A DNA stretch of 55,853 nucleotides. Source: Clostridia bacterium. GTDB lineage: Bacteria > Bacillota > Peptococcia > DRI-13 > SM3-B62. The notes under the pieces were generated by a model. It saw only the letters and a program-made list of their open reading frames with translations, was not told the origin of the DNA and did not search any database. Below are positions 1 to 55,853 of this stretch, one piece after another (the stretch's first letter is position 1; every line of letters starts with the position of its first letter). The DNA is taken from positions 1 through 55,853 of the forward strand of contig JAHDQS010000019.1 in the NCBI GenBank assembly GCA_018433675.1, in the 5' to 3' direction. The translations under genes were made by a program, and so were the position numbers.

Positions 1-140
1 ACTCGCACAGGCCGGATACTACAGTATCCTTGACCGGTACGAGTCACTGCACTTATGCGCTTGAACCGCCGTGTACCGAACGGTACGCACGGTGGTGTGA
101 GAGGTCGGTCACTCAATTAATGGGTGACCTCCTACTCGAT
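1..140 (+). mobile_element. 3' end of a group IIC intron (domains V and VI), 5' part outside the window
   Basis: Positions 62-100 carry the hallmark domain V of bacterial group IIC introns: GAACCGCC, then ACCGAACGGT, then ACGGTGGTGTGAGAGG. Positions 101-140 fold as domain VI (GGTCACTC / GGGTGACC) and end in CCTACTCGAT, the usual 3' splice end of this subclass. I recognise the block from the Oceanobacillus iheyensis IIC intron. Positions 1-60 should belong to domain IV, but no maturase frame is visible here; if present it lies upstream of the window. The intron ends 56 nt before sdaAB, so the operon promoter may sit upstream of the intron, or the intron may sit just behind an upstream terminator. 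Confidence 0.85.
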
Positions 141-195
141 TTTTCTTATGTTGCTTTATTCGTGAAATTGGAATACGAGATAGGAGATGGGTTAT

Positions 196-873
196 ATGAA
201 CGTTTTTGATATTATCGGGCCTATTATGGTGGGTCCATCCAGTTCCCATACGGCCGGTGCAGCGCGTATTGGCAAAGTGGCCAGGAAATTGCTGGGCGAC
301 GAACTACAGGAGGTGCGAATTCAGTTTCATGGTTCCTTTGCCCATACATACAAGGGGCATGGAACAGATCGGGCTATTGTTGGCGGATTGCTCGGTTTTG
401 AACCGGATGATCTTCGAATTAAGACAAGCCTGGAAATAGCTGCGGGATTAGGGTTGGCAATAGTATTTGAGAAAGTACAATTGAGAGAAGCCCATCCGAA
501 TACTGTGGTAATAAAAATGAGAGGTGGATCCGGCAAAGCATTGAGTGTGATTGGTTCTTCCATAGGTGGCGGAAATATTGTCATAAAACAAATTGATGAT
601 TTAAAGGTGGAAATATACGGGGAGTACTATACTCTGGCAGTGGTACATCAAGATACTCCCGGCATGGTGGCTAAAGTAACAGGTCTTTTGGCAAAAAACA
701 GCATAAACATTGCCAGGATGAACCTGTACCGCTCGCGACGAGGCGGTGAAGCCCTAATGATTATTGAGCTTGATCAGAGAGTGCCGTCAAGGGCTATTAA
801 AAGCATAGCCAACCTGGAATGTGTTATAAGCGTAAGGCATCTCGAACCGACAAAAAGGCTGGGGGGAGAATGA
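196..873 (+). CDS. sdaAB: L-serine dehydratase, iron-sulfur-dependent, beta subunit
   Basis: Beta subunit of the oxygen-sensitive [4Fe-4S] L-serine deaminase, which converts L-serine to pyruvate and ammonia in the cytoplasm. The N-terminus NVFDIIGPIMVGPSSSHTAG is the family signature. The C-terminal third (from about residue 145) is an ACT domain (YTLAVVHQDTPGMVAKV), which in the family binds serine as regulator or activator. An ATG at 187 is in frame, but AGGAG at 182-186 abuts it and is correctly spaced for the ATG at 196, so 196 is chosen (225 aa). It is followed after 1 nt by the alpha subunit. It is the first gene of a run leading into the glycine cleavage genes, suggesting joint use of serine and glycine. 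Confidence 0.95.
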   Translation: MNVFDIIGPIMVGPSSSHTAGAARIGKVARKLLGDELQEVRIQFHGSFAHTYKGHGTDRAIVGGLLGFEPDDLRIKTSLEIAAGLGLAIVFEKVQLREAHPNTVVIKMRGGSGKALSVIGSSIGGGNIVIKQIDDLKVEIYGEYYTLAVVHQDTPGMVAKVTGLLAKNSINIARMNLYRSRRGGEALMIIELDQRVPSRAIKSIANLECVISVRHLEPTKRLGGE

Positions 874-874
874 A

Positions 875-1756
875 GTGGTACATATTGATTCTTTACAGGT
901 TTTAGCAGATATTGCGAAAGAAAGACAGGAAAACATCTCGGATGTAATTCTTATAGAACAGGCCAGGGAGAATGAAGAGAGTGCTGATGAGGTTTTAAAA
1001 AAAATGTCTGCAAATTTAAAGGTAATGAAAGAAGCGGTCAAAGACGGAATGGCTCTTGATGTAAAATCCGAAAGTGGTCTTTCCGGGGGCAATGCAAGAA
1101 AATATCAGCAGGCCGTATTAGCAGGAAAAACATTAGGAACGGGAATGTTAGATAGTGTAATCATGCGAGCTCTGGCGGTAGCGGAAATAAATGCTTCAAT
1201 GGGGAGAATCGTTGCGGCTCCGACAGCAGGTTCTTGCGGTATAATTCCGGCGGTTTGCTTAACCCTAATGGAAGATAAGAGAATATCCGAAAAAAAAGTA
1301 GTAATGGGTTTATTTACTGCCGCAGGAATTGGCATGGTAATAGCCAAAAATGCCAGCATTTCGGGGGCGGAAGGAGGCTGTCAGGCTGAATGCGGCAGCG
1401 CTTCCGCTATGGCGGCGGCAGCAGCGGTAGAAATGTGCGGGGGTTCACCTCATATGGTTATACAGGCCTGCGGCATAGCTTTAAAAAATCTATTAGGCTT
1501 AGTATGTGACCCGGTAGCCGGATTAGTGGAGGTGCCTTGTATCAAACGTAATACAATAGGTGCGGTCAATGCCTTAGCAGCAGCTAATATGGCCTTAGCC
1601 GGGATAGAAAGTGTTATTCCCCCTGATGAGGTAATTATGGCAATGAAATCAATAGGAGATCTCATGCCCGGAGTCTTGAAGGAAACTGCCGAGGGGGGAC
1701 TAGCGGCTACACCTACCGGAAAGAGACTTGAGAAGGAAATCTATGGAATAAAATAG
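875..1756 (+). CDS. sdaAA: L-serine dehydratase, iron-sulfur-dependent, alpha subunit
   Basis: Catalytic subunit carrying the [4Fe-4S] cluster that acts as Lewis acid in removing the serine hydroxyl. The conserved cysteines are visible in PTAGSCGIIPAVC, GGCQAECGSASA and CDPVAGLVEVPC. Length (293 aa) is normal for the split Gram-positive enzyme. It starts at GTG 875 behind GGGGGGAG (861-868), almost touching sdaAB, so the two are probably translationally coupled. A 26-nt gap leads to gcvT with no terminator, so serine deamination and glycine cleavage are likely co-transcribed. Together they would yield pyruvate, ammonia and one-carbon units. Confidence 0.95.
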   Translation: MVHIDSLQVLADIAKERQENISDVILIEQARENEESADEVLKKMSANLKVMKEAVKDGMALDVKSESGLSGGNARKYQQAVLAGKTLGTGMLDSVIMRALAVAEINASMGRIVAAPTAGSCGIIPAVCLTLMEDKRISEKKVVMGLFTAAGIGMVIAKNASISGAEGGCQAECGSASAMAAAAAVEMCGGSPHMVIQACGIALKNLLGLVCDPVAGLVEVPCIKRNTIGAVNALAAANMALAGIESVIPPDEVIMAMKSIGDLMPGVLKETAEGGLAATPTGKRLEKEIYGIK

Positions 1757-1782
1757 TATTAGTTATATGGGGGGGATAAACA

Positions 1783-2877
1783 ATGAAAAAAACACCTCTA
1801 TACCAAGTTCACCAAGATTTGGGAGGGAAAATCATTGAATTCGGAGGATGGGCGCTTCCGGTGCAATACTCAGGGGTGTTGGACGAACACCACACTGTTC
1901 GCAATGCGGCGGGATTGTTTGATGTATCCCATATGGGAGAAATAACTGTAAAAGGGCCGGAGGCAGGAAAGTACATACAAAGAATAATAACTAATGACAT
2001 TTCCCGGATTAACAATAATCAAGTAATCTATACTCCTATGTGTTACCCTGACGGGGGAGTGGTTGATGACCTATTGATCTATAAATTCAATAATGAAAAC
2101 TATCTTTTGGTTGTTAACGCCGCTAATACCGAAAAAGACTACCAATGGTTCAGAAGTAATCTCCAAGAGGAGGCGGTAATAGAAAATATTTCCGACAAGG
2201 TAGCGCAGATTGCCATTCAAGGGCCTAAAGCTGGGAATGTCCTGCAAAAATTAACAAGAATCAATTTGGCTGACATATCGTTTTATGGGTTCCTGGATAA
2301 GATCGAGCTTGCCGGAATCAAGGCCTTAGTTTCACGCACGGGATATACCGGTGAAGACGGATTTGAAATATATCTTTCCCCGGTAGATGCACCGGTATTA
2401 TGGCTGAAGCTTCTTTCTGCGGGGGAAAAAGAAGGGTTGAAACCGGCGGGGCTTGGAGCGAGGGATACTTTGCGCTTTGAGGCGGCACTCCCCTTGTATG
2501 GACAGGAAATAAGTGAAGATATCTCTCCGCTGGAAGCAAGACTGGGGATATTTGTCAAGCTTGACAAAGAGGAGTTCATTGGTAAGGAAGCACTAAAAAA
2601 ACAAAAAGAGCAAAGCCCGGAAAGAAAACTGGCAGGGTTTGAGATGCTTGACCGTGGTATTCCCAGGCATGACTACCGTGTCCGGTTTAATGGCAAGGAT
2701 ATCGGGTATGTTACAACCGGCAGTTATTCACCTACCTTAAACAAAAATATTGGGTTAGCCTTACTGGAAAGCGAACATGTTCAGGTGGATAAAACTATTG
2801 AAATCATCATCAGAGAAAAACCCTTAAAAGCAAGGATTATCGAACTTCCTTTTTACAAGAAAAGATATAAAAAGTAA
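1783..2877 (+). CDS. gcvT: glycine cleavage system T protein (aminomethyltransferase)
   Basis: Transfers the methylene carbon from aminomethyl-lipoyl GcvH to tetrahydrofolate, releasing ammonia and leaving dihydrolipoyl-GcvH. The sequence begins KKTPLYQVHQDLGGKIIEFGGWALPVQY and has the folate-domain motifs FDVSHMGEI and GARDTLRFEAALPLYGQE, followed by the C-terminal barrel domain. At 364 aa it is full length. The start at ATG 1783 has a strong GGGGGGG Shine-Dalgarno at 1768-1774. No glycine riboswitch precedes it: only 26 nt separate it from sdaAA. It leads the standard T-H-PA-PB-L order. Confidence 0.97.
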   Translation: MKKTPLYQVHQDLGGKIIEFGGWALPVQYSGVLDEHHTVRNAAGLFDVSHMGEITVKGPEAGKYIQRIITNDISRINNNQVIYTPMCYPDGGVVDDLLIYKFNNENYLLVVNAANTEKDYQWFRSNLQEEAVIENISDKVAQIAIQGPKAGNVLQKLTRINLADISFYGFLDKIELAGIKALVSRTGYTGEDGFEIYLSPVDAPVLWLKLLSAGEKEGLKPAGLGARDTLRFEAALPLYGQEISEDISPLEARLGIFVKLDKEEFIGKEALKKQKEQSPERKLAGFEMLDRGIPRHDYRVRFNGKDIGYVTTGSYSPTLNKNIGLALLESEHVQVDKTIEIIIREKPLKARIIELPFYKKRYKK

Positions 2878-2903
2878 AAATGCGTTTGAAAGGAGAATGG
2901 AAA

Positions 2904-3287
2904 ATGAGAACACCTGAGGGACTTAAGTACACTAAAGAACATGAGTGGGTGAGGATGGAAGAAGATTTGGTTTATATAGGTATTACGGATTATGCTCAGG
3001 ACTCTCTGGGGGATATTGTTTTTATTGAACTGCCTGCAGAGGGTGATGTGCTTGCCAGTGGTCAGACTATGGGGGTTGTGGAGTCTGTCAAGGCGGCATC
3101 GGATATCTATATGCCCTTGTCAGGTAAAGTTAAGAAGGTGAACAATGCCCTGCTCGACAATCCTGAAAGTGTTAATGAAAATCCATATGACAGCTGGATG
3201 ATAGCAATCGAACCGACCGATGCTTCTGAACTGGAGGCGCTTCTCAATCAGGATGAGTATAAAAAGCTGTGCGCAAAGGAGGACTGA
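2904..3287 (+). CDS. gcvH: glycine cleavage system H protein
   Basis: Lipoyl carrier that shuttles the aminomethyl group between the P, T and L proteins. The lipoylation site is K63 in the motif VVESVKAASD, with the usual preceding EHEWV segment near the N-terminus. The frame is open from 2880, but AAAGGAGA at 2888-2895 and homology place the start at ATG 2904, giving 127 aa, the family's usual size. A strong AAGGAGG for gcvPA lies in its last codons (3277-3283). Confidence 0.97.
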   Translation: MRTPEGLKYTKEHEWVRMEEDLVYIGITDYAQDSLGDIVFIELPAEGDVLASGQTMGVVESVKAASDIYMPLSGKVKKVNNALLDNPESVNENPYDSWMIAIEPTDASELEALLNQDEYKKLCAKED

Positions 3288-3290
3288 GGG

Positions 3291-4634
3291 ATGTTCGGTT
3301 ACATGTCCGGTACTGACTCAGAAAAGAAAACGATGCTGACGGAAATGGGTTATCAATCGATGGACCAACTTTTTCATGATATTCCGGCAAAGGTTCGTCT
3401 TATCCGTGACCTTGAACTGCCGACGTCGCTTTCTGAAATGGAATTAGCCGGTCATATGAAAGCCTTGGCTAAAAGGAATGTCACCACGGAGGAATACAGT
3501 TGCTTTTTAGGGGCGGGGGCTTATGACCACTATATTCCCAGTGCCGTAGACCACATCATCAGTCGGTCTGAGTTTTACACAGCCTATACTCCCTACCAGC
3601 CGGAGGTTAGCCAAGGCACGTTGCAGGCCATCTTTGAGTATCAAACCATGGTCTGTGAATTGACAGGAATGGACGTGGCAAATGCTTCTGTTTATGATGG
3701 GGCAACTGCCATAGCGGAAGCCGCTAACATGGCCGGCAGGATTACCCGTAACAAAGAGATCGTTATTTCGCGCACAGTTAATCCCCAATATCGGAAAACA
3801 ATGCATACTTACGCTCGTTTCAACGGGCAAAGGATTGTGGAAGCAGATTATCAAAAGGGAGCGACCGACGTTGCCGAGCTCGAGAGCAAAATAAACTCTG
3901 AAACAGCAGTCATTATCATTCAGAATCCGAATTTCTTTGGGGCCATTGAAAACGTTAAGGAAATAGCCGCACTGGCGGCAAAGCATAACATTCTTTTGAT
4001 AACAAGCGTTGACCCGATATCCTTAGGTGTACTTAAACCACCGGGTGAGCTAGGGGCCGACATAGTGGTGGGAGAAGGGCAGTCTATGGGAAACCCTCTG
4101 AACTTTGGCGGTCCTTATTTAGGTTTTTTCGCCGCAAAAGAAAAATATCTGCGCCAGATGCCGGGAAGGATTGTGGGACAAACTGTTGACGGGAAAGGCA
4201 ATACCGGCTTTGTGCTGACCATGCAAACCAGAGAACAGCACATTCGCCGGGAAAAAGCCACATCCAACATCTGTTCAAACCAGGCTCTCAATGCTCTTGC
4301 CGCTACGGTGTATTTGACACTCATGGGCAAGCAAGGTCTGAGGGAAGTGGCTTCATTGTGTTTACAGAAAGCTCATTATGCGTACAGCAAGTTAACGGAG
4401 ACAACAATCTTTACTCCTTGTTTTCCGCAGCCTTTCTTCAAAGAGTTCATTGTAAAAAGTCGGTATCCGCTTAATGAATTGAATCACAAGCTGCTCAAAC
4501 ATGGCATCATCGGCGGGTATGACTTGGGGAGCGATTACCCAGAGTTGGAAAACTGTTGGTTGCTGGCTGTTACCGAAAAAAGGGGCAGGGAAGAAATCGA
4601 TTTGATGGTTAAAAAGGCGGTGGAAACAGCATGA
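3291..4634 (+). CDS. gcvPA: glycine dehydrogenase (decarboxylating) subunit 1
   Basis: N-terminal half of the split P protein typical of Gram-positive bacteria and archaea; with GcvPB it decarboxylates glycine and loads the aminomethyl group onto GcvH. Recognisable segments are [38 protein letters not shown] and [13 protein letters not shown]. It has an aminotransferase-like fold but no PLP lysine, as expected for this subunit. Length 447 aa is complete. Its TGA overlaps the ATG of gcvPB (ATGA), indicating coupled, near-stoichiometric synthesis. Confidence 0.97.
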
Positions 4635-6097
4635 GTCAGAGGTTGATATTTGAGGTCGGCAAACCAGGGAGAAAAGGTCATTCCTTACCAAGATGCGATG
4701 TGCCGGTTAGGGGAATTGAGGAAATAGTGCCCGAGGAATACCTCAGAAGTTCTGATCCTGAGTTACCCCAGGTGAGTGAGGTAGATGCAATACGACACTT
4801 TACGGCCCTATCAAGGCTGAACTACGGAGTTGATAACGGTTTCTATCCTTTGGGTTCCTGTACCATGAAATATAATCCTAAAATCAATGAAGATGTGTCC
4901 AGGTTGGCGGGATTTTCCGGAGTTCATCCCGCTTTGCTTGATTGTGCGGTACAAGGTTGTTTGGAACTTTTATATAGAACGGATTTGCTGCTGGCAGAGA
5001 TCACCGGCATGGCCAGAGTGTCCCTGCAGCCTGCGGCGGGGGCTCACGGTGAATTGAGCGGGCTGATGATTATGAGGGCAAATCATGAACAAAACAAAGA
5101 AGAACAGCGCAAAAAAATAATTATTCCTGATACGGCCCATGGGACAAATCCGGCTTCCGCGGCAATGGTGGGCTATGAGGTAATTGAGGTAAAAACGGAT
5201 AGCCGAGGAAACATCGACCCGGCAGAATTAAGACAGCTGATGAGTGAAGAGGTAGCCGGACTGATGCTGACAAACCCTTCCACTTTGGGGCTGTTTGAAG
5301 AAAACATTATTGAGGTGGCAGAAATAGTTCACGATTCCGGAGGACTGCTTTATTATGACGGAGCGAATCTTAACGCTATTATGGGGATTACCCGGCCCGG
5401 CGATATGGGCTTTGATATCGTTCATCTCAATCTGCACAAAACCTTCAGTACGCCTCATGGTGGGGGAGGACCAGGTTCAGGCCCCGTAGGTGTAAAAAAG
5501 GAATTAGTGCCATTTTTGCCCACTCCGGTAATACAATACCGAAACGGTCAATACATGCGGGATTACGAACAGCCCCTTTCGATCGGACAAGTCAAATCTT
5601 TTTACGGAAACTTTGCCGTAGTTGCAAAGGCCTATGCTTATATCATGAGTATGGGAGCAAAAGGACTGCGTAACGTTTCAAAGACAGCTGTTCTGAATGC
5701 TAACTATCTGATGAATAAATTGAAAGAGCACTTTTATTTGCCTTATGAACGGACTTGTATGCACGAATTTGTCCTGTCGGGACAAACCCAAAAAGAGAAG
5801 GGAGTTTCTACTCTGGATATGGCCAAACGTATGATGGATTACGGTTTTCATCCCCCTACCGTTTATTTTCCGTTGATAGTCAAGGAAGCCATGATGTTCG
5901 AGCCTACGGAAACCGAAAACCGTGAGGTGCTTGATGAAGTAGCCGAAATATTAATCCGCATAGCCCGTGAGGTCGAGGAGAGCCCGGAACTTGTTAAAGG
6001 AGCACCTTACCGTACACCTATCGGGAGACTGGATGAAGTCAAGGCCGTGCGCGAGCCTATCTTGAAGTGGACACCACCACGAAAAAACAATGAATAA
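4631..6097 (+). CDS. gcvPB: glycine dehydrogenase (decarboxylating) subunit 2
   Basis: PLP-bearing half of the split glycine decarboxylase. The PLP lysine is K270 in [19 protein letters not shown], and the other strong family blocks are [20 protein letters not shown] near the N-terminus and [14 protein letters not shown]. At 488 aa it is full length. It overlaps gcvPA by 4 nt and overlaps the extended lpdA frame by 8 nt. The reaction is glycine + lipoyl-GcvH to aminomethyl-lipoyl-GcvH + CO2. Confidence 0.97.
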
Positions 6098-6110
6098 GGG
6101 AGTTGGGACA

Positions 6111-7505
6111 GTGACAAGGGATTTATTGGTGATCGGCGGCGGGCCCGGCGGATACAGCGCAGCAATTCGGGCTGCTCAACTAGGTGCGAGCGTTACTCTC
6201 GTTGAAAAAGAAAGAGTCGGAGGGACCTGCTTAAACAAAGGCTGCATACCCACCAAGATTTTTTACAAGAATGCCCAGGTGTTGCATACCCTGAAAAATG
6301 CCGGAGAATTTGGGATAGATGTATCCGGTTACAGTTTCGATCTGGCGAAAATGCAGGAACAAAAACAAAAGATAATAACGCAGTTGGCGGTCGGAATTGA
6401 GAGACTGCTACAAGCCAATAAAATAGAACTGATTACCGGAAAGGCGTCGTTTGACAATACGAATACCGTATCGGTCGACGACGGCGTAAAGAGGATAAAG
6501 GCCAAAAATATTCTCATAGCAACAGGGTCTGTTCCGGCGGAGCCGTCTATCAGCGGACTGGAACTGCCTGGAGTGATGAATAGTGAAGAAATCCTGGAGA
6601 TGAAAAATCTTCCCCAAACGGTGGCAATTATCGGCGGTGGGGTAATTGGTATCGAATTTGCCGGGATTCTTAATGCAATGGGAGCGAGTGTCACTATTCT
6701 GGAGCTTCTGCCTGGAATATTGCCTGGGTTTGACAGCGAGATAGTAAAAAGAATGACCATGGGCTTGAAAAGAAAAGGCATCAGGCTGGAAACAGGTGTT
6801 AAGGTTGAAGAAGTAAAACAAAACGATACTGGGATTTGCTTGTTAGCTCAAGGGGATAAAGGGGAGATTTCCTTGGATGTGGAAAACGTTCTTGTTTCCA
6901 CAGGCAGAAAGGCAAATTTGGACGGGTTGAATTTCAAAGCCGTAGGGGTTTCATGTGATAAAAACGGAATTATTGTCAATGATGAATATATGACTGTTGT
7001 GCGGGGAATATATGCGATTGGTGATGCCATTGGAGGGCAGATGCTGGCTCATCTTGCGGCGGAGGAAGGTAAAGCAGCAGTTGAAAAAATTATGGGGTAT
7101 GAAAAACGCGTAAATTACCAAGTTGTGCCTGCCTGTGTTTTCGCCTTTCCTGAGATGGCAGGAGTGGGGATTACGGAAGAACAGGTTCAAGAGTTGGGTA
7201 TCCCTTACCTTACGAGTAAATTTCTATTTGGAGCCAACGGCAAGGCATTGACAATGAGAGAAGGGGAGGGATTAGTCAAAGTCATCGCTCGGAAAGATAC
7301 CCAGGAGTTGCTGGGAATACACATTATGGGTCCCCATGCCAGTGATCTCATCCATGAGGGTGCCTTAGCCATTGAACACAAGATGACGACCGGGGAATTC
7401 GACAGGACTATCCACGCTCATCCTACTCTGGCAGAAGCTTTGCTGGAGGCTGTAGAGGGATTGCATAATAAAGCTATTCATATGACTCCTGGAAGAAGGA
7501 CATAG
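6111..7505 (+). CDS. lpdA: dihydrolipoyl dehydrogenase (glycine cleavage L protein)
   Basis: Flavoprotein disulfide reductase that reoxidises dihydrolipoyl-GcvH with NAD+. It shows the FAD dinucleotide-binding motif GGGPGGYSAA, the redox disulfide C40/C45 in GGTCLNKGC, an NAD-binding GGGVIGIEFA, and the C-terminal HxHPT motif (HAHPTLAEA) of the active-site base. The frame opens at ATG 6090 inside gcvPB, but AAGGGAG (6096-6101) sits 9 nt before GTG 6111, which places the mature start right before the FAD motif, so 6111 is preferred (464 aa). Last gene of the serine/glycine run; a terminator follows. Confidence 0.93.
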   Translation: MTRDLLVIGGGPGGYSAAIRAAQLGASVTLVEKERVGGTCLNKGCIPTKIFYKNAQVLHTLKNAGEFGIDVSGYSFDLAKMQEQKQKIITQLAVGIERLLQANKIELITGKASFDNTNTVSVDDGVKRIKAKNILIATGSVPAEPSISGLELPGVMNSEEILEMKNLPQTVAIIGGGVIGIEFAGILNAMGASVTILELLPGILPGFDSEIVKRMTMGLKRKGIRLETGVKVEEVKQNDTGICLLAQGDKGEISLDVENVLVSTGRKANLDGLNFKAVGVSCDKNGIIVNDEYMTVVRGIYAIGDAIGGQMLAHLAAEEGKAAVEKIMGYEKRVNYQVVPACVFAFPEMAGVGITEEQVQELGIPYLTSKFLFGANGKALTMREGEGLVKVIARKDTQELLGIHIMGPHASDLIHEGALAIEHKMTTGEFDRTIHAHPTLAEALLEAVEGLHNKAIHMTPGRRT

Positions 7506-7538
7506 TTTAGAGTCAACATATTGGAATCATACAAACAT

Positions 7539-7565
7539 CATGCAAGTTTCTTGCATGTTTTTTTA
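7539..7565 (+). terminator. rho-independent terminator after lpdA
   Basis: CATGCAAG (7539-7546), loop TTT, CTTGCATG (7550-7557), then a run of T. It closes the sda-gcv-lpd operon. Confidence 0.85.
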
Positions 7566-7572
7566 TAACATC

Positions 7573-7601
7573 TTGTAACGATTAGGACAATGTGCTAATA
7601 T
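7573..7601 (+). promoter_or_regulatory. candidate sigma-A promoter for the BKACE/Mo-hydroxylase cluster
   Basis: TTGTAA (7573-7578) and TAATAT (7596-7601) are 17 nt apart, 143 nt before the BKACE start. An imperfect TTGT..ACAA repeat covers the -35 box and could be an operator. The assignment rests on consensus match only. Confidence 0.5.
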
Positions 7602-7744
7602 ATATGTGTAAACATTTTAATAAAAACTTATTTATTTATATGCTAGTACTAATGGCTACTGATATGAACGACGGTAGAGAGAGTAATAGGAATACTATTA
7701 TTTCCTGAGAATAATTAGTGCTTTATAAAGAAGGGGGAGTTTTT

Positions 7745-8671
7745 TTGAGAAAAGTAATTATCACAGCAGCATTAACAGGAGGGGATGTGGTCCCTAGTCA
7801 GAGTCCATACATTCCGATAAGACCGGATGAAATTGTCCAAGAGGCATTCCGAGCCAGGGAAGCAGGGGCAGGAATCGTACATATTCATGCCAGGGACCCG
7901 GAAAATGGCAAGCCTACTTCGAATTCGAAAGTTTTTCGGGAAATAGCAGGTAAAATCAAGCAAGACAGCGATCTTGTCGTTTGTGTGACTACCGGCGGAG
8001 GTTATGGAATGACTGTTGCCGAACGTGCGTCAGTGGTGCCGGCTTTAAAGCCGGAAATGGCTTCATTTAGTTTAGGGTCAATCAATTTTGGGCTTTTTCC
8101 AATCGCCGGGAAAGTGAAAGAATATCGTTTTGATTGGGAAAAGAGTTTTTTAGAAGAGACTCGGGATTTTGTCTTCAAAAACACATTTGAGGATATGGAA
8201 ACATTGCTTGGTATGATCCACAAGGAGGATACAAAACCTGAATTGGAGATTTATGATGCGGGTCATCTTGACAACCTCGCTTATTTGCTGCGCAAGGGAT
8301 ACATAAAACCGCCTTTGCATCTGCAGTATGTGTTGGGAGTGTTGGGCGGTCTCGCAGCTACTGTAGAAAATCTACTATTTATAAAAAATAAAGCGGACAA
8401 GCTACTGGGGGATAACTATACCTGGTCAGTGGTAGGGGTGGGGTATCCCGCCGAGTTTAATTTAGGAGCGGTTGCTTGTATGTTGGGTGGACATGTGCGT
8501 GTCGGAATGGAGGACAACCTAAAGATAAACAGGAGTACACCGGCCAAGAGCAACGCGGAACTGGTTGAAAAAATGGTAAGGATAGCCAGGGAATTTGATT
8601 GTGAACCGGCATCTTCTACAGAAGTTCGTCAAATGCTTGGTTTAAAAGGTGTCGATAATGTTGATTTTTAA
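7745..8671 (+). CDS. BKACE (DUF849) family enzyme, 3-keto-5-aminohexanoate cleavage enzyme-like
   Basis: Member of the beta-keto acid cleavage enzyme family, Zn-dependent TIM-barrel proteins that condense a beta-keto acid with acetyl-CoA and give acetoacetate plus a new acyl-CoA. Visible marks: the N-terminal KVIITAALTGGDVVPSQSPYIP, the metal-binding H46 and H48 in VHIHARDP, and the third ligand glutamate in GHVRVGMEDN. The start is TTG 7745, because AAGGGGGAG (7731-7738) is correctly spaced for it; an upstream GTG at 7718 lies before that site. The product is 308 aa, normal for the family. Substrate is unknown: the lysine-fermentation partners of Kce (kdd, kamA, kal) are absent, and the neighbours are a molybdenum hydroxylase. 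The specific activity is therefore left open. Confidence 0.9.
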   Translation: MRKVIITAALTGGDVVPSQSPYIPIRPDEIVQEAFRAREAGAGIVHIHARDPENGKPTSNSKVFREIAGKIKQDSDLVVCVTTGGGYGMTVAERASVVPALKPEMASFSLGSINFGLFPIAGKVKEYRFDWEKSFLEETRDFVFKNTFEDMETLLGMIHKEDTKPELEIYDAGHLDNLAYLLRKGYIKPPLHLQYVLGVLGGLAATVENLLFIKNKADKLLGDNYTWSVVGVGYPAEFNLGAVACMLGGHVRVGMEDNLKINRSTPAKSNAELVEKMVRIAREFDCEPASSTEVRQMLGLKGVDNVDF

Positions 8672-8700
8672 CAAAAAACAAAAGGAGGAGTGTGTTGTAA

Positions 8701-9597
8701 GTGAACAGATTTGATTATCTGAAGCCTGTGGATATTAAAGAAGCCTGTACAATACTTGCAGATAAAGGCTCTAAGGCAAAACCTTTAGCAGGAGGAACTG
8801 ATTTGTTGGTTCGGTGGCGCAAGGGAAAAGTATGTCCTGAATACCTTGTGGATCTGAAAGGATTGGGCTTAGAGGGTGTCAGTGTATCAAAAGACGGAGG
8901 GATTAGTATAGGGGCTTTATCAACTCTTAATTCTCTTCTTGATTCAGAATATATCTGTCGTAACTATCCTTTTTTAACTGAAATATTAGATGATATGGGC
9001 TCGGTGCAAATCCGTAACCGTGCGACTATTGGTGGGAATATTTGCAACGCATCCTCCACGTCTGATCTGGCACCCATATTGCTGGCACTGGGTGCAAAGT
9101 CAAAAGCACTGGCCTTAGACGGTGAGAGAGAACTAAAACTGGAAAACTTTTTCTTAAGCCCAGGTAAAACCGTTCTAGCAGAAAATGAAATCCTTGCGGA
9201 TATCCAGCTTCCACCGTTTTCGAAAAAAAGCGGAGCGGTTTATCTCAAAATGAAAAGAAATGCTATGGATCTTGCTTTAGCCGGCGTGGCGGTTTTTCTT
9301 ACCTTGCAAGACGAAGACACATGTGCGGCGGCTAAAATCGTCTTAGGAGCGGTTTCCCCTACTCCTGTCATTGCCACCCAGGCTTCAGATGCGCTTGTTA
9401 GCGCGAAGATTGATGAGAAGAACATAGAAAAAGCCGCGGATTTGGCAGAAAAAGCAGTAACATTGGTCAAAAAAGAGGTAAGGCCTATTGATAATGTAAG
9501 GGCAAGTTCGTGGTATCGTCAGGATGTTATTAAATCTTTGACTGCACAGGCTATTGAGATAGCTTATAAAAGGGCTTTACAGTCTATAAAGAAATAA
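8701..9597 (+). CDS. xanthine dehydrogenase family protein, FAD-binding (medium) subunit
   Basis: FAD subunit of a heterotrimeric molybdenum hydroxylase, passing electrons from the Fe-S subunit to an acceptor. The FAD pyrophosphate motif AGGTDLL (about residues 31-37) and the second motif IGGNICNASSTSDLAP (about 111-126) are clear. At 298 aa it lacks the extra [4Fe-4S] insertion of 4-hydroxybenzoyl-CoA reductase, which argues against that enzyme. Starts with GTG 8701 behind AAGGAGG (8682-8688). The order FAD, Fe-S, Mo follows the BKACE gene with a 29-nt gap, so the genes are probably one operon. Confidence 0.92.
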   Translation: MNRFDYLKPVDIKEACTILADKGSKAKPLAGGTDLLVRWRKGKVCPEYLVDLKGLGLEGVSVSKDGGISIGALSTLNSLLDSEYICRNYPFLTEILDDMGSVQIRNRATIGGNICNASSTSDLAPILLALGAKSKALALDGERELKLENFFLSPGKTVLAENEILADIQLPPFSKKSGAVYLKMKRNAMDLALAGVAVFLTLQDEDTCAAAKIVLGAVSPTPVIATQASDALVSAKIDEKNIEKAADLAEKAVTLVKKEVRPIDNVRASSWYRQDVIKSLTAQAIEIAYKRALQSIKK

Positions 9598-9612
9598 CGG
9601 GAGGTGATTTGC

Positions 9613-10092
9613 TTGAAACATACAATTTCGTTAAAAGTAAATGGTGAAAGCTATAAAATTGATGTCCAGTCAGAAACAGTCCTACTTGATCTAATCAGAG
9701 AAAAATTAGATCTTACAGGTACAAAAGATGGTTGCCGCAGCGGAGAATGTGGCGCGTGTACAGTTATGATGAATGGTGTCCCCGTTAATTCTTGTATGGT
9801 TTTAGCAGTAGAAGCGGACGGAAGTGAGATTACAACTATAGAAGGTTTAAGTAAAGGAGATGAGCTGCATCCTCTCCAAAAGTCATTTATAGAAAAAGGT
9901 GCTGTGCAATGTGGTTATTGTACCCCCGGTATGATATTATCGGCCAAGGCTTTGCTTGATAGAAATAGCGCTCCGACCTCCGAAGAGGTTAAAAAAGCCA
10001 TTCGGGGGAATATCTGCCGGTGTACCGGTTACCAAAAGATTGAGGAAGCCATTATGGATGCGGCCAGTACAATGAGGGGGGATGAAAAGTGA
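9613..10092 (+). CDS. xanthine dehydrogenase family protein, [2Fe-2S] (small) subunit
   Basis: Small subunit with two [2Fe-2S] clusters linking the Mo site to FAD. Plant-type ferredoxin cluster ligands are C41, C46, C49 and C61 (CRSGECGACT...C); the second cluster uses C100, C103, C135 and C137 (QCGYC, NICRC). TTG 9613 is chosen as start because GGGAGGTG at 9599-9606 serves it; GTG 9604 lies within that site. The 159-aa product is normal for CoxS/NdhS-type subunits. Its TGA overlaps the GTG of the Mo subunit. Confidence 0.93.
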   Translation: MKHTISLKVNGESYKIDVQSETVLLDLIREKLDLTGTKDGCRSGECGACTVMMNGVPVNSCMVLAVEADGSEITTIEGLSKGDELHPLQKSFIEKGAVQCGYCTPGMILSAKALLDRNSAPTSEEVKKAIRGNICRCTGYQKIEEAIMDAASTMRGDEK

Positions 10093-12389
10093 GTGAAATG
10101 ACGGTAGTGGGGAAATATATACCTTCGATAAATGCTCTTTCAAAGGTTACCGGGCAGAATAAAATGCTGCAGGATATGAAGATGCCGGGAATGTTGTACG
10201 GTAAAGTATTTCGCAGCACCCAGGTGCATGCCCGGATTCGTAAAATTGACGTTTCAAAAGCCCGCAAACTGCCGGGAGTAAGAGCTGTAATCACTGCTGC
10301 AGATATCCCCCCTAGGGTATACTGCTACAGCCCGGATTCGGTTGATGAAGAGATTTTATGCAGCAAAAAGGTCAGGTATATTGGGGATGAGATAGCTGCG
10401 GTGGCTGCTGATTCTGTAGAGATTGCTCAAGAGGCGTTAAAACTGATTGAGGTTGAATATGAGCCTTTGCCGGGTACTTTTGATACCGTCAAAGCCATGG
10501 AGAGCAATGCGCCTCTTGTTCATGAAGATAAAGGCAGTAATATTGTTGGTGAACTTGACAAGGAATTTGGGGATATTGAAAAAGGTTTTGCCGAATCCGA
10601 CCATATTTTCGAGGACTATTTTGTTTCGAGCCGACAGGCGCACTGCTGCATGGAAACAAGGGGTTGTATTGCTCAGTATGCGGCAGGAGGCAGTTACACA
10701 ATTTGGGCACCGACACAAGGACCGCATAATACAAGGACACAGTTGGCTGAGGCTCTGGGCATTGACAAGTCAAAGGTACGCGTTATAGATACGGCTGCAG
10801 GCGGAGCGTTCGGTCAAAAGGTCATGCTGGATACCAATGTTCCTATTGCCGCTTATTTATCAAAATTCACCGGGCGTCCTGTGAAATTAGTAAATACTAG
10901 AGAAGAAGAATTTTTTAATTCCAGAACGAGTTATGAGTTTAAAGTGTATCTGAAAACCGGTGTTACTGAGGAAGGCAAAATTTTAGCTAAACAGGCACGG
11001 GTGATTCTGGATAATGGTGCTTACACTGATCAGGGCTTCAATATGGTAAGGTTTGCAGGTGTTGTATTTTCAGTGTTATATGATGTTCCTAATATAAAAT
11101 ATCAAGGTTCCTTGGTATATACCAATAATCAACCCAGCACAGCATTTCGTGGATTTGGGAATCAACAAATCAATTTTGCTTTTGAGGCTCATCTTGACCA
11201 GATTGCGGCCAAGCTTGGTCTGGATCCGATGGAGATTCGTCTTCTAAACGCGAATAAGACAGGTTATACAAAGGCAACCAAGGCATTTATCAACACCTGT
11301 CCTTTTAAAGAATGTATTGAAGAGACGGCGAGACTTTCCGGTTGGGCGGAAAAAAGGAAGTTGTATGATAAACAGGATAAAAACAAGAGATTCCAGCGGG
11401 GAATTGGAATGGCTATGATGACTCATACCGGGTGCAGTACCCGCAACGGAGGGTTTTTAGCCGGTGAAGCTTTCATTAAAATAAGTGAGGACGGAATCGT
11501 CTCGCTAATTACTCCCATTGTGGAACTGGGACAGGGTGGAACAACAGCGATGACTCAGATTGTCGCCGAAGGAATGGGAGTAAAAATGGAGGATGTAAGG
11601 ATAATTAACGCGGATACGGAAGTTATACCTTTTGATCCCGGAGCCTTCGGCAGTAGACAGACCTTTATTGACGGACATGCCGCTTTAGCAGCTGCTCTGG
11701 ATGCGAAGAAGGAAATGCTTTCCGTGGCTGCTACAATGCTGGATTGCAAAGCAGAAGAATTGGATGCAGCTGATGGGATAGTATTCATGAAGAATAAGCC
11801 GGATGATCCTAAGGTTAGCACAAGGGACGTTGCCAAGTATGTAGTGACACAAAAGGGTACTTTGATTTCCGGGTATGGACTCTATGCCGACGAAACAGCA
11901 CCGGAAGGAGGCAGGACGAAGGCCTTTGCCACATATATTCCAACCTATGCCTACGGATGCCAGGCAATAGAAGTCGAGGTTGACCAAGAAACCGGGAAGG
12001 TCGAAATCCTGAAAATAACAGCGTTGACTGATAGCGGGCGTACGCTCAATCCGCTTTTGGCCGAAGGACAAATTCACGGAGCCCTTGCCCAGGGATTAGG
12101 TTATGCTTTTACAGAAGAATATGTTATTGATGAAGGTAAGGTTCTGACAGACTCTTTTGTTGACTATAAGGTGCCGCGGGCGGAAGACATGCCGGAAATG
12201 GTACTGGACTTTATTGAGAGTAATGATTTAGGTCCCTATGGTGTAAAAGGTATTGGAGAAAGTGGATTAGTTCCTACCCAAGCAGCTTTGGCCAATGCGG
12301 TTTATCAAGCTACCGGTGTGCTAATTAAAGAACTTCCGGTAAAACCGGAGAAAGTATTAAAAGGGTTAAAACAAAGAGGATTATGTTAA
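10089..12389 (+). CDS. xanthine dehydrogenase family protein, molybdopterin-binding (large) subunit
   Basis: Catalytic subunit binding the molybdopterin cofactor and hydroxylating a C-H bond of an N-heterocycle, aldehyde or similar substrate with water as oxygen source. Cofactor-contact segments are GGAFGQK, AFRGFGNQQ, ELGQGGTTAMTQ, and the catalytic glutamate E724 in KGIGESGLVPTQ. At 766 aa it is complete. The position corresponding to the CO dehydrogenase active-site loop (VAYRCSFR) is not present, so it is not CoxL. Whether it is one of the selenium-dependent molybdenum hydroxylases cannot be read from sequence; a selenium locus lies 25 kb away, but the yqeB/yqeC/mocA maturation genes are not in the window. 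Substrate unknown. Confidence 0.93.
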   Translation: MSEMTVVGKYIPSINALSKVTGQNKMLQDMKMPGMLYGKVFRSTQVHARIRKIDVSKARKLPGVRAVITAADIPPRVYCYSPDSVDEEILCSKKVRYIGDEIAAVAADSVEIAQEALKLIEVEYEPLPGTFDTVKAMESNAPLVHEDKGSNIVGELDKEFGDIEKGFAESDHIFEDYFVSSRQAHCCMETRGCIAQYAAGGSYTIWAPTQGPHNTRTQLAEALGIDKSKVRVIDTAAGGAFGQKVMLDTNVPIAAYLSKFTGRPVKLVNTREEEFFNSRTSYEFKVYLKTGVTEEGKILAKQARVILDNGAYTDQGFNMVRFAGVVFSVLYDVPNIKYQGSLVYTNNQPSTAFRGFGNQQINFAFEAHLDQIAAKLGLDPMEIRLLNANKTGYTKATKAFINTCPFKECIEETARLSGWAEKRKLYDKQDKNKRFQRGIGMAMMTHTGCSTRNGGFLAGEAFIKISEDGIVSLITPIVELGQGGTTAMTQIVAEGMGVKMEDVRIINADTEVIPFDPGAFGSRQTFIDGHAALAAALDAKKEMLSVAATMLDCKAEELDAADGIVFMKNKPDDPKVSTRDVAKYVVTQKGTLISGYGLYADETAPEGGRTKAFATYIPTYAYGCQAIEVEVDQETGKVEILKITALTDSGRTLNPLLAEGQIHGALAQGLGYAFTEEYVIDEGKVLTDSFVDYKVPRAEDMPEMVLDFIESNDLGPYGVKGIGESGLVPTQAALANAVYQATGVLIKELPVKPEKVLKGLKQRGLC

Positions 12390-12417
12390 TCAAATTCTAT
12401 AAAAGGGGTGAAGCGAT

Positions 12418-13245
12418 ATATTTATTGGGAAAGAATTATTAAATGCATTTGCAAAAATAGCCCCGCATCTCAATAAACTGCTCTATGCCGATATTTTTGT
12501 GGGTGTTGCAGATGCTGAAAAAATACTGGTTTTTCAACCGGGGGAAATACTTGATATCAAGGAAGACTCAGGTGCTCCCATTCCCAAAGGCGGAATCTTA
12601 GAGCAGGCCCTGAAGTCTCGTACACGGATTGAAAAAACAGTGGGGGCAGATCAATATAAGAACCCCTATAAATGTATTGTAGAGCCGTTTTTTGATGAAG
12701 CAGGGAATATCATAGGCGTTGTAGGTATTGGCAGCAGTCTCCACGACCAATATCGTCTCCAGGGAATAATGCAGGTTTTTGATAAATCCTTTAACGAAGT
12801 TGACAGCAGCATTCAAGAAATTGCTAAAGGTTCTCAGAATCTGGCTGAAATAGGGGAATGCTTATCACGTCTTTCCTATGAGGCCGGAGAGAACATTCAC
12901 AAAACGGATGATATTGTACAGATGATTCGTCATGTAGCCGATCAGACTAAAATGTTAGGGCTTAATGCCGCCATAGAAGCAGCTAGAGCCGGCGAACACG
13001 GACGCGGTTTTGCTGTTGTGGCTGAAGAAATACGCCGCTTGTCTGAAGAAAGCAATTTATCGGCAAAGCAGGTAACGACCATACTTAGTGAAGTAGTAGG
13101 TTCTATTGATAATATTAGCAAAGAATCCCAGGAAATAAGCGCAGTTAGTGAAGAACAAGCTGCCGCCACCCAGGAAATAGCCGGGGCTACGGAAGATATG
13201 GGCAGGCAATTGCGTGAGATTCAGGAGTTTACCAAACGTCTATAA
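12418..13245 (+). CDS. soluble methyl-accepting chemotaxis-type sensor, probable non-canonical start
   Basis: The C-terminal half has the chemoreceptor signalling hairpin ([30 protein letters not shown]), preceded by a sensory domain in residues 1-125 and no transmembrane helix. The first ordinary start, GTG 12499, falls inside sequence that keeps reading as protein: in frame from 12418 it encodes [20 protein letters not shown], a typical N-terminus of this soluble family, with AAGGGGTGAA (12403-12412) correctly placed for ATA 12418. An in-frame TGA lies at 12409. So the start is probably ATA (or ATT 12424), giving about 275 aa; 12499 is the conservative alternative. It follows the Mo-hydroxylase by 28 nt and may sense its substrate or redox state. 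Confidence 0.75.
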
Positions 13246-13254
13246 ATACTATAT

Positions 13255-13288
13255 AATAACCCCTAGTTTAGTTTCGCTAGGGGTTATT
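13255..13288. terminator. stem-loop after the sensor gene, probable terminator
   Basis: AATAACCCCTAG (13255-13266) pairs with CTAGGGGTTATT (13277-13288) around a 10-nt loop. The U-tract is weak (TTATTATAT), so termination strength is uncertain. Confidence 0.6.
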
Positions 13289-13416
13289 ATATGATGTGCA
13301 GTATGTCTTTGCCTTACTTAAAATTGCCTTATTTATGTTGAAAAGTGTGGAAAGGCATACACATTATGTTGAATTGATGATATAATCAACTTTAAAGAAA
13401 ATTTTGGAGGTAAAAG

Positions 13417-14223
13417 ATGTTTGCACATGAAAGGTACGAAATAGTAATAAGCCTTTTACATAAAAAAAAGGTTGTAAAAGTTGTGGAGCTTGCGGAAAGG
13501 TTCAATGTTTCAATTGAAACTGTACGCAGAGACTTGGAATATTTAGAAAAGCGGGGAGAACTGGAACGGATTTATGGTGGGGCTGCTCTGGTTAAGAAAA
13601 CAGGGGTAGAGGTTAACTACAATTCCAGAGAGGCACGTAATCAAGCAGAAAAAAGAGAAATTGGAAAAAGGGCGGCAGAGTTGATAAGAGACGGAGATAC
13701 CGTGATTTTTGATTTGGGAACAACTACGCTGGAGGTTGCCAGAAACCTTAGGGGCAAGAACAACTTGACAGTACTTACAAATTCAATAAAAATTGCTATT
13801 GAGCTAAGCAATCTTCAAGAAATAAATGTTTTTATGCTAGGCGGACAGATTCGAAAAGAAGAGCTTGCCACTTCAGGTTTTTTAACTAAGTACTGCTTAA
13901 AGCAGTTCAATGTTGATAAGACTTTTATTGGAGTAGGAGGAATAACAGTTGAGGACGGTATCACCGATTATAACATTCAAGAGGCTGAGGCTCGCAGGCT
14001 CATGATCGAAGCGGCAAAACAGGTTATTGCTGTTTGCGATCATACTAAATTCGGTGAAAAAGCCTTTATTAATGTTTATGAACTTGATAGAATCGATACA
14101 ATTGTAACGGATTGCAAAGTTCCCTCAGAGTTGATTAATGATTTTGAAAAGGCGGGAACAAATATTATTGTGGCGAAAATTGAAGGATATACAGGGCTTG
14201 CAGAAGAAAACGAAGGGAAGTAA
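13417..14223 (+). CDS. DeoR/GlpR family transcriptional regulator
   Basis: DNA-binding regulator of the DeoR family. The N-terminal winged helix-turn-helix covers about residues 18-55 (VVELAERFNVSIETVRRDLEYLEKRGEL), followed by the family's YGGA segment and a DeoR C-terminal ligand domain (DLGTTTLEVA, FIGVGGITVEDGITD, ADHTKFG-like CDHTKFG). Length 268 aa is normal. The family usually responds to a phosphorylated sugar or related metabolite. A TATAAT hexamer at 13381 and a GGAGGT site precede the ATG. It stands alone between two hairpins and directly upstream of the symporter operon, which it probably controls. Confidence 0.93.
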   Translation: MFAHERYEIVISLLHKKKVVKVVELAERFNVSIETVRRDLEYLEKRGELERIYGGAALVKKTGVEVNYNSREARNQAEKREIGKRAAELIRDGDTVIFDLGTTTLEVARNLRGKNNLTVLTNSIKIAIELSNLQEINVFMLGGQIRKEELATSGFLTKYCLKQFNVDKTFIGVGGITVEDGITDYNIQEAEARRLMIEAAKQVIAVCDHTKFGEKAFINVYELDRIDTIVTDCKVPSELINDFEKAGTNIIVAKIEGYTGLAEENEGK

Positions 14224-14278
14224 AATAATTTTACTATGTATTATCCAAAAAACCGAGACGATACTTATTCAAACAGGT

Positions 14279-14320
14279 AACTGTTTTCATTGGCTGACAG
14301 TCATGAAAACAGTTTTTTTA
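14279..14320 (+). terminator. rho-independent terminator after the DeoR gene
   Basis: AACTGTTTTCAT (14279-14290) and ATGAAAACAGTT (14303-14314) form a perfect 12-bp stem followed by TTTTTT. Confidence 0.9.
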
Positions 14321-14363
14321 TAGGGCTTTTATGTATAAAAAAAATATAAAAATGTTATTTTTT

Positions 14364-14392
14364 TTGCAGGATATTGTAGTAGCATGTAGAAT
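14364..14392 (+). promoter_or_regulatory. candidate promoter of the symporter/catabolic operon
   Basis: TTGCAG (14364-14369), 17-nt spacer, TAGAAT (14387-14392). The following 14400-14465 stretch is A-rich with repeated ACAAAAAC-like words, which is where a DeoR-family repressor could bind. The untranslated leader would be about 255 nt; I see no known riboswitch in it, only a short stem near 14505-14570 (TTCTGCAGGGGAATTATCTGC and ATATGTTTCCGGAGACATAT). Confidence 0.45.
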
Positions 14393-14655
14393 ATAAATAC
14401 ACAAGAAACAATCATAAAACAGGTATAAAACAAAAACAAAGACACAAAAACTACTAAAACATACTGCGAATGGTTAAGGACGCAAAAGAATGTTTTATTA
14501 TCAACTTCTTCTGCAGGGGAATTATCTGCATTTGATATGTTTCCGGAGACATATCAGAAAAAAGGGCAAAGGGGGAGATGTAAAGGCTAATTCTAGTTCT
14601 AATTGTAATATGGCAGGCTTTGATTGAATTCTAAATAAAAAAGGGGGAGAACAAT

Positions 14656-14787
14656 GTGGGACCAATGAATCTTCCATGGAGCAGTTGGTTAATCTATCCT
14701 TTAATGGTTTTAGAAACGGTTATTGTATGTGTGTGGGCATATAAACTTAAACAAAAGTATGCAGGGGAAGGAGATGATACTGAATGA
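14656..14787 (+). CDS. 43-aa membrane peptide, probable symporter small accessory protein
   Basis: A short gene just before the symporter. GTG 14656 follows GGGGGAG (14643-14649) at ideal spacing and the product runs MGPMNLPWSSWLIYPLMVLE, then a hydrophobic TVIVCVWAY segment, then a charged tail KLKQKYAGEGDDTE. It predicts one membrane helix with an acidic cytoplasmic end. Its stop overlaps the symporter ATG as ATGA, a sign of translational coupling. Sodium:solute symporters often have a small partner subunit; this peptide fits that pattern, though I cannot verify a family match. An ATG at 14665 is an alternative start. Confidence 0.75.
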   Translation: MGPMNLPWSSWLIYPLMVLETVIVCVWAYKLKQKYAGEGDDTE

Positions 14788-16211
14788 GGACTCTTCAAAT
14801 CGTTGTTATTCTTATCTACGTGGCTGCTTGCTATTGGATTGCCAATAATGCACGCCGTCAAGGTTCAACTCTTAAAGATTATTTATGCCCGTCAATGGGA
14901 CCATGGACAATAGCGCTGACAGGTTTTGCCACAGCTTTTAGTACTTCAACGCTAGTTGTCGGTGCAGGTTTCGGCTATCAATATGGCGCTTCTGTACTTT
15001 GGTTTGCAGTTCCCCAAGCATTCGGGCTTGCGGTGATGTTTTTACTGTTTTCAGCCCCGATGTATGATATGAGAAGAAAGCTGGGTTCTTTAACAGTAAG
15101 TGAGTTCCTGGGAGCACGCTTTAAATCTGATAAAATCAGGGGATGGGCCGCCATAATTCTCTTTGTGTTCTGTGTTGGGAACCTGATTGTAATTTACCGT
15201 AGTTTGGGACTTGTTGTTGCCCAAGCTATGGGCATCCCGTATTGGGTTGCGGTAGTAGTAGGTGGAATATTGGCAGCGTTTTACACATTTTATGGTGGAC
15301 AGCTGGCAGTGGCTCAAACGGATGTTTTGCAGGGTTGGTTGATGACAGGCGGTGTTTTGATACTATTTCCGATAGCTCTTAGCCGAGTTGGAGGTTTATC
15401 CGAACTTTATCTGAAGCTGGGGGAAATTTCACCCCAACTAACAAGCTCACCGGGGAATTTCCAAATTGGAATATTGCTTGGAATGGTGCTTGTGTTCTCG
15501 GTGGGGATGCTTGGACAGCCGCAAATACTTTACAGAACTATGTTTATTAGGAGCAAAAAGGATATACCCACGATTGCTTTGGTTAGCTTTTTTGTTTCAT
15601 TAGTGGCCTGCTATATCGCCTTCCATTGCGGTATGGTGGGGAAAGTACTTATACCCACAGAGCTGGCTACAAGCGACCTGGCTATGCCTACCCTTATTAT
15701 TTCGGTTTTGAATCCTGTGCTTGCAGCGGTATTGGTGACGGCGATGTGTGCGGCAGCTATGTCAACTGCCGATTCTGTCTTGATTATGGCCTCATCGGCA
15801 ATAACACGGGATATTTACCAAAAATTCATTAATAAAGAAGCTTCAGACGATAGGGTTAAAAAGCTTAGTGGTATTCTTGCCTTGGTACTGGGAGCTATTG
15901 GTACTATCTGGGCTCTGTATCCTCCTAGTTGGTTCCTCTTCCTAATGGCGTTCGTATGGGCGGTATGGGCTGCGACTTACATGTTCCCGTTCCTGTATGG
16001 GTTGTATTGGAGAGGCACAACAACAAATGGGGTTTTTGCCAGCATGGTTTTGGGACCGCTGACAGCTGTAATTTGGAAGCAGATGGGTCAGCCTTTTCAC
16101 ATTCATCCGCTTTTCCCTGCGCTGCTGGTAGCAGGTTTGACTATTCCAATTGTAAGTTCCTTTACTCCTAAACTTCCGGATGAATTCTTGAATGAATTGT
16201 TCGATAAATAG
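14784..16211 (+). CDS. sodium:solute symporter family protein
   Basis: Integral membrane transporter of the SSS family (PutP/PanF-like), importing an organic solute with sodium. It has about 12-13 hydrophobic helices over 475 aa and typical SSS features: the early segment GFATAFSTSTLVVGAGFGYQYG, the YTFYGGQLAVAQTDVLQG core motif, and AAMSTADSVLIMASSAITRDIY in the second half. It overlaps the 43-aa peptide by 4 nt. The operon that follows (methionine gamma-lyase-like enzyme, acyl-CoA synthetase, alanine dehydrogenase) suggests an amino acid or a derivative as substrate, which is inference. Confidence 0.93.
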   Translation: MRTLQIVVILIYVAACYWIANNARRQGSTLKDYLCPSMGPWTIALTGFATAFSTSTLVVGAGFGYQYGASVLWFAVPQAFGLAVMFLLFSAPMYDMRRKLGSLTVSEFLGARFKSDKIRGWAAIILFVFCVGNLIVIYRSLGLVVAQAMGIPYWVAVVVGGILAAFYTFYGGQLAVAQTDVLQGWLMTGGVLILFPIALSRVGGLSELYLKLGEISPQLTSSPGNFQIGILLGMVLVFSVGMLGQPQILYRTMFIRSKKDIPTIALVSFFVSLVACYIAFHCGMVGKVLIPTELATSDLAMPTLIISVLNPVLAAVLVTAMCAAAMSTADSVLIMASSAITRDIYQKFINKEASDDRVKKLSGILALVLGAIGTIWALYPPSWFLFLMAFVWAVWAATYMFPFLYGLYWRGTTTNGVFASMVLGPLTAVIWKQMGQPFHIHPLFPALLVAGLTIPIVSSFTPKLPDEFLNELFDK

Positions 16212-16223
16212 TTAATCAAAAAG

Positions 16224-16257
16224 TGAAGAGGGGTAGAAATAGCATATCTGCCCCCTT
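16224..16257 (+). terminator. stem-loop between symporter and FMN reductase genes
   Basis: GAGGGGTAGA pairs with TCTGCCCCC (one G-U pair) around a 9-nt loop, followed by CATTT. It has only a weak U-tract, so it may act as a partial terminator or processing site that makes the symporter transcript more abundant than the downstream genes. Confidence 0.45.
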
Positions 16258-16316
16258 CATTTCAAATAACTAACTAGACTGACGTTAAAATGCTGGAAAG
16301 GAGGGAAAAGCCTGAG

Positions 16317-17057
16317 ATGAATTGTAAAATTCTTGGCATTGTTGGCAGCCCCAGGCACAATAGCAGCACGGAGGTACTTGTTAACCAAGCCTTGGAAGCA
16401 GCACGGGAAACAGGAGATATCGAAACGGATATAATAACGTTGGCCGGCAAGAGGGTACTTCCCTGTATTGGTTGCTATAAGTGTGTGGAAAAGAAAAGCC
16501 TGTGTATTTTTAAAGATAAGGACTGTTTGGGGGAAATCTATGAAAAATGGCTGCAGGCCGACGGCATAATTATTAGTAGTCCTGTTTATCATCTTTCTAT
16601 TACCGGGGTATTAAAAAATGTGTTAGACCGGTTAGGAGAGGGAATATGGTCTTTACGAGCCACTTCCGCTATTGATTCGGGTTGGTTTGGCAAGGTTGGA
16701 GGAGTAATAACCCAGGGCATGGCGGATTTTGGTGGGCAGGAATATACGGCCCAGTATCTTGTTAACCATCTTCTTTTAATGAATTGCTTGGTTGTTCCCG
16801 CGGAATTTCTTACCGTCCCCGGGGTAGTAGGTTCGTTTAAGGGGAATAAGGTTTATGAACCGGGTAAAATTGCCGAATATGATGAGACAGCAGTGAGAAA
16901 TGCCAGAATCATGGGGAAAAGGGTTGCTGAAATCACGAAGATAATGAAAGCCGGTACAGAACAGCTTAAGGAGCAGCTTCCAGCGGAATACTCGTCATAT
17001 GTTTTAACGAAAGAGGGAGCCGAAAAGATTCTGGCTATTGGAAAGAACGGTAAATAA
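16317..17057 (+). CDS. flavodoxin-like NAD(P)H-dependent FMN reductase family protein
   Basis: Flavodoxin-fold protein with the FMN phosphate-binding loop GSPRHNSSTEVLVNQAL at the N-terminus and a C-x2-C pair (CIGCYKCVEK) at about residues 47-50, as in the iron-sulfur flavoprotein-like group of NADPH-dependent FMN reductases; SSPVYHLSITGVLKNVLDR is the usual flavin-site motif. The frame is open from 16290; AAAGGAGGG at 16297-16305 supports ATG 16317, giving 246 aa. It probably supplies electrons for a reduction step of the operon; the substrate is unknown. Confidence 0.85.
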   Translation: MNCKILGIVGSPRHNSSTEVLVNQALEAARETGDIETDIITLAGKRVLPCIGCYKCVEKKSLCIFKDKDCLGEIYEKWLQADGIIISSPVYHLSITGVLKNVLDRLGEGIWSLRATSAIDSGWFGKVGGVITQGMADFGGQEYTAQYLVNHLLLMNCLVVPAEFLTVPGVVGSFKGNKVYEPGKIAEYDETAVRNARIMGKRVAEITKIMKAGTEQLKEQLPAEYSSYVLTKEGAEKILAIGKNGK

Positions 17058-17099
17058 TACCGTTTATATAAAAACTATATTAGATTAGGAGTGAAAGAA

Positions 17100-18359
17100 A
17101 TGGCATTAGAAAAGTATAACGGTTACAAATTTATCAAAACCCCCGCTTATCCGGATGTGCCTTATGCAGAGTACGTTGCGCGTTATACGAAAGCACAGAG
17201 GTTGATGGAAGAAAAGGGTGTGGACTGTCTTGTTCTTTGGAACAGGAATAATATCAGGTACTATTTTGGATTCCAGTCCATTCATTGGTTATGTCCCAGC
17301 ATTCAGTGTGCTGTAGGCATTATTCCATTAAAGGGTGATCCTGTTTTGATTGTGCCTGACTTCTTTATGGGTACGGCAGAAAACCTCTGTTGGACCAGAA
17401 ATATGTATGGCTATATTGATCCGCACCAGCCGAAATCTCAAAGGGACCTTTCGGTTGATGTAGCCAATTTAATAATTGAAATGGGTTATGGTGAGAAAAA
17501 TGTTGGTATGGAAAAAGGTCCTTTGGGCTGTATGTGGATACCGAGACCTTTGAACGATATTGAGGTTTTCATTGAATCATTGCCGAAGGCGAAAATAGTT
17601 GACGGCGACGGAGTGATTTGGGGCTGCCGCATGTATAAATCACCTTTGGAGGTCGACCGCATTTCTACGTCAGTGGCGGCAATTTCAGCGATTGCTTCGG
17701 CTCTGGTTGAAGGGTTCAGGCCCGGCATGGATGAGCTTGACCTTAGCAGAATTGCTCAAGGCAAGGCTGCATCATTGGGAACCAGTCATTTGGGAGACAG
17801 TATCGGTTTGCAGGGCTCCTTCCGGGCTGCCCTTAACAAGGAATTATGTGCTGATATCGGCGTCCATGAAGGTGCTCCGATTGTAAAAGGAGACTACATT
17901 TTCTACGATATGTTCTATGATTACAAAGGTTATGCTCCTGATACAGCCAGGATGATCCAAATCAGTCCTGTCACTGATGAAATGAAAAAAATGTACGAAT
18001 TAATCTTTAAATGCGAAGATCTGGTTGAAGATGCTTTAAAGCCTGGAATTAAAGCAAATGAGATATGGAACATCATGTATGATCCCATCAAAAAGGCCGG
18101 CTTCCCGGTATTAGATATGGGAGGCCATGGTACTGGTCTGGATACTCATGAGCCGCCTTCCATAGATGCCTGGAATGACATGGTCATTGAAGAAGGTATG
18201 GTTTTGTCAATTGAACCTTGGGTTTATGAGCATTTAAAGATGAATGGCGGAACAGGCAAGTTCGGCATACAAGATCAGTTTGTTATTACCAAGGATGGCT
18301 GCAAAAAAATTGCAGGATATAACAGGGAAATACTTCAAGTCACCCATCCCATACTTTAA
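17100..18359 (+). CDS. M24 family (creatinase/Xaa-Pro aminopeptidase-like) protein
   Basis: Pita-bread fold protein with an N-terminal creatinase-type domain (residues 1-170) and a C-terminal M24 domain. Aligning the usual five metal ligands gives D270, D281 (DMFYDYKGYAPDTAR), H343 (GGHGTGLDTHEP), E372 (LSIEPW), but the last ligand, normally Glu, is Q391 (FGIQDQFVIT). One altered ligand suggests a changed or absent metal site, as in creatinase-type C-N hydrolases, rather than a standard aminopeptidase. The start is ATG 17100, 8 nt after AGGAG; GTG 17091 overlaps that site. Its position next to a transporter suggests it opens or deamidinates the imported compound. Product 419 aa. Confidence 0.85.
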   Translation: MALEKYNGYKFIKTPAYPDVPYAEYVARYTKAQRLMEEKGVDCLVLWNRNNIRYYFGFQSIHWLCPSIQCAVGIIPLKGDPVLIVPDFFMGTAENLCWTRNMYGYIDPHQPKSQRDLSVDVANLIIEMGYGEKNVGMEKGPLGCMWIPRPLNDIEVFIESLPKAKIVDGDGVIWGCRMYKSPLEVDRISTSVAAISAIASALVEGFRPGMDELDLSRIAQGKAASLGTSHLGDSIGLQGSFRAALNKELCADIGVHEGAPIVKGDYIFYDMFYDYKGYAPDTARMIQISPVTDEMKKMYELIFKCEDLVEDALKPGIKANEIWNIMYDPIKKAGFPVLDMGGHGTGLDTHEPPSIDAWNDMVIEEGMVLSIEPWVYEHLKMNGGTGKFGIQDQFVITKDGCKKIAGYNREILQVTHPIL

Positions 18360-18400
18360 TTAGATTGACTTGGCATAAGTCATGTAATTGCGGTTCTAGA

Positions 18401-18432
18401 ATCCAGTGGGGGAAAAAAGACTCCTCCATTGG
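18401..18432 (+). other. mRNA stem-loop between M24 and TIGR04076 genes
   Basis: CCAGTGGGGGA pairs imperfectly with TCCTCCATTGG across an A-rich loop. There is no T-run after it, so it is more likely a stability or processing hairpin than a terminator. Confidence 0.4.
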
Positions 18433-18482
18433 ATAAAGAACCCAGGCAGATAAGGAAAAGTTCTATAAAGGGAGGGCTACAG

Positions 18483-18755
18483 ATGGCAGAGCGTTATAAA
18501 GTGAAGGTTAAAGTTCTTTCTCAAAAAGGTAATTGTGCTGCCGGACACAAAGAAGGAGACGAATTCATTATAGATAGGCACACTCCCGCGGGTTTTTGTA
18601 TTTTTGCATATAGTGCTATTGATCCCGAGATTCGGACTTTGATGTTTGGAGGGAAATATCCTTGGGCCAAAGAAGATCCGGATGTTTATATCGGATGCTG
18701 TCCCGATCCTGTTAACCCGGTAGTTTTGGAAGTGCGCAGAATTAGAGAAGAATGA
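18483..18755 (+). CDS. TIGR04076 family protein
   Basis: Small cytoplasmic protein (90 aa) of a family of unknown function, recognised by KVKVLSQKGNCAAGHKEGDEF near the N-terminus, the central FGGKYPW, and the C-terminal CCPDPVNPVVLEVRRI. Three conserved cysteines (in GNCAAGH and GCCPDP) suggest a metal or redox role, but this is not established. The frame is open from 18429, but GGGAGGG at 18470-18476 and family length favour ATG 18483. Lies inside the catabolic operon. Confidence 0.85.
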   Translation: MAERYKVKVKVLSQKGNCAAGHKEGDEFIIDRHTPAGFCIFAYSAIDPEIRTLMFGGKYPWAKEDPDVYIGCCPDPVNPVVLEVRRIREE

Positions 18756-18798
18756 TTATAAATGACTATTAAAGATAATTAAGAGGGGGTTAGGAAAA

Positions 18799-20136
18799 AT
18801 GTCACAATTATCCTGCCTATTTGAAGCAAAATCCTTAGCAGTAGTAGGGGCTTCTAATAATCCGAGCAAGTATGGCAATATTGTTTTATCAAATATTTTA
18901 GAAGGTGGTTATAAGGGAGATGTTTACCCTGTAAATCCTAATGATGAATTAGTGTTAGGACTGAAATGCTATCCCTCTCTTTCAGACATACCTAATGACG
19001 TAGAGCTGGCTGTAATCATCGTAAAAAACCACATGGTTCCTGATGTAATGGAGGAAGCGGGGAAAAAAGGGGTCAAAGCGGCGGTAATCATTTCGGGTGG
19101 CTTCAGTGAAGCCGGTGAGACCGTGCTTCAGGAAAAAGTTATCGAGATTATTAAAAAGTACAATATAAGGATGGTTGGACCAAATTGTCAGGGTGTAAAT
19201 TACACGCCTAATAAAATGTGCGCGACTTGGCCTGTTATCAAACAAGAGGGTAAAATGGCCATTATATCTCAAAGCGGAAGTGTCGGGGCGGAACTGGGAA
19301 AAAAGGCGGAAAATGAAGGCATAGGCGTTTCGGCTATCGTCAGCCTCGGAAACAAAGCAGATGTGAATGAACTTGATTTACTCGAATACTTTGACCAAGA
19401 CAAAAATACGGGTGCGATTGCCCTTTATCTGGAAGCGGTGAGTAATGGCGAGGCGTTTCTGAAAACGGCAGCAAGACTAAAAAAACCGGTTGTAATTCTT
19501 AAGCCGGGAAAAACAGAGGCGGGGCAAAAGGCAGCCAATACACATACAAATTCGATCACCGGAAAAAGAGAAGTATTTGAAGGGGTCTGCAGACAGTACG
19601 GGTTAATCAATACAGATAATTTGGGAGAGTTCTATGACTGTGCCAAGCTTCTCAGTATGACCAAAAAGCTTCGCGGTAAAAAAATCCAACTTGTCAGCAG
19701 TTCAGGTGGAGGGGCTGTTTTAGCCTGTGACGCTATAGTTGGAGAAAACATGGAATTAGCTCTGATTTCTGAAGAACGTCGCAGCAAATTAAAGGCCAAA
19801 TACCCCCAGCATTTTACCGTAGGAAATCCATTTGATTTGACAGGAGATGCTAATCCTACTCTCTATAAAGAAATCATGCTGGAGCTCAGTAAAGAGGAAG
19901 GGATAGACATTTTTATGCCTATTGTAGGTGACCCGATCCCAGGAGTGGCAGAAGCGTTTCTCGAGGTTAGGGAAATGATTGAGCAGGAAATAGTAGTTTG
20001 CTTTTTCGGGGGAGCCGAGGTGCAGGTAGAAGAGACGATGAAGATGCATAAGCAGGGACTTCCTGTTTTTCCTTCTCCGTATAGGGCAGTAAAAGCAATA
20101 GCGCAAACCTTTCAAAAAAAGTCGTCAATAAATTGA
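18799..20136 (+). CDS. ADP-forming acyl-CoA synthetase (acetate--CoA ligase family), alpha subunit
   Basis: NDP-forming acyl-CoA synthetase alpha subunit: converts acyl-CoA + ADP + Pi to acid + CoA + ATP, a substrate-level phosphorylation step. Domains are an N-terminal CoA-binding Rossmann domain (LFEAKSLAVVGASNNPSKYGN) and two succinyl-CoA-ligase-like flavodoxin domains (NCQGVNYTP, ISQSGSVGAELG, SSSGGGAVLACD). The phosphorylated histidine is most likely H249 in NTHTNSITGKREVFE. At 445 aa it is a free alpha subunit, with the ATP-grasp beta subunit encoded 32 nt downstream. The acyl group could be propionyl, if 2-oxobutyrate from the lyase in this operon is its source. Confidence 0.9.
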   Translation: MSQLSCLFEAKSLAVVGASNNPSKYGNIVLSNILEGGYKGDVYPVNPNDELVLGLKCYPSLSDIPNDVELAVIIVKNHMVPDVMEEAGKKGVKAAVIISGGFSEAGETVLQEKVIEIIKKYNIRMVGPNCQGVNYTPNKMCATWPVIKQEGKMAIISQSGSVGAELGKKAENEGIGVSAIVSLGNKADVNELDLLEYFDQDKNTGAIALYLEAVSNGEAFLKTAARLKKPVVILKPGKTEAGQKAANTHTNSITGKREVFEGVCRQYGLINTDNLGEFYDCAKLLSMTKKLRGKKIQLVSSSGGGAVLACDAIVGENMELALISEERRSKLKAKYPQHFTVGNPFDLTGDANPTLYKEIMLELSKEEGIDIFMPIVGDPIPGVAEAFLEVREMIEQEIVVCFFGGAEVQVEETMKMHKQGLPVFPSPYRAVKAIAQTFQKKSSIN

Positions 20137-20168
20137 TAGCTTAAAGTAAAAAGTAGGAGTTGGTTTAA

Positions 20169-20831
20169 GTGATCACAGCTGTTAAACAAAAAGAGATGCT
20201 TCTTGAACCGGAGGCTTATCAGATTCTAAGGAAATATGACATTCCTCTTCCCGCCAGTCGATATGTTTGCCAGGAGAATGAGGCTGTTGCTGCTGCGAAA
20301 GAAATAGGCTATCCTGTTGCGATGAAAGTTGTTTCGTCCGATATAGCTCATAAATCGGATGTAGGTGGGGTAAAACTTAACCTAGAAAATGAAAGCGAAG
20401 TGAGGAAGGCTTACTGTAATATCATGAAGCTGGCAGAACAGTATGGTCATTGTGTTGACGGGGTTTTGATAACTGAAATGATAAAAGACGGAGTAGAGGT
20501 TATTATTGGATGTTCAGAGGATGCGGAATTTGGGAAATATATCATATTCGGCTTGGGCGGGATTTTTGTTGAGCTTTTTAAGGACGTATCCGTCAGGGTT
20601 TTACCGCTGACTTCTGTCGATGTTGAGCAAATGATTTGCGAGGTAAAAAGTTCTAAGCTTTTAACCGGTTATCGTTCAGAAAAAGCTAAGTATATTAAGG
20701 GTGTTGTTGATATTATCCTTAAGCTGTCAAAGCTAATCGAAGAAGAGAATATTGCCGAGGTGGACTTGAATCCGGTTATTGTGCGAGAAGATGATGTTTA
20801 TGTTGTGGATGCCAGAGTATTTGTATACTAA
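20169..20831 (+). CDS. ADP-forming acyl-CoA synthetase, beta (ATP-grasp) subunit
   Basis: ATP-grasp subunit paired with the upstream alpha subunit. Typical segments are LLEPEAYQILRKYDIPLPAS at the N-terminus, YPVAMKVVSSDIAHKSDVGGVKLNL, and GLGGIFVELFKDVSVRVLPL, with the closing AEVDLNPVIV. At 220 aa it is the usual size of a free beta subunit. It starts at GTG 20169 behind TAGGAG. Split alpha and beta genes are common in archaea and in fermentative Firmicutes. Confidence 0.9.
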   Translation: MITAVKQKEMLLEPEAYQILRKYDIPLPASRYVCQENEAVAAAKEIGYPVAMKVVSSDIAHKSDVGGVKLNLENESEVRKAYCNIMKLAEQYGHCVDGVLITEMIKDGVEVIIGCSEDAEFGKYIIFGLGGIFVELFKDVSVRVLPLTSVDVEQMICEVKSSKLLTGYRSEKAKYIKGVVDIILKLSKLIEEENIAEVDLNPVIVREDDVYVVDARVFVY

Positions 20832-20863
20832 AGCTGTCTAGTACAAGAAGAGAGGGACTTCAA

Positions 20864-22045
20864 ATGAAAAAGAAACACAAATTCGCTACCCTGGCGGTAC
20901 ATGCCGGACAAGAGCCCTGCTTGTTGACAGGAGCATTGGTGCCTCCTCTTTATCAGACTGCTTCTTTTGCCTTTGAATCTGCTAATCAGGGGGCAGCAAG
21001 GTTTGCCGGCGAGGAGAAGGGCTATATATATTCGCGTTTGGGCAATCCTACCATAAACGCCTTGGAAGAAAAGGTAGCTATACTAGAGGGCGGGGAGTCT
21101 GCGCTGGCCACCGCTTCTGGGATGGCTGCAATTTCTACAGTATTGTTTGGTTTGCTGAAAAAGGGCGATCATATGCTAGCAGACAATACTTTGTATGGCT
21201 GTACGTTATCTCTATTGAATCATGTTATTTCTAAGTACGGTATAGAAGTAAGTTATGTCGATGCCAGTGACCCGGACAACATATTAGGCGCTGTTAGAGA
21301 AAACACCAAGCTTTTTTATTTTGAATCACCTGCTAATCCAACTATGAAAATTGTTGATATGCACGCTGTTGCCCAGATAGCAAAAAGCAATAAACTTATT
21401 ACGATAATTGACGGTAGTTTTACATCGCCATATTTACAAAGACCGCTTGAGCAGGGGATCGATTTGGTGGTTCACAGTGCTACAAAATACATATGCGGTC
21501 ACGGAGATGTTATCGGAGGAATTATTGTTGGGAACAAAAAAATTATTGGAGATATAAAATCTGGTGTTTTTACTAATATAGGTGGAATAATGAGCCCTTT
21601 TGATGCCTGGTTGTTGTTAAGGGGATTGAAAACATTACCGTTACGCATGGAAAAACATTGCTCCAATGCTATGAAGGTTGCTCAATACCTTGAAGCTCAT
21701 CCTAAAGTAAATGAGGTATACTATCCCGGTTTAAGCTCATTCCCACAGCATGAGCTGGCCAAAAAACAAATGGATGGATTCGGAGGCATGTTAAGCTTTG
21801 AAATGAAGGGAGGAATTCAAGCCGGAGAAAGATTGATCGATAATGTTGGTCTTTTTAGAGTTGCGGTTAGTTTAGGGGAAGCAGACAGCCTGATTCAGCA
21901 TCCGGCTACGATGACCCACTCTTTTGTTTCCAGGGAGGAAAGGATGAAGGCCGGGATATCCGATGGGTTGGTGAGAATGTCGGTAGGGATTGAAGATGCC
22001 GAAGACCTTTTGGCTGATTTGGAGCAGGCCTTAATGAAGATATGA
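20864..22045 (+). CDS. methionine gamma-lyase-like trans-sulfuration family PLP enzyme
   Basis: Cys/Met-metabolism PLP enzyme. The PLP lysine is K208 in HSATKYICGHGD; the tyrosine and cysteine of NTLYGCT (C113) match the active-site Cys characteristic of methionine gamma-lyase, which cystathionine lyases and synthases lack. 393 aa, complete. The likely reaction is L-methionine to 2-oxobutyrate, methanethiol and ammonia, although homocysteine or cysteine conjugates are possible. Next to an ADP-forming acyl-CoA synthetase this would fit a route 2-oxobutyrate to propionyl-CoA to propionate + ATP; the 2-oxoacid oxidoreductase needed in between is not in the window. Confidence 0.85.
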   Translation: MKKKHKFATLAVHAGQEPCLLTGALVPPLYQTASFAFESANQGAARFAGEEKGYIYSRLGNPTINALEEKVAILEGGESALATASGMAAISTVLFGLLKKGDHMLADNTLYGCTLSLLNHVISKYGIEVSYVDASDPDNILGAVRENTKLFYFESPANPTMKIVDMHAVAQIAKSNKLITIIDGSFTSPYLQRPLEQGIDLVVHSATKYICGHGDVIGGIIVGNKKIIGDIKSGVFTNIGGIMSPFDAWLLLRGLKTLPLRMEKHCSNAMKVAQYLEAHPKVNEVYYPGLSSFPQHELAKKQMDGFGGMLSFEMKGGIQAGERLIDNVGLFRVAVSLGEADSLIQHPATMTHSFVSREERMKAGISDGLVRMSVGIEDAEDLLADLEQALMKI

Positions 22046-22076
22046 TGCATTATAGAGTCAGAGGAGGATATATATA

Positions 22077-23198
22077 ATGATTATCGGTGTGCCGAAGGAA
22101 ATAAAGAATAATGAAAACCGTGTAGGCATTACTCCTGCCGGGGTGAGGGCCCTTGTCGATACAGGGAATAAGGTTTTTGTGGAGAAAGACGCCGGACTGG
22201 GAAGCGGGATTACGAATGAGGAATACATTCAGTCCGGAGCAGAAGTACTGGATAGTGCCGCTAAGGTATACGCTTTGTCGGAAATGATTATTAAAGTAAA
22301 GGAACCACAGCCGCAGGAATATGATTTTTTTAAGGAAGGACAAATCCTTTATACTTACCTTCACCTGGCTCCGGAGCCCGAATTAACAAAGGCCCTATTG
22401 AAAAAAAAGGTCGTGGGCATAGCTTATGAGACAGTTCAGCTTCCTAACGGGGGATTGCCTCTTTTGATGCCGATGAGTGAAGTAGCGGGAAGGATGTCGG
22501 TACAGATCGGTGCGCACTTTTTGGAAAAACCCTATGGGGGAAGTGGTGTCTTATTAGGTGGGGTTCCCGGTGTTGAACCAGGCTATGTAGTCATCATCGG
22601 CGGCGGTATTGTTGGAACGAATGCCGCCAGAATGGCAGTAGGGCTGGGCGCGCAAGTAGCGATAATTGAGAAAAACCTTAATCGTTTGATTTACTTGGAT
22701 GATATGTTTAAGGGAAGGGTAAAGACGATTATGTCTAATGCTTATAATATTGAACAAGAGGTGGCTAAAGCGGACTTGCTGGTCGGTGCGGTTCTGATTC
22801 CGGGGGCAAAGGCTCCCAGGCTTGTAACAGAGGAAATGGTTAAGGGAATGAAGCCGGGTTCGGTAATTGTCGATGTGGCTATCGACCAAGGCGGTTCGAT
22901 TGAGACCATTGATAGGGTTACAACCCATAGTGACCCGGTTTATCTTAAACATGGTGTTGTTCATTATTCCGTTGCTAATATGCCAGGAGCGGTGGCCCGT
23001 ACCTCGACCTTTGCTCTGACTAATGTTACGATGCCTTATGCCGTGGAAATTGCCAAAAAAGGCTGGAAGAAAGCCGTTATGGAAAACCAGGTACTGGCTA
23101 AGGGGGTAAACGTTGTGGATGGGAAGGTGACCTATGCAGCAGTAGCGGATGATCTTAATTTGCCATATACCCCCTTGGACGATGTAATCAAGTGCTGA
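22077..23198 (+). CDS. ald: alanine dehydrogenase
   Basis: NAD-dependent alanine dehydrogenase: L-alanine + NAD+ + H2O to pyruvate + NH3 + NADH, and the reverse. Signature regions are [20 protein letters not shown], the active-site [11 protein letters not shown], the NAD fold [22 protein letters not shown] and the DVAIDQGG and [10 protein letters not shown] motifs. At 373 aa it is full length. It is the last gene of the DeoR-linked operon and is followed by a strong terminator. In an amino-acid fermenter it feeds alanine carbon to pyruvate or dumps reductant by making alanine. Confidence 0.96.
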
Positions 23199-23229
23199 GG
23201 TAATAAAGACAACGGATGTTTTAAACATT

Positions 23230-23277
23230 AATCCCCTCCTCTCTGATGTGCCCCAATCAGACGGGAGGGGATTTTTA
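23230..23277 (+). terminator. rho-independent terminator after ald
   Basis: AATCCCCTCC (23230-23239) pairs with GGGAGGGGATT (23263-23273), with a nested CTGAT/ATCAG stem, then TTTTT. Confidence 0.9.
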
Positions 23278-23305
23278 GAATAAATAATGGCAAAAATGTT
23301 TGTAC

Positions 23306-23334
23306 TTTACAAATGTCGAGTTATGCTGTAATAT
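23306..23334 (+). promoter_or_regulatory. candidate sigma-A promoter for the QueG-like gene
   Basis: TTTACA (23306-23311) and TAATAT (23329-23334) with 17 nt between, 56 nt upstream of the start codon. Confidence 0.5.
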
Positions 23335-23389
23335 AAAAGAGAATAAATGTAAAATCTCGGGTATCGAGGATAAATATGGGGGGATAATT

Positions 23390-24154
23390 ATGAAGTTTGA
23401 GTCTTTTGTAACAAAAATTACGAATTTTGTAGAAACGAGTCCGTTAAACAGGGTGGATGAGATCGGGCTCAAGAAGATCTATGACCGACCGCTTGTTGGG
23501 ATCGCAAATGCCAATGACGCTATGTTTATTCAACTCAAGAGTCCAGATGTAATAGGTCCCAATCATTATTTGCCTACTGAATGGTTGACAGATGCCAAAA
23601 CGGTTATTTCATATTTTTTACCATTATCAGAGGAGGTGCGTAGAGCTAACTCAAAAAATGGCTTGCCTGCAATAGAGTGGGTCCATGGGCAGACTCAAGG
23701 AGAAACCTTAAACGATGCGCTTCGTGTTTTCATTGTTGACCTGCTCCAGAAAAATGGAGCCAGTGTTGTGGCTCCGGGTCTTGATCCGCGATTTTCATTA
23801 GTTGATTTACAGAGCAATTGGTCAGAGCGGCATGTAGCATATATTGCCGGACTAGGTACATTTGGCTTAAGCAGGTCGCTTATTACTAAAAAAGGTTGTG
23901 CCGGTCGATATGGCAGTGTAGTGACAGGGGAAAAGATGGAACCTACTCCACGTGCCTATACGATGCTTTGCGATTACTGCACCACGTGCGGAGAGTGCAT
24001 TGCACGCTGCCCTTCCGGTGCAATAGCCTGGGATGGAAAAGATATCCCGACCTGTGCAACTTACTTTGGCAAGGTGTTATCACCGGTATTCGATCCAAGG
24101 TTCGGATGCGGAAAATGTCAAACAGCAGTACCTTGCGAATTCATGATGCCTTGA
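23390..24154 (+). CDS. QueG-like (epoxyqueuosine reductase-related) double [4Fe-4S] protein
   Basis: The C-terminal quarter has a ferredoxin-type motif CDYCTTCGECIARCP followed by more cysteines in CGKCQTAVPC, the arrangement of two [4Fe-4S] clusters found in QueG and its cobalamin-dependent reductase relatives. The N-terminal part (VGIANANDAMF, AKTVISYFLPLS, ERHVAYIAGLGTFGLSRSLIT) matches the same superfamily. At 254 aa it is shorter than true QueG (about 310-380 aa) and lacks its C-terminal HEAT repeats, so it is probably a paralogous reductase of unknown substrate. The frame is open from 23300, but GGGGGGA at 23378-23384 supports ATG 23390. Single-gene unit with promoter and terminator. 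Confidence 0.8.
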   Translation: MKFESFVTKITNFVETSPLNRVDEIGLKKIYDRPLVGIANANDAMFIQLKSPDVIGPNHYLPTEWLTDAKTVISYFLPLSEEVRRANSKNGLPAIEWVHGQTQGETLNDALRVFIVDLLQKNGASVVAPGLDPRFSLVDLQSNWSERHVAYIAGLGTFGLSRSLITKKGCAGRYGSVVTGEKMEPTPRAYTMLCDYCTTCGECIARCPSGAIAWDGKDIPTCATYFGKVLSPVFDPRFGCGKCQTAVPCEFMMP

Positions 24155-24234
24155 AAATTCAAAATAAACCTCAATAATATAAAAAGAAACCATAATTAAA
24201 ATAAACATGAGAAAAGCGGCGTTAAACCTACCGT

Positions 24235-24273
24235 AGGCATTGGTGCGAAAGCATCAATGCCTGCGTCTTTTTT
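24235..24273 (+). terminator. rho-independent terminator after the QueG-like gene
   Basis: AGGCATTGGTGC, GAAA tetraloop, GCATCAATGCCT (one G-A mismatch), then GCGTC and TTTTTT. Confidence 0.9.
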
Positions 24274-24343
24274 GGGGTTATTAAGGATAAATATTTATGT
24301 TGCCGGTTAAAATAGGCAAAACAGGAAAACTTGAGGGAAGCGG

Positions 24344-25918
24344 ATGGGGATTTTAGGTAGGGTATTTCGCAGAAAAAGTAAAAAGCAAATACCGCAGTCG
24401 GATACACATTTGTACCGGGATCTATTAACCAATATTACTCGGGTTAAAAACGATTTTGGGCAAAGCGATGATTTAACAGTGAACTCTTTCAAATGGAATG
24501 ATTCGTCACCTTCTATTTGTGCCAGCCTCTATATTAAAAGTCTGGTAAATACGGAAACTATCAACAGTTTATCTGAGGAAATCAGCAATTTAAAAATCAA
24601 AGATAATAAAAGTCGACAGGCTTTGCCTTTTGATGTACTGAGGGCCCATTTTTCCGGCGTAAGGACTCTGAAAGAAGGGGATAAGTATATAGATTTGTAT
24701 GCGGATTTATTGTCCGGAAACACGGTGTTTTTATTACATGGCAGCAGACAATACCTTTCTATTCCCACAGAGAGCACTGAAGGACGTTCTGTTGAGGAGC
24801 CTTCCTCCCAAACGGTTATACGCGGTCCAAAGGAGGGGTTTACAGAAAATATAAACCAAAATATTTTGTTGGTAAGAAAGAGAATTAAGAGTAATACGTT
24901 GAGGCTTGAGAACCTGTCCGTAGGAAATTTAACCAGAACAGCTGTCGGCTTGATGTATATTAAAAATATTGCTAAGGACTCTATTGTACGGGAAATAAGG
25001 GATAGAATTAAAAAGATTGAAACAGATTCCATCCTGGAGGGAGCATATATTGAGGAATGGATCAAGGATGACCGTTATTCTGTCTTTCCTACTTTTCTGA
25101 GCTCTGAAAAACCCGATTCGGTGGCTTCGGCGCTTTTAGAGGGCAAGGTGGCCATTTTTACTGATGGGACTCCCTATGTTCTCACCGCTCCGGCACTGAT
25201 GGTTGAATTTCTTCATTCCAGTGAAGACTATTACCATCATTACATCATTGCTACTATGATGCGTTTTTTAAGATTTATTGCTTTTTTTCTCACCCTCCTT
25301 GTTCCTTCATTCTATATTGCCATTGCGACCTTTCATCAAGAAATACTCCCCACTCCCCTCTTAGTCAGCATTGCGGCCCAAAGAGAAGGTGTTCCGTTTC
25401 CCACTTTTTTGGAGGCTTTAATAATGGAAAACACCTTTGAAATATTAAGGGAAGCCGGTATCCGGATGCCCAGAGCAATCGGGCCCGCCATTTCCATTGT
25501 AGGGGCTTTGGTTTTAGGACAGGCTGCAGTGGAAGCGGGCATTATTTCCGCCGTTATAGTCATTATCGTTTCTATTACTGCTATTTCCAGCTTTGCTATT
25601 CCCAACTATGAGATGGCCAATGCCATCAGAGCTACACGATTTGCATTCATGATCCTGGCAGGGGTTATAGGTATATATGGGATATTCATCGGCATAATAG
25701 TTTTAACGCTCCACTTATGTAAGTTAAAATCTATCGGTGTTCCCTATTTAACGCCAATTGCTCCCTGGATAAAGGATGGAAACACAGATACCTTCTTTCG
25801 CTTTCCCTTTTGGGTAATGAAAAACAGACCCTTTGGTCTCCATGGTGATGATAAGAGAAGGATAGGTGGAGAATATACGGTCCGAAAGAATAAGAAAGGC
25901 AATCAGGAATTTAGGTGA
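24344..25918 (+). CDS. GerA-family spore germination receptor, A subunit
   Basis: A subunit of a Ger-type nutrient germinant receptor in the spore inner membrane. The N-terminal hydrophilic domain (residues 1-290, with NQNILLVRKRIKSNTLRLE) is followed by several membrane helices starting near residue 310 (FLRFIAFFLTLLVPSFYIAIATFH) and the family's most conserved stretch PTFLEALIMENTFEILREAG with GPAISIVGALVLGQAAVEAG. 524 aa, full length. The C-terminal frame ends where gerC begins. Genes A, C, a small 2-TM protein and B follow in one run. The germinant is not predictable. Confidence 0.95.
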   Translation: MGILGRVFRRKSKKQIPQSDTHLYRDLLTNITRVKNDFGQSDDLTVNSFKWNDSSPSICASLYIKSLVNTETINSLSEEISNLKIKDNKSRQALPFDVLRAHFSGVRTLKEGDKYIDLYADLLSGNTVFLLHGSRQYLSIPTESTEGRSVEEPSSQTVIRGPKEGFTENINQNILLVRKRIKSNTLRLENLSVGNLTRTAVGLMYIKNIAKDSIVREIRDRIKKIETDSILEGAYIEEWIKDDRYSVFPTFLSSEKPDSVASALLEGKVAIFTDGTPYVLTAPALMVEFLHSSEDYYHHYIIATMMRFLRFIAFFLTLLVPSFYIAIATFHQEILPTPLLVSIAAQREGVPFPTFLEALIMENTFEILREAGIRMPRAIGPAISIVGALVLGQAAVEAGIISAVIVIIVSITAISSFAIPNYEMANAIRATRFAFMILAGVIGIYGIFIGIIVLTLHLCKLKSIGVPYLTPIAPWIKDGNTDTFFRFPFWVMKNRPFGLHGDDKRRIGGEYTVRKNKKGNQEFR

Positions 25919-25923
25919 TTCTT

Positions 25924-27102
25924 ATGAAAGCTAAAGCTATTATACCAGTACTTCTCATGATGCTATTTTGCACCGGCTGTTGGAGCAGCCGTGAGATCAA
26001 TACGCTGGCTATTACCATTTGCTTAGGAATTGACAAGACAGATGAGGGTTACCTAATCACTAAGCAAGTACTGAACCCAACGGCGCTTGCAATGCAAAAA
26101 GGAAGCGACGAAGACCCGGTTGTCCTGTTTGTTCAGAAGGGGGAAAACCTGTTTTCCGCACTCAGGAAAATAGCCACAGAATCCCCCAGAAAGATGTACA
26201 ATTCACATGTCCGGGTGGTCGTGTTGGGGGAAAATCTGGTCAGGGAAGGAATCAAGGGTATACTGGATTTTTTTATGAGAGAGCATGAATTCCGTACTGA
26301 TTTTTATTATGTTATTGCTAAAAATACCACCGCCAATGAAGTGCTACGTATTTTTACTCCCTTAGAGTCCGTTCCCGGAGTCAAGCTCTATCTTTCCCTT
26401 GAGAATTCGGAAAGATACTGGGGGATTACTAGCGCTATTAACAGTATCGATCTGGTTCAAAGCATACTTGCCGATGGAATAAACCCGGTACTTCCGGGAA
26501 TTGAAATCATATCAAAAGCAGGATATTCAGAAATGGAGAATTCAAATGATGAAAAAAGATTACAGTATACAGGGATGGGTGTATTTCAGGAGGATAAGCT
26601 GATTGGGTGGTTATCCGAAGATGAGGCGAAAGGATACCACTATATTATCGGAGATGTGGGAAATTATGTGGAGCAAGTTTATTATAATGAAAGGGATCAG
26701 ATAACATTTGAAGTGCGTAATTCTCAATCAAAAATGATAGCTTCGTGTAAGGATGATAAGCCGTCCGTTTATGTGGAAATCGAAACGTCTTTGAATATTG
26801 TAGCGGTGGAAGGAGTTTTGGATATTACTAAGCAAGAAAACAGGAAGGTTTTAAAGGAGCTTTTGGAAAAAAGGATTAAGCTTTTCTGTGAGAAGGCGCA
26901 AAAAAAAGCACAGCAGGAATTGCGTTCTGATATTTTTGGTTTTGGAGAGGTTATTCATCGGAAGTATCCGAAGTTATGGAAAAAGTTAAAAGAAAGTTGG
27001 GATACCGAATATGTGAAGTTACCCGTACATTATAACATCACTGTGGAGATAAAACAGGCGGGGCAGATCTCAAAGCCTCTGTTTATGAAGGAGAAAAAAT
27101 AA
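25924..27102 (+). CDS. Ger(x)C family spore germination lipoprotein, C subunit
   Basis: Lipoprotein subunit of the germinant receptor. The signal peptide ends in the lipobox CTGC with C19 as the lipidated cysteine, followed by CWSSREINTLAI, the family's start. The rest is soluble outside the inner membrane (GerAC-like domains). A GTG at 25915 opens the frame, but AGGTGA at 25913-25918 spaces correctly for ATG 25924. Length 392 aa is normal. Its stop overlaps the next start by 1 nt. A decayed copy of its N-terminal region is found at 28492-28568. Confidence 0.94.
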   Translation: MKAKAIIPVLLMMLFCTGCWSSREINTLAITICLGIDKTDEGYLITKQVLNPTALAMQKGSDEDPVVLFVQKGENLFSALRKIATESPRKMYNSHVRVVVLGENLVREGIKGILDFFMREHEFRTDFYYVIAKNTTANEVLRIFTPLESVPGVKLYLSLENSERYWGITSAINSIDLVQSILADGINPVLPGIEIISKAGYSEMENSNDEKRLQYTGMGVFQEDKLIGWLSEDEAKGYHYIIGDVGNYVEQVYYNERDQITFEVRNSQSKMIASCKDDKPSVYVEIETSLNIVAVEGVLDITKQENRKVLKELLEKRIKLFCEKAQKKAQQELRSDIFGFGEVIHRKYPKLWKKLKESWDTEYVKLPVHYNITVEIKQAGQISKPLFMKEKK

Positions 27103-27344
27103 TGCAGGATATGGCCGTTGCTTTGTTTGTCGTTGTTTTTGGTTCAATTTTATCTCTCATAGAAATCCCCGATTTATTAAAAAAGAAAATGCATAGGGAG
27201 TTGGTGGCCTTTGTCGTTTTAACTGTGCTGGGCATGTCACTTGCCTTATTGAAAGCCTTTGGATGGAGTATTCCAAACCCATCGGATTTGCTAGCATGGG
27301 TGTACTCTCCGGTTGAGGGAATTATTAAAGGCTTATTGGAGTAG
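27102..27344 (+). CDS. small two-helix membrane protein of the ger operon (D-type subunit)
   Basis: 80-aa protein with two hydrophobic segments (VALFVVVFGSILSLIEI and ELVAFVVLTVLGMSLALLKAFGW) separated by a basic loop LLKKKMHRE, and a C-terminal PSDLLAWVYSPVEGIIKGLL. Small two-TM D subunits have been described for several Bacillus germinant receptor operons; position and topology fit that role, though I have no sequence match beyond that. Its ATG overlaps the gerC stop (TAATG). A 3' fragment of a second copy survives at 28568-28629. Confidence 0.8.
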   Translation: MQDMAVALFVVVFGSILSLIEIPDLLKKKMHRELVAFVVLTVLGMSLALLKAFGWSIPNPSDLLAWVYSPVEGIIKGLLE

Positions 27345-27352
27345 GTAAAGTT

Positions 27353-28477
27353 ATGAATGAGACAAAAATCACAAGCCGTCAGATTATTTCGCTAACCGCC
27401 GGAGTGACAACCGCAGGGTCCGTGCTGGTCATTGGAGCATTAATAGCAAGCACAGCAAAGCAGGATGCGTGGATTGGGTCATTTCTGGCTATATTATTCG
27501 GCATTCCTGTCATATGGGTATTTTTGTTTTTGGGCAGACGATTTCCCCGGATGACTTTTGTGGAGATAAGCAGGGAATTGCTTGGCAAATGGCTAGGTAC
27601 TGTTGTTGCCGGCAGTTTTCTTTTCCTTTGCCTGCAAATTTCTTTTCATACACCTTGGTTTATGAGCGATTTTATGACGTCACAAGTTATGCCCGAAACA
27701 CCCCATTATGTCATTAGAGCATTGTATATTGCAGCGATGTCTATTGCGATATTATATGGGCTGGAGGCTTTCGCCCGTGCCTCTGAAATATTTATGCTGG
27801 TTGTCTCAGTTTTGTTTGTTTTTGTCATGGTTATGGTTATACCCAATGCAAAGATAGAGAACCTGCTACCGGTTTTTGAAAACGGCCTAATTCCGGTTCT
27901 GAAAAGTTCAGTGTTTGTTACATGTTTCATAGCCCTTCCTAACATTACAATGATGATGGTATATCCGGCACGTTTGGATGACTTGAATAAGGGTGAAAAG
28001 TCTTTTTTAAAAGGGTATTTTTTGGGTGGAGGCATTACCTGTATTTCCATACTAATGTCTGTCCTGGTATTAGGGTGGGCAATAACGGCTAATTCAAGGT
28101 TTTCTGTCTTTCGGTTTGCTAATTTGATAAATGTAGGAATAGTTTTCTCCCGAATCGAGGTTATTGTTTTTGTCGTTTGGGTGTTAACACAGTTTATTTT
28201 TTGCACAATATACTTTTATGCATTTGTAATCGGGCTTTCCCAGCTGTTGAAGTTGAAGAATCATAAAAGGCTCGTCCTGCCCTTGGCTTTAATTCTTTTG
28301 ACAATGTCAGAGGTTATTTTTCCGGATGTGGCTTATCAGGAGCATTGGGCCGTTTTTACATGGATACCATACATCTTTACTCATGGGTTTGTTCTGCCTG
28401 TTTTTCTGTTGATGGTGTATTGGATTAAAAAACGGGTGCTCAAAATGGACATTGGGGATAATCGAGGGCAAAAGTAA
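27353..28477 (+). CDS. GerAB/ArcD/ProY family germination permease, B subunit, copy 1
   Basis: Integral membrane subunit of the germinant receptor from the amino acid-polyamine-organocation superfamily, usually the ligand-binding subunit. About ten helices over 374 aa; the start ITSRQIISLTAGVTTAGSVL and the middle GLEAFARASEIFM are family-typical. It is a close paralogue of 28640-29764: equal length, roughly four residues in five identical by eye, the same last 14 residues apart from one change. The terminator-like sequence after it is disrupted (AAAGCCTATTAGAGTGATACCA, then gerC-like sequence), so transcription should continue into copy 2. Confidence 0.95.
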   Translation: MNETKITSRQIISLTAGVTTAGSVLVIGALIASTAKQDAWIGSFLAILFGIPVIWVFLFLGRRFPRMTFVEISRELLGKWLGTVVAGSFLFLCLQISFHTPWFMSDFMTSQVMPETPHYVIRALYIAAMSIAILYGLEAFARASEIFMLVVSVLFVFVMVMVIPNAKIENLLPVFENGLIPVLKSSVFVTCFIALPNITMMMVYPARLDDLNKGEKSFLKGYFLGGGITCISILMSVLVLGWAITANSRFSVFRFANLINVGIVFSRIEVIVFVVWVLTQFIFCTIYFYAFVIGLSQLLKLKNHKRLVLPLALILLTMSEVIFPDVAYQEHWAVFTWIPYIFTHGFVLPVFLLMVYWIKKRVLKMDIGDNRGQK

Positions 28478-28491
28478 AGCCTATTAGAGTG

Positions 28492-28629
28492 ATACCATTA
28501 TTTCTTATGCTGTTAGCCTGCACCGGCTGCTGGAGCAGTTACGAGATCAATACGATGGCTATTACCATCGGATTTGCTTGCGTGGATATACTCTCCGGTC
28601 GAAGGAATTATAAATAACTTAGTTGGAGT
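28492..28629 (+). pseudogene. scar of a duplicated gerC/D pair (gerC N-terminus fused to the D-subunit C-terminus)
   Basis: The DNA from ATACCA 28492 to about 28568 is a copy of the gerC signal peptide region (MLLACTGCWSSYEINTMAIT, compare MLFCTGCWSSREINTLAIT at 25960-26017). It then switches to the 3' end of the small D gene (DLLAWIYSPVEGII, compare DLLAWVYSPVEGII at 27286-27327) in another frame. The join falls at CCAT, which is present in both parent sequences. The gerC part can still be read as a 36-codon frame (28507-28617) with a lipobox, and the D part reads in frame into copy 2 of gerB. It is best explained as tandem duplication of C-D-B followed by internal deletion. Confidence 0.85.
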
Positions 28630-28639
28630 AGATAGAATC

Positions 28640-29764
28640 ATGAATAAGACAAAAATTACAAGCCGTCAGCTCATTTCCTTGACCGCCGGGGTGACAGCCG
28701 GAGGTTCCGTACTAGTCAGTGGCGCGTTAATAGCAAGTGTAGCGAAGCAGGATGCGTGGATTGGGTCATTGCTGACCATTTTATTCGGTATTCCTGTAAT
28801 ATGGATATTTTTGTTTTTAGGCAAACGGTTTCCTCGAATGAATCTTGTGGAGGTGAGCCGGGAATTGCTTGGCAAATGGTTTGGAACGATTGTTGCCGGT
28901 AGTTTTCTTTTCCTTTTCCTGCAAATTTCTTATCATATACCTTGGTATATGAGCGATTTTATGACATCCCGAATTATTCCCGAAACACCCTATTATGTCA
29001 TAAAAGCATTGTATATTACAGCGATGTCCATTGCGATATTGTATGGGCTGGAGGCTTTCGCCCGTGCCTCTGAAATATTTATAATGGTTGCCTCGGTTTT
29101 GTTTGTTTTTGTCATGGTGATGGTTGTGCCCAATGCAAAGATAGGGAACTTGCAACCGGTTCTTGAAAACGGTTTGATTCCGGTGCTGAAAAGCTCAGCG
29201 TTTCTCTCATGCTTCTTAACCTTTCCACCCGTCGTAATGTTGATGATATATCCGGCACATTTGGATGACCCGAAAGAAGGTGGAAAGTTCTTTTTTAAGG
29301 GGTACTTCTTAGGCGGAGGTATTACATGTATTTCCATACTGATGTCTGTCTTGGCATTAGGGTGGGCAATAACGGCTAATTCAAGGTTTCCCGTCTTTCG
29401 GCTTGCTAATTTGATAAATGTGGGTATAGTGTTTTCCCGAATCGAGATTATTGTCTTTGTAATTTGGGTGTTGACACAGTTTATTTTCAGTACAGTGTTT
29501 TTTTATGGGTTTGTAACAGGGCTTTCCCAGCTGTTGAAGTTAAAGGATCATAAAAGGCTTGTTCTGCCCTTGGCTTTGCTCCTTTTAACAATGTCAGAGG
29601 TTGTTTTCCCGGACGTGGCTTATCAGGAGAACTGGATCGTTTTTGCATGGGTACCGTACATCTTTACTCACGGGTTTATTCTGCCTGTTTTTCTGCTGGT
29701 GGTGTATTGGGTTAAAAAACGGGTGCTCAAAATGGACATTGGGGATAATCAAGGGCAAAAGTAA
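28640..29764 (+). CDS. GerAB/ArcD/ProY family germination permease, B subunit, copy 2
   Basis: Second B subunit, 374 aa, same topology as the copy at 27353. The open frame extends back to 28574, but that part encodes the remnant of the D gene; ATG 28640 with the GGAG at 28625-28628 mirrors the start arrangement of copy 1 exactly. Differences from copy 1 cluster in the segment after FENGLIPVLKSS (VTCFIALPNITMMMVYPARLDD against LSCFLTFPPVVMLMIYPAHL), which may alter germinant preference. Last gene of the ger operon, followed by the intact terminator. Confidence 0.94.
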   Translation: MNKTKITSRQLISLTAGVTAGGSVLVSGALIASVAKQDAWIGSLLTILFGIPVIWIFLFLGKRFPRMNLVEVSRELLGKWFGTIVAGSFLFLFLQISYHIPWYMSDFMTSRIIPETPYYVIKALYITAMSIAILYGLEAFARASEIFIMVASVLFVFVMVMVVPNAKIGNLQPVLENGLIPVLKSSAFLSCFLTFPPVVMLMIYPAHLDDPKEGGKFFFKGYFLGGGITCISILMSVLALGWAITANSRFPVFRLANLINVGIVFSRIEIIVFVIWVLTQFIFSTVFFYGFVTGLSQLLKLKDHKRLVLPLALLLLTMSEVVFPDVAYQENWIVFAWVPYIFTHGFILPVFLLVVYWVKKRVLKMDIGDNQGQK

Positions 29765-29795
29765 AGCCTATTGGAGTGATACCAATAGGCTTTTT
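29763..29795 (+). terminator. terminator of the ger operon
   Basis: AAAGCCTATTGG (29763-29774), AGTGATA loop, CCAATAGGC and TTTTT. The stem is flanked by AAAA/TTTT on both sides, so it can also serve the convergent small gene. Copy 1 of gerB is followed by only the left half of this stem. Confidence 0.92.
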
Positions 29796-29817
29796 CCACG
29801 GTCAGAGGGGCTAGGCT

Positions 29818-29952
29818 TTAATAACCGCATCCTCCAAAGAACCCTGGGAAGAGCAGAAGGATGAGGATTATTAAAAACAGGGTCGAAAAGCCCCTTCGCG
29901 AACCGTAAGGAGCATAACCATAACCGCAGCCGGGTTTTGCTATCTCAGCCAT
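29818..29952 (-). CDS. YjcZ-like small sporulation-type protein
   Basis: A 44-aa gene on the minus strand. AAAGGAGG sits ideally before the ATG at 29952. The product starts MAEIAKPGCGYGYAPYGSRR, then a hydrophobic helix (FSTLFLIILILLLFPGFF), and ends GGCGY. Gly/Tyr/Cys-rich small proteins with one helix and this ending are the YjcZ type often found in spores of Firmicutes. Convergent to the germination operon, with which it shares a terminator region. Confidence 0.8.
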   Translation of the reverse strand: MAEIAKPGCGYGYAPYGSRRGFSTLFLIILILLLFPGFFGGCGY

Positions 29953-29980
29953 AAATTTGCCTCCTTTATTGTGTTATTAC

Positions 29981-30013
29981 AAGCCTTTGAAGGCGAATTT
30001 GCGTCAAAGGCTT
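29981..30013. repeat. perfect 10-bp inverted repeat upstream of the YjcZ-like gene
   Basis: AAGCCTTTGA (29981-29990) and TCAAAGGCTT (30004-30013) with 13 nt between. It lies in the 5' region of the minus-strand gene and could be an operator or an mRNA hairpin. No T-run follows on either strand. Confidence 0.6.
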
Positions 30014-30096
30014 CCTATCTGCTTTCAGTATATGAGACATGTATGGTAGATGTTACAGAAGGTAATAACCAAAACGGTACGTCACTTGCATTAATA

Positions 30097-30105
30097 TGCT
30101 ATAAT
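30097..30105 (+). promoter_or_regulatory. candidate extended -10 promoter
   Basis: TGCTATAAT fits the extended -10 (TGNTATAAT) consensus; the -35 region is poor. It lies 71 nt before the 55-aa frame at 30176 and 278 nt before DUF3842. Confidence 0.4.
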
Positions 30106-30175
30106 TATATGGGTGTTATGTCGTATTCGGGAACTAGGTGGAAAATGATGTTGCAAAATGGGAGGAAAAATACAT

Positions 30176-30343
30176 ATGAGTGGAAAAATTATAAATGAGA
30201 TAAAAATGACATACAAGGAAGCAAAGTATTTATCTCTTTATTTAACACACAAAGGCTTTTCCCAAGGGATGAGAAAAGAAAAGCGTGGTAATACATTGTT
30301 TGAGAAGATTTCCTCTTTATATCTTATTGTCAAAAGGGTATAA
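30176..30343 (+). CDS. hypothetical 55-aa protein
   Basis: ATG 30176 follows GGGAGG (30160-30165) and gives MSGKIINEIKMTYKEAKYLS then a basic, soluble C-terminus ending SSLYLIVKRV. No family recognised. It lies between a possible extended -10 promoter and the DUF3842 gene. A stem (TCCTCTTTATA 30311-30321 / TATAAAGAGGA 30339-30349) overlaps its end and could regulate the downstream gene. Coding status is uncertain. Confidence 0.35.
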   Translation: MSGKIINEIKMTYKEAKYLSLYLTHKGFSQGMRKEKRGNTLFEKISSLYLIVKRV

Positions 30344-30382
30344 AGAGGATAGGGTAATGAAGTATTAATAAGGGGACGGGAT

Positions 30383-30793
30383 ATGAGCATTTTAGTTGTT
30401 GACGGTATGGGTGGTGGCTTAGGAGCACAAATCGTTACTCAATTGCGACAGCAGATGCCTGCTGCTGAGATAATTGCGGTGGGGACGAATGCAACTGCTA
30501 CGAGTAATATGGTAAAAGCGGGTGCAAGTAAGGGAGCGACCGGAGAAAACGCTGTTAAAGTATGCCTGAGGAATGCAAAGTGTGTGGTGGGACCTATCGG
30601 TATCATTCTAGCGGATGCCATGCTGGGGGAAATAACGTCGCATATTGCAATCTCAATTTGCAGCTCGCCATTGCCCAAAGTTTTAATCCCGGTTAATCAC
30701 AAAAACATAGAAATCGTCGGTATGCATTCGCAGCAAACCATGTCGGTTTTGCTTAAGATGGCAGTGACTAGGGTAGAAGAGATTATGAAGTAA
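30383..30793 (+). CDS. DUF3842 family protein
   Basis: 136-aa cytoplasmic protein with a Rossmann-like N-terminus (ILVVDGMGGGLGAQIVTQL), a central GASKGATGENAVKVCLRNAKCVVGPIGIILADAMLGE, and a C-terminal KVLIPVNHKNIEIVGM, all typical of DUF3842. Function is unknown; the dinucleotide-fold look and the conserved cysteine suggest a small-molecule or redox role, but there is no direct evidence. The ATG at 30383 has only a weak GGGGACGGG site. Confidence 0.88.
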   Translation: MSILVVDGMGGGLGAQIVTQLRQQMPAAEIIAVGTNATATSNMVKAGASKGATGENAVKVCLRNAKCVVGPIGIILADAMLGEITSHIAISICSSPLPKVLIPVNHKNIEIVGMHSQQTMSVLLKMAVTRVEEIMK

Positions 30794-30807
30794 ACATCAA
30801 GAGAGTA

Positions 30808-30999
30808 CTATCTCAGTGTTTGCCCTTCTGTGCCATCACCTTTTGGTTTATCGTTTTCGCAGTGTTCTGTGTGACTTTGAGAAGTAAAATAAAGGTTATT
30901 ATTCTTGCCGGTTGTGAACGGATCGATCATCATTATCATTGTTTGGATATTCTTTTCCTTATAGTTGTCAAAGAATACGGCGGCTTTCTTGATTTTCAT
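30808..30999 (-). CDS. hypothetical 63-aa protein
   Basis: Minus-strand frame starting at ATG 30999 behind AAAGGG. A possible promoter on that strand (TTGCAT, 17 nt, TTTAAT, about 31078-31050) and a strong AAGGAGG at 31047-31041 precede it, but the latter is followed by TTT rather than a start codon in this frame. Product MKIKKAAVFFDNYKEKNIQT then a polar C-terminus; no family recognised. It is convergent to DUF3842. May be non-coding or a decayed gene. Confidence 0.3.
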   Translation of the reverse strand: MKIKKAAVFFDNYKEKNIQTMIMMIDPFTTGKNNNLYFTSQSHTEHCENDKPKGDGTEGQTLR

Positions 31000-31218
31000 C
31001 TTTTCAACCCTTTCGTTAAGAATACTGCTTGTAAATTATACCTCCTTCTTTATTAAATATGACTAATATTTAACATGCAAAATTCATACCGGATATTGTC
31101 TTGAAACAAATGGCTTAATAACGGCTATCTTTTTATTTCGGAAGGAACAAACAACGGCGAAATAGAATACATAAAGATAGACAAGTGGCGTCTTGTCCAG
31201 CTAAGAAGCCCTCGCGAT

Positions 31219-31245
31219 GTATGCACATATGCATACAAAGTATGC
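31219..31245. promoter_or_regulatory. operator-like cluster of three GTATGC half-sites
   Basis: GTATGC at 31219-31224, its reverse complement GCATAC at 31231-31236 and GTATGC again at 31240-31245. The last two form an inverted repeat with a 3-nt spacer. A separate hairpin GACAAG-N6-CTTGTC lies at 31181-31198. The rest of 31057-31180 holds nothing I can assign. Position 42 nt before the sigma-54 activator gene fits autoregulation. Confidence 0.45.
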
Positions 31246-31286
31246 GAAAATGACAACATCACGAGCGATAGAGAGAGGTATTTTTT

Positions 31287-32687
31287 GTGGAAAAGATTAT
31301 TTTATTTGAAGAGGTCAAAAAGGTGTTAGGAATTCTTAATTCTTCTTATAAAGGGCTTTGTATAACTGATCATAGGGGTAAGATTACTTTTTGCAATGAT
31401 GTGGCACTGCAGATAAGCGGCTTGGAGAAAGAGGAGATAAAGGGGAAATATTTAATTGACTTGGTTAAGGAGAAAATAGTTCCCCAAAAACAATATAAAA
31501 GTGTTCTTGAAGCGGGAGAAGATGAAATAAGTGTTGTAAGGTTCTATAACGGTGTTACCGGATTGCTGTTAAGAACACAGGTTTTTTCTGATGAAGGTGA
31601 ATTGAAGGAGGAAGTTTTCAATTTATGTGACGTAACAAAGGTGATGAGGATTTATGAAAGCTTAAAAGAGATGGGACAAGACATCGTAATGTCACAACGA
31701 AAAATGTTGAGAATAGTCCGGCACATAGAAGAGGAAGAAGATCATTTTATTGCTCAGAGTGAAGTTATGCAAGGTATAAAAAGACTTGCCGACAAGATAG
31801 CCAAGGTAAAAACTCCCGTGTTGATACAAGGTGAATCGGGAGTAGGAAAAGATGTTTTGGCCCATTACATTCACGGCTTAGGCAGTAAGGCAGAACCGCG
31901 TCCATTCGTGCAGATCAATTGCAGTGCTATACCCAATTCGCTCTTGGAGTCTGAACTGTTCGGGTATGAGCCGGGTGCGTTTACCGGGGCTTCAAAAACC
32001 GGAAAACAGGGACTATTCGAATTGGCAAACGGTGGGACACTGTTTTTGGATGAAATAGGCTGTATACCATTTTCGACTCAAATCAAACTGTTAAATGTCT
32101 TACAAAGGGGTTTTGTTTATCGGTTGGGCGGAACAAGTACAATCAAGATCAATACGAGAGTAATTGCCGCTACAAACAGTAATTTGCAAGAAATGGTTGC
32201 CGAAAAGAAGTTTCGGATGGACCTTTATTACCGTTTAAATGTCTTATCTCTTGATGTTCCGTCTTTACGTCAACGTAGAGAGGATATTGAGCCGTTATTG
32301 TATTATTTTCTAAACAAGAAAAATGAGGAATACGGTCTGAACATGAGGATCGATCCCTGCCTATTAAATGTTTTATATAATTATGATTGGCCGGGTAATA
32401 TCAGAGAATTAAAGAACTTGGTCGAACGCATGGTTGTTTTGGCAGAGGATAATGTTATAAGTGAAAAGCACCTTCCCGGATATATTAAAGACAAGGTTGC
32501 GGATGAGCATCCTTTGGTTGTCCCAGAGCATTTAAACACGTATGTTCTAAAGACCCTTTTATCAACAGCGGAGGAAGAGATTATCAAAAAGGCTCTTGAA
32601 GAATTCGGTTCAATGCGAAAGGCTGCGAAACAGTTAGGTATTGATTTATCAACCCTTGTCAGAAAAAAGAAAAAATATGGAATATAA
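31287..32687 (+). CDS. sigma-54-dependent transcriptional activator with PAS domain
   Basis: Activator of RNA polymerase-sigma-54. N-terminal PAS-type sensor (residues 14-110, SSYKGLCITDHRGKITFCND), central AAA+ domain with Walker A GESGVGKD at 182-189, the sigma-54-contact loop GAFTGA at 230-235, Walker B GTLFLDEIG, and a C-terminal Fis-type HTH (MRKAAKQLGIDLSTLVRKKKKYG). 466 aa, starts with GTG. Its target is unknown. No clear -24/-12 promoter precedes the adjacent aminotransferase gene, so the target may lie elsewhere or be the lyase operon at 41425. Confidence 0.93.
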   Translation: MEKIILFEEVKKVLGILNSSYKGLCITDHRGKITFCNDVALQISGLEKEEIKGKYLIDLVKEKIVPQKQYKSVLEAGEDEISVVRFYNGVTGLLLRTQVFSDEGELKEEVFNLCDVTKVMRIYESLKEMGQDIVMSQRKMLRIVRHIEEEEDHFIAQSEVMQGIKRLADKIAKVKTPVLIQGESGVGKDVLAHYIHGLGSKAEPRPFVQINCSAIPNSLLESELFGYEPGAFTGASKTGKQGLFELANGGTLFLDEIGCIPFSTQIKLLNVLQRGFVYRLGGTSTIKINTRVIAATNSNLQEMVAEKKFRMDLYYRLNVLSLDVPSLRQRREDIEPLLYYFLNKKNEEYGLNMRIDPCLLNVLYNYDWPGNIRELKNLVERMVVLAEDNVISEKHLPGYIKDKVADEHPLVVPEHLNTYVLKTLLSTAEEEIIKKALEEFGSMRKAAKQLGIDLSTLVRKKKKYGI

Positions 32688-32746
32688 AGCGGGGCGGGTG
32701 GATATATTTTTGGTCTTTATAATATAACAGAAAGCAAAAATAGATA

Positions 32747-32775
32747 TTGATATTTAACACAAAAATATGTATGAT
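32747..32775 (+). promoter_or_regulatory. sigma-A promoter of the aminotransferase gene
   Basis: TTGATA (32747-32752), 17-nt spacer, TATGAT (32770-32775), followed 52 nt later by the start codon. A good sigma-A match, so the gene need not depend on sigma-54. Confidence 0.6.
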
Positions 32776-32826
32776 GTAATTTAATAAGTATATTCACTTT
32801 AATATTATTTGAACGGGGGCGGTAAG

Positions 32827-33870
32827 ATGAGACCACCATATAAAGATGTAAGTAAATTGGGATTTGGTCAATACTTTACTGATTTTATGTTTGTGATGAA
32901 ATATAACGAGGAGAAGGGCTGGTATGATAAGGAAATAAAGAAATATGAGCCTTTCGCTTTTGATCCTGCGGCGTGTGTGCTGCATTATTCACAAGAGGTG
33001 TTTGAAGGACAAAAGGCTTATGTATCGGAGGACGGAAGGGTGTTGATGTTTCGTCCCCTGGAGAATGCTCGGAGGATGAACCGTTCTGCGGTACGCATGT
33101 GTATGCCGGAAATTCCCGAGGATGTATATATGAAGGCGCTAAAGGATCTTATTATGCACGAAAAACATTGGATTCCCCAAACTCCGATGACTTCCTTGTA
33201 TGTACGTCCCACCATGATAGGAGTCGAGCCTTTTTTGGGGGTTAAACCTTCCCGGGAGATATTGTTCTATATTATTCTTTCTCCTGTTGGCCCATACTAC
33301 AAGAATGGTTTTAATCCTATCGGGATATATATTGAGGATGAAATGGTCAGATCTATGCCCGGCGGAGTTGGGGATATTAAAGCAGGCGGCAATTACGGAG
33401 CAAGCTTATTGGGCGGCTTAAAGGCTAAGAAAAAGGGTTTTGAACAGGTCATGTGGTTGGATGCCAAGGAGCACAAATATGTAGAAGAGGTCGGCTCCAT
33501 GAATGTGTTCTTTGTTTATGGCGACAAGCTGGTTACGCCGCCTCTTGACGGCTCTATTCTCCCCGGAATAACCAGGGACGCGGTGATAACTATGGCCTCC
33601 GATTTGGGCTATGAGGTAGAGGAAAGGCCTATCAATATCGATGAAGCTTTACGCGACGCTGAAAACGGCAAGCTGACAGAGATGTTTGGTACCGGTACCG
33701 CCGTTGTTATTTCGCCTGTCGGACTTCTGTTCTATAAAAACAAAGAATATCAGATCAACGAAAAAAAGGTCGGCAAGGTGACACAGAGGTTATACGATGC
33801 CTTGGTCGACATTCAATATGGCAGGGCTGAAGATAGATACAATTGGGTTTACGAATTAGGCAGAATGTAA
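32827..33870 (+). CDS. ilvE: branched-chain amino acid aminotransferase
   Basis: Fold-type IV PLP aminotransferase interconverting Leu/Ile/Val and their 2-oxoacids with glutamate. PLP lysine K185 in GDIKAGGNYGASLL; other markers are LHYSQEVFEGQKAY, EEVGSMNVFFV and GTGTAVVISPVG. Length fits the BCAT type II group (347 aa from ATG 32827; the TTG at 32809 lies upstream of the GGGGGCGG site). In an amino-acid fermenter it may run in the catabolic direction. A nitroreductase gene follows after 21 nt. Confidence 0.94.
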   Translation: MRPPYKDVSKLGFGQYFTDFMFVMKYNEEKGWYDKEIKKYEPFAFDPAACVLHYSQEVFEGQKAYVSEDGRVLMFRPLENARRMNRSAVRMCMPEIPEDVYMKALKDLIMHEKHWIPQTPMTSLYVRPTMIGVEPFLGVKPSREILFYIILSPVGPYYKNGFNPIGIYIEDEMVRSMPGGVGDIKAGGNYGASLLGGLKAKKKGFEQVMWLDAKEHKYVEEVGSMNVFFVYGDKLVTPPLDGSILPGITRDAVITMASDLGYEVEERPINIDEALRDAENGKLTEMFGTGTAVVISPVGLLFYKNKEYQINEKKVGKVTQRLYDALVDIQYGRAEDRYNWVYELGRM

Positions 33871-33891
33871 TAAATATGAGGGGTTTTTTAA

Positions 33892-34515
33892 ATGGAATTC
33901 AGCGAACTCGTCCAGGAAAGAAGGAGTGTGCGGGTTTTTAAGCAAGAACCTGTACCTCAAGAAGAAATCTTGGAAATGATTTCAAAGGCTGTTTTTGCAG
34001 CAAACGCCCGTAATCGGCAAATGTGGCACTTTTATGTCGTGAATAATAAGGATAAAATTGCCAAAATGGCTGAAATTGTTACGACAAGGCTGGAAGAACT
34101 GGCTGCAAAGACAGGTGTTTCTCCCCAAGAGTTGAAGCCTGTTATTAACGCGGCAACTTTATTCGATAAAGCACCGGCAGTTATTGTTGTATCAACCCGT
34201 CTCTCCCGTTCTAAGGCCGACTGGATGCTGAAGGAGAACGGGTACAGTGAACTAGAGATCGATAATCTTCGTTGCAGGCCTGATTTGCAAAGCATTGGTG
34301 CGGCGATTCAAAACCTGCTTATGGCGGCATGGGAAAAGGGTTACGGAACCTGCTGGATGACGGGGCCGTGTGTTGCGCGTCCTGAGTTGGAAAGCTTTTT
34401 GGGAATAACGGAGCCCGATTCGATAGCTGCTTTAATTCCTATCGGCAGGCCTGAAATTGTACCGGCATCCCGTGGCAGGAAAGAGGCAAAAGAAGTAACG
34501 ACCTTTATTGATTAG
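33892..34515 (+). CDS. nitroreductase family protein
   Basis: FMN-dependent NAD(P)H oxidoreductase. The N-terminal EFSELVQERRSVRVFKQEPVPQEEI is the standard FMN-phosphate-binding start, and the C-terminal AWEKGYGTCWMTGP and IPIGRPE are conserved. 207 aa, a usual length. Physiological substrate unknown. Probably co-transcribed with the aminotransferase and closed by the terminator at 34538. Confidence 0.92.
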   Translation: MEFSELVQERRSVRVFKQEPVPQEEILEMISKAVFAANARNRQMWHFYVVNNKDKIAKMAEIVTTRLEELAAKTGVSPQELKPVINAATLFDKAPAVIVVSTRLSRSKADWMLKENGYSELEIDNLRCRPDLQSIGAAIQNLLMAAWEKGYGTCWMTGPCVARPELESFLGITEPDSIAALIPIGRPEIVPASRGRKEAKEVTTFID

Positions 34516-34537
34516 TATAGGTTAATCTTTGTTGTTT

Positions 34538-34560
34538 AAGGAACCGTGAGGTTCCTTTTT
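34538..34560 (+). terminator. rho-independent terminator after the nitroreductase gene
   Basis: AAGGAACC, GTGA loop, GGTTCCTT with TTT tail. Confidence 0.88.
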
Positions 34561-34620
34561 GGTGTTTTCCATGAGTTGTCGTTAAAATAAAAGGTGAGAA
34601 GTATGGCGAAAGGAGAAATG

Positions 34621-35151
34621 ATGATGAAAAAGGGCTTTGAGGAAAGTATTGTCAGGGCAGTGGAATTTATGGCCATATCAGCGATAACGGCACCAAAGGC
34701 GAAGGGGAAAGATTATGTTGATGTAAAGGTTTTAACCGGCACGGAGGTTAATGAACTTGCGGACGCAATGCTGGAATACGGTAAGACTTACCAAAAAAAG
34801 AACTACGACCGTGATGGGGAGAACGTTCGTAATTCGACAGCAGTGCTTTTGCTTTCTTTAAAGGATAGTGCACCGGCAGGGCTTAACTGCGGAGCATGTG
34901 GTAAGAATAAGTGTGCCGAGCTTACAACCATTGAGGGAACGGAATTTGAAGGGCCTCTATGTGCTTGGCGGCTTCTGGATTTAGGGATCGCCATCGGTTC
35001 GGCCGCTAAAACGGCCGGTATGTTCAATCTTGATAATAGGATTATGTACAGGATTGGAGCAGTAGTCAAAAAAACCGGTATGATGTCCGGACAAATCATT
35101 GTCGGCATACCGGTTTCTGTATCGAGTAAAAATATTTATTTTGACAGATAA
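34621..35151 (+). CDS. DUF2148 (ferredoxin domain-containing) protein
   Basis: 176-aa protein with the DUF2148 cysteine pattern in LNCGACGKNKCAEL and the later GPLCAWRLLDLGIAIGSAAKTA, which likely holds an Fe-S cluster. Function is not known. Several in-frame ATGs compete: 34603, 34618, 34621 and 34624. AAAGGAG at 34609-34615 favours 34621 or 34624. It converges on selD with an 8-nt gap and no separate terminator in between. Confidence 0.85.
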   Translation: MMKKGFEESIVRAVEFMAISAITAPKAKGKDYVDVKVLTGTEVNELADAMLEYGKTYQKKNYDRDGENVRNSTAVLLLSLKDSAPAGLNCGACGKNKCAELTTIEGTEFEGPLCAWRLLDLGIAIGSAAKTAGMFNLDNRIMYRIGAVVKKTGMMSGQIIVGIPVSVSSKNIYFDR

Positions 35152-35159
35152 GAAGAAGC

Positions 35160-36200
35160 TCAGGAAACGGTAATGAGCAGATCTGTCAGGGGTATGACTT
35201 TGCCTATGGCAGCGGAGGGCATTTTAAGCCTTGCCAATTCCTTTAAGATTATAGCGGCCTCGTCAGGGGGACAGGTTAGGAGCAGTCCGCCTGAGGTTTG
35301 GGGGTCGAAGAGAATGTCTTCAAACCAGAGGGGGACATCCCGTAAGGTATAGCTTTCTGCGAGGTACCTTTTGTTGTTATAGGCTCCTGCCGGGATCAGG
35401 CCCATTTTCGCGTATTCTTTGGCTTCTTCGATTAAGGGTATTTTATCCTGTTCGAGGGCCAGGGATACTTTTGAGGCCTTGGCCATTTCATAGGCGTGGC
35501 CCATCAGTCCAAACCCGGTAACATCGGTACAGGCATGGATTTCGTGGTCGGCAATAATGTCGGCCGCATATTTATTTAAGGTAGACATAACCTCAATAGC
35601 TTTTTCCAGGGCTTCAGCAGAAGCCATTTCACCCTTGGCGGCGGTATTGATGATGCCGGTACCGAGGGGTTTGGTCAGGATGATAGTGTCGCCCGGTTTC
35701 GATCCGTAATTACGCAGGATTTTATCCGGATGCACGAGACCTGTTACAGAAAGACCATATTTAGGTTCGCTATCTTGAATGGAATGCCCTCCGGCAATCA
35801 CTGCCCCTGCTTCCAATACCTTTTCTGTCCCGCCTTGGAGAATCTGTCCTAATATATCAAGGGGCAGGTCGGAAGGGAAGCAGACGATATTCAGAGCAAG
35901 CAAAGGCTTACCGCCCATGGCATAAATATCGCTCAAGGCATTTGCTGCTGCTATTTGTCCGAAGGTATAGGGGTCATCAACAATAGGGGTGAAGAAGTCT
36001 AAGGTCTGGATAACGGCGTTTTCTTCATCCAATTTGTAGACAGCGGCATCATCTGATGTTTCGATACCTACCAGGAGGTTTGGGTCGTTCATTTGTGGCA
36101 ATTGGCATAGTAATTTTGATAGAACACCCGGTTCTATTTTTGCCGCTCACCCGGCGGCTTTTGTCATTGCCGTTAATCTTTTTATCATTTGCCTGTTCAT
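35160..36200 (-). CDS. selD: selenide, water dikinase, selenocysteine-containing
   Basis: Makes selenophosphate, the selenium donor for selenocysteine and selenouridine, from selenide and ATP. The gene begins at ATG 36200 behind AAGGTGGTG and reads MNRQMIKRLTAMTKAAG, an in-frame TGA (36149-36147), then AAKIEPGVLSKLLC and on into the conserved DPNLLVGIETSDDAAVY. This matches the family active site AAGUAAK, so the TGA encodes selenocysteine at residue 18, in the position that is Cys in E. coli SelD. A SECIS-like hairpin follows the TGA. Annotation from the first ATG after the TGA (36101) would lose the catalytic residue. The product is 346 aa. It is 26 nt downstream of the csdB-like gene and co-transcribed with it. 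Confidence 0.92.
36119..36149 (-). promoter_or_regulatory. bacterial SECIS-like hairpin with the UGA of selD
   Basis: Reading the minus strand: TGA at 36149-36147, nine nt, then stem ATAGAAC (36137-36131), loop CGGGT (36130-36126), stem GTTCTAT (36125-36119). The perfect 7-bp stem with G residues in a small apical loop about 18 nt past the UGA fits the spacing described for bacterial SECIS elements recognised by SelB. Confidence 0.8.
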
Positions 36201-36226
36201 CTGCTTGTCACCACCTTCTTTTTTGT

Positions 36227-37387
36227 TTAATAACCCTTACATATCTTACTGATGGCGTTAAGGGCATATTCAATTTCGTTTTTTGTATTAGAATGACTGA
36301 AACTGAACCGTATCGTGCCTTGGGGAAATGTTCCCAAGGTTTTGTGAGCGGAGGGAGAACAATGCAGGCCGCATCTGGTGGCAATGTGGAATTCTCTTGC
36401 CAAAAGAGTAGCAACCTCCGCGTTATCAAGCTGTAAGCGTGTGAAATCCAACGATACCAAAGCGGTGCGCCCCGTAGTATTGGGAAGTCCGCATAACGCG
36501 GGACCGTCCAGATTTTGAATGCCTTCGATGAAGGTCTTTGTTAGCCGGAGCTCTTCTTCTCGAATATTGGCAAGGCCTGTGCTTTGGATATATTTTAAGG
36601 CGGCATTTAAGCCGTAAATACCGGGGATATTCAAGGTGCCGGCCTCAAATTTATCCGGCAGATAGGAGGGCTGCTCTTCCGAATCGGATATACTGCCCGT
36701 GCCACCTTCGATAAAGGGTTCAAGCTGTTGGGCTAATCGGTCATTCAGTAGCATTCCGCCAATGCCTTGCGGTCCTAAGAGTCCTTTGTGACCGGTAAAA
36801 GCCAAGGCATCGGCCTGGTATTCCTGAAGATCAATATCCAGAAAGCCGGCGGTTTGGGCGGCATCAATGATAAATGTAAGTCCGTTTTCTTTACAGAGCT
36901 TGCCTATCTTTTGCAGGGGAAGGATGGTGCCGCAGACATTAGAGGCGTGGGTCATAATGACCGCTTTCGTATGTGGCTTAATGTGGACAGCAACATCGGC
37001 AGGGTCCAGAACGCCTTGCTCGTCACATCTTATTCTGGTATATTCGACTCCCCTCTTTTGCAGGCTGTTCAAAGGCCTCATGACCGCATTGTGTTCAAGG
37101 GAGGAGATTAGTACATGATCTCCGCTTTTTAAGCATCCTTTAATGAGAATGTTAAGGCTCTCGGTAACGTTTTTAGAAAAAACGACATTTGTAGGCTGGG
37201 AAGAACCGAACAGCGAGCAAATCAACTCGCGGGTTTCATAGACTGTATCGGCTGCCGCGTATGAACTGTCGTATGTTCCGCGGTTGATATTTGCGCCGAT
37301 ATTGATTAGAAAATTACTGATGCTCTCCGCCACCAATGGTGCTTTAGGGAAGGAGGTGGCGGCGTTATCAAAATAGATATTCTTCAT
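36227..37387 (-). CDS. cysteine desulfurase family protein, selenium-locus (CsdB-like)
   Basis: PLP enzyme of the class V aminotransferase fold releasing S (or Se) from cysteine (or selenocysteine). PLP lysine K201 in FTGHKGLLGPQG; the persulfide cysteine is C343 in RCGLHCSPSAH. 386 aa. It starts at ATG 37387 behind GGGAGGAG. Located directly before selD on the same strand, it most likely supplies selenium to SelD, as proposed for the desulfurases paired with selD in clostridia; this role is inferred from position. Confidence 0.92.
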   Translation of the reverse strand: MKNIYFDNAATSFPKAPLVAESISNFLINIGANINRGTYDSSYAAADTVYETRELICSLFGSSQPTNVVFSKNVTESLNILIKGCLKSGDHVLISSLEHNAVMRPLNSLQKRGVEYTRIRCDEQGVLDPADVAVHIKPHTKAVIMTHASNVCGTILPLQKIGKLCKENGLTFIIDAAQTAGFLDIDLQEYQADALAFTGHKGLLGPQGIGGMLLNDRLAQQLEPFIEGGTGSISDSEEQPSYLPDKFEAGTLNIPGIYGLNAALKYIQSTGLANIREEELRLTKTFIEGIQNLDGPALCGLPNTTGRTALVSLDFTRLQLDNAEVATLLAREFHIATRCGLHCSPSAHKTLGTFPQGTIRFSFSHSNTKNEIEYALNAISKICKGY

Positions 37388-37407
37388 TTTTTCACGCTCC
37401 TCCCTAT

Positions 37408-37436
37408 ATTATACGGTATTATGGCAAAGGTGACAG
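37408..37436 (-). promoter_or_regulatory. candidate promoter of csdB-selD
   Basis: On the minus strand CTGTCA (37436-37431), 17 nt, TATAAT (37413-37408), 21 nt before the start codon. Confidence 0.55.
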
Positions 37437-37490
37437 TATTTATAGTATACAATAAAGATTATATCATAGAACTGTCTAGGTGGGACGAAT

Positions 37491-37571
37491 ATGGGATTAT
37501 GTATAGTGGGCATTGTAGCAGGCAAAATATTAGTTGCATATATTAAAGGAGTATTCGGAGTAAGGGGATGA
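37491..37571 (+). CDS. possible 26-aa hydrophobic peptide upstream of yedF
   Basis: ATG 37491 after TAGGTGGG; reads MGLCIVGIVAGKILVAYIKG then VFGVRG. It ends 3 nt before the yedF start and its last codons contain the yedF Shine-Dalgarno. It could be a coupled membrane peptide or a leader, or chance. Confidence 0.3.
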   Translation: MGLCIVGIVAGKILVAYIKGVFGVRG

Positions 37572-37574
37572 ACA

Positions 37575-37823
37575 ATGATGTCGGATGAGCTTAAAAAAAT
37601 AGATGCCAGAGGAATGTCCTGTCCGCAGTCGGTGTTGATGACAAAAAAAGGGGTTCAGGAGAGCCCAGCAGGCGTAGAAGTTTGGGTGGATGATTCCACA
37701 GCCAGAGGCAATGTGGAAAGGTTTTTAAGAAATTTGGGCTATGTTGTTGAGGTAACGGAACAAGGAGAAGAATATCTTATTGTGAATACAACAAGGTTCC
37801 CGGGACCCGACTGCAATCTTTGA
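37575..37823 (+). CDS. yedF: YedF/TusA-like sulfurtransferase family protein of selenium metabolism
   Basis: 82-aa TusA-fold protein with the family's CPxx motif, C16 in DARGMSCPQSVLMTKKGV. Full-length YedF proteins are about 200 aa with a C-terminal DsrE-like domain; here only the TusA part is present. It is followed by a DUF3343 gene, the standard partner in selenium loci, and divergent from csdB-selD. The likely role is carrying reactive selenium or sulfur between CsdB and SelD; this is inference from gene neighbourhood. A decayed copy of its 3' end lies at 45369-45439. Confidence 0.85.
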   Translation: MMSDELKKIDARGMSCPQSVLMTKKGVQESPAGVEVWVDDSTARGNVERFLRNLGYVVEVTEQGEEYLIVNTTRFPGPDCNL

Positions 37824-37850
37824 TTGCGATGTCGGGTGGGGTTCTTATTA
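37780..37850 (+). repeat. yedF 3' end and palindrome, copy 1 of an inverted pair
   Basis: From TTGTGAATACAAC to GTTCTTATTA; the centre is a palindrome (CCCGAC..CAATC TTT GATTG..GTCGGG) that spans the yedF stop codon. A near-identical stretch in the opposite orientation occurs at 45369-45439. Confidence 0.8.
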
Positions 37851-37875
37851 CAGGGAAAAGGCAGATGAAATAATT

Positions 37876-38115
37876 ATGTCATATTTGGCTTTGTTTTTTA
37901 CCCAGTCGGGTGCAATAAAATTTTCCCGAGCCGCCGCTGTCCGAGGGATATCAAGCGAGATGCAGGCTGTTCCCAGGAAACTCAGTGCCAGTTGCGGCAC
38001 GGCGGTAAAATTCTTTTACGAGGGTGATGTGAATACTCTCATTACGGAAGATATTGAGAGGTTGTATGAGATAAAGGGGAGAGAATACAATTTGTTGTAT
38101 GATGCTAAATCTTAA
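37876..38115 (+). CDS. DUF3343 family protein
   Basis: 79-aa protein with the DUF3343 pattern: a start YLALFFTQSGAIKFSRAA, a variable loop, then PRKLSASCGTAVKF with the conserved Cys in SCG. The family is found almost only beside selD, yedF and selenium-dependent hydroxylase genes, and is thought to bind sulfur or selenium. The neighbours here confirm the context. Starts at ATG 37876. A terminator follows at 38153. Confidence 0.9.
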   Translation: MSYLALFFTQSGAIKFSRAAAVRGISSEMQAVPRKLSASCGTAVKFFYEGDVNTLITEDIERLYEIKGREYNLLYDAKS

Positions 38116-38152
38116 AACACCAATGGTTTGATTTATAACTTAATAGAAAATG

Positions 38153-38190
38153 AAAAGGGCAGTCCATGGCGGCATGGGATGTCCTTTTTA
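38153..38190 (+). terminator. rho-independent terminator after the DUF3343 gene
   Basis: AAAAGGGCAGTCCATG, GCGG loop, CATGGGATGTCCTTTTTA; stem with one mismatch and two G-U pairs. The AT-rich stretch 38191-38430 that follows holds no gene I can support. Confidence 0.85.
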
Positions 38191-38430
38191 TTCTTCCAGA
38201 ATAGTAAAATAGTATGAAAAGAATGTCGCAAAATATAAAAAATATTAATACAAGGAATATAAATAAATATATATAAATAGAAATACATGTCAATATAAAC
38301 ATTGAATGCCAGAAAAGTTGTTGGTGAAATATGAAGACGATCCTAAGCTGCGCGATCAAATTAATTAATATTCCTGTCAATCATTTCTTAGCACAAGTGC
38401 TACATTTTTTAATCAGAAAGGGGATATACC

Positions 38431-39078
38431 GTGGGGAAATCAAGACTTTTATTGGCTTTAGCTTTTTTGTTTCTAATGGGTTGTTCAAATCAAGCTATTG
38501 ACGAAAACACAAGCCAGCAGTTTGATAATGAAAAGCAACTGGTTGCAAAGGTAGGGCAACAAGAAATTACAGAAGCTGAATTTGAAGAGCAAATGAAGAT
38601 TAAGAAGGATGCGTATGAGAACCTAGGAATACCACAAACAGATGATTTCTACAAGACGGTTTCCCTCGGGTTGTTAGTAGAACGGGTTCTGCTCGAACAA
38701 GAAGCAGAATCGAGAGGAATAATTGTTTCTACAGAAGAAGTGGTTGCGTATTTAAAAAAACAATTAGAAGAAATGGAAAAATTACATGATAATGATCCTG
38801 GAAAAATCGAGTATTATAACGCAATTAAATTAAATGGTTACAATACCCCGGAGGATTTTATTAATGCCCCGGAAGTGATTTCTGCTCAAAAGAAAGTGTT
38901 TGCACGAAACCTTCTTAAGGAGACAATAGCCCCAAAAGAGGATTGGGATGAATATGCAGAAAGACTTCTTAATGCTGAAGAAAATTATGAGATATTCATT
39001 CCAGTTGATATAAGGGGTTATCGAGAGTTGGAGAGGACTGTCATAGAAGGGTACAGAGAGATGATAAGAGACAAATAA
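38431..39078 (+). CDS. lipoprotein with SurA N-terminal-like domain
   Basis: Secreted lipoprotein: signal peptide LLLALAFLFLMGCSNQ with the lipobox cysteine at residue 18. Residues 35-170 (VAKVGQQEITEAEFEEQM, LVERVLLEQEAESRGI) match the SurA N-terminal/PrsA-type chaperone domain, but the parvulin peptidyl-prolyl isomerase domain is missing at 215 aa. Probably a membrane-anchored chaperone or an unknown exported protein. Starts with GTG 38431 behind AAAGGGG. A strong terminator follows. Confidence 0.8.
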   Translation: MGKSRLLLALAFLFLMGCSNQAIDENTSQQFDNEKQLVAKVGQQEITEAEFEEQMKIKKDAYENLGIPQTDDFYKTVSLGLLVERVLLEQEAESRGIIVSTEEVVAYLKKQLEEMEKLHDNDPGKIEYYNAIKLNGYNTPEDFINAPEVISAQKKVFARNLLKETIAPKEDWDEYAERLLNAEENYEIFIPVDIRGYRELERTVIEGYREMIRDK

Positions 39079-39103
39079 TGGAGAAAAAATACTATTCATA
39101 CAA

Positions 39104-39136
39104 AAAACGCCCGACTGTTTGTAAGTCGGGCGTTTT
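39104..39136 (+). terminator. rho-independent terminator after the lipoprotein gene
   Basis: AAAACGCCCGACT, loop GTTTGTA, AGTCGGGCGTTTT: a 13-bp perfect stem with T-tail. A group IIC intron fragment begins 8 nt after it. Confidence 0.95.
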
Positions 39137-39143
39137 AATCGAC

Positions 39144-39232
39144 GTGTGCCCGGCATGAGCGCAGTCTAACGGGTGAAAGTCTTGAAAACGTCCGGTAACG
39201 GGAAGTGTATAGTCAAGGCACAAGCTGTAACC
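39144..39232 (+). mobile_element. 5' fragment of a group IIC intron (domain I start)
   Basis: Begins with GTGTGCCCGGCATGAGCGC, the 5' end consensus GUGYG of IIC introns, and continues AGTCTAACGGGTGAAAGTC, very close to the first 45 nt of the O. iheyensis IIC intron as I recall it; a later ACAAGCTGTAACC also looks like domain I. Homology cannot be followed beyond about 39232, and no maturase or domain V follows, so the copy is truncated. IIC introns insert just downstream of terminator hairpins, exactly the position here. Confidence 0.8.
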
Positions 39233-39350
39233 ATTAAAGATATTGGTATGTCAATGCAAATTGTCGAAAAATTTTACGAAATACCAATGAGCTAAAATAA
39301 GTATTATGATATAATCTAGAGGATAAAAACCATATGTCAGGATGAAAAAT

Positions 39351-41264
39351 ATGAATAAACATGTATGTTTTATCGCTCCTTATCAGGAACTAGTTGAACT
39401 TGGCAAGCAGGCTAACAGAATACTGGGTGCTGACATACAGATTAAACCCGGCAATCTGGAAAATGGGATTATGGTTGCTCGCGAGGTTCTGCGAAACAAG
39501 ACAAAAGTTATTATCAGCAGAGGTGGTACCGCTTCCGCGATCAGAAGAGAAGTGGACATTCCTGTGGTAGAGATTAAGGTGTCAGGATATGATATTTTAA
39601 AGGCACTGTACAGTTTTCGTGAAACCATTGCTCCGATTGGTATTGTCGGTTACCAAAATGTAGTTACGAGCTGTTGTAGTATCGCGGAAATTATGAATAT
39701 TCCCATTAAAGAATATGTTTTAAGTGGTACTGAGAGTGTCAATTGGCCCGCGGTACAAAAGGATATTGATGAAATGATAGCCCAAAATGGGATACGTATC
39801 ATCATTGGTGATACCGTGATCAAGAATCTGAAACTGAGGAATTTAGAGGTCAGATTAATAACATCGGGCTTGGAGGCTGTGATACAGGCTTTTGAAGAGG
39901 CGATACAAATCCTGCGTATTACCGAGCTGGAAAAGGAAAAAAGGAAAAGGTTTCAGGCAGTACTTGATTTTGTTCATGATGGGATAGTGGTTGCTAATGA
40001 AAAGGGAACCATTACCTTCCTGAATCCCTTGGCCGAAAAGGTGTTTCTGGTAAAAAAAGAAGAAGCTTTGGGTAAAAACATAGCAGAAATAACTCTCATG
40101 ACTCGGATCAACAATGTCCTGAATACGGGAATGCCTGAAATCCAGCAAATCCAGGAATTGGACACTAGTACGATTATGACCAACACGATCCCCATTGTGG
40201 TTGATGGAGGGATCAAAGGTGTGGTGGTAACTTTCCAGGAAATAGCTGAAATCCAGGATGCAGAACAAAAAATAAGGAAAAATCTACACAGCAAAGGACT
40301 GTTGGCCAGATATTCCTTCCGGGATATTTTGACTTGTGATCCCAGAATGAAAAAGCTGATTGAAGTGGCTAAAGAGTACGCTCGAACCGATGCTACTATT
40401 TTGATTGAAGGTGAAAGCGGTACGGGGAAGGAAGTACTAGCTCAAAGTATTCATGCAGAAAGTTCGAGGGCTTCAGAACCGTTTTTAGCTATTAATTGTG
40501 CTGCTTTGCCACCCCTGCTTTTAGAAAGTGAGCTTTTTGGTTATGAGGAGGGGGCTTTTACCGGTGCCAAAAAAGGCGGGAAAATGGGTTTGTTTGAAAT
40601 GGCCCATAAAGGCACGATATTTTTAGATGAAATAGGGGAAATGGATCATCATATACAGGCTCGTCTTTTGCGGGTATTAGAAGAGAAACAGGTTATGCGA
40701 TTAGGTTCAAGTAAAATAGTTCCGGTAAATATTAGGATCATTTCGGCAACCAATGCCGATTTGAAGAAGAAGGTCAATGAGGGACAGTTCAGGATCGATC
40801 TTTATTACCGTCTGAATGTTCTTCATTTGAGAACGATACCCCTAAGAGAAATGAAAGCAGACATTGAGTACTTGGCTTTATATTATATTAGAAAATATAA
40901 CGAATTATATGGACGTCAAATAGAACATCTTTCTTCTGAGGTTCTTGATTTTCTTAAAGAATACCAGTTTCCCGGAAACACCAGAGAACTTAAAAACGTG
41001 CTGGAAAGGATAGTGCTTACTGCCAAAAGTGATTATATCACTATGGAGTCCATTAGTTTTATCGTACAAGAACTAAGTTCTTTAAATGATACTACCCAGA
41101 CCCAACTGGAGGATATATTATCTGGAACTATGCTGGAAATCAAAGAAAAGGTAATTCATAAGGTACTTAGACAAGAGAATTATAATAAAAGCTACACTGC
41201 CAGGAGATTAGGCATAGATAGATCAACTATTGAACGGTATATTAAGAACTCTGAAAGACAATAG
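39351..41264 (+). CDS. sigma-54-dependent activator with PrpR N-terminal sensor
   Basis: Domains in order: PrpR_N sensor (residues 1-190; ADIQIKPGNLENGI, VIISRGGTASAIRR), PAS (about 200-300; VLDFVHDGIVVANEKGTITFLN), AAA+ with Walker A GESGTGKE at 354-361 and GAFTGA at 401-406, and a C-terminal Fis HTH (YTARRLGIDRSTIERYIKN). PrpR_N domains bind small catabolic intermediates such as 2-methylcitrate; the ligand here is unknown. ATG 39351 is chosen over 39342 because AGGATG lies between. It is followed by a terminator and, 98 nt later, a -24/-12 promoter for the lyase/symporter operon, its obvious target. 637 aa. Confidence 0.94.
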   Translation: MNKHVCFIAPYQELVELGKQANRILGADIQIKPGNLENGIMVAREVLRNKTKVIISRGGTASAIRREVDIPVVEIKVSGYDILKALYSFRETIAPIGIVGYQNVVTSCCSIAEIMNIPIKEYVLSGTESVNWPAVQKDIDEMIAQNGIRIIIGDTVIKNLKLRNLEVRLITSGLEAVIQAFEEAIQILRITELEKEKRKRFQAVLDFVHDGIVVANEKGTITFLNPLAEKVFLVKKEEALGKNIAEITLMTRINNVLNTGMPEIQQIQELDTSTIMTNTIPIVVDGGIKGVVVTFQEIAEIQDAEQKIRKNLHSKGLLARYSFRDILTCDPRMKKLIEVAKEYARTDATILIEGESGTGKEVLAQSIHAESSRASEPFLAINCAALPPLLLESELFGYEEGAFTGAKKGGKMGLFEMAHKGTIFLDEIGEMDHHIQARLLRVLEEKQVMRLGSSKIVPVNIRIISATNADLKKKVNEGQFRIDLYYRLNVLHLRTIPLREMKADIEYLALYYIRKYNELYGRQIEHLSSEVLDFLKEYQFPGNTRELKNVLERIVLTAKSDYITMESISFIVQELSSLNDTTQTQLEDILSGTMLEIKEKVIHKVLRQENYNKSYTARRLGIDRSTIERYIKNSERQ

Positions 41265-41269
41265 TGTTG

Positions 41270-41318
41270 CAAAAAACAACAAGACTGCTGTAATATACGG
41301 CAGTCTTGTTGTTTTTTG
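41270..41318 (+). terminator. rho-independent terminator after the PrpR-type activator
   Basis: AAAAAACAACAAGACTG and CAGTCTTGTTGTTTTTT form a 17-bp perfect stem, with the CTGTAATATACGG region as loop and T-tail on both strands. Confidence 0.95.
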
Positions 41319-41361
41319 CAGTATATTTCCTGATTTATATAGGGATTATAGGTGTTTGTTG

Positions 41362-41378
41362 TTGGCATGTGCTTTGCA
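41362..41378 (+). promoter_or_regulatory. sigma-54 (-24/-12) promoter
   Basis: TTGGCATGTGCTTTGCA: GG at 41364-41365 and GC at 41376-41377 with exactly 10 nt between, close to the consensus TTGGCACG-N4-TTGCA. It lies 47 nt before the small lyase subunit gene and directly downstream of a sigma-54 activator gene. Confidence 0.88.
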
Positions 41379-41424
41379 TATACATATTAAATATAAGAAA
41401 AGTGTAGGGAGGGATTTGGAACGA

Positions 41425-41742
41425 ATGGGTAAACGAGCAGTTGTGATTAATGAAAATGATAATGTAGCCACGGCAACAGAAGTTTTACAAAAAGGAAGTA
41501 TTGTACGTATGTATGTTGGCGACAGGACAATTGAGATATCGGTTGTTGGAGACATTGCTTTTGGCCACAAGTTTGCTATCCGGGATATTAATAAGGGAGA
41601 GAATATTGTTAAATATGGCGAGGCCATTGGCATAGCAATTGCTGATATTGCAGTAGGGGAACACACCCATGTGCATAATGTGAAAAGCCAAAGAGGCCGG
41701 GGGGATTTATACAAAAAGTCACGGAGGAGCTGTGAAGAGTGA
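41425..41742 (+). CDS. UxaA family hydrolase/lyase, small (SAF-domain) subunit
   Basis: 105-aa SAF-domain protein matching the N-terminal domain of altronate dehydratase (UxaA) or the alpha subunit of sulfolactate sulfo-lyase (SuyA). Conserved segment: HKFAIRDINKGENIVKYGEAIGIAIADIAVGEHTHVHN. The frame is open from 41230, but GGGAGGGA at 41407-41414 supports ATG 41425. It overlaps the large subunit by 4 nt. Confidence 0.9.
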   Translation: MGKRAVVINENDNVATATEVLQKGSIVRMYVGDRTIEISVVGDIAFGHKFAIRDINKGENIVKYGEAIGIAIADIAVGEHTHVHNVKSQRGRGDLYKKSRRSCEE

Positions 41743-42896
41743 AATTCAATGGATATCGAAGACCAAATGGGAAAGTTGGCATCAGGAATTATGTTTTAGT
41801 TCTTCCCACCAGTATTTGCGCAACTAAGGTGGCATTTGATATAGCCAATAAAGTAGAGGGCTGTAGGGCAGTGAACAATTGCTACGGCTGCTGTCAAATT
41901 GGGAATGATTATCAGACCACATTTGACACTTTAGTCAATACAGGTATGAATCCCAATGTGGGAGCCGTTATTATTGTAGCTCTTGGTTGTGAAGGGCTTG
42001 AACCTCATAAGGTTTTCGAACCCTTACAAGAAAGAGGCATACCGGTTTCAGTCTTGGTGATCCAAAAAGAAGGCGGAACGGTTGGAGCTATTCGCAAAGG
42101 TGTCGAGATAGCCAATCGGTATGCTCAGGACCTTTCTGAGATGGTTAAAGAGGAATGTGACATTAGTGAGTTGACACTGGGCATGGAATGCGGCGGTTCT
42201 GATACCACATCAGGGTTAGCTTCCAATCCTGCCGTAGGTGTTGCTTCGGATATGCTGCTGGCAGGGGGAGGTACATCCATCCTTTCTGAAACCACCGAAT
42301 TTATTGGGGCAGAACATATATTAGCGAAAAGAGCTGTTAATCCTACTGTGGGCCAACGTTTAATCGAAATTGTTAAAAATTGTGAGGAAAGAGCTAAAAT
42401 GCAGGGACAGGACCTCAGAGGCAGCCAGCCTACTCCGGGAAATATTGAGGGTGGGTTAACGAGCATTGAAGAAAAATCCTTGGGTTGTAGCCATAAGGCG
42501 GGCTCTGCTCCTATTCAGGATATATTGCAGTATGCTGCGATACCTTCTGGCAAGGGCTTATATATCATGGATACTCCCGGACAGGACGTAGTCTCTATAA
42601 CAGGCATGGTAGCAGGAGGCGCTCAGATTGTAGTATTCACAACAGGCCGTGGTACACCCACGGGGAATCCTCTTGCCCCCGTAATCAAGATCACTGGCAA
42701 CAGACAGACTTGTGAAAAAATGTCAGACAATATTGACCTGAATGTCTCGGCGATCATCGAAGGGACAAAGACTATTAAAGAAATGGGAGAGTCTGTTTTT
42801 CAGGAAATTGTCGGTGTTGCCAACGGTAAAAAGACCAAAGCAGAAGAATTGGGGCATCAGGAATTTTCCATATACAAGACGGGTGCTACCTATTGA
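41739..42896 (+). CDS. UxaA family hydrolase/lyase, large subunit
   Basis: 385-aa catalytic subunit. Markers: GYRRPNGKVGIRNYVLVLP, YGCCQIGNDYQTT, VALGCEGLEPH, MECGGSDTTSGLASNPAVG and GNPLAPVIKITGN. Such split pairs act on sugar acids (altronate, galactarate dehydratase) or on (R)-sulfolactate (SuyB); the sequence does not let me separate these. Neighbours offer no sugar-acid genes (no uronate isomerase, no KDG kinase) and no sulfite pathway. GTG 41739 is preceded by GGAGG. The symporter that follows 100 nt later probably imports the substrate. Confidence 0.88.
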   Translation: MKFNGYRRPNGKVGIRNYVLVLPTSICATKVAFDIANKVEGCRAVNNCYGCCQIGNDYQTTFDTLVNTGMNPNVGAVIIVALGCEGLEPHKVFEPLQERGIPVSVLVIQKEGGTVGAIRKGVEIANRYAQDLSEMVKEECDISELTLGMECGGSDTTSGLASNPAVGVASDMLLAGGGTSILSETTEFIGAEHILAKRAVNPTVGQRLIEIVKNCEERAKMQGQDLRGSQPTPGNIEGGLTSIEEKSLGCSHKAGSAPIQDILQYAAIPSGKGLYIMDTPGQDVVSITGMVAGGAQIVVFTTGRGTPTGNPLAPVIKITGNRQTCEKMSDNIDLNVSAIIEGTKTIKEMGESVFQEIVGVANGKKTKAEELGHQEFSIYKTGATY

Positions 42897-42996
42897 TAAC
42901 CTGTGCTTATGATGAAGGGAGGGAATTTAGGAATACCAGACTAACGATTCATTTAGTTTTGTATATTTATAGAATTCTTACGAGGAGAGTGGTGAA

Positions 42997-44397
42997 ATGG
43001 CAGCATTAATTATTATTTATCTAGTTTTAATATGTGGGTTAACAATATATCTCAGTAAGCGAGTTAAATCATCAGAAGACTATTTCCTGGCAGGCAGGAC
43101 TCTTCCCTGGTATGTAGTGGGTTTAGGACTGGCTTCAACCGGTATTGGTGGAGGTGCCGTAATCGGTTTTCCAGGAGCATTTTATGCCATAGGCATTGAT
43201 TGGTATTTTATGTCTATAGGTGCAATTGTCGCAGAATTGATCGTGGTACTATTTATCGCAGAAAAATTGCGTGCGATGAACTCTTATACAGTGCCAGAAA
43301 TGATAGAAATGAGGTTTGACCGGAAAGCAAGGATCGCTGCTGCGGTGCTGATAATTGTAGGCGATATTGCCATGATATGCTCTCAAATATTAGCATTCTC
43401 CGGCACATTGTCAGGATTTTTAGGTCTTAATCAGGAAGTTGGTAGTATAGTAGGTACCGTTATCTTTATCGTTACGACCATGTTTGGTGGTCTGATTGGC
43501 GTCGCTATTACAGATGCAATTCAAGCAGTGTTCTTATTAGGTGGCATTACTATTGTAGGTAGTCTTGTATTTGCTAAAGCAGGTGGTTTCTCCCAGTGGA
43601 GTACTCTGCCGCTTAATTATACTAAGCCCTTAGCTACGTTGCCGAAAATAACTATTTTTGGTAATGTTGTATCACTTATGGGTGTATTTTTGGGTAGCCA
43701 ATCCCAGTTTGTATCCAGGATCAATGCGGCTAGAACGCCCAAGGATGCTAAGAAAGCAACATATATTCATTTAGGAACAGTAATACTTTTACTGGGGATC
43801 GTGATGCCCCTAGTCGGTTATAGCGCCCACTTCCTGCTTGGCCCTGGAATTAGTTCCGGTGAGGTAATGGGACAGGTTATAGCTAATGTACTTCCATCAT
43901 GGGCTGGTGCTTTGTATGTAGCTATAATCATCGGAGCTATTTTGACAACAGTAAATAGTCTTTTGATTAGTGTTAGTATGAACGTAGTAAAAGATCTACT
44001 GGAAACATCATTCCCTGAAAAAGGATTTATTGAAAAGGATTTGTTAAAATGGGGCAGGATTGCGACCATAGGAATCGGCATATTGGCTTATGTCATGACA
44101 AAGGCCATGCCTAATCTTATCAATTCTTTAGTTTTCGCTTTCTCAATGGTTACACTAATGTGTATTCCTCTGTATGGTGGGTTATTGTGGAAAAGACCCG
44201 GGGCGAGAGGAGGATTTTGGAGTATTATTCTTGGCGGAGGTGCCACGGTTATTTGGCAGTTTGTGCTGCATTGTCCATGGGGATTACATTCGTTAATTCC
44301 TGGTTTGATCCTTGGTTTTCTAGGATTAGCTATAGGATGCATTGATGAACCAATATCGGAGGATCGCTGGAAGAGGATTAGAGGAAACGAAAGTTAA
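42997..44397 (+). CDS. sodium:solute symporter family protein
   Basis: Second SSS transporter in the window, 466 aa with about 13 helices (start LIIIYLVLICGLTIYLSKRVKSSEDYFLAGRTLPW, family-typical; also GLIGVAITDAIQAVFLLGG and NSLLISVSMNVVKDLLE). It differs strongly from the one at 14784 and has no small partner peptide in front of it. Located in the sigma-54-controlled operon after the lyase subunits, it probably imports their substrate or a precursor. Confidence 0.93.
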   Translation: MAALIIIYLVLICGLTIYLSKRVKSSEDYFLAGRTLPWYVVGLGLASTGIGGGAVIGFPGAFYAIGIDWYFMSIGAIVAELIVVLFIAEKLRAMNSYTVPEMIEMRFDRKARIAAAVLIIVGDIAMICSQILAFSGTLSGFLGLNQEVGSIVGTVIFIVTTMFGGLIGVAITDAIQAVFLLGGITIVGSLVFAKAGGFSQWSTLPLNYTKPLATLPKITIFGNVVSLMGVFLGSQSQFVSRINAARTPKDAKKATYIHLGTVILLLGIVMPLVGYSAHFLLGPGISSGEVMGQVIANVLPSWAGALYVAIIIGAILTTVNSLLISVSMNVVKDLLETSFPEKGFIEKDLLKWGRIATIGIGILAYVMTKAMPNLINSLVFAFSMVTLMCIPLYGGLLWKRPGARGGFWSIILGGGATVIWQFVLHCPWGLHSLIPGLILGFLGLAIGCIDEPISEDRWKRIRGNES

Positions 44398-44399
44398 GA

Positions 44400-44454
44400 A
44401 AAAGAGATATAAAAGGGCCGGCCAGCTTTTCGGCTGGTTCTTTTATATCTCTTG
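44400..44454 (+). terminator. rho-independent terminator of the lyase/symporter operon
   Basis: AAGAGATATAAAAG pairs with TTTTATATCTCTT, with a nested CCGGCCAGC..GCTGG hairpin and A/T runs on both flanks. Confidence 0.9.
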
Positions 44455-44496
44455 GAAATCATTATATAATCATACAAAGAGGGGATGGAGGTTAAT

Positions 44497-45351
44497 ATGC
44501 AAAATACATACTTCGTAAATACCGGAAATCATTGTTTCCAAGTCGCGGAATGGTCCGATGGTAAATATCCTATCGTGGGAATCCATGGTTTAACAGGTAA
44601 TATGTATACTTTACGAGCCCTGGGGGAAGAATTCTCCCCAAATTATCGATTTATTACTTATGATCTTAGAGGTAGAGGCAATAGTTCCCCGGCAGAATCA
44701 GATTCTACCTGCGGGACACATGCGCAGGATTTAATCGAAATGTTGCTATCTCTGCAGGCTGAAAAGCCATTTCTAATCGGGTATTCTTTGGGAGCATTTA
44801 TTGCAGCACAAGCCGCCGGTAAATACCGAGATGTTAAAGGCCTGGTTATGTTGGACGGGGGAGGAGATATACCCGCGGGACACCGTGAAAACCTAAAAGC
44901 AGTCATGAAAAGAATTGAGAAATCTTTTTCCTCAAGGGATGAATATATTTCCTGCGCAAGATTAGCATATGCGGCTATGGGAGTGGATTGGACAGAATAT
45001 CTTAAGGACTCAATTTTATATGAAATACAAGGTGATGAAGGAAGCGGATTTAGATATAAAGGAGAACGAGAGAGCATTGGAAGTGATTTGGAGAGTATTT
45101 GCTATTATGACCATGAAGCCGTATTTCCACAGATAAAATGCCCGGTCTTGCTTGTGTACGCCTCTACAGAAAGGGATCCGGCAGCACACTATCTTAAAGA
45201 GGAAGCCTATAATAAAGCAAAAGCACTTATTCCTAATTTAGAGTTTTATGTGTCCGGATGCAATCATCAGACTTTGGTAATGAATCAACAGCCCGAATTA
45301 GTCGATGTGATCAAGAAATTTCTTTCAAGATGTCAAACTGGCAGTAATTAG
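44497..45351 (+). CDS. alpha/beta hydrolase
   Basis: Serine hydrolase fold: oxyanion region GIHGLTGNMYTL (residues 28-39), nucleophile elbow GYSLGAF (Ser at about residue 98), and a late His in GCNHQTLVM; the acid residue is probably in YASTERDPAAHY. 284 aa from ATG 44497, which GGAGG at 44487-44491 supports. Substrate unknown. It lies after the operon terminator and ends with its own, so it is a separate unit. Confidence 0.88.
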   Translation: MQNTYFVNTGNHCFQVAEWSDGKYPIVGIHGLTGNMYTLRALGEEFSPNYRFITYDLRGRGNSSPAESDSTCGTHAQDLIEMLLSLQAEKPFLIGYSLGAFIAAQAAGKYRDVKGLVMLDGGGDIPAGHRENLKAVMKRIEKSFSSRDEYISCARLAYAAMGVDWTEYLKDSILYEIQGDEGSGFRYKGERESIGSDLESICYYDHEAVFPQIKCPVLLVYASTERDPAAHYLKEEAYNKAKALIPNLEFYVSGCNHQTLVMNQQPELVDVIKKFLSRCQTGSN

Positions 45352-45368
45352 TGTTGCAGGGAAGAACA

Positions 45369-45439
45369 TAATAAGAACCCCACCCAACAACGCAATCAAA
45401 GATTGCTGTCGGGACCTGGGATTCTTGTTGTATTCACAA
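45369..45439 (-). repeat. decayed yedF 3' end, copy 2 (inverted) of the pair with 37780-37850
   Basis: On the minus strand it reads LVNTTRIPGPDSNL and a stop, compare VNTTRFPGPDCNL in yedF, and the same palindrome with flanks GTTCTTAT and TTGTGAATAC. Only about 14 codons of the gene survive. The palindromic core might act as a terminator for the hydrolase gene that ends at 45351. Confidence 0.8.
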
Positions 45440-45449
45440 GAAGATCAAA

Positions 45450-45475
45450 AAAACCGGCTTGTAATAGCCGGTTTT
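45450..45475 (+). terminator. rho-independent terminator downstream of the hydrolase
   Basis: AAAACCGGCT, loop TGTAAT, AGCCGGTTTT. Confidence 0.85.
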
Positions 45476-45500
45476 AATCGTTATAAATTTAAGTAATAAC

Positions 45501-45542
45501 AAAAATCCTTTGAGTCGAAGGGGAGGATGAACCACCCTTCGA
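45501..45542 (-). terminator. terminator of the 32-aa minus-strand gene
   Basis: On the minus strand TCGAAGGGTGG pairs with CCTCCCCTTCGA (one mismatch), followed by CTCAAAGGATTTTT. The T-run is separated from the stem, so efficiency is uncertain. Confidence 0.6.
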
Positions 45543-45556
45543 ACCTCAGAGCCTGC

Positions 45557-45655
45557 TCAGTGTTCGCTGATGAGGCTACGCTCAATTTCATCAATCAATT
45601 CTTGCATCAATTCCATATTATCCATGGGGGCCTCAAGGTGTGTGCTTTTACTCAT
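45557..45655 (-). CDS. 32-aa small protein with its own promoter and terminator
   Basis: Minus-strand gene starting at ATG 45655 behind TTGGAGGT. The product is acidic and helical: MSKSTHLEAPMDNMELMQEL then IDEIERSLISEH. A near-consensus sigma-A promoter lies upstream and a stem-loop downstream, so it looks like a genuine monocistronic unit. Its length and Glu-rich helix recall Spo0E-type phosphatases, but their SQELD motif is absent, so no family is assigned. Confidence 0.65.
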   Translation of the reverse strand: MSKSTHLEAPMDNMELMQELIDEIERSLISEH

Positions 45656-45692
45656 TCTACCGACCTCCAATCACAAATTTATGCTTGCTTTC

Positions 45693-45721
45693 ATTATAAC
45701 AGGTCTAAAACAAAAGTGCAA
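45693..45721 (-). promoter_or_regulatory. sigma-A promoter of the 32-aa gene
   Basis: On the minus strand TTGCAC (45721-45716), 17 nt, TATAAT (45698-45693). Confidence 0.75.
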
Positions 45722-45809
45722 GCACAAATGTATGATTGTATACAAGTATTTTTTAAAATGTTTATGAATAAAGAGCACGGGATTTCGGATTGCGGTCGCA
45801 AGGTTGACA

Positions 45810-47051
45810 TTAGCCGTTGATGGCTTTTACCATGTGATAAACTTTTTTGCCTTTGCGCAGTAGGAGTTTATCATCGGTAAAATCTTGTGGTGTGATGATT
45901 TGAGAAAAATCTTCGACTCGTTGATTTTCAAGATAGAGGCCTCCTTGTTGAATCAGGCGTCTTCCTTCACCTTTGGAGGAGGTAAGGCCTGTCATGATCA
46001 GCAGAGAAAGGATTTCCAGACCTTCGCTGAATTTTGAAAGCGGTATTTCCGTAGTTGGTATGTCTTCTGAATTTTTGTCCAGTGAGCCGAATAAAGCTTT
46101 GGCTGCTTGTTGGGCTTTTTGCGCCTCTTCTTCACCATGTACGAGCTTTGTTACTTCATAAGCCAGTGTTTCCTTAGCCAGGTTGATTTTTTCATCTTTC
46201 AGTGCCCCAAGACGGTTCACTTCTTCCATGGGCAGGAAGGTTAAAAGAGCCAGGCAGTTTTTGACATCTTGGTCGTCAACGTTACGCCAGTACTGATAGA
46301 AATCATAAGGAGAAGTCTTTTGGGCATCAAGCCAAATGGCACCTGATTCGGTTTTACCCATTTTTCTGCCGTCGCTGGTGGTTAAGAGCTTAAAAGTAAG
46401 ACCGTAAGTAGAGGCGTTCTCTACCCTCCTGGTCAGGTCAACACCGCTGATGATATTTGACCACTGGTCGTTCCCGCCCATTTGCAGGCGGCAGTTATGT
46501 TTTTGATAAAGTACAAGGAAATCATAAGACTGCATCAACATGTAGTTGAATTCCAAGAAGCAGAGGCCTCTTTCTAAGCGAGATTTAAAGCATTCGGCGG
46601 TCAGCATTCTATTGACGGAAAAATGTTTGCCGATGTCTCTTAAAAATTCAACGTAGTTGAGTCCGGCAAGCCAATCGGCATTATTGACCATGATGGCCTT
46701 GCCCGGGCCAAAGTCAATAAAGCGGGAGAATTGCTTCTTAAAGGAAGCGGCATTTTGCTCGATTTGTTCTTTGGTCAACATTTTACGCATATCTGATTTG
46801 CCGGAAGGATCCCCGACCAAAGCGGTCCCGCCGCCGATGAGGGCAATGGGACGGTGCCCAGCCTTTTGCATGTGCATCATTACCATGACCTGGATGAAAT
46901 GACCGACGTGCAAGCTGTCGGCAGTTGGGTCGAAGCCAATATAGAAGGTTATTGGTTCTTTGCCGAGCAAGTCTTTTAATTCATTTTCATGCGTGCATTG
47001 TTCGATATAGCCTCTTTCCTCCAGAATATCGTAGACGTTTTTTTGTGTCAT
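45810..47051 (-). CDS. tyrS: tyrosyl-tRNA synthetase
   Basis: Charges tRNA-Tyr. Class I signature HVGH in [10 protein letters not shown], the KMSKS-equivalent KMGKTESG, and a C-terminal S4 RNA-binding domain ([19 protein letters not shown]). 413 aa, complete. A T-box leader with tyrosine specifier precedes it, so expression should rise when tRNA-Tyr is uncharged. Confidence 0.97.
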
Positions 47052-47104
47052 CGTAAATACACTCCTATCTCATAGAAATTATGGTTATAGGTAAATAGAA
47101 TTCT

Positions 47105-47365
47105 AAAAAACACGGGTCCTTTCGTCGGATAAGGACGAGAAGACCCGTGGTACCACCTTAATTCGCAATGCGCCAAAGAAATGAGCGTTGCCTTAATTAT
47201 GCCGTTGTAACGGACGACCGCCGCTAACCTTGCTCCGGATTGTAATTCGCGCTAAACAAGCGTGCTGCGGGTCTTTCACCGACCGTCCCGCTCTCTGGGT
47301 TGTAACCGCCAGGCGTTACTTTATCCATCATTGCTGTTGGTATTGGAGTATTTACTTGTTGTATA
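47105..47365 (-). promoter_or_regulatory. T-box riboswitch (tyrosine) of tyrS
   Basis: The minus strand contains the T-box sequence AAGGTGGTACCACG (47159-47146), the stem I AG-bulge and distal-loop blocks AGAGAG and GGTGAAAG, and a likely UAC (Tyr) specifier codon at 47244-47242. The terminator stem is CACGGGTC...GACCCGTG followed by TTTTTT (down to 47105); the T-box sequence would form the competing antiterminator upon binding uncharged tRNA. Confidence 0.93.
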
Positions 47366-47370
47366 ATGGT

Positions 47371-47399
47371 ATTCTAATATAAAATATTCCCTAATGCAA
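47371..47399 (-). promoter_or_regulatory. sigma-A promoter of tyrS
   Basis: On the minus strand TTGCAT (47399-47394), 17 nt, TAGAAT (47376-47371), placed just upstream of the T-box. Confidence 0.7.
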
Positions 47400-47462
47400 C
47401 AGGTTGATGCATGCATGAAGAAGCCTGACAAAACGGGGAGAAGACAGGAGCGGGTTAAGGTG

Positions 47463-48104
47463 ATGTTGTCAGAGCAAAGGCTGCAAGTCGTTAAAACGGC
47501 GCAAAAAGCTCAAAAGATGGGGTTGCTTCCCCTTACCTTCGGTAATCTCAGCTTGCGTGATGTGGAAACCGGTTATATCTGTATCACTCCCAGCGGGCTG
47601 GAGTACAGCGAAATGGAGCCGGAAGATATATTGGTTATAGATGTGGCCGGAAAAATTATCGAGGGCAAAAGAAAGCCGTCTACTGAAACTCCCCTGCATT
47701 GCAGAGCTTATCAAGAGAGAGCGGATATTTACGGTGTCTGCCACACCCATTCAACATTTGCTACGGCCTGGGCTTCGTCCGCGAATCAACTGCCGGTAGT
47801 GGTTGCCGAACTTGCCGCACTGGTAGGCGGGACTGTGGAAACAGCGCCATATAGGCCGATGGGGACACCGGAATTGGCCGAGGTGGTAGTTGCCGCATTG
47901 GGCAACAAGCATGCTGTGCTGATGGCGAATCATGGAGTGTTGACCGTGGGATACGATCTGAACACGGCTTTTGCCAATGCGGTGGTGATAGAGGAGGGTG
48001 CTAGGGTCGCTTACTACGTATATAACATCGGAGGAGGGAATATTATTCCTGAGGACGAATGCCAAAGGCTCAGAGAATGGGTTTTAAGAAGATATGGTCA
48101 GTAG
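47463..48104 (+). CDS. class II aldolase/adducin family protein
   Basis: Zn-dependent aldolase related to L-fuculose-phosphate aldolase and ribulose-5-phosphate 4-epimerase. Zn ligands are in VCHTHSTFATAWA (two His) and LMANHGVLTVG (one His), with the catalytic Glu in STETPLHCRAY. The frame extends back to 47394, over the tyrS promoter, but the conserved start (LQVVKTAQKAQKMGLLPLTFGNLSLRD) favours ATG 47463 or GTG 47460. 213 aa, normal length. Substrate unknown, and no sugar pathway genes are adjacent. Confidence 0.88.
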   Translation: MLSEQRLQVVKTAQKAQKMGLLPLTFGNLSLRDVETGYICITPSGLEYSEMEPEDILVIDVAGKIIEGKRKPSTETPLHCRAYQERADIYGVCHTHSTFATAWASSANQLPVVVAELAALVGGTVETAPYRPMGTPELAEVVVAALGNKHAVLMANHGVLTVGYDLNTAFANAVVIEEGARVAYYVYNIGGGNIIPEDECQRLREWVLRRYGQ

Positions 48105-48180
48105 GTTATAAATACTACTTGCCAATTGCGTTCCATAGTAATAGAATAACTTGGTAAGTCTTTAGCTAGGAGGAAAAACA

Positions 48181-50004
48181 GTGCGACACAGTTATATTCG
48201 TAACATAGCAATAATTGCTCATGTAGACCACGGCAAAACAACATTGGTGGACAAGATGTTGTTGCAGTCGGGGGTGTTCAGGGAAAATGAACAGGTCATG
48301 GAAAGGGTCTTGGATTCCAATGCTTTAGAGAGGGAAAAGGGCATCACTATCATGGCCAAAAATACCTCTATCAAGTATCAGGAATACACGATAAATATTA
48401 TTGACACTCCCGGTCATGCCGATTTCGGCGGAGAGGTCGAACGCATCATGAAAATGGTAGATGGCGTTTTACTGGTGGTCGATGCGGTGGAGGGTTGTAT
48501 GCCTCAAACTCGCTTTGTCTTGAGAAAGGCCCTGGCGCAGGGAGTGATCCCTTTGGTAGTGGTCAATAAAATGGATCGGGAAAATGCCAGACCCCGGGAG
48601 ATTGTTGACCAGGTGCTTGATTTATTTATTGAATTGGGAGCTCCTGAAGAATTACTGGATTTTCCGGTGATTTATGTATCGGCTATCTCAGGAAGGGCCT
48701 CCGAGGATCCAAATGGGACCGGGGAAAGCTTAGCACCGCTTTTTGAAAGAATCATTGATTCTATTCCGGCTCCCCAAGGGGAGGTTGAGGGTACTCTGCA
48801 GTTGCAGGTTTCGCTTTTGGATTACAACGATTACTTAGGAAGAATAGCCATTGGCCGCGTACAAAGAGGCTGGATCCGAAATGGGAGTCAAGTAGAAGTC
48901 GTGAGAAGAGACGGGAATAGCGAAACCATGCGTATTAGCAAGCTTTTCGGTTTTTGCGGCTTGCAGCGTGTGGAGATTGAAGAAGCAGGCATGGGTGAAA
49001 TAGTGGCAGTGGCAGGTCTCGGAAAGATAAATGTGGGAGAGACGATTTGTGAAGTGGGTTTTCCGGAGGCCTTGCCATATTTAAAAATAGACGAACCTAC
49101 TTTGCAGATGAGTTTCATGGTAAATGATTCTCCCTTTGCCGGACGTGAGGGAGAACCGGTTACCTCCAGAAAACTAAAGGCACGTTTATTGAAGGAAATA
49201 GAGACCGATGTTTCCTTGCGAGTTGAGGAAACGGAAAGCCCGGATGTTTTCCTGGTATCGGGGAGGGGAGAGCTCCATCTGGCCATTTTAATAGAGACGA
49301 TGAGAAGAGAAGGAATCGAGTTTCAGGTATCCAAGCCCCAGGTTATTTACCGGGAAATAGGGGGCGTTAAGCATGAGCCTTTTGAACATTTGCTGATAGA
49401 CATACCGGAACAGTACGTGGGACCGGTGATGGAAAAACTAGGAGAACGCAAGGGTGAGTTGCTTGATATGGCCAATATCGGCGGACAGGTGCAGCTTAGG
49501 TATTCCATACCTACGAGAGGGCTGGTGGGTTATAGAACGGAGTTTTTAACAGATACCCGCGGTTTGGGTGTCATGAACCATACTTTTGATGAATACAAGC
49601 CGATCAAAGGAGCAAGTAAAGGCAGAAAAAATGGTGTCTTGATAGCTTGGGAGACGGGTACGGCAACAACCTATGGCTTGCTTTCCGCTGAAGAAAGAGG
49701 GATACTGTTTATCGGCCCCGGCACGGAGGTGTATGAAGGAATGGTGGTCGGGGAAAACAGCAGAGAACAGGATATTGTGGTAAATGTTTGCAGGGAAAAG
49801 GCTATGAGCAATATGCGTTCCTCCACCAAGGAAGAAACAGTCAAATTGAAGGCTTTCAATCAACTAAGCCTGGAACAGTCTTTGGAATATCTGGCGGATG
49901 ATGAGTATCTGGAGATTACGCCGCAATCCCTGAGGCTTCGGAAGAAGCATTTGAAAAAGGCGGAACGGGAGAAGTATCAGAAGCACATGAAGAGTACCCT
50001 GTAA
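48181..50004 (+). CDS. typA: ribosome-associated GTPase BipA/TypA
   Basis: Translational GTPase acting on the ribosome, involved in 50S assembly and stress responses. G1 AHVDHGKTTL, G2 region EREKGITI, G3 DTPGHADFGG, G4 NKMDR, then EF-G-like domains and the unique C-terminal domain (GRKNGVLIAWETGTATTYGL). 607 aa, complete. It starts with GTG 48181 after AGGAGG. A strong terminator follows. Confidence 0.97.
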   Translation: MRHSYIRNIAIIAHVDHGKTTLVDKMLLQSGVFRENEQVMERVLDSNALEREKGITIMAKNTSIKYQEYTINIIDTPGHADFGGEVERIMKMVDGVLLVVDAVEGCMPQTRFVLRKALAQGVIPLVVVNKMDRENARPREIVDQVLDLFIELGAPEELLDFPVIYVSAISGRASEDPNGTGESLAPLFERIIDSIPAPQGEVEGTLQLQVSLLDYNDYLGRIAIGRVQRGWIRNGSQVEVVRRDGNSETMRISKLFGFCGLQRVEIEEAGMGEIVAVAGLGKINVGETICEVGFPEALPYLKIDEPTLQMSFMVNDSPFAGREGEPVTSRKLKARLLKEIETDVSLRVEETESPDVFLVSGRGELHLAILIETMRREGIEFQVSKPQVIYREIGGVKHEPFEHLLIDIPEQYVGPVMEKLGERKGELLDMANIGGQVQLRYSIPTRGLVGYRTEFLTDTRGLGVMNHTFDEYKPIKGASKGRKNGVLIAWETGTATTYGLLSAEERGILFIGPGTEVYEGMVVGENSREQDIVVNVCREKAMSNMRSSTKEETVKLKAFNQLSLEQSLEYLADDEYLEITPQSLRLRKKHLKKAEREKYQKHMKSTL

Positions 50005-50071
50005 TTTTAACGTCTTTTTTAACTTTGTCTTGCGCAAACAGTTTATAGGTGTTTATTTTATACTAATTACG

Positions 50072-50099
50072 GCCCCTTCTTCATAGAAGGGGCTTTTTT
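50072..50099 (+). terminator. rho-independent terminator after typA
   Basis: GCCCCTTCT, TCAT loop, AGAAGGGGC, TTTTTT. Confidence 0.95.
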
Positions 50100-50251
50100 A
50101 TATTACAGGAAAAATAAAATGGGAAAATTAACAAAAATATGCAATACAAAAGAAGGAAAATATAGAAATATGTAGAATGATAATGCATAAAGATGTAATA
50201 ACGGTTATGCTGCGGAACAGATGTAATAATTTCGTGGTGGGAGGATAATCA

Positions 50252-51400
50252 ATGTCGAAAATCAAATTGGTTATTGCCGATGAAGATGGACACTATATTG
50301 ATGCTTTGTCCGATTATCTTATCGCAAGCTATTCCCATGTGTTTCAAACGAGGGTATATACCGGGAAAACCGCCTTATTAGATTATCTTAATCATCTAGA
50401 TATCGCTGAGGGGCAGGCAATCGATGTTTTATTGGTAAGCCGAGAAATGCTTGATAAGGGGAAAGTACTGAATTTTGCGGGGGTATTGATGTTTCTTTCT
50501 GAAAGCGTAGAAAGATTCTCTGCCGAAGCCGAAAAGACAGAAACAATCTATAAATACCAGTGCGGGGAAAAGATAGCCGCACGAGTGCTGCAAGCTTATT
50601 CTGCTGTATACCCGGAAAAAAGATTTGCAGCAGACGGCAGCAAAAGGACAAGGGTCATTTCTGTTTATTCTCCCGCCGGGGGTACAGGCAAGACGACAAT
50701 AGCCTTGGGGTGTGCCATGCAAGCCGCCTGGGAAGGGAAGAAAGTATTTTATTTGAACTTAGAAGTCTTTCCTGCGGTGGGACTTTTCTGGAAGGTGCAC
50801 GAGGGGCAGAATTTATCAAATGTTTACTATTATTTTAAAAATGACAAATATAACCTGAAAAGGGTAATCGAGGCCGCTAAGTGTCGAGAACCTTTGTCCG
50901 GTATCTATTATTTCAATCCGTCCGACAGTGCTCTTGACTACGAGGAAGATTTGTCAACGGAGCTAAGAGAGTTATTGGAGGAGCTCCGGATTAATGGGTG
51001 GTATGATCTGATATTTGTGGATATGTCCTCCGGATTAAATAAAAACAACCTTGCGGTCCTTGAAGAATCAGACAGAATCCTCAATGTTTGTACACAGGAG
51101 GCCATGTGCCTGAAGAAATTGGAAAGAATGGATGTTGAGTTCGGTCTTTGGGAAAGAAGTAAAGAAGTGGTTCTTAAAAAAAAGACAATAACTGTATTAA
51201 ACAAGTATCGTTATATCGCAAGGGTAAAAGAAACGGGAATAAATTCCAAAAAGGCAGAGGAGGAAGAATTGACAAAAATACCTTGGGTGAAAGAACTTTT
51301 AGTTCCCTTGGGAAAACAATGCAGACTGGATATGAATAGTGCCTTTGGGACAGCTATAAACCGGTTGATGGAAGAGTTGACAACAGAAGGGCAAGATTAG
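50252..51400 (+). CDS. TadZ/CpaE-like AAA family ATPase (Flp pilus localisation)
   Basis: MinD/ParA-type ATPase with an N-terminal receiver-like domain (residues 1-125; KLVIADEDGHYIDALSDYLI) and a deviant Walker A AGGTGKTTIALGCAMQA near residue 145. In Flp/Tad systems this protein localises the secretion machine at the membrane. 382 aa. Followed after 32 nt by the Tad ATPase gene. The AT-rich stretch 50105-50251 before it carries no obvious consensus promoter. Confidence 0.88.
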   Translation: MSKIKLVIADEDGHYIDALSDYLIASYSHVFQTRVYTGKTALLDYLNHLDIAEGQAIDVLLVSREMLDKGKVLNFAGVLMFLSESVERFSAEAEKTETIYKYQCGEKIAARVLQAYSAVYPEKRFAADGSKRTRVISVYSPAGGTGKTTIALGCAMQAAWEGKKVFYLNLEVFPAVGLFWKVHEGQNLSNVYYYFKNDKYNLKRVIEAAKCREPLSGIYYFNPSDSALDYEEDLSTELRELLEELRINGWYDLIFVDMSSGLNKNNLAVLEESDRILNVCTQEAMCLKKLERMDVEFGLWERSKEVVLKKKTITVLNKYRYIARVKETGINSKKAEEEELTKIPWVKELLVPLGKQCRLDMNSAFGTAINRLMEELTTEGQD

Positions 51401-51432
51401 GAAACACGCGGGAGGATCGAGGGGAGACTAAG

Positions 51433-52728
51433 GTGGATAAGCAGGAAAGATTGTTGAAAGAAATAAAGGAGATGGTTAGTTTTCGGCTTGATTTCAACAA
51501 AGAGCCAACGGATGAAGAGGTTATGGAGCTTATTACCTGTGCTGTCCTTGAAAAAGCGCGGGAGTATTATCTTGACATTGAAGAAAAGGAGCACTTGATA
51601 AGGGTTGTTTTTAATGCTATGCGCAGATTGGGTGTTCTGCAGCCGTTGCTTGAGGATAGCAGCGTAACCGAGATTATGGTTAACGGTCCGGAACAGGTCT
51701 TTATCGAGAAGGAAGGCCGGATAGTTGAAACTGATATAAGGATTGAAAGCAGGGAAAAGCTTGAGGACATGATACAGAATATTGTAGCGGGGGTAAACCG
51801 TACTGTCAATGAGGCTTCTCCTTTAGTCGATGCCAGACTGAAGGACGGGTCACGGGTTGGGGTTATATTACAACCGATTGCCTTAAACGGACCTATCCTG
51901 ACTATCAGGAAATTCCCACAAGAGCCCTTAACGATGGAAGATTTGATCCGCTATGGTTCTATTTCAGAAGAAGCGGCAGAAATACTCCGAATCCTGGTGG
52001 AAGCCAAATATAATATATTTATTTGCGGCGGTACGGGTTCGGGGAAAACTACGTTTTTAAATGCCTTATCGAATTTTATACCGCCCGATGAAAGAGTTAT
52101 CACTATTGAGGATTCGGCCGAACTGCAGATAAACCGTGTCAAAAACCTTGTCAGAACCGAAACGAGAAATGTTAATACCGAGGGCAAGGGAGGAGTCGGC
52201 ATACGCGATTTGATCAAGATCTCACTGCGCATGAGGCCGGAGAGAATTGTGGTGGGTGAGGTCAGGGGTGAGGAAGCCCTAGACATGCTGCAGGCCATGA
52301 ATACGGGACATGACGGTTCTTTATCGACAGGACATGCTAATTCCTGCCGGGATATGCTGAATAGACTGGCAACAATGGTTTTAATGGCAGCACCCTTACC
52401 CCATGATGCCATCAACCAGCAGATAGCTTCGGCGATTGATATTATTATTCACTTATCCCGCTTGCGGGATAAGTCCCGCCGGGTGGTGGAGATTGTGGAA
52501 CTAAAAGGTTATGAAAACAGGGAATTTTCGCTTAATCCGTTGTTTGTTTTTGAGGAAAAGGGAGAGAAACCTGATGGGTCATTACAAGGTGAGCTTAAAG
52601 GGACCGGCAATTTATTAGTGAGGACTCAGAAGCTAAGAATGGCCGGGAAGTCTCTTTTAGGAAAGGTGGAAAATGAGGGATATGTTCGTGAGACAGTGGG
52701 GGGCGCAGGACAGCAAGAAAGAACATAG
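51433..52728 (+). CDS. TadA/CpaF family secretion ATPase
   Basis: Hexameric ATPase powering Flp pilus assembly. Walker A GGTGSGKTTF with K205, the Asp box and Walker B RMRPERIVVGEVRGEEALD, and the His box TGHDGSLSTGHANS. 431 aa. Starts with GTG behind AGGGGAG, ends overlapping the tadB start by 56 nt. Confidence 0.93.
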   Translation: MDKQERLLKEIKEMVSFRLDFNKEPTDEEVMELITCAVLEKAREYYLDIEEKEHLIRVVFNAMRRLGVLQPLLEDSSVTEIMVNGPEQVFIEKEGRIVETDIRIESREKLEDMIQNIVAGVNRTVNEASPLVDARLKDGSRVGVILQPIALNGPILTIRKFPQEPLTMEDLIRYGSISEEAAEILRILVEAKYNIFICGGTGSGKTTFLNALSNFIPPDERVITIEDSAELQINRVKNLVRTETRNVNTEGKGGVGIRDLIKISLRMRPERIVVGEVRGEEALDMLQAMNTGHDGSLSTGHANSCRDMLNRLATMVLMAAPLPHDAINQQIASAIDIIIHLSRLRDKSRRVVEIVELKGYENREFSLNPLFVFEEKGEKPDGSLQGELKGTGNLLVRTQKLRMAGKSLLGKVENEGYVRETVGGAGQQERT

Positions 52729-53473
52729 GCCGGTGGATTATTCGGAATATAGGATGGGTGCATGGGGGAAAATATGTTATTTCCTTTTAGCCGCATTATT
52801 TCTATTTGCTTTGGCCTATGTTTTTTATCACAGTGTTTTCTTGTCTTTGCTCGTTACACCCTTGGGGTTCTTCTATCCGCGCTTCAGAGAAAAGCAATTG
52901 GCTGAAAAAAGAAGGAATGAACTAAATTTACAGTTTAAGGAAGCCCTGGGCTCCTTGGCTTCTTCATTATCCGTCGGAAGATCGGTGGAATCTGCTTTTA
53001 AAGAGGCATTAAAGGATTTGATGCTGCTGTATCAGGGAAATGACGTTCCGATGGTGAATGAACTGAAATTAATAGTTACTAAACTGGAGATGAATGAGAC
53101 GGTCGAGGAGGTTCTGCGGGATTTTGCTGTGCGTTCCCGTCTTGAAGATGTACAAAGCTTTGTCGATGTTTTTGTTATCGGCAAAAAAAGCGGAGGAAAT
53201 ATGATTGAAATAATCAAGAATACCTCTGTGATTATCAGTGATAAAGCTCAAATCAAAGAAGAGATTAAAACACTGTTGGCTCAGAGAAAATTTGAACAGC
53301 GGGTTTTGAATATCATGCCGGTTATGCTCATTATCATGCTCTCCTGGAGCACAGGGGATTATATGAGGCCTATCTTTGAAACAGGAAGCGGCAGGATTGT
53401 CATGACAGTGTCGATGGTGCTGTTAGCTATAGCGTACTTCCTTTCTAGGAAGATTACGGACATTGAGGTATAA
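52673..53473 (+). CDS. type II secretion system F family protein (TadB-like)
   Basis: Inner membrane platform protein of the Flp system. Two hydrophobic stretches near the N-terminus (about residues 32-65), a T2SF domain (LNLQFKEALGSLASSLSVGRSVESAF; FVDVFVIGKKSGGNMIEIIKN), and two C-terminal helices. 266 aa. ATG 52673 is preceded by AAGGTGG within the tadA 3' end, so the two are coupled. Its usual partner TadC is not seen downstream in this window. Confidence 0.9.
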   Translation: MRDMFVRQWGAQDSKKEHRPVDYSEYRMGAWGKICYFLLAALFLFALAYVFYHSVFLSLLVTPLGFFYPRFREKQLAEKRRNELNLQFKEALGSLASSLSVGRSVESAFKEALKDLMLLYQGNDVPMVNELKLIVTKLEMNETVEEVLRDFAVRSRLEDVQSFVDVFVIGKKSGGNMIEIIKNTSVIISDKAQIKEEIKTLLAQRKFEQRVLNIMPVMLIIMLSWSTGDYMRPIFETGSGRIVMTVSMVLLAIAYFLSRKITDIEV

Positions 53474-53505
53474 GCGTAAAAAATACAAGTGCGAGGTGTT
53501 TTTTT

Positions 53506-54417
53506 GTGAAAAAAGGTATTTTAATTCTTACAATCACAACTATATTGATGATGTTATCAATTAATGTTTTAGCGGTGTGCCCCTGTACTCAAAACATAGT
53601 GGCTGTCTATGTGGATGGAGAAAAGCTGTCCTTCCCTGATCAAGCGCCATTTATTAACCCTGACAGCAGGACTTTGGTTCCAGTGAGGTTCGTTTCTGAG
53701 GCCTTAGGGGCAAATGTTGACTGGAACGGAGAATTGCAGCGTGTCGATATATCTCACCAAGGCAAAGGGATTAAGCTAACAATAGGGCAAAAAGAAGCAA
53801 AGGTGGACGCTGGTGTTGTCACTCTTGATACCAACGCGGCTATTGTAAGTGACAGAACGATGGTGCCGTTGCGTTTTGTCAGTGAGTGCCTGGGGGCAGA
53901 AGTAGAATGGAACGGCAATGCCAGGGAAGTATATATCACTACGCAAAATGCAAAGCCGGTTAAACCCTTTGTTGGTCAGCCATATAACCAGGCGGTAGAT
54001 TTGCCTGTAAGTGAGTATTTGGGGTATGAGTTGTTTGATGCAAATAAGCCGGGGGCTAGGGTATCATACATAACAGTAGACGAGCTACCGGCGCAGGTGG
54101 GAGAATATATCATCTACTCGCTTACGGTAGATGATGAATATGTTCATGTGAAGCAGAGACCATTGTATAAAACAGAAAGCCCAGCACCTATGCATATTAA
54201 AGAAAATGGGTACTTAAAACGTAACAGGAATTATCTTGATGGGCAACAAGGCCTTTATACCTATAGCTACCCTCTAACGCTCCAGAGAGAATTAGCTGTA
54301 GGTCTAGAAAAAACCGATAAAACAAAAATTGAAGCCTTTGTTTTTGACGATTTAAACCAAAATCTTGACTCCGAAGTGCTCGTTATCAAAAACCCTCTTT
54401 GCGAAGGGGGTAACTGA
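53506..54417 (+). CDS. secreted protein with copper amine oxidase N-terminal-like (stalk) domain
   Basis: Signal peptide (MKKGILILTITTILMMLSIN, cleaved near VLA), then two copies of the copper-amine-oxidase-N motif (RTLVPVRFVSEALGANVDWNG and RTMVPLRFVSECLGAEVEWNG) in residues 25-145, common in surface proteins of Clostridia, and an unassigned C-terminal domain of about 150 aa. 303 aa, GTG start. It sits between pilus genes and another secreted protein and may be part of the exported structure. Confidence 0.85.
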   Translation: MKKGILILTITTILMMLSINVLAVCPCTQNIVAVYVDGEKLSFPDQAPFINPDSRTLVPVRFVSEALGANVDWNGELQRVDISHQGKGIKLTIGQKEAKVDAGVVTLDTNAAIVSDRTMVPLRFVSECLGAEVEWNGNAREVYITTQNAKPVKPFVGQPYNQAVDLPVSEYLGYELFDANKPGARVSYITVDELPAQVGEYIIYSLTVDDEYVHVKQRPLYKTESPAPMHIKENGYLKRNRNYLDGQQGLYTYSYPLTLQRELAVGLEKTDKTKIEAFVFDDLNQNLDSEVLVIKNPLCEGGN

Positions 54418-54419
54418 AA

Positions 54420-55748
54420 TTGCCAAAAAAGAAAACATACAAAGCTCTGGTTTGCCTTGTATTGAGTTTAGTCGTATTAGCAGGTGGCATAACACCTATG
54501 GAGGCATCACAACCAATTTTAAGACAGATATATGTTGGTTCTTGGGATATTTGGTTGCACGCAGACGGTGTAACCTGGCAATATACCGGCAAACCCGGGG
54601 ATCAAAAGGATTGTACCTTTGAATTGGAAACTCCGGAAAGTCTGGCAGAATACGAGAACGTAGATTATAAAATTGTGTCTACCGACATAACTGAAGAAAA
54701 ATACAATCAGATGGGTGGTCACCTCGGGTTGAGCTATAGTGAGTTTTACAAAAAGTATTACAGATATAAACCAAAAGAATATCAGCAAATGGGTGATAAA
54801 ACAGTATCTCTTAAACTTGCTGGGGACTTTGCCAATATTAAAAAAGAATGGCAGAGCGAACTTGTAGAAGGCTGTCGTTGGTACCTGCCGGTAGTAGTCG
54901 AATGGACCGGTGATCCGGTATTACAACCACCACCGCCAAAACCGAAAGCACCTGCCAAAATGGGTTGTCTGGAACAGCCAAGCGTAACGCAAACCTGGGA
55001 AGAACTGTACAGCTGGGAAGTCTACCATCCCGCTACCTGTTACGATGAAGAAGGAGAGGAATACGATTGCTCCTGGACGGAAACGAAATGGGCCATGCCC
55101 ACGTATTCAGAGACCTTAAGCGCTAGCATATCCGTTAATACCAAACAAGGTATACCCACGGATCCTGATAATCCCAAAGAATCTGATCGGGAAAGCAGGG
55201 CATCCTGGGAGATCATACCTGACACCCAACAAAGGACGCCAAAGTACTCAGGAAGGCAGGGTACACCATATAAAGATATAAGTATCTATGGCTGGGATCC
55301 AAACGAAGTGACCAGAGCGGGATATGGTTTTGAAGTAACGGTAAAAACACAATATACCAGCGACTGGGAAAGAAAAGTACCGGATGGGGCATCTGCCCAT
55401 GGCGGTACATACAAAGGAGCAACGAAGGTTACTGCCCACTTTTATAACACGGCAGGCAGGTTTGTAAAGAGTGTATCAATGGTTGCCACAAAGGGTAAGC
55501 CGGGGGACAAAAATATCACCTGGGAGTTACCGGAGAAAAAGCACGTATTCCATGACGGCGAAAAGATTTGGGAAAGGAAACACTACACGGATATAGACGA
55601 CAAGGACGGGTATTACGAGGTAGTTGTTTACATAGAAGAAGTCGGGAAGCATGATCTGTGCCTGATCCGGGAAAAAGAAGTGGCCATTTATGGTTCTATG
55701 TTTGATGACACCCATACCCGTATTGCGACTAAGGATGAATTGAGGTGA
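54420..55748 (+). CDS. secreted protein of unknown function in the Flp locus
   Basis: 442 aa. TTG start 2 nt after the preceding stop, signal peptide YKALVCLVLSLVVLAGGITP, then a proline-rich stretch (PPPPKPKAP near residue 165) and a C-terminal half rich in Trp, Tyr and Gly (GYGFEVTVKTQYTSDWERKVPDG, ERKHYTDIDDKDGYYEV). It may belong to the group called Athe_2463 domain proteins, which I cannot verify here. Paired cysteines (CLEQP, CYDEEGEEYDC) suggest a disulfide-bonded exterior protein. Not matched to known pilins. Confidence 0.75.
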   Translation: MPKKKTYKALVCLVLSLVVLAGGITPMEASQPILRQIYVGSWDIWLHADGVTWQYTGKPGDQKDCTFELETPESLAEYENVDYKIVSTDITEEKYNQMGGHLGLSYSEFYKKYYRYKPKEYQQMGDKTVSLKLAGDFANIKKEWQSELVEGCRWYLPVVVEWTGDPVLQPPPPKPKAPAKMGCLEQPSVTQTWEELYSWEVYHPATCYDEEGEEYDCSWTETKWAMPTYSETLSASISVNTKQGIPTDPDNPKESDRESRASWEIIPDTQQRTPKYSGRQGTPYKDISIYGWDPNEVTRAGYGFEVTVKTQYTSDWERKVPDGASAHGGTYKGATKVTAHFYNTAGRFVKSVSMVATKGKPGDKNITWELPEKKHVFHDGEKIWERKHYTDIDDKDGYYEVVVYIEEVGKHDLCLIREKEVAIYGSMFDDTHTRIATKDELR

Positions 55749-55853
55749 AGACTGGCGGTTACTATTTGCTGCAAATTATCCGGACATTGATTCTATAATA
55801 CTCAATTTGGAGAACGAAACCGATTAACTTGGAGAGTCTCATGCTTCTGTGTA
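55749..55853. other. window end, no feature assigned
   Basis: A TATAAT (55794-55799) and a GGAGAG followed by ATG 55842 suggest another gene may begin near the edge, but too little is visible to call it. Confidence 0.3.

Follow-up and report, generated by a model that had tools for sequence, protein, structure and literature searches.

A selenophosphate synthetase gene with an active-site UGA almost certainly read as selenocysteine in a clostridial genome

Selenophosphate synthetases (SelD) that contain selenocysteine (Sec) have been described as the second most widespread family of prokaryotic selenoproteins. A total of 38 have been tabulated, and a 2006 paper had considered organisms whose only selenoprotein is SelD (PMC1794560). 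A consensus for bacterial SECIS elements (bSECIS) is available as well—a loop of 3-9 nt, a stem of 4-16 bp, a G in the first two loop positions, a UGA-to-loop distance of 16-37 nt, and a minimum free energy (MFE) limit of -7.5 kcal/mol (PMC13188914). The same source covers the SclA-selD operon of Enterococcus faecalis, in which a desulfurase-superfamily gene lies beside selD.

Here we examine a window of 55,853 nucleotides, contig JAHDQS010000019.1 of the Clostridia bacterium assembly GCA_018433675.1, together with the genome to which it belongs (3.0 Mb, 99.9% complete). We consider it nearly certain that one gene in the window encodes a SelD with a catalytic Sec at UGA 36149-36147, which SelB and Sec-tRNA-Sec would decode by means of a hairpin just downstream. 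The features that matter for this reading are as follows:

36227 to 37387, minus strand: cysteine desulfurase or Sec-lyase-like gene (TIGR01977, 451 bits, over the cut-off)
36207 to 36220, minus strand: probable ribosome-binding site AAGAAGGTGGTGAC, 5' of ATG 36200, read from the sequence
35160 to 36200, minus strand: selD, selenophosphate synthetase, 346 aa, with predicted Sec at residue 18 (frame, and TIGR00476)
36147 to 36149, minus strand: in-frame TGA, predicted U18 (aligned with E. coli SelD Cys17; TGA or Cys in homologues)
36138 to 36140, minus strand: Lys21 codon (AAA) of the AAG-U-AAK motif (aligned with E. coli Lys20)
36119 to 36137, minus strand: putative SECIS hairpin, 7-bp stem (36137-36131 paired with 36125-36119) and 5-nt loop CGGGU (36130-36126), with covariation in homologues

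The selD frame runs from ATG 36200 to a stop at 35160, and its sole internal stop is the TGA at codon 18. The terminal codon is again TGA (35162-35160), which we take to act as a stop. Mechanical ORF calling recovers 36101-35160 from a TTG start, a product of 313 aa that is 33 residues short and lacks the active-site loop; a sequence-only reading of this DNA had foreseen that a start at 36101 would cost the protein its catalytic residue and everything before residue 34, and the gene model is corrected here. In the sister species, AAAAGGAGGTGGT occupies roughly the position of the probable ribosome-binding site of the window gene, and no purine-rich ribosome-binding sequence could be read in front of TTG 36101.

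Read through the TGA, the single frame shows the AAG-U-AAK motif and matches the NCBIfam SelD equivalog TIGR00476 almost end to end (419.9 bits against a cut-off of 125; profile positions 1-310 of 311). The top match of this product among solved structures (phmmer) is E. coli SelD (PDB 3u0o), which is homologous over its full length. U18 falls on Cys17 of the E. coli protein and K21 on Lys20, so that both the catalytic Cys/Sec and the catalytic Lys of the N-terminal loop are in place; the two proteins differ in that E. coli has Cys where the window protein would have Sec. By this homology, the protein would convert selenide and ATP to selenophosphate, using the Sec of its N-terminal selenium-binding loop for catalysis.

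The organism was expected to carry selA, selB and selC, and all three are found in the genome. Profile searches recover SelA (TIGR00474, 586 bits) and SelB (TIGR00475, 389 bits), and a tRNA-Sec gene with anticodon TCA follows the selB match by about 55 nt. Another match above the cut-off of the tRNA-Sec model (L011) was rejected, being a tRNA-Ser by ARAGORN. One SelD-family match in the genome stands above the cut-off; two further hits, both weak, are to related families. Since this sole SelD is predicted to be Sec-dependent, the cell would need Sec to build its own Sec-making enzyme.

Conservation among relatives bears on the UGA directly. Each of 72 SelD loci drawn from two genome searches, which share a few genomes, has TGA or a Cys codon (TGC/TGT) at the aligned position, with no third residue; homologues that start downstream without an AAGCAAK- or AAGUAAK-like motif, which would have spoken against the sequence-only reading, were looked for and did not appear. 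Among 60 genomes, the SelB-specific domain SelB-wing_3 (PF09107) occurs in 21 of the 22 with a TGA-containing SelD, in 2 of the 8 with only a Cys form, and in 3 of the 30 with no SelD over the cut-off. The lone TGA genome without the domain (G024) is 80% complete and in 380 contigs. As a side observation, G005, G014 and G015 have the SelB domain and no SelD over the cut-off, possibly through incomplete assembly. The sister species encodes a SelD 95% identical in amino acids to that of the window; a single codon differs over codons 1-33, and 46 synonymous and 14 nonsynonymous codon differences lie beyond codon 33. The one difference indicates strong constraint before and just after the TGA, as would be expected for translated sequence that includes an RNA element.

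The predicted 7-bp stem and CGGGU loop are present as described; however, the reported spacing of about 18 nt fits the loop, 16 nt from the TGA, and not the stem, which starts at 9 nt. Loop size, stem length and the early G satisfy the bSECIS terms, and the 16-nt distance sits at the lower edge of the range. The MFE of the hairpin alone is -5.3 kcal/mol, short of the limit, and a 51-nt stretch reaches -8.1 kcal/mol only with an extra helix. Folding the region does form the stem, but its stability is unremarkable—matched by shuffled sequences (z -0.13 to -0.65), and marginal against synonymous re-coding (p 0.04-0.08). No Rfam match was found anywhere in the window, the hairpin included.

Covariation tells more. 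In 40 distinct Sec-SelD sequences that share the register, pairing at the four inner positions of the stem is seen in 91% of cells; sliding one side by 1-3 bases lowers the figure to 25-57%, and 13 Cys-SelD sequences give 37%. The third inner pair is T-A (19), G-C (11) or A-T (5) among the Sec forms, with about 12 parsimony state changes on a tree built from the remaining protein sequence, with Cys taken as one of the states. None of 20,000 shuffles reached the observed value, in a permutation test that ignores relatedness and is only indicative. In terms of codons, GAC (Asp) accompanies GGT or AGT, GCC or ACC (Ala/Thr) accompanies GGG, and GTC (Val) accompanies GGA; the window pairs GAA (Glu23) with GTT (Val26), so that its unusual Glu23-Val26 combination is accompanied by a re-paired stem. 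This makes a tidy case of covariation: a codon's third base varies in step with the amino acid encoded three codons further on, both being held by the need for the RNA to pair. Since the pairing covaries across Sec-SelD genes, a SECIS function for 36137-36119 is well supported at the sequence level. Evidence beyond chance lies in this covariation and in the conserved TGA/Cys column, not in hairpin energy. The SelD genes of Megasphaera, Colibacter and Anaeroglobus (L071, L078, L086), which also have TGA at the site, have a predicted hairpin in a shifted register.

Taken together, the TGA/Cys column, the machinery, the co-occurrence with SelB and the stem covariation bear out the proposal that SelD is a selenoprotein through the UGA at residue 18. 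The TGA might instead be a true stop, a sequencing error or a pseudogene mutation, leaving SelD dead or made from TTG 36101 without its active-site loop, and the truncated call of standard ORF finding is what this would predict; however, both the sister species and dozens of other genera have a TGA at this very codon, the codons upstream of it are conserved, the TTG lacks a purine-rich ribosome-binding sequence, and a full Sec machinery is present, all of which makes this account extremely improbable. We give just as little credence to decoding of UGA as something other than Sec, whether by general reassignment to Trp or Gly or by near-cognate read-through. The frame is indeed open past the UGA, but UGA also terminates selD, as it does 4 of another 18 large ORFs sampled from the window; homologues have Sec or Cys at this residue in every case, never Trp or Gly, and the genome has a tRNA-Sec gene alongside a covarying SECIS.

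It is also conceivable, if improbable, that Sec is inserted with the help of a structure other than 36137-36119, such as a GCCGC/GCGGC stem enclosing the UGA. This stem folds in the window too, the downstream hairpin is weak alone, and distant Sec-SelD genes of the Brocadia group and Zixiibacteriota show no hairpin in the window's register; lineages do differ. However, among Sec homologues the enclosing stem pairs in 53% of cells (21-43% when slid), compared with 91% for the downstream hairpin; it is not clearly conserved, and we rejected it as a conserved element. The active-site UGA is almost certainly read as selenocysteine, with SelB and Sec-tRNA-Sec binding, as we would expect, the hairpin that begins 9 nt past it.

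The desulfurase-family gene lies 26 nt upstream of selD on the same strand, and the two probably form one transcription unit. The sister species and SV3-B14.1 share this gene order; of the Sec-SelD loci examined, those with a directly upstream, same-strand homologue all belong to the nearest relatives (L021/L048, L024/L054). The arrangement is like that of E. faecalis in placing a desulfurase-superfamily gene beside selD, but the window gene scores 422 bits against the SclA model, below the cut-off of 525. We have therefore not filed it as SclA, and its possible role as a supplier of selenide is a guess.

Elsewhere in the genome, further features point to selenium use:

L092:1630 (G000:C53, about 206263): PrxU-type peroxiredoxin, a second selenoprotein gene by its in-frame TGA and hairpin
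L095, TGA at 1600 of the reverse complement (G000:C50, about 45978), minus strand: HesB/IscA-like TGA gene, motif GHGUGGPRLGFA
L090 and L091 (G000:C42:79625-80530, G000:C41:13590-14357): YbbB/SelU, the tRNA selenouridine marker, and YqeB, the selenium-cofactor marker, listed jointly

The peroxiredoxin (DFTFVUPTE) reaches 330 bits against the PrxU equivalog (cut-off 270), and a hairpin, CATAGC-AGTTG-GCTATG, follows its TGA by about 20 nt. The HesB/IscA-like protein (KGHGUGGPRLGFA) also has a downstream hairpin; its matches to HesB_rel_seleno and IscA_HesB_Se fall short of the cut-offs, and it is likely the third selenoprotein of the genome. Both genes would fit the same Sec-decoding system. Judged by eye, further in-frame TGA positions in the window gave no convincing second selenoprotein. 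Profile searches of the genome found no match for formate dehydrogenase alpha (Fdh-alpha), nor for the glycine reductase proteins GrdA and GrdB; the two Grd searches had no positive control and do not prove absence. With the Sec genes, YbbB/SelU and YqeB all present, this clostridial lineage has Sec-decoding genes and markers of two other selenium uses, so that every one of the three bacterial uses is represented by a marker (traits as defined in PMC9312934, PMC5029168). SelD would then supply the Sec pathway (SelA), tRNA 2-selenouridine (YbbB/SelU) and probably the selenium-cofactor pathway (YqeB). We suggest, tentatively and with somewhat more doubt than confidence, that the single, Sec-dependent SelD makes selenium use self-dependent in this organism, and that Sec decoding then persists chiefly to serve SelD and a small set of redox proteins (PrxU, HesB/IscA-like); this differs only in detail from the SelD-maintained Sec traits proposed in the literature.

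Set beside known Sec-containing SelD proteins (TIGR00476), the window protein shares the predicted Sec of the N-terminal selenium-binding loop and a downstream bacterial SECIS. The SelD proteins of Clostridium carboxidivorans P7 and C. tepidiprofundi are 70% and 67% identical to it, respectively (best segment), and their genes have TGA at the same codon and a hairpin in the same place, although with a different stem (AGGG...CCCT). The window has IEPGV where IGPGD/A/T is commoner in Sec-SelD, with stem bases that compensate, and nothing categorical differs. TGA-for-Sec SelD is already known in many other bacteria, and the self-dependence of a Sec-containing SelD is inherent to that class; the window gene is a well-supported but ordinary member of it and holds little surprise.
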